This document shows positions 1 through 38,808 of a stretch of 38,808 bases of DNA, one piece after another. Each line of letters opens with the position of its first letter. Position 1 is the first letter of the stretch. This DNA comes from a virus: positions 1 to 38,808 of the IMG/VR virus record IMGVR_UViG_3300023235_000055. One strand, written 5' to 3'. Both the position numbers and the translations under genes were made by a program. The notes below the pieces were generated by a model. It saw only the letters and a list, made by a program, of their open reading frames with translations, was not told the DNA's origin and did no database searches.

Positions 1-149
1 CGCCTGGACCACCAGAACCAACGTCAAACTGCCTCCAAATTGCATCACCTGCCTCAAACTCTGACAGGTACCACAGATCACCTTCAGTCCCTGTCGTTGG
101 ATTCTCAGCAATAATCCAAAAAGTCATCAAATTGTGATTCTTATCCAGT
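1..149. repeat. Terminal overlap, left copy (contig closes as a circle)
   Basis: These 149 bases recur at 38660-38808 with two substitutions (positions 20 and 133 here, 38679 and 38792 there). Joining the copies restores one continuous fibre gene in frame, so this is an assembly overlap of a circular or circularly permuted genome rather than a second gene copy. At both differing positions the left copy carries the base found in the tandem paralogue at 294-2063. Confidence 0.9.
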
Positions 150-253
150 ATAGTCGGAGCTTTTGGATATTTAACAACAGGTGTGATGTTGTCTCCTGGG
201 CCTGTATATCGTACCGGATTTTTGAACGGCACTCCTGCTGTATTTCGTGACAT
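1..253 (-). CDS. Long tail fibre copy 2, N-terminal part (continues at 38808)
   Basis: Start ATG at 253 follows an AGAGGAATT ribosome-binding site. The 84 codons visible here begin MSRNTAGVPFKN and closely match the N-terminus of the neighbouring fibre at 294-2063. The frame leaves the window at base 1 and continues through the overlap into 37146-38808. The joined product is 1767 nt or 588 aa. It is the N-terminal, probably virion-attaching, end of a receptor-binding fibre. The conserved NPTTGTEGDLWYLSEF stretch is shared with the paralogue. Role is inferred from domain composition and context among other fibre genes. Confidence 0.88.
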   Translation of the reverse strand, partial: MSRNTAGVPFKNPVRYTGPGDNITPVVKYPKAPTILDKNHNLMTFWIIAENPTTGTEGDLWYLSEFEAGDAIWRQFDVGSGGPG

Positions 254-293
254 TTGAATTCCTCTATACTTTGATTATTACTTTAGCTGTTAG

Positions 294-2063
294 TTAGATT
301 GAAATACCAGAGTTTGATATCTGAAATGTTCCGTTAAATCTCAACACATCATTAATAGATATAACTGTGTTCGGAAGCGTTGTCCCACCGTTAGAATAGA
401 ATGTAAAAATAGTATTTCCGGTTTGAGTTCTCGTTGAAAAAATATATGAGAGTCCGCCGATTGATGTCACGCGATCCCCTGCTAAATTCAAACTTCCAAC
501 ATTGATCGCCTTTGGAAATGGTACTGTCCACTCCATAGCGTAAGCGCCAACACCCGTCACTGAACAAGTTCCCTTAAATCCAATTACACACAAACCGCTT
601 CTTTTCACCCAATAAGTATATATGTTTTCTGTAAATTGTGGTTCTGTTCCACCATTAATTGTAATGTATGTATTTGTTGAACATCCCAACTGACCTTTTG
701 GGTATATAAATGGTGTTGATTCGTGATATTTTTCGATTCCGTCTGCATTAGTAAGAGTCTGAACAGTCCAGTCATCAGCAGTTGTTAGCTTTTGCATACG
801 AAAAGAACCAAGACAGATACAAGGATTTGCGTCGTAGACAGTTTCAACTATATTTTCCAAAGAAAAAAAACTAAGCATAGAGTCCGCAACTGCATTATCC
901 GGTGCGCCAATGCTCGCAGCTACTGGACTTATGTCTGCATGGGGAACTCGGCTGATCATAAATGCAATATCGTCTTCGTCATCATTTGATACCGCATACA
1001 GAAAGAATGGCATATCTTCCGCCCAGGCTACACCTGTAGTCACGCCAAACAAATTATTAACGATCTCACTAGCTCCAACGTCGTCAATGAAGCTCTGGTC
1101 GGATGTTACAGGTATTGTAACGAGCTGTCCCGGTGTCCCCTTTGACTGTAACGTCACGTTCCCAACATTCGTCGCACTAAGAGCTGTTCCACCTGCGCTA
1201 GTGACCTTGAATACTCCAGTTCCACCGTCATAAGCTATACCAAGGTTTTTTGCCCCAGGCTTAGGATTAGCAGATACGAAACCAGTGGCTCCAACTGAGA
1301 AATCATTCAGATTATAGTGAGCAAGACCACTTTTAGTTCCATCGGCTGCTGATACAGCGGATGCGTACTGAGCTTCTATCTCATAAGAGTTAATTGCCCT
1401 TGTGTGAGTCTCTATAGGAACGCTATGAGCTGTTACAGCGTTTCCTGTGATCGTAACGTTTCCGGTTACAGGATCTGGTACAACTGGATTAACCCCTGGA
1501 GCAGTAATAGAGTCTACTGTAACTGAATCAATCGCCAACCCTCCACCAAGCAACTGAACATATCCGTCCGCATCAACAGTGAACATGGTGTCATCGAAAG
1601 ATGCGATTCCAGCATCGTTCTTATCACTAGGAGCTCCGGTAATTGCTGCGCCAACCTGGACTTGGACATCAATTTTATTTGTACCTGCAACTGTTTCCAC
1701 AGGTATTCCTGAAGGATTGGCAGCATTAGCCACTACTAAGCCATCAATATCAACGTTACCCGATCCATCTGGGCTTACTTGTACATTTACCTGATCACGA
1801 AGGAAGTTAATTCCTGTACCACCTACTCCAGTATCAAACTGTTTCCAAATAGCATCACCATTTAAAAACTCAGATAGATACCATAGATCACCTTCTGTAC
1901 CTGTTGGGGGGTTGTCACCAACCAACCAGATAGTCATCAAATTGTGATTCTTATCGAGTATCGTTGGTTCCTTGCAATGTTTCACAGTAGGAACAATATT
2001 AGCACTTGGACCGGTGTATCGGATTACGTTTTTATAAGGAACTCCCACTGTGTTTCGTGACAT
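294..2063 (-). CDS. Long tail fibre copy 1 (589 aa)
   Basis: This is a beta-rich, Gly/Ala/Thr/Val-rich virion protein with repeating pseudo-periodic segments of the kind NDAGLxSFxxxxFxVxxxGxVxL, typical of trimeric phage fibres. The start ATG at 2063 has a good Shine-Dalgarno (AAGGGAAGTAA). Residues 1 to about 460 align without large gaps to the second fibre (37146-38808 plus 1-253). The last 120 residues or so are unrelated in sequence, as expected for a variable receptor-binding tip. It lies in the receptor-binding block at the end of the late operon. No catalytic motif or autoproteolytic chaperone domain is visible. Fibre assignment is by composition and context; the receptor is unknown. 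Confidence 0.85.
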   Translation of the reverse strand: MSRNTVGVPYKNVIRYTGPSANIVPTVKHCKEPTILDKNHNLMTIWLVGDNPPTGTEGDLWYLSEFLNGDAIWKQFDTGVGGTGINFLRDQVNVQVSPDGSGNVDIDGLVVANAANPSGIPVETVAGTNKIDVQVQVGAAITGAPSDKNDAGIASFDDTMFTVDADGYVQLLGGGLAIDSVTVDSITAPGVNPVVPDPVTGNVTITGNAVTAHSVPIETHTRAINSYEIEAQYASAVSAADGTKSGLAHYNLNDFSVGATGFVSANPKPGAKNLGIAYDGGTGVFKVTSAGGTALSATNVGNVTLQSKGTPGQLVTIPVTSDQSFIDDVGASEIVNNLFGVTTGVAWAEDMPFFLYAVSNDDEDDIAFMISRVPHADISPVAASIGAPDNAVADSMLSFFSLENIVETVYDANPCICLGSFRMQKLTTADDWTVQTLTNADGIEKYHESTPFIYPKGQLGCSTNTYITINGGTEPQFTENIYTYWVKRSGLCVIGFKGTCSVTGVGAYAMEWTVPFPKAINVGSLNLAGDRVTSIGGLSYIFSTRTQTGNTIFTFYSNGGTTLPNTVISINDVLRFNGTFQISNSGISI

Positions 2064-2309
2064 TTACTTCCCTTTTTTTTCTGGTCTACGGAATGTATTT
2101 ATAGCCTTTTCGCGCTTTTCTTTGTCATCACCATCAACGCATTGAACAAAATCTTTATAAGCTTTTTGTAGCTCAAGACAACGCTCTTGCATTTCACCGA
2201 GCTTTTCACGGTCTTTCATCAATAGCGCTTGGATAATCTCGTTTGGTGGATAGTCGCACGTAATACACAACGATCCTTTAACACTTTTTTTCATTTCTTC
2301 GTCGTTCAT
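2064..2309 (-). CDS. Small charged helical protein, possible fibre-assembly partner (81 aa)
   Basis: Start is the ATG at 2309 (MNDEEMKKSV), 13 bases after the upstream LamG stop and preceded by AGGAATCTA. A longer in-frame extension to 2396 would overlap the LamG gene and is not needed. The protein is highly charged and probably helical, with one Cys-x2-Cys pair near residues 15-18. It stops directly before the long fibre's start. A chaperone or assembly role is only a guess from position. The first eight codons recur as a remnant at 3700-3735, so this gene was probably once duplicated too. Confidence 0.75.
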   Translation of the reverse strand: MNDEEMKKSVKGSLCITCDYPPNEIIQALLMKDREKLGEMQERCLELQKAYKDFVQCVDGDDKEKREKAINTFRRPEKKGK

Positions 2310-2322
2310 TAGATTCCTATAG

Positions 2323-3009
2323 TTATGGGAAATAGACTGGAGGACCGTCCGTTGAAACTGCTGCTCCGCCATTCGTTCCAGTAAAACCATTTCCACTTAA
2401 ATCTTTAGCTGCTAACTCACTGAGAGGCCAGTATGCTTGTAGATTATTTGCAACTGATGCTGGCTTGTAACGGATTTCTTCAATTTCTGCATCTGATAAA
2501 GCTCTGTCGTAAAGATGTACATGCGCTAATTTACCACCGAACGCATACGCCGAAAACCCTGACATCCCTGCGATTTTAAAATCTCCCGTTCCAGTTGAAA
2601 TATCTGAAATTACATCTGTAAACACTCTGTAAGATGTTGCATGGTTAGTGCCATTGATTCGTAATTTAAATAGTGGGGAACCGGAATTGTAATCCCAAGT
2701 GTAGGTGACGAAAAGCCACTGATCATCGGGCAGTAAAGTTGATGCAATTGTGTCTGAAGATCTTATAAAATGTCCTCCGGTTCCTTTAAATAATATTTCT
2801 ACATGACCACCAGAACCGTCAATTATAAAATTTAACGAGGTATCAAATCCTCTAGAAAGAAATGCAACCGAATTATCAGTATCGTCATTTCGATTCATCC
2901 ACATCGAAATTGTTACTGCTGTAGCTCCAGCCAGAGGATTATTTGCGCCAATATTTGTATTGTCGTCGTCTGCTGCTGTATATGCTATTGATCCTACTCC
3001 TGCAGTCAT
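2323..3009 (-). CDS. LamG-type lectin-fold virion protein B (228 aa)
   Basis: The sequence has the layout of concanavalin A/LamG-like jellyroll domains: a SMWMNRNDD strand near residues 35-45, a WLFVTYTWD strand near 118-126, an AHVHLYDRALSDAEI segment near 162-176, and an end of the form YWPLSE...DLSGNG...DGPPV. Such domains bind carbohydrate or stabilise fibres. It is a paralogue of the LamG protein at 4192-4860; both end in TDGPPV/TNGPPVF. It starts one base after the stop of fibre B, so the pair is translationally linked. A role in adsorption to surface glycans is inferred. Confidence 0.8.
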   Translation of the reverse strand: MTAGVGSIAYTAADDDNTNIGANNPLAGATAVTISMWMNRNDDTDNSVAFLSRGFDTSLNFIIDGSGGHVEILFKGTGGHFIRSSDTIASTLLPDDQWLFVTYTWDYNSGSPLFKLRINGTNHATSYRVFTDVISDISTGTGDFKIAGMSGFSAYAFGGKLAHVHLYDRALSDAEIEEIRYKPASVANNLQAYWPLSELAAKDLSGNGFTGTNGGAAVSTDGPPVYFP

Positions 3010-3010
3010 A

Positions 3011-3700
3011 TTAAGCCCTCGGGATTCGAATATTAAAAGCTATCACGTCATAATCACCAGATAGATTTGTTGTCGTCGCGGCTGATCTGTATAGCCTGTA
3101 ATAAACCATATTTCCAGCAGTCCAAGCTAGATTTGTAAGCGTTTCTGTATTTGAAATAATATCTTGATCGTCTTGTGTTGCACTTACAGCTTGATCGTCC
3201 CACACTTCCGCGCTTCCGTAAGACCCTGTTAATAGTCCACCATCGGCAACTTCAATGAAATCAAATGTGAATTTCACGTTCTTGGAAGCTACTGCTGTAA
3301 CTGCTGAACCCACAATTTCGAAAGTTACATTCGATGCTCCTGCTCCAAGATCTGTTGGCACTCTAAAAACACCTTGCATATACTCAGGTCCAGTTTCATC
3401 AAAGCTTCTGACAAGCATCTCTAAACTTCCGAAATCTCTATAAGATACTGGAGGAAACGCAGTTGTTGTGTTTACCTGATGTGGTGCTGCTAAACCGCCT
3501 GCGACAAATTCAGGCATATCACCGCTGCCACCAGTTGAATTAATTGTTACAGTGTTACCAGATGCTGAAGTAGTCACATTTGTTCCGCCAGCAATTTCTA
3601 GAACATTTGCTATTGGTACAGCAGAACCTGAATCGGCCGTGTAGGATGTTGCAATACTAGGTGTTCCACCGGTAACATTTAATATTCCAGACTGACTCAT
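3011..3700 (-). CDS. Short tail fibre B (229 aa)
   Basis: The N-terminal 70 residues are Gly/Ser/Thr-rich (MSQSGILNVTGG) and look like a fibre shaft start. Residues from about 80 to the end form a domain paralogous to fibre A at 4860-5537: both share VRxFDxTxxEY, ASKNVxxTF, ATQDD, NLAWxxxxxVxxRLxR and end in I(R/E)IPR. The start ATG at 3700 has AAAGGTGATCT upstream and overlaps the stop of an 11-codon remnant ORF (TAATG). The LamG gene follows one base after the stop. Together they form the second of two fibre + lectin cassettes. Confidence 0.8.
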   Translation of the reverse strand: MSQSGILNVTGGTPSIATSYTADSGSAVPIANVLEIAGGTNVTTSASGNTVTINSTGGSGDMPEFVAGGLAAPHQVNTTTAFPPVSYRDFGSLEMLVRSFDETGPEYMQGVFRVPTDLGAGASNVTFEIVGSAVTAVASKNVKFTFDFIEVADGGLLTGSYGSAEVWDDQAVSATQDDQDIISNTETLTNLAWTAGNMVYYRLYRSAATTTNLSGDYDVIAFNIRIPRA

Positions 3701-3735
3701 TAGATCACCTTTTTTTTCATTTCTTCGTCATTCAT
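3700..3735 (-). pseudogene. 11-codon remnant of the 81-aa gene
   Basis: This short frame reads MNDEEMKKKVI and stops at TAA, overlapping the start of fibre B. Its first 24 bases differ by one substitution from the first 24 bases of the 81-aa gene that starts at 2309. It sits at the equivalent place, between one LamG cassette and the next fibre. The simplest reading is a leftover of a duplicated copy whose body was deleted by recombination. Its ribosome-binding region now serves fibre B. Confidence 0.7.
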
Positions 3736-3796
3736 AATGATGCTCTTATTTATTTTTGATTTGAAATTCTAAAAAATTAAGCAAGTAAATATAAAT

Positions 3797-4192
3797 TTAG
3801 AATTCATACCACGACATAGTAATAGGATCAGGTCGTTTTTTTGTTGTCAGAGTTTCATCATTTTTATTCCACTCAACTTGCTGAACCTTATCTCTTCCAA
3901 GTTTTAATTCGGTTTTGATGCTATTATTCTTGGTGTCTATTTTTGCGTCCGTACGATCTGTTGGCAAATTAACAGGAGCACCTAGCACTTGGCGAATATC
4001 ATAAACCCACTTTTTTAATCCTGCATTACCACTCAAGAACTCAGCTTCAGAAATAGTGTTATCAAAATCTCGCGAATCTATGATGATATTTCCATTTATG
4101 TATGTAAAAAGAGTGATTTGAGTTCCACTGTCATCAAAAATAAGCGATGATGTTCGATTTGTGATATCAAAATCATGTTTTACTGATAGCAT
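3797..4192 (-). CDS. Hypothetical protein in the fibre cluster (131 aa)
   Basis: I do not recognise this family. The protein begins MLSVKHDFDITN and is a soluble alpha/beta mix. Its middle (residues 62-80, AGLKKWVYDIRQVLGAP) looks helical and its C-terminus ends in a TMSWYEF strand. The start ATG at 4192 overlaps the stop of LamG protein A (TAATG), so it is co-translated with that gene. It occupies the slot that the 81-aa gene holds after LamG B. A role as a small fibre component or assembly factor is inferred from position only. Confidence 0.7.
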   Translation of the reverse strand: MLSVKHDFDITNRTSSLIFDDSGTQITLFTYINGNIIIDSRDFDNTISEAEFLSGNAGLKKWVYDIRQVLGAPVNLPTDRTDAKIDTKNNSIKTELKLGRDKVQQVEWNKNDETLTTKKRPDPITMSWYEF

Positions 4193-4860
4193 TATTGTCC
4201 TCCTAATAGGAATACTGGTGGTCCATTGGTGTTTGTCGTAGGACCACTTAAAGTGCCATTATTGGAATTATCTGATTGATCATATTGTGTAGATCCAATA
4301 TCATTTAAACTCCAAAATCCAATAATTCCATCCGGAATAGAGTAAGGATTTATATAAACATCTTTTATTTCATTTGCCGATAATTTTCTATTGTAAGCGA
4401 TTGCCCATGCAAATTTTCCACTATACCACTCCGATCCGGATTCAGTAGAACCCATGAACATTCCAGTAGAACCGGATGACGTAACATCTACTGTCTGAAC
4501 TGCTGAAGAATCACCAACAAATGTAGCATCTTTATAATACGATATTTTCCCTGAATTATCTGATTTTCCCCAGGTTGAAGCGTAGGATTGCCAACTGTCA
4601 TTAGATGGGATTATTGCGATCGGTTGACTAAACGATGCATTGGGCCAAATCACTGTACCCGCTACACCAAAAGATGTAAAAATCTGAAATGGTGTTAGAG
4701 TTCCGTCTTTTCTCCAAACAGATCTATTTCCGCTTGTAGATACTGGATTTAACCAACAAACCATTGAAAAAGCAGATAAACCATCAAAAATTGTAATATC
4801 ACCAAAAGTAACATTGTCGTTGGTTCCATCAAAAGATAAACAAGCAGAAGCAGTAGCCAT
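4192..4860 (-). CDS. LamG-type lectin-fold virion protein A (222 aa)
   Basis: A LamG/concanavalin A-like jellyroll is indicated by LSFDGTNDNVTF near residues 8-19, a SMVCWLNP strand, a SWQSYASTWGK strand, a GKFAWAIAYNRKLSANEI segment and a closing GFWSLND...NNGTLSG...NGPPVF. It is paralogous to the LamG protein at 2323-3009. The start ATG at 4860 overlaps the stop of fibre A (TAATG). Carbohydrate recognition at the host surface is the likely job, inferred from fold and cassette context. Confidence 0.8.
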   Translation of the reverse strand: MATASACLSFDGTNDNVTFGDITIFDGLSAFSMVCWLNPVSTSGNRSVWRKDGTLTPFQIFTSFGVAGTVIWPNASFSQPIAIIPSNDSWQSYASTWGKSDNSGKISYYKDATFVGDSSAVQTVDVTSSGSTGMFMGSTESGSEWYSGKFAWAIAYNRKLSANEIKDVYINPYSIPDGIIGFWSLNDIGSTQYDQSDNSNNGTLSGPTTNTNGPPVFLLGGQ

Positions 4861-5537
4861 TAAGCACTCCTCGGAATCTCAATTGCCAACGAGAATAGGT
4901 ACATATCACCAGTAAGGTCATCTGTAGCCGCAGGATTCCTGCTCAATCTAAAAAACACAATATCGTTTGCTGACCATGCAAGATTACTCACTGTCTCTGT
5001 CCACGTAACTTCTGTCACGTCATCTTGGGTAGCATCTATCGCTTTATCGCCAGAGTCTTCATCTGTATACGCAACATCAAAATCTTCAGAGTCATTCACT
5101 GCAACATGTCCAAACGTCAATGCGATGTTCTTAGAAGCTGCTGCGTTCTTTGCCATCACATAAGCACGGAATGTTACTGTACCCGCTGTGTCAATCTCTC
5201 CTGGCACTTGTAGCTTTCCGTTGGCATATTCTTCAGTAGTGTCGTCGAATGCCCTTACAAAGGTTTTAACCGTTGTTCCTGATAGCTTTTCAAGAGGTGC
5301 AAAGCTTGTTTCAAGTGGTTGTAAAGCTTCAGCAGGAAACCAATACTCTTTCTTTGTGCTTCCGCCACTACCACCACCAACACCCCACTTAAGTCCTGTA
5401 GCTTCAGAACTGTCAGCAGTGAGTACCTGTCCATCAGTTCCTACAGGTAAGCGTGTTTCTGTAGTGTCGTGTGTGACAAGGTCACCTTTTGTTGTCAATA
5501 TCGTTAATATTGAGTTGATATATCCGCCCTGAGAAAT
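4860..5537 (-). CDS. Short tail fibre A, probable AUU start (225 aa)
   Basis: The N-terminus carries a motif common in phage fibres, GGYxxSIL followed by TTKGDLV and LPVGTDGQVLTADS...GLKWG. The first standard start codon in frame is TTG at 5498. It has no ribosome-binding site and would cut off the conserved QGGYINSIL part. The frame is open upstream to a TAG at 5559-5561, and an ATT at 5535-5537 lies five bases after a GAGGGGG run. An AUU start is therefore proposed; a mutated ATG or base error is the alternative. The C-terminal domain is paralogous to fibre B (3011-3700). Confidence 0.8.
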   Translation of the reverse strand: MSQGGYINSILTILTTKGDLVTHDTTETRLPVGTDGQVLTADSSEATGLKWGVGGGSGGSTKKEYWFPAEALQPLETSFAPLEKLSGTTVKTFVRAFDDTTEEYANGKLQVPGEIDTAGTVTFRAYVMAKNAAASKNIALTFGHVAVNDSEDFDVAYTDEDSGDKAIDATQDDVTEVTWTETVSNLAWSANDIVFFRLSRNPAATDDLTGDMYLFSLAIEIPRSA

Positions 5538-5539
5538 AA

Positions 5540-6217
5540 CTACCCCCTCTTCTCTAATCTAGAAATTAAATTGTAAATGTTCTCTATTTTCTTTTTTTCG
5601 TAATTAAATTCATCTCTGAATAAGTTGATGTTTTCATTAACTCCATTCACGTCAATTTTATTACTCTGTACACATGTAAACAGTTCTTTTTTCATAGATT
5701 GAACTTCTGAAGGCAAGGAAAGAATTTCATTTTTTAAGACGACATCATTCTTCTGTGTCTTCCTGTAAAATGTAATTATATTTTCATTGATATCTTCTAC
5801 AGATCTTTTTAAACCTTCAATATCGGCCTGGTTTTCTACACTGCATCTCTTAACTTTAGACTTGCATTCAGTACATTCAATTATTAATTGATTTACAAGA
5901 TCAGAGGTGTTTCTTTCGAGAACATCTTTAGAGGATCTGTATTTCTCAAAATCTTTTGTGAGTCGTTCAAGCTTGTGTTCTAGATTTAAAACATTAATTT
6001 TTAAATCAAAGTTCTCTGACTCAATTTTATTAATGATGTTATGACTGTGATCAAGCTGCTGTGCATACTTCTCGGAAAGAACTTCAAGCTTTCGATCAAG
6101 TTTATTTATTGAGATATTTGTAGCAAGTTTTGAATCATTATAGTTTTTGACTTCCTGTTGAACAAGAAGCTCAAACTTTTTTGATAGTTCTTCTTTCAAA
6201 CTAGGTCGTCGCACCAT
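5540..6217 (-). CDS. Coiled-coil virion-associated protein (225 aa)
   Basis: Almost the whole protein is charged heptad-like helix (for example SINKLDRKLEVLSEKYAQQL, and VLNLEHKLERLTKDFEKY near residues 75-92), indicating a long coiled coil. It has two cysteine clusters (CTECKSKVKRC near 114-124). The start ATG at 6217 overlaps the stop of the preceding gene, and the stop lies two bases before the proposed AUU start of fibre A. It may be a fibre stalk, a tail needle-like rod or a scaffold for fibre assembly. No family was recognised, so function is inferred from shape and position. Confidence 0.75.
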   Translation of the reverse strand: MVRRPSLKEELSKKFELLVQQEVKNYNDSKLATNISINKLDRKLEVLSEKYAQQLDHSHNIINKIESENFDLKINVLNLEHKLERLTKDFEKYRSSKDVLERNTSDLVNQLIIECTECKSKVKRCSVENQADIEGLKRSVEDINENIITFYRKTQKNDVVLKNEILSLPSEVQSMKKELFTCVQSNKIDVNGVNENINLFRDEFNYEKKKIENIYNLISRLEKRG

Positions 6218-6543
6218 TAGACAAGCCCTTCGATATACACGCTACCTGAAACAGGAGCAGACAATTGCTTTACGCTCCATTGAGTTCCTATCGGAAAAAC
6301 GTATTTGTCATCAAACTGTGCATTCATATTGGATTGGATATCCCACAATTTAAATGAACCTTGCTTAACGAAGATTTTATCTTTAGTTACATCGTTCGTA
6401 AATATCATGGAACCTTCAGTGTCATTTATAAAACAAACACATCTGGTAAGTTTGGTTGTTGGTGTACCAACGCTTGCATAAGCTCCGGATATTCCCCCAA
6501 AAGCTAAGCTTCTTAAATCGTCAAAATCTGCAACGGCTACCAT
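6217..6543 (-). CDS. Small conserved virion-type protein (108 aa)
   Basis: The protein begins VAVADFDDLRSLAFGGISGAYASVGTP and ends GTQWSVKQLSAPVSGSVYIEGLV. This pattern (LRSLAFGSISxxYxxVGTP ... NDTEGxMxF ... GSFKLxDI) recurs in minor structural proteins of podophages and prophages. It is a compact beta protein without membrane segments. It is co-translated with the coiled-coil gene (overlap at 6217) and two bases from the 78-aa gene. A minor tail or decoration role is inferred; exact location in the particle is unknown. Confidence 0.75.
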   Translation of the reverse strand: MVAVADFDDLRSLAFGGISGAYASVGTPTTKLTRCVCFINDTEGSMIFTNDVTKDKIFVKQGSFKLWDIQSNMNAQFDDKYVFPIGTQWSVKQLSAPVSGSVYIEGLV

Positions 6544-6545
6544 AG

Positions 6546-6782
6546 TTATTCCTTGATCTCTTCTTTTTGTTCTTGTTCTGGAGCGCCCATCTTTTCGTCA
6601 GCTTCTGCCTGCTCTTCAAGGTGTGCTTTTATCATCCTATCAGCCGTCCATCCTTTCATCTCCATAAGAGAATCAAAAATTAACCCTAAGGATAGGTCCG
6701 CATCTACTATGAGTTGTATAGTTTTTCCGTCTTTTTTGACTTCTAGGATTGTTTTCTGTTTAATTTCCAAAATGCTCTCCAT
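6546..6782 (-). CDS. Small acidic hypothetical protein (78 aa)
   Basis: The N-terminal half predicts strands (ILEVKKDGKTIQLIVDADLS) and the C-terminal half a Glu/Gln-rich helix (AHLEEQAEADEKMGAPEQEQ). It is the first gene after the terminator at 6942-6973, so it probably opens a separate transcript for the receptor-binding genes from the candidate promoter at 6821-6849. I do not recognise the family. Confidence 0.7.
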   Translation of the reverse strand: MESILEIKQKTILEVKKDGKTIQLIVDADLSLGLIFDSLMEMKGWTADRMIKAHLEEQAEADEKMGAPEQEQKEEIKE

Positions 6783-6820
6783 TCTAAATTTTTATATATT
6801 AAAAACACGATTAAGTCATC

Positions 6821-6849
6821 ATCATACTAAAAACTTTTCGTTGATGCAA
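6821..6849 (-). promoter_or_regulatory. Candidate leftward promoter for the fibre block
   Basis: On the minus strand TTGCAT (6849-6844) and TATGAT (6826-6821) are separated by 17 bases, a sigma70-like arrangement with a 5/6 -10 match and a weak -35. It lies downstream of an intrinsic terminator and upstream of the 78-aa gene, where a new promoter is needed. Sequence match alone is modest. Confidence 0.4.
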
Positions 6850-6863
6850 TAGGTCAGATTTTT

Positions 6864-6891
6864 AAAGTGTCCACCATAGAGCCGACACTTT
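6864..6891. promoter_or_regulatory. 8-bp inverted repeat upstream of the candidate promoter
   Basis: AAAGTGTC (6864-6871) and GACACTTT (6884-6891) are perfect inverted copies separated by 12 bases. The element sits just upstream of the candidate leftward promoter at 6821-6849, so it could be an activator or operator site or an RNA hairpin. On the plus strand a short T-rich run follows, but no plus-strand gene ends here. Confidence 0.45.
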
Positions 6892-6941
6892 TATTCTGAG
6901 TATGATTGAGGTTTTTGAAACTTCCTCATGGCATGCCTTAC

Positions 6942-6973
6942 AAAAAAGAGTGAGGATCCGTGGAAACCCTCAC
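6942..6973 (-). terminator. Intrinsic terminator after the 184-aa gene
   Basis: Read on the minus strand, GTGAGG (6973-6968), a 12-base loop and CCTCAC (6955-6950) are followed by TC and six T residues (6947-6942). It starts nine bases after the stop codon of the 184-aa gene at 6982, so it splits the late region into an upstream morphogenesis block and a downstream receptor-binding block. Confidence 0.8.
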
Positions 6974-6981
6974 CCAGTTTA

Positions 6982-7536
6982 TTAAAGTCCAGACGCTACG
7001 ATTCTGTAAGCGATTCGAACAGATACTGTTGAATCTCCAGCAGCAATATTTGCGTTTGTATTATCTAGTACTAGAGCCTGATTTACGATTCCAGTTGCTG
7101 CAACGATATTATCTTTTTTTGGAATAGCGTTAGTTAGAGTATCAGCAGCTTGATCAATCCAGCCTGTTGTTTCAACAGCCTCTGAAACAATCGCACCAGA
7201 GCCGTTTGTATACCGAACAGCAAAGTTATCCGCTGCTTCTGTGTACTGTGTGGTTGCGTAGTTGAGAATTAGTTGTGCGCTAATGAACTCAACGAATAAA
7301 CCAGCGCCAGGAGCGGCTACAATTGTTTTAGGTGTAGTTGCTAGTGCTAGAAGTTCTGCGGATGTGATTTCTACAGTGTCGATTCGGATAAGCTCGCCAA
7401 CAAGTTTAGGTGTCATTGCTAGCTCATTAGAGGTAGCTGAAACAGCTTCTCCAGCCTTTGCGAATCTTACTTGTCCTGACAGGTCTGTGTTTGCTTTTCG
7501 ACTTGTATATGCTATGGAATTTGCGTACCGTGACAT
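6982..7536 (-). CDS. Virion protein with fibre-like N-terminus (184 aa)
   Basis: The protein begins MSRYANSIAYTSRKANTDLSG and is Ala/Thr/Val-rich with alternating strand patterns (ELLALATTPKTIVAAPGAG, VSVRIAYRIVASGL at the end), typical of a compact beta virion protein. Its MSR...Y start resembles the long fibres (MSRNTVGVPY). It has its own terminator downstream and is separated from the ejection genes by the rightward module at 7645-7994, so it may have its own promoter in 7537-7640. A decoration or tail-tip role is inferred. Confidence 0.75.
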   Translation of the reverse strand: MSRYANSIAYTSRKANTDLSGQVRFAKAGEAVSATSNELAMTPKLVGELIRIDTVEITSAELLALATTPKTIVAAPGAGLFVEFISAQLILNYATTQYTEAADNFAVRYTNGSGAIVSEAVETTGWIDQAADTLTNAIPKKDNIVAATGIVNQALVLDNTNANIAAGDSTVSVRIAYRIVASGL

Positions 7537-7609
7537 GGTATTCTCTTTGTTTGAATAAAGGATTAAAAACTTTATTCTATCATCGAGACTTTCAAAAATA
7601 AACGTAATC

Positions 7610-7645
7610 TTGAGTTGTATGGGTTATTGTGACATAATTATGTCA
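7610..7645 (+). promoter_or_regulatory. Promoter with embedded palindromic operator
   Basis: TTGAGT (7610-7615) and CATAAT (7633-7638) are 17 bases apart. The -10 lies inside the perfect 16-bp palindrome TGACATAATTATGTCA (7630-7645), whose last base is the A of the start codon of the ribbon-helix-helix gene. Predicted transcription start is within a base or two of that ATG and no Shine-Dalgarno is present, so the message may be leaderless. Autorepression by the encoded protein is the natural hypothesis. Confidence 0.65.
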
Positions 7646-7827
7646 TGACAAAGCAACCTAATGAGTTTCAAAGAACAACCGTATACTTGCCTAAAGAACT
7701 ATATAGGCAAGCTAAGATAAGAGCTGCGGAAGCAGGAACCTCTATATCTCAATTTATGCGTGTTGCTCTCAAGGAAGAGATCTTGCTTTGCGATAAGGAA
7801 ATGGATAAACCACAAGGACGTGACTAA
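7645..7827 (+). CDS. Ribbon-helix-helix (Arc/CopG-like) repressor (60 aa)
   Basis: The short chain has the RHH layout: a DNA-binding strand (residues 9-15, RTTVYLP), helix A (KELYRQAKIRAAEAG), a TSIS turn and helix B (QFMRVALKEEIL). RHH dimers bind short palindromes through paired strands. A perfect palindrome overlaps this gene's own start codon, so autoregulation is likely. It is the only gene besides its partner that opposes the late operon, and it overlaps the next ORF by one base (TAATG). It may be expressed early and control the membrane protein behind it. Confidence 0.8.
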   Translation: MTKQPNEFQRTTVYLPKELYRQAKIRAAEAGTSISQFMRVALKEEILLCDKEMDKPQGRD

Positions 7828-7994
7828 TGAATGAAACAAATGAAGTTGAAAACTACAATACTATAAAATGTGTATCATTGACTTTGGCTGCTTTAGCTGC
7901 TTTTGCCGGTTTCCCACAAATATCCATAATTTTTATTCTTGGATTTTGTTTTTTCTGTGAGTCATTCTGGAATGTTCTTTTCCTTAAGTTATAA
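7827..7994 (+). CDS. Small membrane protein coupled to the RHH gene (55 aa)
   Basis: The ATG at 7827 overlaps the TAA of the RHH gene (TAATG), so it is translated by coupling. A polar N-terminus (MNETNEVENYNTIKC) precedes a long hydrophobic stretch from about residue 16 to 44 with a central Gly-Phe-Pro, enough for one long or two short membrane helices, then an aromatic-rich C-terminus (ESFWNVLFLKL). The gene ends six bases inside the 3' end of the convergent ejection-protein gene. Size and topology fit a small holin-like or superinfection-exclusion protein, but no family was recognised. Confidence 0.65.
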   Translation: MNETNEVENYNTIKCVSLTLAALAAFAGFPQISIIFILGFCFFCESFWNVLFLKL

Positions 7995-10900
7995 TACCGA
8001 CAAAGCAGCAGGTGCAACAGCTTCTCTTGATGCTTCCTTTGCTTTTGCTCCAACTTTTTTCAATTCTTTAGGTATGTTTTTAGAACTACTCGGCTTCAAT
8101 ACTTCTTTTTCTAATAATGTTAAAAATTCTTTATCAGAAAGCAAGTTAGCTACAGCTCTCATCCCCCCAATAGATGTTAATACTTTCGATAGCATCCATG
8201 CATTACCAGTTAATACCGCTGTACCTGCTGTCACTAATGCTGCTGTATCGGCTGCTACCGATCCCGATTGGCTAGCGTTGTAAAATTTATTTGATGTTTC
8301 AGCTAATCGACCGGAAACCTTTTGTATTTTAAGCATTTTATTCAGGCTGTCCTGACCTAATATTTCTTTTAAAATTGCTCTTTCAGATTGTTTAGCACCT
8401 AGCTTTGAGAATGTACCAAGCTTAACTTGCTGTGTAATGCTATCGCCCATTTTATCGGCAATCATTTGTTCTAGCTTATATCTCATTAGATCGTCAAAGA
8501 GCTGTTTCCCTTTTTCTGATCCAGATAGAGCACCTTTAATTTCTCTTATACCGCTGACAGTATCTAATTTTGCTAATACTTGAGCGTCTGTTTTTGAACC
8601 CAATAAGTTTGCAAACTTTCTAGACTTATGTGCAGGTGATACAGTTGCTTTAATTTTTTTATCAGGTATTCTTGCCTGTTGTTGTCCAATAGGTATTTCT
8701 CTACTTCCAACTTCAGGTCTTCGTGCTCTAGGTAAAGGTCTATCCTGACTTGCTCTCAATTCTTCAATATATGTATCAACTGAATTATTGAACTCTGGAC
8801 CTAAAGCAGCGTTAAGGTCAGCAACTTGTCTACCATTAATAGTAGGTCGGCTCAATACATCAGAAGTAAGATCTCGTTTAATCTCTCTGATTAAGTTCTG
8901 GCCGTTTTCCGATTGATTCATTACTCTTTCTAAAGCTCTGAGTTTATCAGGATTTTGGATGTATCCATTATAGATAGAGTTGTAATTGAAATTTCTTCTT
9001 TCAAACAGTTTTCTTACGTTTTTATCTTCAAATATTTCTTTAAACTGACTGTAATCTTCGCTTAGCTGTCTATATGTGGATTCCGCAACAGGACTTTCAT
9101 TCCTTAGTGTTCTATTTATTGCTTCATCAAGATCAGACACTAATGATTTTAAAGAGTCTTTTATATCTTTAGTTCCAAGCTCCCAATTTGGTATGGCTGC
9201 AAGAGTGCGCTTACTCTTTATTAGAGTATCAACCGAAACGGCCCTTTCACCTCTCGTACCGATATTGTTTCCAATTGCCTCGATATTCATTCCTAATTGG
9301 TTTTCTAGTGTAGCCACATCCGCAGGAAATACCTCTCTAACAAATGATATTCTGTTTTGAAGTGTTCCAATCTCATCATTAAGCAAAACGTTATGTATTC
9401 TAGGACTAGTTTCAAGAACGTCTTGAGTAATGTTTATTGGAGTTACTTCATCACGCAATCTTTGTGCTACTCTTACAACCTTTGCTTCAGCACTGCTTTC
9501 ACCTAATAGTAATGAACCTTCATGACTTGCGACAAATTCATTAACCCTTGGTGCAAGTTCAGGTTGAGGGGCTGAAACTTGTCCATACTCTTCTGTAAAC
9601 GCTGTGTACCGTTGATTAAACTGTTCTGTTATCGGTCGTTTAATAATGGCCCCTTCTTCTTTTAAAAGTCTTCCACCTGTTTCAGAGGAAACTGTTTCAG
9701 TGGGCGAAACATCATTTAACAGATTTTCAACTTCAGGCGTTGGGTTTATATCAACATCAATTCTATCTCGAAGTGGATAGTTCTCACCTTCTTTAGGTAT
9801 CTTCTTTGTTATACTTCTATCTACGAATCTTTGGTTTTTTGGAACTTCTGGAACTTGTTTCGAGGTCGAAAGATTCTGTTCTGCAAGCGTGCTTGAAATA
9901 TCATCTACAGCTTGACGGCTAGTTTCGAATTTAATTTCTCCTATTTCGTCAGCAATCGAAGTGTAAGCTTCTTTAATCTGTGAGGACATATCTTTTCTAA
10001 AGTTATCAAGTGATTCCCCAACTATTCCTGATTGTGCTGCTTTCGTTTGAATTGTCTTAACAAGATTGGAGCCTGTTAATGTACCTGCATCTAAAGGTAT
10101 ACCAAGCTCTTTTGCGTCTTTTGACAGCTCGCTTATTAACTCTTTATCAGCACCTTTTGAAGTCTTTGCTACTAATTTAGCCACGGATTCTTTCGGATTT
10201 TTTACAGTCTTGGCTACAGCTTTACCAGTCTTGGACGCAGCTTGTCCAACTTTTGGTATTTGACCGCCAACTAAATCTCCAACTATTGCTGCTGTCATTG
10301 TGCCTATTGGACCATAACCACCTTGTTCCGCTGCTTCTATAGCCCCTGCTGCGGTAGCTGCTCTTAATGCTTTTGTACCTGGTATTAAATTTTTAGATAT
10401 TTCTTTAAGAGATGTAGTTCCTTGAATTAAATTTTTACCTTCTTGAAAGCCTTTTACAGGATCTTTTAAGAATCCAAGCCATTGGGCGGCAGTTTCAAGA
10501 TAACCTTCAGGATGTGTATCTATTCCTGTTACAGATTGAAAGATTCCTGGAACGCTTAAATCAGCTGTTTTTACGAAAGGCGCGGTTTGGCGAATATCTC
10601 TAAATTGATTTTCAAAGCTTTCTAAAAGTTCTTTGTCTTTTTCATCTGCTATACCAAGTGAGTCCAACCATCTCAAATGTTGAATATCTTCTGCTAACTG
10701 ATGTCTGTATTCTGCACTCTGTGCTTGTGGTTGGGCAAGTGATGCTGTCCCAAACTCCCACGGTAAAACCTTCGATTGTATTGACGCAAGTCCAGTTTGC
10801 ATTGGAAGTCGTGCAGCTTTTTCAAGTAAACCACGTTCTTTCTTCTCTGGAACATCAGTATCTAAATACTCTTGTATTTGGTCCTCTGAGTAATTATTTT

Positions 10901-11129
10901 CTCTGGCAAAGGCAATTTTATCTTTATAAAATGGATGATCTTCTAAAAATTCAACTTTTGTAGATATGTCATCAGGACCTAAAAAAGAATCAGAATTGTA
11001 CTTTTGAAGTATGTTTTCAGGTTGAGTTGAATTTATTTTTTCTTGTTCTGAAGCAAAATATTCATCTATTTCTTCTTGAGAATACCCAGCATCTAGGGCA
11101 AATTGAACTTTATTAGTATCCGGCGTCAC
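7989..11129 (-). CDS. Large internal virion (DNA ejection) protein (1046 aa)
   Basis: This is the longest gene. Near the N-terminus two short repeats resemble each other (FALDAGYSQEEIDEYF and FARENNYSEDQIQEYL); such GYSxxEI repeats occur in podophage internal proteins. An Ala/Gly-rich amphipathic stretch near residue 255-300 and another near 990-1020 could contact membrane. The rest is helical and charged. An ATG at 11138 directly abuts AGGAG, which leaves no spacing, so the GTG at 11129, nine bases beyond that site, is preferred. No transglycosylase Glu-Ser motif was seen. It probably leaves the capsid with the DNA, as P22 gp16/gp20 do. Confidence 0.75.
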   Translation of the reverse strand: MTPDTNKVQFALDAGYSQEEIDEYFASEQEKINSTQPENILQKYNSDSFLGPDDISTKVEFLEDHPFYKDKIAFARENNYSEDQIQEYLDTDVPEKKERGLLEKAARLPMQTGLASIQSKVLPWEFGTASLAQPQAQSAEYRHQLAEDIQHLRWLDSLGIADEKDKELLESFENQFRDIRQTAPFVKTADLSVPGIFQSVTGIDTHPEGYLETAAQWLGFLKDPVKGFQEGKNLIQGTTSLKEISKNLIPGTKALRAATAAGAIEAAEQGGYGPIGTMTAAIVGDLVGGQIPKVGQAASKTGKAVAKTVKNPKESVAKLVAKTSKGADKELISELSKDAKELGIPLDAGTLTGSNLVKTIQTKAAQSGIVGESLDNFRKDMSSQIKEAYTSIADEIGEIKFETSRQAVDDISSTLAEQNLSTSKQVPEVPKNQRFVDRSITKKIPKEGENYPLRDRIDVDINPTPEVENLLNDVSPTETVSSETGGRLLKEEGAIIKRPITEQFNQRYTAFTEEYGQVSAPQPELAPRVNEFVASHEGSLLLGESSAEAKVVRVAQRLRDEVTPINITQDVLETSPRIHNVLLNDEIGTLQNRISFVREVFPADVATLENQLGMNIEAIGNNIGTRGERAVSVDTLIKSKRTLAAIPNWELGTKDIKDSLKSLVSDLDEAINRTLRNESPVAESTYRQLSEDYSQFKEIFEDKNVRKLFERRNFNYNSIYNGYIQNPDKLRALERVMNQSENGQNLIREIKRDLTSDVLSRPTINGRQVADLNAALGPEFNNSVDTYIEELRASQDRPLPRARRPEVGSREIPIGQQQARIPDKKIKATVSPAHKSRKFANLLGSKTDAQVLAKLDTVSGIREIKGALSGSEKGKQLFDDLMRYKLEQMIADKMGDSITQQVKLGTFSKLGAKQSERAILKEILGQDSLNKMLKIQKVSGRLAETSNKFYNASQSGSVAADTAALVTAGTAVLTGNAWMLSKVLTSIGGMRAVANLLSDKEFLTLLEKEVLKPSSSKNIPKELKKVGAKAKEASREAVAPAALSVL

Positions 11130-11886
11130 GTAATGCATCTCCTAATGGTGGAAGTTTTTTTCTTGAAGATGTCTGAGCATTATTTTCTTGAATAGATCTA
11201 TTTATTATGTCTTCCATTCCTTCTAAAATACCGTCTCTTGTAGCATCGGTTAAGGTTGGATCTGTTAGATCCTTAGCAAACTCGTCAAATTCTTTTTGAT
11301 TTCTAATATTCATGCTAGAAACAAACGTAATTAATGACTTTGCAATTTGTGAATATTTCGCTCTGTCTTTTCTTGTTTCAGGTCCAAGATTTCCGGTAAA
11401 TGAAAAACCTAAATTACCTTTCTTTCCAATTTTTCGCATTTCATCAATAGAACTTAGAGCACCTTCAAACTTTTGATTTTTATCAGCTATCTCTAAAGAC
11501 CTTTTCTCTTGATCTTTACCAGCCTGAAAAGTTCTTTCTTCTTCTTTCTCTTCTTGCTTAATGTCTTGTTTACTCTTCAGTAAATCTACTCTTCCCTGCT
11601 GCTTTCTAGTCTCCAGATTAGACTGATCCTGTAACTTAGTTTGTCTTGAAGACTCATCAGAAATTCGCTTCTGTCGATTCTGAAGAATGTCCAAAGCTCC
11701 CTTCTGCCGAGCTGGAGATACACGAGTGAGGATTTGATTAATCGCAGAGTCTAAGTCGCCAGGTTGCCCTGTCTGTGCAGCGTTAGAGAGGATCTGATCA
11801 ATGGCGCTAAGATCTGTTTGACGCTCTTGGACATTTCCAATGTTAGTGCTAAACGATCTACCAAGTTCAAATGGTGATGGTGTCAT
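11113..11886 (-). CDS. Candidate ejection/internal virion protein (257 aa)
   Basis: This is a Gln/Lys/Glu-rich, mostly helical protein with a strongly charged middle (residues 70-135, including QDIKQEEKEEERTFQAGKDQ) that should be coiled coil. It begins MTPSPFELGRSFSTNIG after a GGGGG ribosome-binding site, overlaps the stop of the 205-aa gene by four bases and overlaps the next gene's start. Three consecutive helical genes after the tail nozzle is the usual place for podophage ejection proteins, which is the basis for the call. Confidence 0.7.
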   Translation of the reverse strand: MTPSPFELGRSFSTNIGNVQERQTDLSAIDQILSNAAQTGQPGDLDSAINQILTRVSPARQKGALDILQNRQKRISDESSRQTKLQDQSNLETRKQQGRVDLLKSKQDIKQEEKEEERTFQAGKDQEKRSLEIADKNQKFEGALSSIDEMRKIGKKGNLGFSFTGNLGPETRKDRAKYSQIAKSLITFVSSMNIRNQKEFDEFAKDLTDPTLTDATRDGILEGMEDIINRSIQENNAQTSSRKKLPPLGDALRDAGY

Positions 11887-12500
11887 GCAAACCCCCTACG
11901 ACCGCCACCTGATGCGCCAGATGTTGTATTTGGAGATCCAAGTTGTTTAGAACCACCACTTCCTCTATTACTTAAAGCATCAAAAATTCCTGAAAGATTT
12001 TTACCAAACCCTTCTCCTGTCAAAAAGCCACCAAATCCTTGTTTAGCTGCGTCTCCAAAACTTTGTTCATCAACTCCAGCTCCTGAGTTTAGAATAGCAT
12101 TAATTCCGCTAACCTGTCTGTTTTGTGCGCCTTGTTGGAATTCACCGAACTGTTGGTTTAGAAGTGAGTCCATATCAATTCCAGCTCTTGCTAATGAGTC
12201 TTCGAGTCCTGTTCCACGCTGCTGTCCACTCTGAATAAAACTCTGTTGGATCTGAGGTGCAGTTTGATTTCTGAATCGTGATTGTGCAGGATCTACAAAT
12301 TGTTTTTGAAAATCAGCTTCATCAGCGTTGAATAGATTTGCAAATTCTCCTTCGCCTTGGAGACCTTGCATAATATTGTCTATCAAACTTCCTTGCTGGT
12401 TTTGTCGCTGTGTTGGTTTTTGCCTTCCAAAACTTCCAGCAAGTGCAGAACCACCAGCATTTATTGCGGCTGTAATTAAAGCTATTGTTAACGGGTCCAT
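11883..12500 (-). CDS. Candidate ejection protein with N-terminal hydrophobic segment (205 aa)
   Basis: The N-terminus (DPLTIALITAAINAGGSALAG) is a hydrophobic, Ala/Gly-rich helix. A Gln-rich middle follows (including AGIDMDSLLNQQFGEFQQGA) and the C-terminus is Gly/Ser-rich (GSGGSKQLGSPNTTSGASGG). This composition matches small internal virion proteins that can insert in membrane, such as P22 gp7 in role. The start ATG at 12500 follows GAGGAAATT. It is translationally overlapped with the 257-aa gene. Function is inferred. Confidence 0.7.
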   Translation of the reverse strand: MDPLTIALITAAINAGGSALAGSFGRQKPTQRQNQQGSLIDNIMQGLQGEGEFANLFNADEADFQKQFVDPAQSRFRNQTAPQIQQSFIQSGQQRGTGLEDSLARAGIDMDSLLNQQFGEFQQGAQNRQVSGINAILNSGAGVDEQSFGDAAKQGFGGFLTGEGFGKNLSGIFDALSNRGSGGSKQLGSPNTTSGASGGGRRGFA

Positions 12501-12507
12501 AATTTCC

Positions 12508-12768
12508 TCAAAGAGTTGTCCATGTTACGGTGGATGCTGCGTGATTAGTTAGCATCTCAACCTTGTTAGTGCTAAGATTTATGTTTATGTCCCCATTACT
12601 CAAGAACGTTTCACTTGTTACACCGTCAGTCTGTCTAGTGTATACATCAGGTTTCCGATTGATAGCTACAGCAAGATCTCGATACATTTCTTGAATGCGC
12701 AAAAGTATCTCTTCAAGATTAAGATCGGCTTCATCACCTAGATTGTAAGTTTCGCTTATCTTAGTCAC
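12508..12768 (-). CDS. Small tail-associated protein (86 aa)
   Basis: The GTG at 12768 follows GGAGGG with seven-base spacing and overlaps the end of the nozzle gene. The sequence has a helix (LNLEEILLRIQEMYRDLAVAIN) followed by a KPDVYTR and FLSNGDININLSTNKVEMLT strand region, a pattern I associate with small conserved podophage proteins next to tail nozzle genes. Exact function is unknown; a tail-completion or nozzle-tip role is inferred from position. Confidence 0.7.
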   Translation of the reverse strand: MTKISETYNLGDEADLNLEEILLRIQEMYRDLAVAINRKPDVYTRQTDGVTSETFLSNGDININLSTNKVEMLTNHAASTVTWTTL

Positions 12769-14644
12769 TTGCCATCCCTCCAGGGCTGCAATGAATTCTC
12801 ATATTAGTCATTTGAAACTGTTTTGAAGGGCTAATCTGAGAAAATTTGAACGTGTGAAAGTTAGCTTCGTTGTTAACCGACATTGTGATCCATTCTCTTG
12901 ATTTTAAAATTGTTGTTGGTTTGATAACAACATTTTCAATATATGGTGTCGAGTATTCATCTGCAAACACATCGACAGTCATCTCACCAACATTTGTATT
13001 TAACAGAAACTCAACATAAGAGATGTGACACATACGACCTTCAGAACGGAAAGGATTGAATGGCATCATTTCAGCAGAGAAATCTATTACCTTAGAGATG
13101 CTGCCAGCTGCTGTCCAGGCTGTATAATTTGAAGAGTCAATATTATCGAGTGTAACAGAGTTAACTGTTGATGAAGCGACTGTATAAATACCTTGTGTAA
13201 GTTCACCGGTATCAGTATCGAAATTATTTATCCCAGTCATTCCCTCAACATTTGAGATTACAACCCTATCACCTGCCTTTAAAGCTTGATTGTTTGTACT
13301 TACGACCGCTGGAGACGCCGCAGTGATGCCCGTAATCGCAACAAAATAGTCATCATAATCTTGATTCAGCTCGTATATAAATCCGTCATCATCACCAGCT
13401 AAAGTTTTTTGTACTGTATCGCTGAGACCTATCTTGTTCCAAATCTCTTCTGTAGTATCCCACCTTTCCCAAGAATCTTGGTTAGCTCCTTCAATATCAC
13501 TCCAAACATTCTCAGGTCCAAGTTCAGTCTGTCCAAAAACTGTAAAACGCTGATCATTTACTGACCAAGTGCCTTCTTCGTAGTTGTTGACCAATACTTT
13601 ATTCTGAGTGCTATTAGCAGCATTCGCATCGGCATAAGAGATGAGAAATTGACCAATTACCCGATCAAATCCACCATACGTCAAAGGGAACTCGGGTGAA
13701 TCAATATCATCTGTTGTAAAATCAGGGATCTTATTGTCAATTCTCTTAGATTCACGGCTATTTGTAGCTATAATTCCAGTTTTACCCACTGAAACTGTCC
13801 TATCATCCCATGATACAGAGGAAAAGGGTGCATCTGTTCCAATAACTGAAGGAATCTTTCTTATAAAGTATGGGTTAAACGCATCGTTTCGCTTATCAAC
13901 TGCCCAATTAGACCTAGAGAAGTTAATTATAACATTATCTCCAAGGATTGAAGCGCCTTGAATGTATTCTGATGTGTCTGCAACAACAGCACCTGCACCT
14001 ACTGTTAAAAACTTATCTCCGTTCCCCGTAGAATCTCGAATTCCCGTGTAAAGCATCTGTTGAGGGTTTCTATTTCCACCTACTCTTGCGTTGAATAGAT
14101 TAAGACGCTCACCAAACCTCATAATAAACCAAGCACCAGTAATAACACCGGTTGCACCTACAATGGGCTGTGCGTAGTCTAAATTATCTAAAGTGAAACT
14201 CTGTACATCTGTTCCATCATAGCTGTAGATATCAGAAAGGCCTGGACCAGTAAAAAGAAATCGATTCGCTCCAGTTTTTGTAGGATATGTAGTACCTGAA
14301 ACATAATGTGCTTTATTAGTTATCGTAAACCCAGCACCTACACTTCCTGCAAATACAATTGCATCAAAAGTATCTGTACCAGTGTTATATTTATAAAGCG
14401 TGGTTGTCGTTACAACCAGCAATTGAGTTGTATTATCCCTCAGAACATGCTCAAATATCCCCATAATACGCGTACCACTCGCGAGTCTATTGGTGGAGAA
14501 TTGTTTAAATCCTCGCCGAGACTGTAGAACCTGGCGATAGATATACCCATTTTGTATATTCTGAAACGAGTCGGACGGTTGAAGGTAGTTCACACCCTCT
14601 TTCGATACACCGGTTTGGTAGCCTGTTATTTCGAATACTTGCAT
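12761..14644 (-). CDS. Tail nozzle/stabilisation protein with inserted FCCH-like domain (627 aa)
   Basis: The chain shows repeated four-strand blade-like segments (IMGIFEHVLRDNTTQLLVVT, DNVIINFSRSNWAV, TVSVGKTGIIATNS, QTELGPENVWSDIEGA) consistent with a beta-propeller nozzle like P22 gp10 or T7 gp12. Around residues 440-512 it contains an FCCH-like beta domain (ITGITAASPAVVSTNN to NIDSSNYTAW). The same domain recurs in the genes at 16453-16773 and 16818-17585. The ATG at 14644 follows GGGGGATAA. Nozzle assignment rests on length, fold pattern and position between adaptor-type and ejection genes. Confidence 0.75.
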   Translation of the reverse strand: MQVFEITGYQTGVSKEGVNYLQPSDSFQNIQNGYIYRQVLQSRRGFKQFSTNRLASGTRIMGIFEHVLRDNTTQLLVVTTTTLYKYNTGTDTFDAIVFAGSVGAGFTITNKAHYVSGTTYPTKTGANRFLFTGPGLSDIYSYDGTDVQSFTLDNLDYAQPIVGATGVITGAWFIMRFGERLNLFNARVGGNRNPQQMLYTGIRDSTGNGDKFLTVGAGAVVADTSEYIQGASILGDNVIINFSRSNWAVDKRNDAFNPYFIRKIPSVIGTDAPFSSVSWDDRTVSVGKTGIIATNSRESKRIDNKIPDFTTDDIDSPEFPLTYGGFDRVIGQFLISYADANAANSTQNKVLVNNYEEGTWSVNDQRFTVFGQTELGPENVWSDIEGANQDSWERWDTTEEIWNKIGLSDTVQKTLAGDDDGFIYELNQDYDDYFVAITGITAASPAVVSTNNQALKAGDRVVISNVEGMTGINNFDTDTGELTQGIYTVASSTVNSVTLDNIDSSNYTAWTAAGSISKVIDFSAEMMPFNPFRSEGRMCHISYVEFLLNTNVGEMTVDVFADEYSTPYIENVVIKPTTILKSREWITMSVNNEANFHTFKFSQISPSKQFQMTNMRIHCSPGGMASD

Positions 14645-15283
14645 TTATCCCCCAAAGCAGAAGAACCACAATTCAGCTGGATCTGTTCTTTGTGTTGTAA
14701 GTTCGGATCTTTGCACAAGAACTCTCATGCCTGTAGTTGTTTTTACTGTAGCGTCAATTGTTGCGTATGCTGATTCTCCAGCAGATCCCCTTCTTAATGC
14801 CATAACAAAAGGAAGATAATATTGAGATGGTAGAGCAGGGAAAGTGATGTCATAAACACCAGCTGAATCTCTTATTATTGACGTAAGATTATGTTTGTAT
14901 CTTTCCACTATAGTAAATGTTGGAGTTGCTCCTATTGTTACAAGACCACAAGATCTAATACCCATCATCTCAAGAACAGCAGGAGATACCGCAGCATCTT
15001 TAAAGTAAGGAATAATATTTTCTAAAGCTGTTTCAGCTGCTGTTTTTTGTTTGAAATACAAAGCACCATCCATTCCAGATGCCACCGTTGGATTTGCTGG
15101 CGATCCTCCAGACTCAAACTTAGGAGACTGCACAAACTGATGTCGCCCGTCTGTTGTACCGCCAGAATCCCAGAAATGGTCATTCGACATCGTATCTTCA
15201 GTATACGTAGTGTTTCCCTGAAGAATCGCTTCATTTGCTTTAACTGATTTTGAACCGTCTGGAGCTAGTGGTGCCCAAGCCAT
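14645..15283 (-). CDS. Structural protein upstream of the nozzle (212 aa)
   Basis: The protein begins MAWAPLAPDGSKSVKANEAI and is rich in strands (LVTIGATPTFTIVERYKHNL, VYDITFPALPSQYYLPFVMA) with an aromatic C-terminus (PAELWFFCFGG). It abuts the nozzle gene (stop at 14645, start at 14644), so the two are translated together. No family was recognised with certainty. A virion surface or tail component is inferred from composition and position. The ATG at 15283 has AAGGTAGG upstream. Confidence 0.7.
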   Translation of the reverse strand: MAWAPLAPDGSKSVKANEAILQGNTTYTEDTMSNDHFWDSGGTTDGRHQFVQSPKFESGGSPANPTVASGMDGALYFKQKTAAETALENIIPYFKDAAVSPAVLEMMGIRSCGLVTIGATPTFTIVERYKHNLTSIIRDSAGVYDITFPALPSQYYLPFVMALRRGSAGESAYATIDATVKTTTGMRVLVQRSELTTQRTDPAELWFFCFGG

Positions 15284-15305
15284 AATTACCTACCTTTTAA
15301 AATAT

Positions 15306-15992
15306 TTAGTACCGGGGATAACTTCTCCCGCCCTTTATCTGGTTATGCGTACGCGTCAACAATAACTCTCTTTGCTTAGCAAATGTCCTGCTGATATTCG
15401 CCATGCGTCCTGGATCGATGCTATAGTCATTCGCGTAGTCCATTGCTGCACCATACGCGATATACCTTACCCAATAATCATTGGGAAGATCATCAGTACC
15501 AGTAAGCTCTGTATTCTTCTTGTACCCGTAGATATTAATTGTGTACGTGTCGTTTGGAATAGTCCTAAATACAAACTCGTTACCGTAGTACAGCATCTGC
15601 GTAGGGAATCCAGCTGTTAGAGTATCAACGTTGTTGATTCCCCAATATCCGTAGAACTCACCTGGATCTTGGTAGATCTCAAGGGTGTTCCATGAGACAG
15701 AGCTGTCAACAGGGTCTTTAAGGCTTATAAAGCCGTCTATGCGCGTATTAACGAACGTTGTTGATGTGGATGTATCGGGAAACGTATAAACCCCGTCAGT
15801 GTTAGCTATAGTAATATTAAACTTAAGAGTTCCCCACTGTTCGAATAGCTTTACGTCATCTGACATTGTGAGCGTTGCAAAATCATTAATGTAATTTAGC
15901 AATAATTCAGGTGTTGAATCTGGATCGTTTACGTTACGCCTGCCAATCGCAAGGCGCATTATAGTTACTGCGTCATTAAGTGATTTTGCCAT
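15306..15992 (-). CDS. Head-tail adaptor (P22 gp4-like in position) (228 aa)
   Basis: An N-terminal helical part (SLNDAVTIMRLAIGRR, LLLNYINDFATLTMSDDVKL) is followed by a beta region (TDGVYTFPD...TRIDGFISL, QMLYYGNEFVFRTIPNDTYT) and a helical tail (YIAYGAAMDYANDYSID). This layout, a helical start and a middle of the form W(N/G)TLxxYQDPxxFY, is seen in connector/adaptor proteins of podophages that bind the portal underside. It lies between capsid and nozzle genes. The assignment is by pattern; a muramidase activity like that of P22 gp4 cannot be judged. Confidence 0.65.
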   Translation of the reverse strand: MAKSLNDAVTIMRLAIGRRNVNDPDSTPELLLNYINDFATLTMSDDVKLFEQWGTLKFNITIANTDGVYTFPDTSTSTTFVNTRIDGFISLKDPVDSSVSWNTLEIYQDPGEFYGYWGINNVDTLTAGFPTQMLYYGNEFVFRTIPNDTYTINIYGYKKNTELTGTDDLPNDYWVRYIAYGAAMDYANDYSIDPGRMANISRTFAKQRELLLTRTHNQIKGGRSYPRY

Positions 15993-15996
15993 GTGC

Positions 15997-16449
15997 TTAT
16001 TGCTCTGTGTATAGTGTTCTTAGAGTAAATCTAGGGTCGCTATGTGATAGAAATGTCTCTTTTGTACCGTCTGGCATATCACGCTCTGCCCAAATTGGAC
16101 TACCTTTCTTTGAAAGATAGCTGACAATGTAAGTTGGTAGATCGTAAGTATTTCCAGGAATCAGTGTATTCTCGTAATGAATAACTGAATCACTCTTGTA
16201 TACAGGAAGAGGATTTGAAGGCTGATCGACTCTACCAAATACAATTCTTTGAGTCGGATGCAATTCTACAGGACACGGTTTGTATGGATATCTACAAAGC
16301 TTAAGACTTTTATTTATTCTTCCTGCTTCTTCGTTGTATAAACGATAGTCTCGGAGTGAATTAAGCGGCATATCTTCGATTGAAAGCTTTTCAGCTTCTA
16401 CTTTTTCAAGTTCTTTATCCATAACGCTTGCTTGCTTTGGTCTTGCCAT
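15997..16449 (-). CDS. Conserved capsid-linked protein (150 aa)
   Basis: The protein has a charged helical N-terminus (DKELEKVEAEKLSIEDMPL) followed by RDYRLYNEEAGRINKSLKL, CPVELHPTQRIVFGR, QPSNPLPVY and HSDPRFTLRTLY. I recognise this arrangement as a conserved protein next to N4-gp56-type capsid genes in phages and prophages, of unknown biochemical role. It probably belongs to the head or head-completion set. It starts at 16449, three bases after the stop of the preceding gene, and ends four bases before the adaptor. Confidence 0.7.
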   Translation of the reverse strand: MARPKQASVMDKELEKVEAEKLSIEDMPLNSLRDYRLYNEEAGRINKSLKLCRYPYKPCPVELHPTQRIVFGRVDQPSNPLPVYKSDSVIHYENTLIPGNTYDLPTYIVSYLSKKGSPIWAERDMPDGTKETFLSHSDPRFTLRTLYTEQ

Positions 16450-16452
16450 TAT

Positions 16453-16773
16453 CTATGCTCCATTATATTGAAAATCTGTTGCTATTACATTGCACGAACC
16501 GCCCGACACGTATTCTGTGTACGAGCTGGAATCTATTGACTGGAAAGTGATGGGATCTTGTAACGAAAATTCATCAAGATCTATCACAATAATTTTATAA
16601 CGATCGTTGTTAATCTGATCCATTCCCCGAGGGTCAGGTATTCCACCATTCAAGTCAGTAACTCGAACGTAATCACCAGTTGTAAAACCGTGATCGGTCA
16701 GAGTCGTTATTACACATGGACTTGCGCGAGTCACATTTGAAATATCTGCTCTTTGTGCTGTCTGTCCTGCCAT
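16453..16773 (-). CDS. Stand-alone FCCH-like domain protein (106 aa)
   Basis: Nearly the whole protein (residues 10-95) is one FCCH-like beta domain: VTRASPCVITT, HGFTTGDYVRVTDL, RGMDQINNDRYKIIVI, FSLQDPITFQSIDSSSYTEY, SGG. It is clearly paralogous to the middle of the adjacent 255-aa protein, with shared RGMD(Q/E)(I/L)NN(D/N)RY and (Q/K)DPIT signatures. In phages this domain is common in virion proteins despite its name from ubiquitin E1 enzymes. A capsid- or tail-decorating role is inferred. The ATG at 16773 follows AGGATGA. Confidence 0.75.
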   Translation of the reverse strand: MAGQTAQRADISNVTRASPCVITTLTDHGFTTGDYVRVTDLNGGIPDPRGMDQINNDRYKIIVIDLDEFSLQDPITFQSIDSSSYTEYVSGGSCNVIATDFQYNGA

Positions 16774-16817
16774 AAAATCATCCTATAGTTGGGAGGGGCG
16801 AACCCCTCCCATATTGA

Positions 16818-17585
16818 TTAGGTCAACAAGTCGCCTAGATCTTCTACTTGTCCGAATTTCTTAACTTCGATCAAGAAAACATCTGAATCAGCACCCATTA
16901 CAGTACTTCCAGCAGTAAGTTTATATTCTACTGGGTCGTAGCTATAAGGATTAGGTACGTATGGAGTCGTTGCGTAAGGTGAAACCTGTGGATTGTTCAA
17001 AGACAAAACACGACTTTCAGCAGTGATCCGACCACCAGCAACCCAGGTAACAAAGCTAGTCGAATCAATCGGCTCACCTGTAATCGGATCCTTCAAAGAG
17101 AAGGTTGTGGTTGAAAGAACTACAACAGCATATCTGTTGTTGTTTAGCTCATCCATACCTCGCTCTGTCGGCATTCCTGGTCCTAAATCAGTGATACGTA
17201 CAATCTGATCAGTCTGTAGACCGTGAACCGCTGTAGTAGTAATAACGCAAGGATCAGCTTTTGTAACTCCAGAAATTAACGATCTAAAACTCTCAACTCC
17301 ACCGCTTGTATTTGCAGAAGTGAAACCATTAGTTGCTAGATCAAGGAAGTTAAACGACTGTGTAGCTGCTGTATCTACAACTTGCTGTTGAAACGCATGT
17401 GCTGCTGTTGTTTGGTCGCGAAACCAAAATGAACGTGGAAGTCCACCGGCTGTACCTGTCCAATCTGAGAGATTGTTAAAGATAACAACATCAGGTTGAA
17501 AATTAAAAGTAAATGTATGAGCTGTACCAGCTGAGATACACTTATATGCTTCGGACATAGTTTGCCCATGAAATAAATCTGACAT
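16818..17585 (-). CDS. Virion protein with internal FCCH-like domain (255 aa)
   Basis: Residues 1-100 (AHTFTFNFQPDVVIFNNLSD, LPRSFWFRDQTTAAHAF) and 190-255 look like parts of one beta-rich virion protein, interrupted at 104-188 by an FCCH-like domain (SGVTKADPCVITTT to FVTWVAGGR). The gene directly follows the major capsid gene (10-base gap), the usual place for head decoration or connector-linked proteins. The neighbour at 16453-16773 is a free copy of the inserted domain. Function beyond virion structure is unknown. Confidence 0.75.
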   Translation of the reverse strand: MSDLFHGQTMSEAYKCISAGTAHTFTFNFQPDVVIFNNLSDWTGTAGGLPRSFWFRDQTTAAHAFQQQVVDTAATQSFNFLDLATNGFTSANTSGGVESFRSLISGVTKADPCVITTTAVHGLQTDQIVRITDLGPGMPTERGMDELNNNRYAVVVLSTTTFSLKDPITGEPIDSTSFVTWVAGGRITAESRVLSLNNPQVSPYATTPYVPNPYSYDPVEYKLTAGSTVMGADSDVFLIEVKKFGQVEDLGDLLT

Positions 17586-17594
17586 AAAAAACCC

Positions 17595-18533
17595 CTATGA
17601 TTTTGTAGAAAGTAAAGTGACGATATGAGAGTCATCTAGGATCGCAGCGTTAAACCAAGCTGTGAATCCCATGCTTTGGAAGCGATTCAAATAATCGTTG
17701 AAACCTAGTGGCTTCATAATCATCTCTGTAGCAACTTCATCAATCCCAACGTACCCATATGCGTTAGCTCCGATGAATGTGTTGTTGTATACCGGAGGAC
17801 TATCAGCTGAGACTTTAACAAGTGTAGATGTTACCCATCGAGCTTCGTCTGTAGATCCAAATTCACTTTGCAAAACTGGTTCTTGTGAACCGTACTGAGC
17901 AGTACTTGTGAAGGCATCTAGAGCACGAATGTCTGGTTTTAATTTTACATGCGAAGTTACCCAGTACCCAGCTTCCACGGGGCCTGTTCCAAAACGCGAA
18001 GTGCCTTCTATGGTAGGTGTCATCTTCTCAGTATCGTTCTCGTCTAGATATTCAATCGCTCGATTTACATCAGCCTGGGAAAGCTCTGTAATCGCGTTTC
18101 CGTTTGCTCCGTTTAAACAAGAAATTTGAGGGACAGCGGAATCGAAAACATCTCTTGTCACCTTATCTAGCATAGTATGCATGCATTGTGAAAGGTTATC
18201 AGCTGTTTCAGAAGCAGTGTCATCTTCAACTACTAAAAGAACTTTTCTTGACAATAGTACTACTTTACCAAACTCTTGTACCTGAACGTTAATGTCGAAC
18301 TTAAGTACTTGATCAGGTGCAGGGTCGCCATTCTCTGGCAAAACTACAGGATCAGAATTGAGGTTCTCTTGTCGTCTAAATGCGACTGTATCTGTATTCT
18401 TCGCTGGAAGACTAAAAGCCCGTCCAAACAAGTTGTGTACATTAGCAGGCTTAGAGCGCTGCAAAAGTGCTCGGTGTGCCCAACGATCGGCCATAGAGCC
18501 ATATTCGCTAGTTGTTGTCATCGATGCGACCAT
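17595..18533 (-). CDS. Major capsid protein, N4-gp56 type (312 aa)
   Basis: The chain matches the N4-gp56 family of HK97-fold coat proteins: an N-terminal arm (MADRWAHRALLQRSKPANVH), LPAKNTDTVAFRRQENLN, a FGKVVLLSRKVLLVVED spine region, a long TMLDKVTRDVFDSAVPQ helix, and a C-terminal P-domain with YVGIDEVATEMIMKPLG. The length of about 310 aa is normal for the short form. It follows the scaffold gene directly, and the ATG at 18533 has GGAGAAAATAA upstream. It builds the icosahedral shell around the scaffold. Confidence 0.9.
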   Translation of the reverse strand: MVASMTTTSEYGSMADRWAHRALLQRSKPANVHNLFGRAFSLPAKNTDTVAFRRQENLNSDPVVLPENGDPAPDQVLKFDINVQVQEFGKVVLLSRKVLLVVEDDTASETADNLSQCMHTMLDKVTRDVFDSAVPQISCLNGANGNAITELSQADVNRAIEYLDENDTEKMTPTIEGTSRFGTGPVEAGYWVTSHVKLKPDIRALDAFTSTAQYGSQEPVLQSEFGSTDEARWVTSTLVKVSADSPPVYNNTFIGANAYGYVGIDEVATEMIMKPLGFNDYLNRFQSMGFTAWFNAAILDDSHIVTLLSTKS

Positions 18534-18544
18534 TTATTTTCTCC

Positions 18545-19186
18545 TTACCTTCTCTGACGTTTGGATTGCCTCCACGCCCGATACTCACCATCTGTCATTG
18601 ACATCACATCAAGGACCTCGTTGATTGCAGCGCCCTTCGGCACCCCTACTGGAGAACCTGGAGCATCTCTTTTGACTGCCGGAGCCTTCAATTGAGCTTG
18701 CTGCTTAGGAGACAGTGCTTCCATGAGCGTATATGCCTCCTCGTATCTATTAGACGCAGTTGAAACCGCACTCGCCAAATTTGGGCGTTGTTTTAAAAAT
18801 TGTGCTAAGTTTTCATCTACACTTTCCGCTTTCTCGGGGTTTGCCTTTTTCCAAAGACGCTCCTCTAAAATTCGCAAAGTTTCCTCTTGCGTACTAGCTA
18901 GGGACTGCTTCATTTCGCCTTTTGTAGCCGATTCGTACTGAGTTTCGTCTTCTTCTTCGGGTGCAGCTGGCTTATGCATCTGCTCCTTGTAGTAGCTTAA
19001 CTCTGCTTGAATACGATTCTCTCGGGCTTCTGCATCCTGTCGCTTTCTGCGCTCTTTCTGAACAACTGACAGCGGAACACGTGTTTCTTCTTGCGGTTCC
19101 TGCGCTTCAACACCTTCAACTTCCGGTGCTGCTTCTTCTATCACTTGATCTATAACGTTTTCTTGAAGTTCGGTGTCTTCGTTCAA
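18545..19186 (-). CDS. Scaffolding protein (213 aa)
   Basis: This is a highly charged helical protein of typical scaffold composition: an acidic N-terminus, a basic helical stretch (QKERRKRQDAEARENRIQAE), a Gln/Glu-rich middle, and a short basic C-terminal helix (DGEYRAWRQSKRQRR) of the kind that contacts coat subunits. It lies immediately upstream of the capsid gene. The start is a TTG at 19186 preceded by GGGAGAG. It directs procapsid assembly and should be absent from mature particles. Confidence 0.85.
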   Translation of the reverse strand: MNEDTELQENVIDQVIEEAAPEVEGVEAQEPQEETRVPLSVVQKERRKRQDAEARENRIQAELSYYKEQMHKPAAPEEEDETQYESATKGEMKQSLASTQEETLRILEERLWKKANPEKAESVDENLAQFLKQRPNLASAVSTASNRYEEAYTLMEALSPKQQAQLKAPAVKRDAPGSPVGVPKGAAINEVLDVMSMTDGEYRAWRQSKRQRR

Positions 19187-19232
19187 ACTCTCTCCCGTGG
19201 TTTACGTGAATTCCGATCACGACGGTTTACCC

Positions 19233-19613
19233 CTATTTGGGCATAGCGCCTTTTGCTTGCAGGTAAGCGGCACCTATTTTATTAAATTCTGGCTTTAACT
19301 TTTCACCCTTTGCAACTGCTGGTACCATCCAAAGCAATTCAACAATTCCACGTTTTGGGCTAACCCAATAGACTTGCTGATTACTGCTGAAGGGCGGCAG
19401 TTTTATTGAGGCGACGATCTGACTAACTACGAATTTATCAGGCTGTTGCTTATCAAACTTTGCGTGTAGAACCAAAAAGTAATTCTCTTTCAGTTCCACA
19501 GAATTAATAGCCGACTCAATAAGCTCATTAAGTGATTTTTTTAACGACTGTTTCTCGTCGATGAACTCTTGAGGCATCATCAACCCAGATGTCTCGCATT
19601 TAACAAGTTTCAT
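19233..19613 (-). CDS. Hypothetical protein between portal and scaffold (126 aa)
   Basis: The family was not recognised. It begins MKLVKCETSGLMMPQEFIDE, contains strands (ENYFLVLHAKFD, KFVVSQIVASIKLPPF, VYWVSPKRGIVELLWMV) and ends AAYLQAKGAMPK. Its place between the portal and scaffold genes is often taken by small assembly factors. It has no signal peptide or membrane helix. The ATG at 19613 follows AAGGAAT at a slightly long spacing. Confidence 0.7.
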   Translation of the reverse strand: MKLVKCETSGLMMPQEFIDEKQSLKKSLNELIESAINSVELKENYFLVLHAKFDKQQPDKFVVSQIVASIKLPPFSSNQQVYWVSPKRGIVELLWMVPAVAKGEKLKPEFNKIGAAYLQAKGAMPK

Positions 19614-19631
19614 GCTTGATAGATTCCTTAG

Positions 19632-19820
19632 TTACATTCCTGATTTGCCACGTAGACTGTCTTGCTGCTTCTGTGCTTGCTGCAAGAGTCTATTTGCTTT
19701 CTGTTGATCAGCGTTACCACCTGGACCAATTTTAACTGACACTTGTCGTGGAGCGCCCATTGGATTGCTCTTCGAGCTATAAACGCCAACAGGACTGTTC
19801 ATGCTTTTAGACATTTTCAT
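19632..19820 (-). CDS. Small basic protein downstream of the portal (62 aa)
   Basis: This is a low-complexity basic peptide with an unstructured N-terminal half (SPVGVYSSKSNPMGAPRQVS) and a short helical C-terminus (ADQQKANRLLQQAQKQQDSL). The start overlaps the end of the portal gene by 14 bases, so it is probably translated by coupling. Function unknown; a head-assembly role is suggested only by its neighbours. Confidence 0.6.
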   Translation of the reverse strand: MKMSKSMNSPVGVYSSKSNPMGAPRQVSVKIGPGGNADQQKANRLLQQAQKQQDSLRGKSGM

Positions 19821-21969
19821 TGTTCTGTACCTCTTGTTCTACTTGTTGCTGTGCTTGTTGCATCTGTTGATTTTCCATTGAGCCTTGCGTGTCAACATTA
19901 AGTTGATTCGCTTCAGCTTCAATAGATCCGCGGATATCATCGCGAGCTTGCATCTCTTGCTGTTCGAGCATGTTGACGAAGTCGAGAACCTTTAAGATTC
20001 TGTCGTCTTCCATAGATGCAATCTCAGTAATTGTTTTCGCTCTTGCAAGTCCTGCTTGCGCCATATTTTCTTGAGCTTCGGAGCTTCTTTCTGCTGCGAG
20101 TGAAATGTCGGAAATAACACGCGCTCTACGCTCTTGAGCGAGTGCAAGCGCTTGTTCTTTCTGTGCGTTACCAATTTCCATCGCGAGACGTTCTTGTTCG
20201 TCAATCTTCTGCTGTTGCTCTGCTTGCTGTTCCTGCTGCTTCTGAATGTCTTCTTCAAGATCTGACATACCAGCCATCTGAAGAGCGCCAATGATTGCGG
20301 ACTGCGGAACATCAACGATTCCATCTTTCTTCAAATTAACAAGCTCGTAGTAGTAAGCATCTTTTTGAGACTTAGAGCGAACACCTTCTTTTACAATAGC
20401 GTCGTACTGCTCGAATTCGTCGTCGTAGAACTGCTCTGTAGGCTCTTCGTCTAAGATTCGTTTCACTTTCCCTGGTGGATAATGATTCTGAATTGTCTTC
20501 AAGACTAGCTTTCCTAGTATCTGCTGGGATGTCTCCACATTGTCGAAAACCTTACGATTTGACATCAGGTTTTGAGCAATCTGTACTTGTGCGAGTCGAC
20601 CAGAGACTAAAGTATTCTTGTTGTCATCAGAACCAAGTGAAGGTTCGGTAACGTTTCCAAGAGTCAGCGTCAATTTATCTAGGATCGACTGGTATTCCAT
20701 CAGAGCAGGGCTTGCACCACCACCTTGGAGCTGTTGAACGGATTCTAGGCCTGCTGGGGCCTTCTCTGGATCTGCTGATACACCGATAAGCCTGTTTTGT
20801 CCGGACTGCTGGAGGTCGAGAGGATCGGGAACAGAGCCAATCAAGTATTTATAGCCAGTAGAGATAGTTGAATCCATCATGTCGATGATCTTCATATGCC
20901 GCTTGTTAAACTGTCGCTGCGCGGACCATTGACAAGCAGCCATTCCTTGAATACGCTGTGATGGCATCCAGATAGATGGTTCCATGTAGCATAATATCGG
21001 TACGAAAGGATAAGTTTCAGTGATTCCAGTTTTATCTTCACCGGACCAAACGGGCTGGCCGTTGAGCATAATATGCAGTTGAACATATGGGCGATCAACG
21101 TGACGAATTTCTACATTCGGAAACTCATCAAGGTTCAACCCGAGTATTTCAGCGTCTTTTCTATCGTCTCGTAGCTTCTTAATACCAACTTTTAGACTCG
21201 ACTGCTCTTCTTTTGGCAGATCAGTTATGTCTCTGCTAAATGAGTTGTCGATATCCACGAGAAACTTTCGTGTTCTTGCTCCTTTAGAATAATACTGATC
21301 GTAAGCAAGAAGATTCTTGTTTCTGCTGAAAGTCGTAAACTGTGGATGGTAAGACATAAATTTATCATCACGAAAACCGGATGATATTTCATCTATGACT
21401 TGTCCATCGATGAAAGGAAGGAGCTGCTTAGCATAGTTACGATTGATTAGATCGCGAGTGATCGCATAGCCGCAGTCTTCTAGATCGATGTTTTCAAAAG
21501 TCGGATCTAGATAAAAACTATTGTACGTACGCTTGTAAAATGAGATGTCGCCATTAACGAAATCTTTTGAATAGTCCATGCGGATTCCGCAAAGAGACAT
21601 TCCGCTTTTGAAAGCTTCGTCAGCAGCATCGAGGAAGACTGGGTATCCCTGTCCTTTATCCCATACATAGTATCCTAGCTCTGTGAATTGATCCGCTGTC
21701 TTTTGATCGCTTCCTTCTACAGGTCCATAAATAATTTGATTGATGTTATCTCGGAGATAACCGGAGAAATATTGAAGAGGTCTACGAGTTATGTTGAACT
21801 CGATCGGCTCTCGACCCTGCTTGACTAGCTCTTTACGCTCTGCATCTGTCCAGGTGTACCCTGACGCTGCAAGCGTATATCTTCGTGCAGATTCGACGAA
21901 GGGCGCCCAATAATCATGGCTGTATCGATAGTTTTCAAGGAATTCAGCGCGTAGATTGTCGTCTTTCAA
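19807..21969 (-). CDS. Portal protein, P22-like (720 aa)
   Basis: The length and organisation match P22 gp1-type portals: a helical start with HDYWAPFVESARRYTLAASG, the REPIEFNITRRPLQYFSGYL segment, an alpha/beta wing with SFYKRTYNSFYLDPTFENID, a crown region, and a C-terminal Gln/Glu-rich helix (QEQQAEQQQKIDEQERLAME and onward) that would form the barrel. The dodecameric portal is the DNA entry and exit pore and the terminase docking site. The start is a TTG at 21969, with no better in-frame choice upstream. It sits 68 bases after the large terminase stop. Confidence 0.88.
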   Translation of the reverse strand: MKDDNLRAEFLENYRYSHDYWAPFVESARRYTLAASGYTWTDAERKELVKQGREPIEFNITRRPLQYFSGYLRDNINQIIYGPVEGSDQKTADQFTELGYYVWDKGQGYPVFLDAADEAFKSGMSLCGIRMDYSKDFVNGDISFYKRTYNSFYLDPTFENIDLEDCGYAITRDLINRNYAKQLLPFIDGQVIDEISSGFRDDKFMSYHPQFTTFSRNKNLLAYDQYYSKGARTRKFLVDIDNSFSRDITDLPKEEQSSLKVGIKKLRDDRKDAEILGLNLDEFPNVEIRHVDRPYVQLHIMLNGQPVWSGEDKTGITETYPFVPILCYMEPSIWMPSQRIQGMAACQWSAQRQFNKRHMKIIDMMDSTISTGYKYLIGSVPDPLDLQQSGQNRLIGVSADPEKAPAGLESVQQLQGGGASPALMEYQSILDKLTLTLGNVTEPSLGSDDNKNTLVSGRLAQVQIAQNLMSNRKVFDNVETSQQILGKLVLKTIQNHYPPGKVKRILDEEPTEQFYDDEFEQYDAIVKEGVRSKSQKDAYYYELVNLKKDGIVDVPQSAIIGALQMAGMSDLEEDIQKQQEQQAEQQQKIDEQERLAMEIGNAQKEQALALAQERRARVISDISLAAERSSEAQENMAQAGLARAKTITEIASMEDDRILKVLDFVNMLEQQEMQARDDIRGSIEAEANQLNVDTQGSMENQQMQQAQQQVEQEVQNNENV

Positions 21970-22037
21970 AGCATACCGTATATTTTATTATACAGTTATA
22001 TAACAGTATTTAGTTGTCATGTAAAGACTATTTCATT

Positions 22038-23528
22038 CTAAATATAATGACTACGGCTTGCAACAGCGTCTCTGTGCTTCTCTTGCGCTCCGTCCATTGA
22101 TGTTACAACTTCCAAATGATTGACCGCTTGGCACATGTAGCGCAGCGAGTCTGCATGGTTTGAGTGAATATCGTGCAGCGGTTCATCGAGATATCGCCCT
22201 TGCATCTCTGACCATTTCTTACGATACTTTCCAATATGATCCAAGTATTTCTTACACTTGTTGCCACTGAATACCATGCGTGCAAACTTTACTTTAACGT
22301 GAGAGATGCCGAGGTTTCGATCTGTACGCTTAAGAACGTGAACTTTGATTGCAGTACCAGCGAGCAGCCTTCGGAAGTCTCTTTCATAAGTGTTTTCTAC
22401 AACGATGCCATCCATCTTGGCCGCGTCATGAGGAAGAAAGACAGTGCCTAGCAAGTAATGCTTATCTTGGGTCAAATATCTTACATAGAATTCAACGCCC
22501 TTTCTATTGTCCTCGTAATAGTCGATTACCCGTATTTCACCATGAATTATTTGAAAGAAAACCATCACGGTAAGATCGTTGACTCCGATATCCATCGCAA
22601 CATGTACTTTTGCGAGTGCATCGTAAGGAGATATTGAAAGAACCCTATTCTCTTCGTAAGCTTTCGCGATGTATTCAGCGTAATAGTATGCATCAGAATT
22701 TGAAAGAAAGGCTTCTTGAATAGTTGAAGGGAATTCCTGCTTGACCTTGTCAATTAATTCCTTAGATTTCTGTGCGTACCAGTTCTTTTGTTGCTGATTC
22801 AGCTTGATCTCGGTCTCTTTCTCAACTTTTCTAAAGTAGTCTGACATGTCTGTATCATATGAGACAGCATGCTCCATACAATATTTCTTTTCAGTGTACC
22901 ACGGAAAGAAGAACAACTTATAATCCAAAGGGCTTAGGTTATCGTTACCTTGTTCGTGTGCTTGTAAACACATTTCTGCAAAGTATCCTTCCGTGCCTTC
23001 ACCTGTTGATTCAATTACTATTTTACCGCACTCATCGATAGCTTGAAGTGTCCCCGTGACGATTTCCTCTGATTTCTGAGGCGATCGAGCACAAGTCTTG
23101 CCGAATTCCGATACGAGAATCGACTGATACGATCCTCCACGAAGAGATGTATCAACACGAAGAAAAGATCCGTTCGAGAATGTGATCTCTCGTGCAGACT
23201 GTGAGACGATTCCGACAAGAGGCTTAAGCTTCTCAGGTAGTGTTTCTAGTGCGTGTCCGATGATGCGCTTATATATATGAGTAGCGTGTTCTAGAGAGTA
23301 AGACACGATTCCAGCGGCACGATTATCATTGAAAAGGACATCATCGAGCAAGTCGAGAACCGCATAAGTCGACATGCCAAGCTGTCTAGCTTTCAAGATG
23401 ATTTTACGTTTATGGTTGTCTCGTGCTACGACTTCCTGCACTGCGTTAAGCTTGAACGGGATTGAATTTCCGCTCTTATCGACGATGCGATACAAATTAT
23501 TGAGTCGCCATATTTTATTGTGAATCAT
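22038..23528 (-). CDS. terL: Terminase large subunit (496 aa)
   Basis: The packaging motor ATPase and nuclease. An N-terminal ATPase has the terminase-type Walker A variant KARQLGMS (46-53), a hydrophobic Walker B with its catalytic Glu in SILVSEF (136-142), and a coupling motif IESTGEG (172-178). The C-terminal RNase H-like nuclease has acidic residues in AMDIGVND (D313), LPHDAAKMDG (D368) and HADSLRYM (D460). The length is normal. The ATG overlaps the methyltransferase stop (ATGA). Headful packaging would fit the circular assembly, but this is not shown by the gene alone. Confidence 0.92.
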   Translation of the reverse strand: MIHNKIWRLNNLYRIVDKSGNSIPFKLNAVQEVVARDNHKRKIILKARQLGMSTYAVLDLLDDVLFNDNRAAGIVSYSLEHATHIYKRIIGHALETLPEKLKPLVGIVSQSAREITFSNGSFLRVDTSLRGGSYQSILVSEFGKTCARSPQKSEEIVTGTLQAIDECGKIVIESTGEGTEGYFAEMCLQAHEQGNDNLSPLDYKLFFFPWYTEKKYCMEHAVSYDTDMSDYFRKVEKETEIKLNQQQKNWYAQKSKELIDKVKQEFPSTIQEAFLSNSDAYYYAEYIAKAYEENRVLSISPYDALAKVHVAMDIGVNDLTVMVFFQIIHGEIRVIDYYEDNRKGVEFYVRYLTQDKHYLLGTVFLPHDAAKMDGIVVENTYERDFRRLLAGTAIKVHVLKRTDRNLGISHVKVKFARMVFSGNKCKKYLDHIGKYRKKWSEMQGRYLDEPLHDIHSNHADSLRYMCQAVNHLEVVTSMDGAQEKHRDAVASRSHYI

Positions 23529-24244
23529 CTGTAAATAGTTTCCTCGATTCGTTTACACGCTATATCAAAATATGTTTTATACTTCTCTATACCATAGAAC
23601 TTTCTATTTAGATTTTGCGCAGCTACTCCTGTAGTACCGCTTCCCATGCAGAAGTCAAAAACCGTGTCGTCTTCGTTGGTGTAAGTCTTTATTAGATATT
23701 CCATTAATTCGACAGGTTTTTGAGTTGGATGAAGCGAGTTTTTATTTGGGTTTGAAAACTTTAATACACTTCTTGGAAACCTTTCACCGTCGGATAAGCA
23801 TGTTTTGCCAACTCTTTCAAATTTAACATAATTTCCACCATCACCATTTGAAATATTCTTTTTGCTGTAAGGTTTTCCAATTGTCATTTGAGGATTATAT
23901 ACAGGAAGTTTTTGATAATGAATTGTTATATCTTCGTGTGCTTGCAGCGGCATTCTTCGAGCATTTAAAAACCCTCCTGCTTTTCCTTTCTCATAAATCA
24001 AAGAATATCTATAAAATGGTGAGCTTGTTTGAAGACGTGCCGTAAACATTCCTTGACCCATAAGCACAATAGCGCCGCTTGGCTTCGTTACTCGCTTGAG
24101 CTGCTTCCACATTTCATCGAGAGGTATAATTGAATCCCACTTACATTGAGTAGTACCGTACGGAGGATCTGCAAGCACCATATCAATTGAGCCGTCGGGT
24201 ATATCAGCCATTAGCTCTAGACAGTCGCCATTAAATAGATTCAT
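23525..24244 (-). CDS. DNA methyltransferase, beta-class amino-MTase (239 aa)
   Basis: The catalytic motif DPPY is at 26-29, ahead of SLHPTQKPVEL (170-180) and the AdoMet-binding motif DFCMGSGTTG (197-206). That order defines beta-class N6-adenine or N4-cytosine methyltransferases. At 239 aa it is a compact enzyme with a small recognition region. It lies between the small and large terminase genes and overlaps both by four bases, so it is made with the packaging proteins. Protection of packaged DNA from host restriction is the likely role. No cognate endonuclease is nearby. Confidence 0.9.
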   Translation of the reverse strand: MNLFNGDCLELMADIPDGSIDMVLADPPYGTTQCKWDSIIPLDEMWKQLKRVTKPSGAIVLMGQGMFTARLQTSSPFYRYSLIYEKGKAGGFLNARRMPLQAHEDITIHYQKLPVYNPQMTIGKPYSKKNISNGDGGNYVKFERVGKTCLSDGERFPRSVLKFSNPNKNSLHPTQKPVELMEYLIKTYTNEDDTVFDFCMGSGTTGVAAQNLNRKFYGIEKYKTYFDIACKRIEETIYR

Positions 24245-24690
24245 TTTTGTGAAAGATCACCCTTTTCAGCATACTCGCTCAGCTTAGCTAGAGTTTCTGC
24301 TTGTACGATTGCTTCTTTCTGCTTGAGTGATGAAGCATAAGCCATATCAGCGCGCTCATCGATCTTAAGTAAGCTATCGTGGGCAGTGATATCTCTAGCT
24401 CCCAAACGCTCATTATATGTCTTTGCGTTGATACCGTCGCGAATTCTCATTGCAAGCTGATCTTTGGCAGATATCAAGGCATCTCTAAAGTCTTCATCTT
24501 CATCACGCCACAGATAGAGCTTTGGAGCGGCATAACCTCTTATCATCGCAAACGCTGCTAAATGAATTGAATCGGGTTTCTTTGACCATTTCAGGAGTTC
24601 TGTAGCCTCTTCGACAAGATTAAATTTACGAGGCCTTCCCGTTACTTTTGGATTATTCTTTGCGTACTGATTCCCTTTCGGAGCTGGCAT
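24241..24690 (-). CDS. terS: Terminase small subunit (149 aa)
   Basis: The N-terminus MPAPKGNQYAKNNPKVTGRPRKF is the basic, GNQ-containing start seen in many small terminases. A helical DNA-binding part (PDSIHLAAFAMIRG, ALISAKDQLAMRIRDGINAK) and a coiled-coil C-terminus (ASSLKQKEAIVQAETLAKLS) follow. It is the first gene of the leftward late operon and has AAGGGATTTGA before its ATG. It would recognise the packaging site and regulate the large subunit. Confidence 0.75.
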   Translation of the reverse strand: MPAPKGNQYAKNNPKVTGRPRKFNLVEEATELLKWSKKPDSIHLAAFAMIRGYAAPKLYLWRDEDEDFRDALISAKDQLAMRIRDGINAKTYNERLGARDITAHDSLLKIDERADMAYASSLKQKEAIVQAETLAKLSEYAEKGDLSQK

Positions 24691-24774
24691 TCAAATCCCT
24701 TATACTTAGTTAATAATATTTTACATTTTCCATTTCTGATTAATTTTATCAAGTCTTTCTTTTTCGTTGTGTTA

Positions 24775-24780
24775 TATAAT
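24775..24780 (+). promoter_or_regulatory. Candidate -10 box for the rightward early block
   Basis: A perfect TATAAT lies 58 bases upstream of the ATG at 24838, in the only divergent intergenic gap between the late operon and this block. The -35 side has no clear match, so the promoter may be phage-specific or activator-dependent. Confidence 0.35.
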
Positions 24781-24837
24781 GCGATAATGTTATATTACAG
24801 CATTAACGAAAACAAACACATGAAAGGGAAAGTACAC

Positions 24838-25146
24838 ATGAAAACACGAATTGAAACAAATATAACGAAGATCAAAGCTGATTTACTTAGATTCGGAGAT
24901 GTTATAATGCCTCCTCCACGAGAATTATCTCTGTGGATGAATAAACACTTAAAAGAACATGGACTTTCGAATGCTGCTCTATTTCTGACTATAACCGGTA
25001 TGAGAGAAACAGCAGATATAAAAGGCAGATGGTTGGTGATTACATGTAGTCAAAGCAAAGAATGGTTACAGGGTTCAAGCCCCTATCCATTTCGTTTTAA
25101 AGTGCGCCCTGAGACCAATTGGAAAATGATAAAAGAATTATCTTAA
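24838..25146 (+). CDS. Early hypothetical protein (102 aa)
   Basis: The family was not recognised. It begins MKTRIETNITKIKADLLRFG, has a PPPRELSLWMNKHLKEHGLS helix and strands GRWLVITCSQSKEW and YPFRFKVRPETNWK. The ATG at 24838 is preferred because AAAGGGA precedes it with nine-base spacing; an in-frame ATG at 24820 lacks a ribosome-binding site. It opens the rightward early block. Two hairpins follow it before the next gene. Confidence 0.65.
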   Translation: MKTRIETNITKIKADLLRFGDVIMPPPRELSLWMNKHLKEHGLSNAALFLTITGMRETADIKGRWLVITCSQSKEWLQGSSPYPFRFKVRPETNWKMIKELS

Positions 25147-25155
25147 TTTACCATG

Positions 25156-25190
25156 GGGCGCAAGCCCTTATTTAACCGAGCAATTTGCTC
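25156..25190 (+). terminator. Tandem small hairpins between early genes
   Basis: GGGC-GCAA-GCCC (25156-25167) forms a four-pair stem capped by a GNRA tetraloop and is followed by TTATTT. GAGCA-ATT-TGCTC (25178-25190) forms a second short stem. They may act as a weak terminator or as RNA processing and stability elements between the 102-aa and 68-aa genes. Confidence 0.5.
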
Positions 25191-25212
25191 TTAACACACA
25201 TGGAGAAATAAC

Positions 25213-25419
25213 ATGACAACTAGACATATCACAATAGCGGATAAATTTTTAGAATTATCTAAAGACGATGATCTCAAATATAATCTTCCCGCTTTTGCAC
25301 ATGCTGCATGCGTTGAAGTTAATAACGACTGGAAAGAAGGATCTACTACTTGGTTTTTTAGTGACTGCTCATGTCTAAAAATTGGAAGCGATTGCGATAC
25401 AGAATCATTCTATAGATAA
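25213..25419 (+). CDS. Early hypothetical protein (68 aa)
   Basis: A small soluble protein starting MTTRHITIADKFLELSKDDD with a Cys-rich C-terminal part (FFSDCSCLKIGSDCDTESFYR). No family was recognised. A three-codon ORF (ATG GAG AAA TAA) immediately precedes its ATG and contains the GGAG ribosome-binding site. The last 15 bases including the stop codon are tandemly duplicated downstream. Confidence 0.6.
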   Translation: MTTRHITIADKFLELSKDDDLKYNLPAFAHAACVEVNNDWKEGSTTWFFSDCSCLKIGSDCDTESFYR

Positions 25420-25434
25420 TCATTCTATAGATAA
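25405..25434 (+). repeat. Perfect 15-bp tandem duplication over a stop codon
   Basis: TCATTCTATAGATAA occurs twice with no gap (25405-25419 and 25420-25434). The first copy encodes the last four codons and stop of the 68-aa gene; the second lies in the 3' untranslated region. It looks like a recent slippage or repair duplication. Confidence 0.9.
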
Positions 25435-25448
25435 TTTTCACCATTTAA

Positions 25449-25463
25449 CTGCCGAATAGGCAG
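25449..25463 (+). other. Intergenic hairpin before the 58-aa gene
   Basis: CTGCC-GAATA-GGCAG forms a five-pair stem with a five-base loop, 29 bases before the next ATG. It resembles the hairpins at 25156-25190 in size and place between small early genes. Confidence 0.45.
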
Positions 25464-25491
25464 CAAGTATCAAAATACACAAGGTAAACAC

Positions 25492-25668
25492 ATGATACCA
25501 ATCTATATTTTTAACGGTTGCATCGAGGAAAAGGATAAACCCTATAGCTACCGATCAATTTCGATTCCAGCATTGAGTTTAGAAGACGCAAAGGAACGAT
25601 TGATTGCAAAGTATGGGCCTTTATCATATTGCGCGATTACAGCAGAAGAAACAGACGACGAAGAATAA
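25492..25668 (+). CDS. Small early protein (58 aa)
   Basis: This short ORF begins MIPIYIFNGCIEEKDKPYSY and ends in an acidic tail (TAEETDDEE). Its ATG is preceded by ACACAAGGTAAACAC, the same leader found at 25684 and, with one change, at 31996, which supports translation. No family was recognised. The middle (LSLEDAKERLIAKYG) is helical. Confidence 0.65.
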   Translation: MIPIYIFNGCIEEKDKPYSYRSISIPALSLEDAKERLIAKYGPLSYCAITAEETDDEE

Positions 25669-25683
25669 TACACAGGTAAACAC

Positions 25684-26100
25684 ATGAAAATAACAGCCAA
25701 AGACTTAACAGATGAACAGCAATAAGAGTTTGTGTCGATTTTCTACGGCTTAGATAATGCACCCGATGATTTAGAAAGCCCTTTACCTTGGGGCCTTCCT
25801 TGGCTTCATGGATTCACTGTGGATTTAGAAGGTGATTCAATTGGAGATATGGCAGTCCGTTATAGCATGGATGTTTTCAATAAAGAACATCCAAATCTAG
25901 AACATTATTCTAGCGATGAGCTTATTAAAACAGGAGCTGGATTTTTAGGTTGGAATGGAGAGTTAGAACCCTGGAGCTGTAAGCACTGGACGCTTGGAAA
26001 CGGCGTTGATTTTCTAGAAACTAACAGTGATTCAATTTGGGAGTGGGAAGAAGGATTTTTAGAAATTGCAGAAACTTGCACATTTCCAAGAAGACAATAA
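25684..26100 (+). pseudogene. Early gene interrupted by an in-frame TAA
   Basis: The ATG at 25684 has the leader ACACAGGTAAACAC and starts MKITAKDLTDEQQ, then meets TAA at 25723-25725. The same frame continues without further stops as EFVSIFYGLDNAPDD to 26100, giving a 138-residue product if the stop were read as an amino acid. TAA ends many other genes here, so general recoding is excluded. Either the gene is broken, or the main part is made by restart at the GTG at 25732, which has AAGAG nearby. The protein body is Trp-rich and acidic and was not recognised. Confidence 0.65.
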
Positions 26101-26116
26101 CTAAAGGAAGATATGA

Positions 26117-26314
26117 ATGAAGAAGACTAAAATCAAACCTACTAAGATGAATTTGACTGTCGTTATCGAGAAGGAGTATCGCGACTATTTATTTAAGCTA
26201 AGCTTTAAGATGAGCACAGACGAAGGGATGCGTGTAGGCCTTAGTGAAATCGTAAGGCGCGCGTTAGAGTCGCACTATCCTATACCTAACGATCAACTGG
26301 AGATGGAGATATGA
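26117..26314 (+). CDS. Ribbon-helix-helix type regulator (65 aa)
   Basis: A basic start (MKKTKIKPTK) leads into a strand MNLTVVIEKEY and two helices (RDYLFKLSFKMS and GLSEIVRRALESHY), the order of RHH DNA-binding proteins. It is the second RHH protein of the genome and unlike the one at 7645. AAAGGAAGATATGA precedes the ATG. The next ORF overlaps its stop (ATGA). A target site was not identified. Confidence 0.65.
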   Translation: MKKTKIKPTKMNLTVVIEKEYRDYLFKLSFKMSTDEGMRVGLSEIVRRALESHYPIPNDQLEMEI

Positions 26315-26457
26315 GCTTTCAAGACGCACTATCAATTATGTACGAGAATCAGAATATTAAAATGCTCGATGAAATGTATCGAGAAGATCCTGATTTAGAT
26401 TCTAATATCTATGAGCCTGATTTTTATGATGCTTGTCTCGATCTAGAAGAAGCTTAA
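26311..26457 (+). CDS. Small acidic protein coupled to the RHH gene (48 aa)
   Basis: The ATG overlaps the stop of the RHH gene (ATGA), so it should be co-translated. The peptide (MSFQDALSIMYENQN to FYDACLDLEEA) is acidic and helical, with no membrane segment. Such a pair could be a regulator and a small binding partner, or a toxin-antitoxin-like pair. That is only a positional guess. Confidence 0.6.
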   Translation: MSFQDALSIMYENQNIKMLDEMYREDPDLDSNIYEPDFYDACLDLEEA

Positions 26458-26526
26458 AAAAGATCTTCTTTCCTGTAGTGGTATGCTGAATGGAGAAACT
26501 ACACTGCCGTTTCAGGAGAGAAGATC
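26457..26526 (-). terminator. Long-stem terminator at the convergence point
   Basis: Positions 26462-26475 and 26513-26526 are 14-base inverted repeats with one mismatch. Read leftward the stem is followed by six T residues (26462 side), so it should end the leftward replication operon, whose last stop is at 26571. The 37-base loop contains a further GTAG/CTAC pairing. It lies between two convergent operons and may also slow rightward transcription. Confidence 0.7.
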
Positions 26527-26570
26527 AGTGGGAACGAGCGAGGTAACGTTATATTTGATTATCTTATGAT

Positions 26571-26882
26571 TCAAGCTTTTCTTACAACTTCAATTTCGAT
26601 CGGATACAGAGATTCAACTATCTTCTTTTTCATGATAAAATCTTTAGTTAGCATACCTTTGCAGTCTACGACTCTACAAGTACCATCATTCTCAAATATT
26701 AAGAAATCCGCACTATACGAAACGCCTCCTCCAATATCAAACTTGGGTTGACGTAAGAACATCACGATAGCCTTAGATTTGACCATCATTTTAAGTTTAT
26801 CGTAGTAGTTTCTCTCTAATAGGGATGGAAATTTGATTCCTTCTGACTCACAGCGGATTGCCCCGTACTTATGTCTTATCAT
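26571..26882 (-). CDS. DUF1064-type nuclease (103 aa)
   Basis: The chain follows the DUF1064 pattern: IKFPSLLERNYYDKLKMMVK, a LRQPKFDI strand, YSADFLIFENDGTCRVVDCKG and TKDFIMKKKIVESLYP. The family has a PD-(D/E)xK-like core, here E19/E23-type, D near 72 and DxK (VVDCKG). It is thought to cut branched DNA, comparable to phage resolvases. It is the last gene of the replication operon and overlaps its neighbour by four bases (ATGA). Cleavage activity is inferred from family. Confidence 0.78.
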   Translation of the reverse strand: MIRHKYGAIRCESEGIKFPSLLERNYYDKLKMMVKSKAIVMFLRQPKFDIGGGVSYSADFLIFENDGTCRVVDCKGMLTKDFIMKKKIVESLYPIEIEVVRKA

Positions 26883-27094
26883 CGATCATGCCTCTTACGC
26901 CAGAATACAGGAGGTTCAATAATTTTCTTATACCCGTCCCATCCGTTCCCAGTCCACCATGCGCTTTGAGTTTTTCCACTCTCAAAAACAATAGTTACTA
27001 GATCATAGGATTCCAGCGACTCATCATCCATTTTTCGATTCCGAGTTTTCACAGCCGCTTTTGGATTTCTGAACACACTTTTCAATATTTCCAT
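26879..27094 (-). CDS. Small hypothetical protein (71 aa)
   Basis: The sequence has a basic N-terminus (VFRNPKAAVKTRNRKMDDES), strands (LVTIVFESGKTQSAWWTGNG) and a basic end (VFWRKRHDR). It overlaps the DUF1064 gene's start and has an AGAGGT ribosome-binding site. No family was recognised. The Trp-rich SAWWTGNGWDGY part suggests a small beta fold, possibly nucleic-acid binding. Confidence 0.6.
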   Translation of the reverse strand: MEILKSVFRNPKAAVKTRNRKMDDESLESYDLVTIVFESGKTQSAWWTGNGWDGYKKIIEPPVFWRKRHDR

Positions 27095-27129
27095 TGCACA
27101 ACCTCTTACATTATTAAAGTTTGAAACTT

Positions 27130-27483
27130 CTAGAATGGTAGCTTTTGATTTACTGGTATTGATTGAGGCTGTTGTTCGTACTGAGGTTGGGGTGCTTGTT
27201 GCACGATCCCTTGATTTTCTTCAGGGATTGGAGGCATTAGTTTGATAACTTGTTCTCTGCATTCATTCAAGAATTTTCGTTCATAGTCTTTATCAACAAA
27301 CCCGAAACTAGGATCCCACGAACCATCAATCTTGATATTGTTGAATCCGCAACAGATGTTTCCGGCTTTTGATCTGAACACTGAAAGTATAAGAGTAACT
27401 TTATCTCCTGCATTAACTTTGCAGAATCCAAGTTTATATTCCCCGTATGGGTCCGCATGATAACTTACTACTGTATTCGCCAT
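27130..27483 (-). CDS. Possible single-stranded DNA-binding protein (117 aa)
   Basis: The N-terminal 85 residues are strand-rich (KLGFCKVNAGDKVTLILSVF, AGNICCGFNNIKIDGSWDPS). A disordered Gln/Pro-rich linker (PQPQYEQQPQSIPVNQ) then leads to a terminal KLPF. A beta core, flexible linker and short xPF tip is the layout of SSB proteins, although the tip lacks their acidic residues. The start MANTVV at 27483 follows GGAGA. It lies in the replication operon. The SSB assignment is tentative. Confidence 0.55.
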   Translation of the reverse strand: MANTVVSYHADPYGEYKLGFCKVNAGDKVTLILSVFRSKAGNICCGFNNIKIDGSWDPSFGFVDKDYERKFLNECREQVIKLMPPIPEENQGIVQQAPQPQYEQQPQSIPVNQKLPF

Positions 27484-27588
27484 GATATTCTCCATAAAGT
27501 ACTTAATCTAAGCGACATTATAGCAAATTTAAATTAAATCTCATAACGTTTTATGGAAAACTTATACCTGGATCTGGGTATAAGTGGT

Positions 27589-27882
27589 TCATTGTGTTTC
27601 TTTATAACCTTCAATTAATTTTTTCATTAATTCCCCGAGATCCCACTGTTCTGGGCATAGAATCTCTACACTGTAATTTTTAAATGTAAATTCACTGCGA
27701 ACGTACTTGAATCTTATAGACATTAATTCATTTAAAATACTTTCGGACGATAGGTCAGCAATATTAGTTAGTTTTGACTCATCATACGGAACTATTGCGT
27801 ATACTTCGAGCTGCTTATTAGCATATATATATCTACCATCGTAAGGTCCCCCTACGCATAATAATTTGTCGTCTTCACTCAT
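27589..27882 (-). CDS. Hypothetical replication-operon protein (97 aa)
   Basis: It begins MSEDDKLLCVGGPYDGRYIY. The VGGPYDG motif near the N-terminus is common in small phage proteins of unknown function. The remainder (IRFKYVRSEFTFKNYSVEIL, WDLGELMKKLIEGYK) mixes strands and a C-terminal helix. It overlaps the preceding gene by four bases and has AGAGG before its ATG. Confidence 0.65.
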   Translation of the reverse strand: MSEDDKLLCVGGPYDGRYIYANKQLEVYAIVPYDESKLTNIADLSSESILNELMSIRFKYVRSEFTFKNYSVEILCPEQWDLGELMKKLIEGYKETQ

Positions 27883-28094
27883 TCTGACCTCTCACATTCC
27901 TCACTTATTTCCTGTATCAATTCAAAAAATCTCTTAGGATCAACCAGGACTCTTCTTCCAAATTTAAAGAATGCATCACTCAATCCTAATTCTTTCTGAT
28001 TAAATATATAATGCCTCATTCCGCCTTCGCTCGGCCACGGATATTCTTTACAAAATTGTTGAATCGTTATAATTGGTGCTTTGTTATTTTCCAT
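27879..28094 (-). CDS. Small helix-turn-helix protein, AlpA/excisionase-like (71 aa)
   Basis: From the ATG at 28094, which follows AGGAAGCATA, the protein reads MENNKAPIITIQQFCKEYPW, then SEGGMRHYIFNQKELGLSDAF and FKFGRRVLVDPKRFFELIQE. This is the winged-helix layout of AlpA/Xis-like DNA-binding proteins, with a GRRVLVD wing. No integrase is present, so a role in replication control or transcription is more likely than excision. Confidence 0.7.
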   Translation of the reverse strand: MENNKAPIITIQQFCKEYPWPSEGGMRHYIFNQKELGLSDAFFKFGRRVLVDPKRFFELIQEISEECERSE

Positions 28095-28102
28095 TATGCT
28101 TC

Positions 28103-28348
28103 CTATGCTATTCTTGGTTTCCATTTTTTGGGCTGACAATTCAATTGAATACACTTGCTTTCAGCGCAAGCCCAAAGCCAGTTACCTCTGTCGAAGACTT
28201 GGTAACCCTCAGAACCCTTACAGTCGGGACAGGCTAGCGTTTCACCTTCTACGTGCTTAATTATGTTACCTCGGCTCATTATGGCCGTGACGGGCCTTTC
28301 AAAGTCCCACTGAATGCTTTTTACCGAGAACTCGCTTGACTGTTTCAT
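28103..28348 (-). CDS. Zinc-ribbon protein next to the helicase loader (81 aa)
   Basis: Cysteines at 40 and 43 (CPDC) and at 61, 66 and 71 (CAESKCIQLNC) would bind zinc. The stretch between them (GYQVFDRGNWLWA) forms the ribbon. Its ATG overlaps the stop of the loader gene (ATGA), so the two are produced together. Zinc ribbons beside DnaC-like loaders often help to bind DNA or recruit helicase; here that is inferred. Confidence 0.7.
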   Translation of the reverse strand: MKQSSEFSVKSIQWDFERPVTAIMSRGNIIKHVEGETLACPDCKGSEGYQVFDRGNWLWACAESKCIQLNCQPKKWKPRIA

Positions 28349-28914
28349 TGTTCCGACTCCCGATAATCCATTTCATCCGACAAATCAATAACAACATTCC
28401 CTTTGTTAAACAATCTGCTTACTAGCCGTGGATGCACCAGGTTATACATATCCTGCTGACTCAAATTTGTTGTTACAACTGTCGGAGTGAACTGATTGTA
28501 AAGCTCATCAATCACTGAAAACCAAACCTCTTCACGCCACGGGTATTTAACTTTGTCAAAGCCTGAAGAGCCAATGTCGTTTAAAATAATAAAATCATCG
28601 TCAATCAGTGTCGGTATCTCTCTGCTATAATCCAAGCCATTCGCTATGCTAGTACGTAGTCTTTCAAATAATTTCTTCTCATCATGGTATCGATAGCTTC
28701 TAACCTTCCCATCAATCCAATCTATAATTGCCGAGCATGCATGTGTTTTGCCTGTGCCTGGCGGTCCAGTGATGATAAGAAAGTTTTTAGGTTTATCAAG
28801 CCATTTAGATAATTTTTTAACATTATCCTCAGACCAATTTATTGATGCGAGCGTGATGCCCTCGTATCGCCTGCCTAGATTCCTAAGTTGTGATTCCTGT
28901 GCTTTGCTTTTCAT
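28345..28914 (-). CDS. DnaC-like helicase loader ATPase (189 aa)
   Basis: This is an AAA+ ATPase with Walker A GPPGTGKT (50-57), Walker B FIILNDIG (108-115), sensor-1 TTN (148-150) and a candidate arginine finger region RLVSRLF (163-169). At 189 aa it is shorter than DnaC, with a reduced N-terminal helicase-binding part. It overlaps the initiator gene by 32 bases. Since no phage helicase was found, it probably recruits the host replicative helicase to the phage origin. Confidence 0.88.
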   Translation of the reverse strand: MKSKAQESQLRNLGRRYEGITLASINWSEDNVKKLSKWLDKPKNFLIITGPPGTGKTHACSAIIDWIDGKVRSYRYHDEKKLFERLRTSIANGLDYSREIPTLIDDDFIILNDIGSSGFDKVKYPWREEVWFSVIDELYNQFTPTVVTTNLSQQDMYNLVHPRLVSRLFNKGNVVIDLSDEMDYRESEQ

Positions 28915-29758
28915 GCTGCTTTTCCCTTTCTGCTCGTTGTTCTGCTATTTTTTCATTCATGAGATCCATGACGCTTTTTTTGCTCTGCGTTTTATACACG
29001 GGCTTTGCCGCTTCTTTAGCAGGCTCTCTATGTGTGTTCCTAGCTGCGTTCTTGCTTTTGACTCCCATACGATACTTTTCGATCGTTCCGATAATGAACT
29101 TCCACCAGTCATACACGATACCGCTGTATTCTCCTAGTGTTTTCCAGGCATACCTCAATTCATCTGTGTTGTACTGGGCTTTTGCAGACAGTGCTCTCTG
29201 GAATAGATCTGTGTGATTGAGCTTAAGAGCGCCTGTAGATGTTTTGATGCTGATTGACGTATTGGCAGGATCTTTGCTTTCGGATGATTCTTCAGGAATC
29301 TTAATCGCTGGAGACCCACATGGGTCTTCCACAACAAACTCTTTTTCTTGATTATTTTTTTTCTTAATCTTTCTTATTAAAGCATCCTGGGTTTCGGTAC
29401 CCCGAGATTCGGTATCCCGAGATTCAGGACGTCGGAGAAATTTCTTTAAATATGACACTTTATACTTAGTAGAACTCTTTAAATTGCCAAGCATTGTTGT
29501 GATACGATCCATATACCCTAGATCTATCAATTCATCAAATGCTTTGTAAACATGATCCCTTGAAATGTTCTTGGCTTTCCAAACATTTTTTGGTTTGATT
29601 ACCCAATCACTTTTGCAAGAAAGCAGATAGGTTAAAACTGCTTGAGCATCCGATGACATTGTAGGATGTTGAAGTATTTCGTTGGGTATTATTGAAAAGT
29701 TGTCATTAGCAGTGCATCTTTCAATATTGCAATTGTCATTTGTTTGATTTGTTGTCAT
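28883..29758 (-). CDS. Replication initiation protein with winged helix (291 aa)
   Basis: From the ATG at 29758, which follows TTTGGAGAATAAAA, residues 22-105 form a winged-helix domain (SIIPNEILQHPTMSSDAQAV, VWKAKNISRDHVYKAFDELI) like phage replication initiators. A charged linker and a C-terminal helical part (RYAWKTLGEYSGIVYDWWKF) follow. It lies directly before the DnaC-like loader, the O/P-like arrangement of lambdoid phages. Its ribosome-binding site can be hidden in a hairpin (see 29765-29848). Origin binding is inferred. Confidence 0.75.
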   Translation of the reverse strand: MTTNQTNDNCNIERCTANDNFSIIPNEILQHPTMSSDAQAVLTYLLSCKSDWVIKPKNVWKAKNISRDHVYKAFDELIDLGYMDRITTMLGNLKSSTKYKVSYLKKFLRRPESRDTESRGTETQDALIRKIKKKNNQEKEFVVEDPCGSPAIKIPEESSESKDPANTSISIKTSTGALKLNHTDLFQRALSAKAQYNTDELRYAWKTLGEYSGIVYDWWKFIIGTIEKYRMGVKSKNAARNTHREPAKEAAKPVYKTQSKKSVMDLMNEKIAEQRAEREKQHEKQSTGITT

Positions 29759-29831
29759 TTTTATTCTCCAAATAGAAATTGGAGATTGCAACTAATGCGA
29801 AAGTGCTGTAATCTACTACACTTAAAAACAT
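29736..29831 (-). CDS. Leader ORF overlapping the initiator start (31 aa)
   Basis: The frame MFLSVVDYSTFALVAISNFYLENKNDNKSNK starts eight bases after a GGAG at 29840-29848 and ends 23 bases inside the initiator gene in another frame. Translating it would carry ribosomes through the hairpin that masks the initiator's ribosome-binding site. The peptide has a mildly hydrophobic start but no recognised function. It is called mainly for its likely regulatory value. Confidence 0.45.
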   Translation of the reverse strand: MFLSVVDYSTFALVAISNFYLENKNDNKSNK

Positions 29832-29848
29832 GGGAATTTTCTCCAATT
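29765..29848 (-). promoter_or_regulatory. Mutually exclusive hairpins over two ribosome-binding sites
   Basis: On the minus strand AATTGGAGA (29848-29840, site of the leader ORF) is perfectly complementary to TCTCCAATT (29785-29777). The latter's first seven bases are also complementary to TTGGAGA (29771-29765, the initiator's site, seven-base loop). The middle element can therefore pair with only one partner at a time, as in translational attenuators. Confidence 0.6.
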
Positions 29849-29941
29849 GATAATTATTAATCATTTGAAGACTATGCGATTCCCTAAAAAACCCAGATTT
29901 GTTATATTCCGGATTGATTAAGCTTGCACGCATAATCTCCA

Positions 29942-30044
29942 TGGGCCTTGGCCCACATGAAGCCACTGACTACAATCGGTGGCTTTCTTGTTTTAACAAG
30001 TTGTGAAACATTAAACGAATGTTTCCTTGACTGCAACGCAAGGA
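29942..30044. other. Cluster of five hairpins, candidate origin or structured RNA
   Basis: Inverted repeats follow one another in the gap before the initiator gene: TGGGCC/GGCCCA (29942-29955), AAGCCACTGA/TCGGTGGCTT with one G-T pair (29960-29985), CTTGTT/AACAAG (29987-30000), GAAACATT/AATGTTTC (30005-30025) and TCCTTG/CAAGGA (30024-30044). The second, read rightward, is followed by a T-rich run and could also be a terminator. Location beside the initiator favours an origin; transcription across it favours an RNA element. Confidence 0.5.
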
Positions 30045-30050
30045 TTTATT

Positions 30051-30674
30051 TTAGATATTTTCATCCTTTCTAGGTGTTCTGTGATTGTGATAGTGTTTTA
30101 AAAAATTCAAGCAAGTCTCTTTAATATTCTTATCCGGCCACACGCACTTAACTGTATTGCATAGCCCGTATGTATACGCCATAGCTAATGCATTAGAATC
30201 CCTTCCATGTGCAAACTTGGTCATAAAATCAATCATACCTGAAAAATACTCATAATCTCGTTGTTGTAAATTGCTAAATAAAGGTAGTCCGTATTCTTTA
30301 GATTCTTTAGATTCTTTAGATTCTTTAGATTCTTTAGATTCTTTCTTTTCTGACTCTTGGTTTTTCATGGAACGAAGAAAATCATCACACATTTTATTAA
30401 AATTTTTTTTGTCGTGTTTTTCGAATTCATCCATGTCCATCATCACACCGTTGATAATAATTCTATTTTTTCCTGTTAACTCTCCTGGAAAGTCTATACT
30501 ACTCCACAGCTCAGGCGTTCTTAATTTGTCCGAAAACTCGCTGCAAAGGAACGGAAAACATAGATAGTCTTCGCGATATCTCATGGCAACATAAATTTCC
30601 CCATCAGATCCACAACATAAAACCTTTAACCCTTGCTCTGGCTTTACTATATTGCATGGCTTCCATTTATTCAT
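30051..30674 (-). CDS. Hypothetical protein with KES repeat linker (207 aa)
   Basis: The N-terminal part (KVLCCGSDGEIYVAMRYRED, FPFLCSEFSDKLRTPELWSS) resembles the small DUF551-like domains of phage proteins. A six-fold Lys-Glu-Ser repeat at about residues 108-127 forms a flexible charged linker to a helical C-terminal domain (YFSGMIDFMTKFAHGRDSNA). The start overlaps the stop of the zinc-protein gene (TGATG), after AGGAGG. Function unknown. Confidence 0.7.
   Translation of the reverse strand: MNKWKPCNIVKPEQGLKVLCCGSDGEIYVAMRYREDYLCFPFLCSEFSDKLRTPELWSSIDFPGELTGKNRIIINGVMMDMDEFEKHDKKNFNKMCDDFLRSMKNQESEKKESKESKESKESKESKEYGLPLFSNLQQRDYEYFSGMIDFMTKFAHGRDSNALAMAYTYGLCNTVKCVWPDKNIKETCLNFLKHYHNHRTPRKDENI
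30293..30353 (-). repeat. 9-bp tandem repeat encoding Lys-Glu-Ser
   Basis: ATTCTTTAG is repeated six times without error (30293-30346) with a seventh partial copy. On the coding strand each unit encodes Lys-Glu-Ser, so changes in copy number keep the frame and alter only linker length in the 207-aa protein. Confidence 0.95.
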
Positions 30675-30853
30675 CAGTAACCTCCTTGTCTATATTCTGC
30701 ACATGTTTCACACAGAAAAGGCATGTCTGTGCTGCGCCTGTGGTTATTTTCATCCTTAAATTCATCACTACAATCTATACAAGCGATCTGCTTATACCCT
30801 TCAAATATTTTACTTACTCTCTCTTGAAATTGCTTCTCTTCGCTTTCTTCCAT
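30674..30853 (-). CDS. Small C4 zinc-finger protein, TraR/DksA-like tip (59 aa)
   Basis: From the ATG at 30853 (after GGAGAGAAG), an N-terminal helix (EEKQFQERVSKIFEGY) is followed by CIDC (25-28) and CETC (48-51), four zinc ligands spaced as in the globular part of TraR/DksA proteins. Short TraR-like phage proteins can bind RNA polymerase, but the coiled-coil hairpin is minimal here. It lies between the Cro-like regulator and the 207-aa gene in the early leftward operon. Confidence 0.65.
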   Translation of the reverse strand: MEESEEKQFQERVSKIFEGYKQIACIDCSDEFKDENNHRRSTDMPFLCETCAEYRQGGY

Positions 30854-31043
30854 CGAACTTCTCTCCAAAATCATTTTTCATCACCTTACCATCTGTAAGC
30901 TCTTCGATTCTTTTCATCATCATTGGCGATGGATAATTCTTCTCTGCTGCTACGCAACATATGTATGCACCCGAACACGGTATCTGTTTTGCGAACCATC
31001 CGCTACGTATGCCGTAGTTCTCGAAATAGTCTTTAAGTTTCAT
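30810..31043 (-). CDS. Cro-like helix-turn-helix regulator (77 aa)
   Basis: The first 55 residues have the Cro/YdaS fold pattern: KLKDYFENYGIRSGWFAKQI, a turn with CSGAYICCVAAEKN as recognition helix, then PSPMMMKRIEELTDGKV. A basic tail (KFDGRKRREAISRESK) follows. It is the first gene of the leftward operon, with an ideal AAGGAGG before its ATG, and faces the symmetrical promoter pair at 31071-31123. It probably represses one or both early promoters. No CI partner is present. Confidence 0.75.
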   Translation of the reverse strand: MKLKDYFENYGIRSGWFAKQIPCSGAYICCVAAEKNYPSPMMMKRIEELTDGKVMKNDFGEKFDGRKRREAISRESK

Positions 31044-31070
31044 GTTATAACCTCCTTGTAATGAGATGTT

Positions 31071-31123
31071 TTTATAGCATCGCGATTAATTTGTTGCAAG
31101 ATAAATCGTCTTTGTGCTATATT
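31071..31123. promoter_or_regulatory. Divergent early promoters sharing one -35 hexamer
   Basis: TTGCAA (31094-31099) is its own reverse complement and can serve both directions. Leftward it pairs with TATAAA at 31076-31071 (17-base spacer); rightward with TATATT at 31118-31123 (18-base spacer). Flanking half-sites TATAGCA (31073-31079) and TGCTATA (31115-31121), and CGATT (31083-31087) and AATCG (31104-31108), make the region an approximate dyad centred near 31096. It separates the Cro-like gene from the ERF gene. Confidence 0.7.
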
Positions 31124-31146
31124 TTCGTTTTTCGATACAGAGTCGC

Positions 31147-31182
31147 AAAAAAAAGACTCAAATCCGGGAAGAGATTTGAGTC
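31147..31182 (-). terminator. Strong leftward intrinsic terminator
   Basis: Read leftward, GACTCAAATC (31182-31173), an eight-base loop and GATTTGAGTC (31164-31155) form a perfect ten-pair stem followed by eight T residues (31154-31147). It lies in the 5' leader of the rightward operon, so it can only stop transcription that runs against that operon. Rightward it would be a leader hairpin without a T run. Confidence 0.85.
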
Positions 31183-31212
31183 AAAGGAAAGTACCGTAGT
31201 AGTACTACACAC

Positions 31213-31239
31213 ATGAAAGAACGGGAGTTTACAACATGA
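31213..31239 (+). CDS. Eight-codon ORF overlapping the ERF start
   Basis: The frame MKEREFTT starts in ACACACATG and its TGA overlaps the ATG of the ERF gene (ATGA). It contains the GGGAG that serves the ERF start. Whether it is translated is unknown. A perfect GTAGTACTAC palindrome lies just upstream (31199-31208). Confidence 0.3.
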   Translation: MKEREFTT

Positions 31240-31865
31240 CAGACAAAAAAGTAAAGACAGAGACACAGAAGCCTAATATTTATCAGCGAATTAATGCTGT
31301 TATGGGTGAAGTCAAATACATACAGAAAGATTCTAAAGCCGCTAAAGGCCTACCATATAAGTTCGTTAGCCATGATCAAGTTACAGGCACTCTACACGCT
31401 CCGATGCAAAAGCATGGAATTGTAGTAGTCACAGATATACTAGAGCTAACGCAAGACGGTAACCGCACCCAAGCAAAGATTGCTGTTAGTTTCGTGAATA
31501 TGGATAATCCAGAAGATCGATTTACGGTTACTTTCTACGGTCACGGTGTGGATAATCAAGACAAAGGAATCGGAAAAGCGATCTCTTATGCTGTTAAATA
31601 TTGCTTACTTAAAACCTTCTGCTTAGAGACAGGTGACGATGTAGAGAAAGATAACATTGATCATCGTCCAGCTTCAGCGACACCAGTATCTACTCAAGAA
31701 CTACAAACACTTGAAATCCTAATCAATGGCCATGATGATATTAGAGCTACTGTTTTAACCAAGTGTGCAGGAAGTCTCTTAAACCTCACATTAGAACAGT
31801 ATCCGAACGTGGTTAAGTGGGTGTACAATATGATTCTTGAGAAAAAGAACGCTGAAAACGTCTAG
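31236..31865 (+). CDS. erf: ERF-family single-strand annealing protein (209 aa)
   Basis: The sequence has the ERF core: IYQRINAVMGEVKYIQKDSK near residues 15-34, YKFVSHDQV and the signature YGHGVDNQDKGIGKAISYAV with KYCLLKTFCLETGDD (101-135). ERF proteins form rings on single-stranded DNA and anneal complementary strands in phage recombination and genome circularisation. It is the first gene of the rightward operon and pairs functionally with the YqaJ exonuclease that follows. A hairpin and a T-run terminator lie between them. The C-terminal 60 residues are variable in this family. Confidence 0.9.
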   Translation: MTDKKVKTETQKPNIYQRINAVMGEVKYIQKDSKAAKGLPYKFVSHDQVTGTLHAPMQKHGIVVVTDILELTQDGNRTQAKIAVSFVNMDNPEDRFTVTFYGHGVDNQDKGIGKAISYAVKYCLLKTFCLETGDDVEKDNIDHRPASATPVSTQELQTLEILINGHDDIRATVLTKCAGSLLNLTLEQYPNVVKWVYNMILEKKNAENV

Positions 31866-31897
31866 CTTTACAAGTGATTTACAAGCTCATGTAAAGC
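31865..31897 (+). other. Hairpin immediately after the ERF stop
   Basis: GCTTTACA (31865-31872) and TGTAAAGC (31890-31897) are perfect inverted copies with a 17-base loop, beginning at the last base of the ERF stop codon. No T run follows directly. It may stabilise the ERF mRNA 3' end left by the terminator downstream. Confidence 0.5.
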
Positions 31898-31953
31898 GAA
31901 TGTACATTACACTTTATTTTAAAAAATTCACACAATAATACGGATGTAATTAT

Positions 31954-31974
31954 GCCCAAGGATGGGCTTTTTTT
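31954..31974 (+). terminator. Intrinsic terminator between ERF and YqaJ genes
   Basis: GCCCA (31954-31958), loop AGGA and TGGGC (31963-31967) are followed by seven T residues. Only 21 bases separate it from the YqaJ ATG, too few for a separate promoter. Downstream genes must therefore depend on read-through or antitermination. Confidence 0.8.
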
Positions 31975-31995
31975 AAAGATTCACAAGGGAAACAC

Positions 31996-32889
31996 ATGAA
32001 AAATGTACCACAAATTCAGAGATCACCGGAATGGTATGCATTCAGAAAAGGAAAAATTGGAGCAAGTTCAGCAGGAGCAGTAATGGGAGTCAGTCCGTGG
32101 CAGACACCATTGCAGCTTTACAAGGAAATGAAGGGGATCACACCTCCTAAGTCTATGAACCCGGCCATGCAGCGTGGAGTTGATCAAGAAGATGCAGCGC
32201 TCGAATGGCTAATGATGACCACAGGTAAAACGTTCACTTCAGCTGTTGGAACCTACCGCGGTAACGATAGAATTATAGCATCTCTGGATGGTCTTAGCTC
32301 GGATGGTAAGCTCATAGCAGAGATCAAATGCTCACAGAAAATATATGATGCAGCTCTTAAAGGTGTAATCAGCTCAAACTATATATACCAGATTCAACAG
32401 CAAATGATGGTTTTCGACATCGATAAGGCTCTTTTCGTAGCTTTTGATGGTTTTGAGGGAGTTATCATTGAGGTTGATCGTGACCAAGATTTTATTGAAG
32501 AGCTTCTTAAAGCTGAAATTGCATTTCTAGAATGCCTTGATACAGATACACCACCCGCTTACGAAGAATCCGATCATGTAGAGGTTGTTCTTGAGCGAGA
32601 CGACATTATCAATCAGTGGATTTCTCTTAACCAACAAATCAAATACCTAAGCATCCTAGAGAAAGAACAGAGGTCGCTCGTGGAGGCACTTGGTGATTCA
32701 GGTAACATTGAGTTCTGCTCGTCCGATGGAACACCGCTACTACGCCTTACAAGAGTTAAGAAGGAAGGTTCTGTTGATTGGAGAAAGCTTTGTGAAGAGA
32801 AGAACATCACAGATAAAGAAATTGAAGCTCATCGTAAAGAGCAAATTGGCTACTACCGATATCAAATAGTTAAGAAGGAAGGGAAATAA
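31996..32889 (+). CDS. YqaJ-type (lambda-exonuclease family) recombinase nuclease (297 aa)
   Basis: The N-terminus has the YqaJ signature RSPEWYAFRKGKIGASSAGA (9-28) with PWQTPLQLY. The PD-(D/E)xK active site is visible as an Asp at 98 (SLDGL) and EIKC (109-112), with a Gln-rich YQIQQQMMVF helix after it. Such enzymes resect double-stranded DNA ends and hand single strands to an annealing protein, here the ERF protein. The ATG has the recurring leader ACAAGGGAAACAC. The gene overlaps the next by one base (TAATG). Confidence 0.9.
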   Translation: MKNVPQIQRSPEWYAFRKGKIGASSAGAVMGVSPWQTPLQLYKEMKGITPPKSMNPAMQRGVDQEDAALEWLMMTTGKTFTSAVGTYRGNDRIIASLDGLSSDGKLIAEIKCSQKIYDAALKGVISSNYIYQIQQQMMVFDIDKALFVAFDGFEGVIIEVDRDQDFIEELLKAEIAFLECLDTDTPPAYEESDHVEVVLERDDIINQWISLNQQIKYLSILEKEQRSLVEALGDSGNIEFCSSDGTPLLRLTRVKKEGSVDWRKLCEEKNITDKEIEAHRKEQIGYYRYQIVKKEGK

Positions 32890-33635
32890 TGAAAAGCACA
32901 TTTGATTATACTATATTTAAATATCGAAAGGATAACCGAGAGGTTTCCGCCTCACATGTGAAATTACTTTCAAAATCAATTGAAAAAGATAATATGCTTC
33001 GGTTGAATCCGATAATTGTAAACTCTGATTTTGAAGTGATCGATGGGCAGCATAGACTAGAGGCTGCTAAAGCATTGAAACTAGAAATTCATTATATCGT
33101 TGATAATTCCATTACGTCAAAATCAATTATTCTATTGAACTCTGCTCAGAAGAAATGGACTAATGAAGAGTATTTGAATTATTGGATATCCCATAAGAAT
33201 AACCATTACATAAGATTCAGAGAACTTATGGATGAATATAGCTGGAGAATCTTCACTGTTATGGCTGTTCTATCTACAAATAAAAATAATGAAGGTCAAA
33301 AATTTAAAAATGGTGAGTTCATTTTTCCTGAAAGTAAGGAAGATCACGAATTCATTGGATTTTTCTATGAATTATCTCAAATACTCAAACAAAAAAAAAC
33401 AAAACCCGAGTGGATGATGAATGGAAATCGTTTCATAGCCACCGTTAAAAAGTTGTTTAGATGCCAGTTGATTAATAATGAATTGATGATTGAAAAGCTA
33501 AAAAATTATCCTGGTACGATTATAATCACAGACAAATCACAGAATTACGCTGCTCAATTTCTTGAGATTTATAACTGGCGACAGAAAAAACGTCTTCGGA
33601 TGGTCATTGATGGGTTGAAGTACGACATTGTTTAA
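32889..33635 (+). CDS. ParB/sulfiredoxin-fold protein (248 aa)
   Basis: Residues 20-75 match the ParB N-terminal domain: a helix (HVKLLSKSIEKDNML), NPIIVN (40-45) and the hallmark DGQHRLEAA (52-60). The C-terminal two-thirds are helical and specific to this phage type. ParB-fold proteins in phages can act as nucleases or CTP-dependent DNA binders. No helix-turn-helix of a true partition ParB is obvious. Its overlap with the YqaJ gene ties it to the recombination set. Confidence 0.78.
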   Translation: MKSTFDYTIFKYRKDNREVSASHVKLLSKSIEKDNMLRLNPIIVNSDFEVIDGQHRLEAAKALKLEIHYIVDNSITSKSIILLNSAQKKWTNEEYLNYWISHKNNHYIRFRELMDEYSWRIFTVMAVLSTNKNNEGQKFKNGEFIFPESKEDHEFIGFFYELSQILKQKKTKPEWMMNGNRFIATVKKLFRCQLINNELMIEKLKNYPGTIIITDKSQNYAAQFLEIYNWRQKKRLRMVIDGLKYDIV

Positions 33636-33646
33636 ATGAGAGATTT

Positions 33647-34117
33647 ATGAAACTTACGAAAGAAATAAAATTAAAAAGTTGGGGGCCTGGTGAATGGGTC
33701 GATGAGCCTGACTTTCTTGAATTTGAACATGCTGGATTAAAGTGTTTGGTTATTCGAGTTACCGCTCAAGAGATGAACGGTAGTCTTTTCGGAGGGCATC
33801 TATGCGGCTATGTCGAATTTAAACATACAGTTCCAGAAGATCCCTTTGCATTACCGTTTGACGTGCACGGTGGCATAACATTTGGTGAAGAATTGAAAGA
33901 GCTTAATTGCTATGCAGTCGGATTTGACTGTGCGCATTTGAATGATGTCATCCCATCAATTGAATTTGTTTTTCCGTCTAAAGAATTTAATTCTGCACCA
34001 GATAAATATAAATATTTAATTGAGAAGATATATAAAAACATTGGATTTGTAGAGTCTGAAACGAGAAGTTTAGCAGAGCAAGTTTCTAAATATGATAAGG
34101 AGAAATTAAATGGATAA
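33647..34117 (+). CDS. Conserved phage protein with HGG and FDCAH motifs (156 aa)
   Basis: The middle and C-terminal parts contain GYVEFKHTVPEDPF, VHGGITFGEEL and VGFDCAHLNDVIPS, a combination seen in a widespread family of small phage proteins of unknown function. Conserved His, Asp and Cys residues suggest a metal or catalytic site, but none is proven. It overlaps the next ORF by eight bases. Confidence 0.75.
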   Translation: MKLTKEIKLKSWGPGEWVDEPDFLEFEHAGLKCLVIRVTAQEMNGSLFGGHLCGYVEFKHTVPEDPFALPFDVHGGITFGEELKELNCYAVGFDCAHLNDVIPSIEFVFPSKEFNSAPDKYKYLIEKIYKNIGFVESETRSLAEQVSKYDKEKLNG

Positions 34118-34361
34118 AAAAGAATTTAAAGAATTTGCAGAATTTGTAGAAGGAATATCCGATCTTCAATTAAAGATATATGATTTATTTTCTGAAGATG
34201 ATGATTTAACTGAAGGTATGGTTTTAGCAACTTTATCAAGATGTTTTTCAGAAGTTTTGGCGGCGGCAGACGGACAATCTGTTGATAAAAAGTTGGAATA
34301 TCTTGAATCGCTTATGGATTTCACGAAGAAGCTTATTATGAGACCTGATGAAAATGACTGA
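34110..34361 (+). CDS. Small acidic helical protein (83 aa)
   Basis: This is a compact, mostly helical protein (FKEFAEFVEGISDLQLKIYD, GMVLATLSRCFSEVLAAADG). The ATG at 34110 has AAGGAGAAATTAA upstream and lies inside the previous gene's end. No family was firmly recognised; the layout resembles small conserved phage proteins that bind others. Confidence 0.65.
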   Translation: MDKKEFKEFAEFVEGISDLQLKIYDLFSEDDDLTEGMVLATLSRCFSEVLAAADGQSVDKKLEYLESLMDFTKKLIMRPDEND

Positions 34362-34623
34362 CGTAAAATGGAATGTCGGGGATATCGTACAGATAGACCC
34401 CGCTCATGATAAAGTGTTCGGTGCGTGCTTCATGGTAGTCACTGAACCAAAATCTTGGGGTGCTCAAGGGTATTTTCAAGCTCCAGGTAAAGATGGATTA
34501 GCTTATTACAGAGTAAAGTTCGAGAACGCTATTAGAGTTGGCGTTGTCGAATGGATGCCCATTGATGTTCAAGATGAGATATGTAGGAATATAATGGAAA
34601 TGGAGATAGAGAATGAAAGATGA
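34348..34623 (+). CDS. Conserved phage protein, WGAQGY type (91 aa)
   Basis: The sequence KWNVGDIVQIDPAHDKVFGA, followed by CFMVVTEPKSWGAQGYFQAP and AYYRVKFENA, matches a conserved small phage family with a barrel-like fold and no known role. It overlaps the preceding gene by 14 bases. A seven-codon ORF (34613-34636) bridges its end to the next start. Confidence 0.72.
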   Translation: MKMTDVKWNVGDIVQIDPAHDKVFGACFMVVTEPKSWGAQGYFQAPGKDGLAYYRVKFENAIRVGVVEWMPIDVQDEICRNIMEMEIENER

Positions 34624-34635
34624 GTTCGTAGAATA

Positions 34636-34818
34636 ATGTACCGAGAATCAGAGTTAAAGGATTACGAGATGATTCAACTTGCTCACAAATGGCACGAAGA
34701 GCATGGGACACTCAGCGTTCCATTCTTGCAAAGAAAGTTACAAGTAAATTATACTATGGCATCAAAGATAATTGAAACTGTTAAAAAAGAGTTGATAAAT
34801 AAAAGACTTTTGGACTGA
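34636..34818 (+). CDS. FtsK-gamma-like winged-helix protein (60 aa)
   Basis: The chain is a single winged helix: MIQLAHKWHEEHGTLSVPFL, QRKLQVNYTMASKIIETVKK. The phrase SVPFLQRKLxVxYTxAxKIIE closely follows the FtsK gamma domain, which reads KOPS sites on the chromosome. Here it stands alone without a motor. It may bind KOPS-like sites on host or phage DNA. Its ATG overlaps the stop of the seven-codon ORF (TAATG). Confidence 0.72.
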   Translation: MYRESELKDYEMIQLAHKWHEEHGTLSVPFLQRKLQVNYTMASKIIETVKKELINKRLLD

Positions 34819-34869
34819 TATTGTTACTTATGTTTCATTGGAGTAAAGATTACTATTTAAAAGGAAAAT

Positions 34870-34977
34870 ATGACAGATTGGCAACCAACAGAACCAACAT
34901 CAGACGATTTTAGTTTTGTTAACATTAGTGTTTATATTCCTAAATGCGAATACGAAGAGGACGAAGATATTGATTAA
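34870..34977 (+). CDS. Small acidic protein (35 aa)
   Basis: The ORF starts MTDWQPTEPTSDDFSF after AAAGGAAAAT and ends in an acidic run (EYEEDEDID). It overlaps the start of the lipoprotein gene. Length and acidity would suit a DNA-mimic or a small inhibitor, but nothing more can be said. Confidence 0.5.
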   Translation: MTDWQPTEPTSDDFSFVNISVYIPKCEYEEDEDID

Positions 34978-35170
34978 AAAAATGTATTCGACTATATGCG
35001 TGATAGTACTAGCGATGACACTTTCAGCATGTGATGGCTATTCGGTCGGAGAAGGGACTTATAACTTTGGAATCTCCAAAACAGAATTAGATAGTCATAG
35101 GTACATCGTTTACAGAACAGAACACGGATGCGCTATTTTACACGATGTCGATTGTCAGGGGTGCAAATGA
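34970..35170 (+). CDS. Small lipoprotein (66 aa precursor)
   Basis: A TTG at 34970, with GAGGACGAAGATA upstream, gives MIKKMYSTICVIVLAMTLSACDG: a basic start, a hydrophobic core and the lipobox LSAC. An ATG at 34982 would also work. The mature peptide of about 45 residues carries three cysteines at its end (HGCAILHDVDCQGCK). Early phage lipoproteins of this size (T5 Llp is the model) can block the phage receptor from inside and stop superinfection. That role is inferred. Confidence 0.7.
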   Translation: MIKKMYSTICVIVLAMTLSACDGYSVGEGTYNFGISKTELDSHRYIVYRTEHGCAILHDVDCQGCK

Positions 35171-35379
35171 GTGAATACAAAACTAATATCTTTTACTCTC
35201 ATAAACATGAGCTTATCAAGCTTTACATGATTATAATAAACAGTGAGTTTGAAGGCAGCTTGTCCGAGGAATATCTTTTAGAAAAAATAGGCATGGCAAT
35301 CAAAGGGAAACCGATTGTTCTCCATCCCCTATTGAGTAAAATGACCGAAGAATATATTGAAGAATTAACTAATGAGTGA
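35167..35379 (+). CDS. Small helical protein (70 aa)
   Basis: The ATG at 35167 overlaps the lipoprotein stop (ATGA), so the two are co-translated. It reads MSEYKTNIFYSHKHELIKLY and continues with helices (LSEEYLLEKIGMAIKGKP, LSKMTEEYIEELTN). No membrane segment or known motif. A longer frame from 35128 would overlap the lipoprotein gene and lacks a ribosome-binding site. Confidence 0.6.
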   Translation: MSEYKTNIFYSHKHELIKLYMIIINSEFEGSLSEEYLLEKIGMAIKGKPIVLHPLLSKMTEEYIEELTNE

Positions 35380-35548
35380 TGAAGAAATAATTAAGGTAAT
35401 CGAAGATTATTCAAAAGAAAACTGGTTTTTCAATAACAGTTTTATTGAAACGGTCCGTGAGAACTTTGAAAAAAACGGAGAGCTCACGAGTGGAGTAAGA
35501 TGCGCGTGTAAGAACATAATTGAACGGTTTAAGATTAACTATGACTAA
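35372..35548 (+). CDS. Small hypothetical protein (58 aa)
   Basis: The start overlaps the previous gene by eight bases and the end overlaps the next by eight. It reads MSDEEIIKVIEDYSKENWFF, then a helix (FIETVRENFEKNGELTSG) and CACKNIIERFKINYD. Tight overlaps on both sides support that it is a real gene of this operon. Function unknown. Confidence 0.6.
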   Translation: MSDEEIIKVIEDYSKENWFFNNSFIETVRENFEKNGELTSGVRCACKNIIERFKINYD

Positions 35549-35858
35549 CGAAGAAGTGAAACATAATAATTTAATCACTGAAGGATGGGACGATATGGGT
35601 ACACCTGTTGCTCTAACACCTAAAGAAATTAGTGAGAATGCAGTAAAGACATTCAAAAGGTGGAATGATGCGGAAATTGGCTATATATGTCGTGAATGTG
35701 CTTTAGCATTTGGCGGAATGCCCAAAGATGGCCATATATGCAGTATTCATTTAAATAAATGCTCGGTCTGCTTTCAAAAGAAAAGTGTGTGCTCACCTTA
35801 CGATTGGCAATTATCACGGCTTGGAAATAAAATAAAAAAAACAACACAGGAACGGTAA
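35541..35858 (+). CDS. Conserved zinc-binding phage protein (105 aa)
   Basis: From the ATG at 35541, the C-terminal half holds a zinc-type set: CREC (50-53), C67 and H70 (HICSIH), CSVC (74-77) and C84, with SPYDW after it. I recognise this arrangement as a widespread small phage family without assigned function, probably structural zinc binding. The N-terminal half (ALTPKEISENAVKTFKRWND) is helical. Confidence 0.72.
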   Translation: MTNEEVKHNNLITEGWDDMGTPVALTPKEISENAVKTFKRWNDAEIGYICRECALAFGGMPKDGHICSIHLNKCSVCFQKKSVCSPYDWQLSRLGNKIKKTTQER

Positions 35859-35860
35859 CA

Positions 35861-36109
35861 GTGATAGAATTAGCAATAGCGATAACATTAGCAAGTCCTC
35901 AAGAAATTACTGTAGGCTCAGCATATTCCGATAGTTTTTATGCTGCAACTGTGACAGCTGGAACGTATGAAAACGGTGATTCTGAGTGGGAAAAGCGTAA
36001 TCAAGAATGGATCGATAGTGAAACTGAAGAGCCATATCCCGACGATTTAAAAGATATTGACGGTGACGGTTACCGTGATAGTCGTGATGCAGCCGAGGAA
36101 TGCAAGTAA
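35861..36109 (+). CDS. Small protein with Ca-binding DxDGDG loop (82 aa)
   Basis: The GTG at 35861 follows CAGGAACGGTAACA. The first residues (MIELAIAITLAS) are a short hydrophobic segment that could be a weak signal peptide. The C-terminus contains DIDGDGYRDSRD, the calcium-binding loop of EF-hand and thrombospondin-type-3 repeats, which usually act outside the cytoplasm. The middle is acidic and Trp-containing. Export is plausible but the signal is short and lacks basic residues. Confidence 0.6.
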   Translation: MIELAIAITLASPQEITVGSAYSDSFYAATVTAGTYENGDSEWEKRNQEWIDSETEEPYPDDLKDIDGDGYRDSRDAAEECK

Positions 36110-36348
36110 TGGGACCAACACACGCTCCGTATAATTCGGGATACTCAACGCCCTCGGGAACAATTTCAATGTCTAGCGTTGATGAAGCTGAAGAGATTGA
36201 CAGAGAATCAAAAATTGTTAAAGTTCAAAAAGAGATTGATCGTTTTGAAAAACTAGCCATGAAAGCATCTATGCTAAATGATGATGTAATGTCTGAAATT
36301 TACACTCAATGTAAGCAGGCTCTTGAAGATATTTTATGGAGTCTTTAA
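36109..36348 (+). CDS. Small helical protein, last of the rightward operon (79 aa)
   Basis: The ATG at 36109 overlaps the previous stop (TAATG) and has GAGG nine bases upstream. A flexible start (MGPTHAPYNSGYSTPSGT) is followed by a long charged helix (SKIVKVQKEIDRFEKLAMKA). The next gene on the other strand ends at 36399. The 50 bases between hold only a weak possible hairpin with TTTTT. Confidence 0.6.
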   Translation: MGPTHAPYNSGYSTPSGTISMSSVDEAEEIDRESKIVKVQKEIDRFEKLAMKASMLNDDVMSEIYTQCKQALEDILWSL

Positions 36349-36398
36349 AGCCAGAAGTGTTAATTGTTGAATCTCAGATATGTTAATTCTTGGTTTTT

Positions 36399-36647
36399 CT
36401 AAAGTAGCGTGCAGCGGCGTGTTAGAGGCCTTTTTGTTAATTGTGATGGCTCTTCTTCTTGCTCTGAGTAATCATCAGAGCTTGAGAGGGCGTCCATCAC
36501 AGCTCTTGCAACTGCTTTTTCCATCTCTTCTTTAGAATACATATCAGACGAAGGCTCTTCTCTTGCTCCAGTACCACAAATTCTAGGACAGAACTTATTA
36601 CAATTAGTGTTGCAATTGACAGTTACCCCAACATTTGGCGCGCCCAT
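36399..36647 (-). CDS. Cys-rich small protein, end of the late operon (82 aa)
   Basis: The N-terminus is cysteine-rich (VNCNTNCNKFCPRICGTG), followed by a helix (SKEEMEKAVARAVMDALSSS) and a charged tail. It starts 44 bases inside the preceding lipoprotein gene in another frame. Nested or overlapping small genes after the fibres suggest a lysis-related set, as in Rz/Rz1 pairs, but no spanin motif is clear. Confidence 0.5.
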   Translation of the reverse strand: MGAPNVGVTVNCNTNCNKFCPRICGTGAREEPSSDMYSKEEMEKAVARAVMDALSSSDDYSEQEEEPSQLTKRPLTRRCTLL

Positions 36648-36918
36648 TCGATACCTCTGATTCTAAATTCAAATCCATTGTATCATTAGATCGAGTTAAA
36701 TATCTTCTTTCAGGTGTATCTGGGGTTAGATCAACATCCCAACTAGTTTTATATTCAATGAAAGTTTCTAAACCTTCTTCTACCCACCAGTCATCTTCTT
36801 GGCTCAACTTTCTATTGCAATAACCACAGCCACCCAAAAAGCTAACACACACAACAAGTAAAACAAGAACACGCATAACCCACCATCTTACTAAATTAAT
36901 ATCTTTATCATCATTCAT
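36604..36918 (-). CDS. Lipoprotein, candidate lysis or envelope protein (104 aa precursor)
   Basis: From the ATG at 36918 (AGGA eight bases upstream) the protein reads MNDDKDINLVRWWVMRVLVL, a hydrophobic core and a lipobox LGGC with the Cys at 31. An internal ATG before RVLVLL would give a more usual signal length. The mature part is acidic and Trp-rich (EDDWWVEEGLETFIEY). Position behind the fibres would fit an outer-membrane spanin, although proline content is low. It overlaps both neighbours. Confidence 0.6.
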   Translation of the reverse strand: MNDDKDINLVRWWVMRVLVLLVVCVSFLGGCGYCNRKLSQEDDWWVEEGLETFIEYKTSWDVDLTPDTPERRYLTRSNDTMDLNLESEVSNGRAKCWGNCQLQH

Positions 36919-37138
36919 TAAGTGATCCTGAAGCTCCAATTAAGTCCCTTACACTTTCTAGGTACCGTACCACACCAGTGCTTTCCATCCACTCATCCTC
37001 GCAGTACTTTAGCTTAGCTCGCATGTCCTGGTCTATCTCGTATAAGCATCGCTGGGCTTTCTGTGCATTCATCAAATCGTGGATGGATTCTTGCTCTGTC
37101 AGGTAGTCAAACTCGTGTGTGATCGTTACTTTAGCCAT
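36911..37138 (-). CDS. Small helical protein after the fibres (75 aa)
   Basis: The protein has a strand start (AKVTITHEFDYL) followed by two helices (SIHDLMNAQKAQRCLYEIDQ, YLESVRDLIGASGSLNE). It has no membrane helix and no lytic motif. The ATG at 37138 lies seven bases after the fibre stop with AGG upstream, and the gene overlaps the lipoprotein start. This pattern is found in small phage proteins of unknown role near lysis genes. Confidence 0.65.
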   Translation of the reverse strand: MAKVTITHEFDYLTEQESIHDLMNAQKAQRCLYEIDQDMRAKLKYCEDEWMESTGVVRYLESVRDLIGASGSLNE

Positions 37139-37145
37139 TTCTTAC

Positions 37146-38808
37146 CTATGATAATCCAACACTTGTTGAAAAATACCCACCAAACACATAACCATTTGCA
37201 AAACTATTATTAATCAGAAGTGCTGATCCACCATCAATATAAAATCCAGACAGAGCACTTGAACCCGAGTTATTCGTGCATAATACACAGTGTTTTGTGG
37301 ATGCTGTTGAAAGATAAAAATTACTGAAATTATAACCAAAAGATCCTGACGCAAAAGGTAGCGCAATTGTAATTCCTGCCGCTGCACCTGAGGGCGTATT
37401 ATTTACTACTCCCGTCCATGCTAATGACATCATTCCTGATTTTGATAGTGTATATAACATCCCATCATTTGAATAAGTTGGCCGTGTGCCACTAGCTGGA
37501 TGGTATGAATTTGTTGTTGATCCAAAAGTTCCTCTTAGAACTATAAAAACAGTCTCTTCGTGGTAATTACCAATTCCATCTTTATTTGTTAGCGTTTGCA
37601 CAGTCCAGTCATCTGATGCGGACATCTGCATTCGAAAAGCACCTACACACATGCATGGATTTTCGTCGTATAAAGTCTCATCGATGTTTTCTAGTGAAAA
37701 GAATGCTCCTTGCGTATCAGCCACAGCGTCATCTGGAGCACCTATACTACCAACGACTGGAGATAGTTTAGCATGAGGAACTCGGCTTATCATGAAAGCA
37801 ATAGTATCTTCATCGTCGTTTGATACCGCATACAGGAAAAAAGGGACATCTGATGCATAAGCAACAGCTGTAGTAAGACCAAATAAGTTGTTAATTATCT
37901 CACTAGCACCGACATCGTCAATAAATGTCTGGTCAGCTGTAACTGGGATTGTGACTAGATGTCCTGGTGTAGCTTTAGATTGAAGTGTAATATTACCTGG
38001 ATTGGAAACACTGAGAGTTGCACTTGATCCTTGAACCGTAAAGACTCCTGTGCCTCCATTATACGCAATACCGATATTTTGAGCTTCTTGAGCAACCGGA
38101 GCGGATGCTAGAGAAACAAATCCATTTGCTGAAACATCAAAATCTGTGCTTTTGAATGATGCTAGTCCAGCGTCGTACGGGTCCGCAGCAGATGCAACAG
38201 CGGCTGCAAGCTGTACATCGACATGTAATTGATTTACTGCTCTTGAGTGTGTCGCTACTGGAGCATTTGCGTTCGTAGCATTCGTTACGGTGTTTCCAAA
38301 AACAGATACTTGACCTGTACCACTTGGAAGAACTGGATCAACTCCTGGTCCTGTAGCAAAATCGACATCAATCTGATCTACCGCAATACCACCGCCATTC
38401 AAGCTCACATAACCATGCTCAGTAACTGTAAACATTGCGTCGTTAAATGAACTTAGACCAGCATCGTTCTTATCAGCTGGGGCGCCTGTTATTGCTGCGC
38501 CTACCTGAACCTGAACGTCGATCTTATTGGTACCTACAACTGTTTCAACAGGAATAGCGCTAGGATTAGCAGCGTTAGCAACGGTAACGCCGTCAATATC
38601 AATGTTACCTGATCCATCTGGGCCAACTTGCGCATTTACTTGATCTCTTAAAAAGTCTACGCCTGGACCACCAGAACCCACGTCAAACTGCCTCCAAATT
38701 GCATCACCTGCCTCAAACTCTGACAGGTACCACAGATCACCTTCAGTCCCTGTCGTTGGATTCTCAGCAATAATCCAAAAAGTCATCAAATGGTGATTCT
38801 TATCCAGT
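37146..38808 (-). CDS. Long tail fibre copy 2, main part (continues at 253)
   Basis: This is the body and C-terminus of the second long fibre. It has the same shaft plan as the copy at 294-2063, including GTNKIDVQVQVGAAITGAP, VTIPVTADQTFIDDVGASEI and FFLYAVSNDDEDTIAFMISR. The last 120 residues or so (from SYHPASGTRPTYSNDG on) are unrelated to that copy. The first standard start codon inside this piece (TTG, 38789) is internal: the gene really begins at 253 through the contig overlap. The full length is 588 aa. Divergent tips suggest two receptor specificities. Confidence 0.88.
   Translation of the reverse strand, partial: LDKNHHLMTFWIIAENPTTGTEGDLWYLSEFEAGDAIWRQFDVGSGGPGVDFLRDQVNAQVGPDGSGNIDIDGVTVANAANPSAIPVETVVGTNKIDVQVQVGAAITGAPADKNDAGLSSFNDAMFTVTEHGYVSLNGGGIAVDQIDVDFATGPGVDPVLPSGTGQVSVFGNTVTNATNANAPVATHSRAVNQLHVDVQLAAAVASAADPYDAGLASFKSTDFDVSANGFVSLASAPVAQEAQNIGIAYNGGTGVFTVQGSSATLSVSNPGNITLQSKATPGHLVTIPVTADQTFIDDVGASEIINNLFGLTTAVAYASDVPFFLYAVSNDDEDTIAFMISRVPHAKLSPVVGSIGAPDDAVADTQGAFFSLENIDETLYDENPCMCVGAFRMQMSASDDWTVQTLTNKDGIGNYHEETVFIVLRGTFGSTTNSYHPASGTRPTYSNDGMLYTLSKSGMMSLAWTGVVNNTPSGAAAGITIALPFASGSFGYNFSNFYLSTASTKHCVLCTNNSGSSALSGFYIDGGSALLINNSFANGYVFGGYFSTSVGLS
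38660..38808. repeat. Terminal overlap, right copy
   Basis: Matches bases 1-149 with two differences. One (38679) is synonymous in the fibre frame; the other (38792) changes codon 41 from Asn to His. See the left copy for interpretation. Confidence 0.9.

Follow-up and report, generated by a model that had tools for sequence, protein, structure and literature searches.

The plus-strand gene pair that lies against the late genes in the bacteriophage contig analyzed here (IMG/VR record IMGVR_UViG_3300023235_000055, positions 1–38,808; hereafter the window) is a real, non-random unit, and is better viewed as a family-wide regulatory slot combined with a variable accessory gene than as a unique module. 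As the best explanation, to which we give a probability of roughly one half, we propose that an autoregulated ribbon-helix-helix (RHH) repressor gates a variable accessory cassette, and that the membrane peptide encoded by this cassette probably excludes superinfecting kin at the stage of DNA ejection. The regulatory part of this model, as judged from comparisons of sequence, is very probably correct; that the 55-aa protein of the window acts in exclusion at the ejection step under the control of the RHH repressor is an argument by analogy, to which we assign slightly less than an even chance.

The window codes for a portal of the P22 type (2e-46, Pfam) along with Erf-like and YqaJ recombination genes. 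Its late genes occupy 24 kb of the minus strand, which carries every other plausible gene from 294 to 24690. The sole gap of more than 200 bp within this block (7537–7988) is where two plus-strand open reading frames (ORFs) are found back to back. On one side they are bounded by a short minus-strand tail/fibre gene (6982–7536) with a conserved N-terminus of the MSRY/MPKFARP type, which diverges from the RHH gene across an intergenic region reaching to the operator (7537–7629). On the other side is a minus-strand gene for a 1049-aa protein (7989–11138), which has no family match in Pfam or PHROG and is presumed from its position to encode a DNA-ejection protein.

The RHH gene and its predicted operator

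The first ORF (7645–7827, plus strand) codes for a 60-aa protein that belongs to the RHH (Arc/CopG-like) transcription factors by both sequence profile and predicted fold: it matches the Pfam RHH_1 model at 24.5 bits (cut-off 20.5); its PHROG match is an 'Arc-like repressor'; and its AlphaFold model displays a two-helix core (pLDDT 89.7), for which the best Foldseek matches in the PDB are RHH proteins, namely MazE/VapB antitoxins, Arc and CopG (probabilities 0.96–1.0, the weak E-values reflecting the shortness of the chain). A search of IMG/VR with this protein recovered two kin, G001 and G002, in both of which the gene is likewise placed and oriented, whereas tblastn gave no match in named phages; one genome match, from a Nitrospirota MAG (L005), was dropped, being a tblastn match only, in a stretch with neither an RHH ORF nor phage genes. 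The protein is 76–80% identical to its counterparts in G001 and G002, as against 80–83% for the capsid and 61–66% for the portal, which places it among the proteins best conserved between the window and these, its two closest relatives. Codon changes are concentrated at third positions (dN 0.09–0.17; dS 1.8 or saturated). Of the flanking genes, that for the 1049-aa protein shows no similarity to G001 or G002, and the tail gene is similar only at its N-terminus.

Relatives were collected by means of a capsid protein search, which yielded 80, and a search with the conserved N-terminus of the tail gene, which yielded 38 loci. Each of the 37 loci fetched by the tail gene alone has an RHH gene in the slot, on the opposite strand, as do all of those examined overall (44/44), mostly at a distance of 60–130 bp from the start of the tail gene. 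These genes were detected by an iterated profile search of all plus ORFs of at least 30 aa: the three-sequence profile alone provided 29 matches in round one, and the most distant members (L150 and L167) rest on iteration combined with position. Matches of the final iterated HMM within the ejection genes of L121 and L122 were discarded as antisense. By this comparative evidence, the RHH gene is a fixed gene of the family. The original prediction had taken the whole unit for a self-contained, moron-like cargo; the sporadic distribution that this implies is seen for the genes downstream of the RHH gene, and the description does not hold for the RHH gene itself. Moreover, the RHH gene persists in G001, L121, L132 and L169, where a peptide would have no room; hence, the RHH protein must do more than guard the peptide, although the window contains a single operator.

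Upstream of the gene lies a sigma-70-type promoter, TTGAGT-17-CATAAT (7610–7638), with its −35 box at 7610–7615, its −10 box at 7633–7638 and a TG at 7630–7631 that makes the latter an extended −10; the 17-bp spacer recurs in G001, G002, L157, L163, L166, L168, L136 and L133. As first described, the −10 box sits within a perfect 16-bp palindrome, TGACATAATTATGTCA (7630–7645), which is the longest in the window (local shuffle p 0.008) and which we predict to be the RHH operator. Since the −10 box ends 6 nt before the ATG of the RHH gene, its mRNA is predicted to be leaderless, and there is indeed no Shine-Dalgarno sequence at 7645. The start codon had also been placed inside the palindrome: this is true of its A (7645), with the rest falling outside, and the ATG that is fully enclosed (7640–7642) is out of frame. 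The palindrome is identical in G002, the only other viral contig in which it occurs together with the TG; with one site only in the window and one only in G002, there is no sign of an operator regulon in either.

Across the 43 upstream regions, TAATTA-centred perfect palindromes of at least 14 bp were found in 7 loci, whereas dinucleotide shuffles lead one to expect 0.04: TGACATAATTATGTCA in the window and G002, TTCCATAATTATGGAA in L143, GCCATAATTATGGC in L155, TTGAATAATTATTCAA in L146, TATATAATTATATA in L132 and TACGTAATTACGTA in L169. The TAATTA core of the dyad is constant and both arms change together, such that they differ between relatives yet stay complementary (TGACA/TGTCA, TTCCA/TGGAA, GCCA/TGGC, TTGAA/TTCAA, TATA/TATA and TACG/CGTA). 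Covariation of this sort would be expected if repressor and operator diverged together, and is strong evidence, of a comparative kind, that the dyad is an operator; the autonomous regulation originally envisaged draws its support from this dyad over the −10 box and start. Many relatives have no perfect palindrome upstream of the RHH gene. Promoters scoring at least 9 and situated 5–8 nt from the start codon are present in 10 of the 43 loci, against 0.9 expected from shuffles; the leaderless design characterizes the subgroup of the window, and other members possess Shine-Dalgarno sequences. At the strand positions that we take to contact DNA (aligned to Arc Q9, N11 and R13), the residues are R-T-Y in the window, T-T-Q in L146 and R-N-K in L169, a sample too small for a test. 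With their covarying arms, these operators could serve directly for testing how specificity shifts among RHH repressors.

A universal and strongly conserved RHH gene, followed by genes that vary or are missing and held at a nearly fixed distance from the tail gene, might alternatively serve chiefly to control the divergent tail gene or late transcription, with the downstream ORFs being incidental hotspot insertions. A terminator-like hairpin just 3' of the tail gene (6948–6975, minus strand) suggests a separate unit; taken with an AT-rich hairpin in the leader of that gene (7542–7588), it raises the possibility that the tail gene is transcribed on its own. However, the intergenic region has no promoter-like site for the tail gene, and the single operator overlaps the promoter of the RHH gene itself, about 95 bp from the start of the tail gene. 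We consider this account unlikely.

The small hydrophobic protein at the ejection-gene stop

The second ORF (7827–7994, plus strand) begins at a TAATG, with a Shine-Dalgarno-like AAGGA (7814–7818) 8 nt upstream, and codes for a hydrophobic 55-aa protein for which a single-sequence fold predicts, at modest confidence (pLDDT 73.5), two helices (4–26 and 34–54). At its 3' end, 6 bp are shared with the stop of the 1049-aa gene on the minus strand. The coupled start, the orientation against the late genes and the contact with the ejection-gene stop all agree with the initial description. The protein has no homologue in IMG/VR, and the 601-bp region has no blastn match in phage records. Nevertheless, in 17 of the 29 testable loci a small hydrophobic ORF terminates at the stop of the ejection gene, against 0.7 expected (the formal p-value of 2e-20 is too optimistic because the loci are related). 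Many of these ORFs have a clear Shine-Dalgarno sequence, several of them strong. The lengths of the products span 19–130 aa in the relatives, many being peptides of 19–35 aa, a size at which ordinary gene finding may miss an ORF. To judge from these comparisons, the 55-aa sequence is not conserved, and what is conserved is the position and the hydrophobic character. The prediction had been staked on conservation of the 55-aa frame wherever the RHH gene is kept; it fails at the level of sequence, and stands for a small membrane protein in this position. The 55-aa protein of the window is the local occupant of the ejection-stop position, and the peptide, for which G001, L121, L132 and L169 leave no space, is an accessory.

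Two recurrent types of peptide could be distinguished. The first, of 21–26 aa, ends in WTD, ITD, IND or similar (L145, L154, L158 and L161, with an internal copy in L155/L163), and in these four loci is paired with ejection proteins ending in RKHPNEDWSFL or similar. The second, of 30–35 aa, has an FxSP motif and is paired with ejection proteins ending in KALxIILxIL or similar (L110, L142 and L164). There are exceptions: L132 has a RKHPNEDWSFL-like end and no peptide, and L155 and L163 have the first type of peptide with another end. The type of peptide thus tends to follow the C-terminus of the ejection protein, as far as these loci indicate; the linkage of overlapping gene ends would suffice as an alternative cause of the pairing. 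In L154, L161 and L145, for example, the peptide and ejection genes converge with overlapping stops, and the two proteins tend to have a D at or close to the C-terminus.

Several of these features are also reminiscent of toxin–antitoxin systems, in which case the RHH protein would be an autorepressing antitoxin or repressor and the peptide a membrane-depolarizing toxin for addiction or abortive infection. The nearest PDB folds of the RHH protein are antitoxins of the MazE/VapB type; the operon is short and translationally coupled; and many of the peptides, at 19–31 aa and strongly hydrophobic, recall the tiny type I toxins, which depolarize membranes. Yet, the RHH proteins stop shortly past helix 2, leaving little by way of a toxin-binding tail, and the genes directly behind them vary widely, including TerL and HNH endonucleases, or, as in the four loci noted above, leave the RHH gene without any peptide. 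With no PADLOC match either, the locus does not fall among the type II toxin–antitoxin systems, and we regard a toxic role as improbable, to much the same degree as the control of the tail gene.

A function in lysis, with the small membrane protein being a holin, pinholin or single-gene lysis peptide timed by the RHH protein, would suit small hydrophobic proteins in a window where no holin or endolysin was recognized among the genes tested, and in a group where the 33 records have no PF00959 lysozyme (the only lysozyme family searched across relatives). However, the peptide gene is transcribed counter to the late genes and several relatives lack it, although lysis is essential, making this function quite improbable. 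Least probable of all is that the RHH gene alone is real and the 55-aa ORF a product of chance: it has no homologue, its fixed frame is open in 1.5% of shuffled gaps and about 1.5–3.5% of all shuffled gaps yield an open frame this long, but the positional conservation of hydrophobic ORFs in relatives, the TAATG coupling and the AAGGA all speak against it.

The P22 immI region and a model for exclusion

In the P22 record (NC_002371), the genes follow the order 16, sieA, orf59a, mnt, arc-ant, tailspike, of which sieA and mnt run counter to the late genes. Like the unit in the window, the mnt-orf59a-sieA leg of immI is placed between the last ejection gene and a tail gene, with the RHH repressor gene nearest the tail side and the membrane protein gene nearest the ejection gene. 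The two loci therefore coincide in position, strand and gene order, with the 'ejection' label in the window resting on position. Contrary to the earlier statement that no described system has this layout, the P22 immI region has it; a literature search on the combination of an RHH protein with a small membrane protein found nothing relevant. There are also clear differences: P22 has a divergent arc-ant antirepressor operon, whereas the window has no arc/ant pair, and no antirepressor ORF fits in 7537–7644, the only stretch between the RHH and tail genes; P22 has separate mnt and sieA promoters, in contrast to the one coupled operon with a predicted leaderless start; its membrane protein is of 162–164 aa as opposed to 55 aa; and its intervening orf59a codes for a hydrophilic product.

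SieA resembles the 55-aa protein in being a membrane protein encoded beside an ejection gene, diverse in sequence and carried by only some relatives. Those sieA genes that have been examined in P22-like prophages map between genes 16 and 9, the gene is carried by just 22 of 66 P22-like phages, and the mutations that escape SieA affect the C-terminal regions of gp16 and gp20 (PMC10883804). The SieA family is typified by a length of about 160 aa, three transmembrane segments and the motif FxRYPxEAxxFNK; in contrast, the window protein has about one third of that length, at most two helices and no such motif. By analogy, then, the locus would work like the mnt-sieA leg of P22, without being a member of the SieA family and without the arc-ant half of immI. 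Likewise, the RHH protein shares with Arc, Mnt and CopG the fold, the size and a dyad-symmetric operator (here predicted) over its own or an adjacent promoter, but is only ~16–29% identical to RHH structures in fold alignments, and no known family was assigned to its TAATTA-centred operator set. Lambda cI provides a precedent for a leaderless repressor mRNA, being transcribed as such from PRM: there, as predicted here, the message starts at the AUG, although the fold and the locus are different.

Based on sequence, the group shares little that is detectable with P22 apart from the portal and Erf families. The presence of the mnt-sieA arrangement in so distant a group of uncultured podoviruses suggests that the slot itself is selected.

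We advance the following mechanism. First, the RHH protein would repress its own operon by binding the dyad at the −10 box and start codon of its gene, a step that is strongly supported; in the subgroup of the window, the operon mRNA is predicted to start at the AUG. Second, the operon would hold exchangeable genes, of which the one adjoining the ejection gene usually codes for a small hydrophobic peptide, here of 55 aa, as supported by the survey of relatives. Third, the peptide would be produced ahead of late transcription or during a carrier state, and late transcription running through the region the opposite way would set sense and antisense transcription against each other. Finally, if SieA is a guide, the peptide would reside in the inner membrane and prevent the ejection conduit of superinfecting kin from assembling or functioning. 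Superinfection exclusion, one of the roles first suggested, remains the leading guess, given that sieA of P22 holds the same slot in the same orientation.

Evidence for a lysogen that would profit from exclusion is scarce, because a tyrosine integrase was detected in neither the window nor 31 of the 33 group records searched (the exceptions being G010 and G039); exclusion can pay during lytic growth too. HTH_3 regulators are present in 21 of the 33. A bolder proposal, which we hold to be possible but doubtful, is that the 19–55-aa peptides are exclusion microproteins of a novel class, each suited to the C-terminus of the neighboring ejection protein, and at once that the RHH repressors form a natural series of diverging repressor–operator pairs, with a constant TAATTA core and covarying arms, which insulate the cassette of each phage from those of its kin.

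Other genes of the cassettes

Downstream of the RHH gene, the cassettes are variable, with HNH-type endonucleases, a DNA methylase and large terminases among the products (named from reading the sequences). In L149, L152, L135 and L139, a large-terminase-like gene immediately follows the RHH gene on the same strand; that of the window is in the opposite-strand late block. A recurrent protein of 57–88 aa, with an N-terminal membrane segment, a coiled coil and an end resembling KDFHGRLCxIEER, was observed in the RHH cassettes of L155, L163, L158, L164, L146, L141, L153, L156 and L143; one member that was scanned had no convincing match in PHROGs or PADLOC. In L134, the RHH gene is followed by genes for several proteins that each have one membrane anchor, at the C-terminus, and by a gene whose product looks F-box-like; these may hint at an intracellular or amoeba-associated host. 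Lastly, the fibre-like genes at opposite ends of the window (294–2063 and 37146–38789) share GTEGDLWYLSEF near their N-termini, suggesting that they are paralogues.
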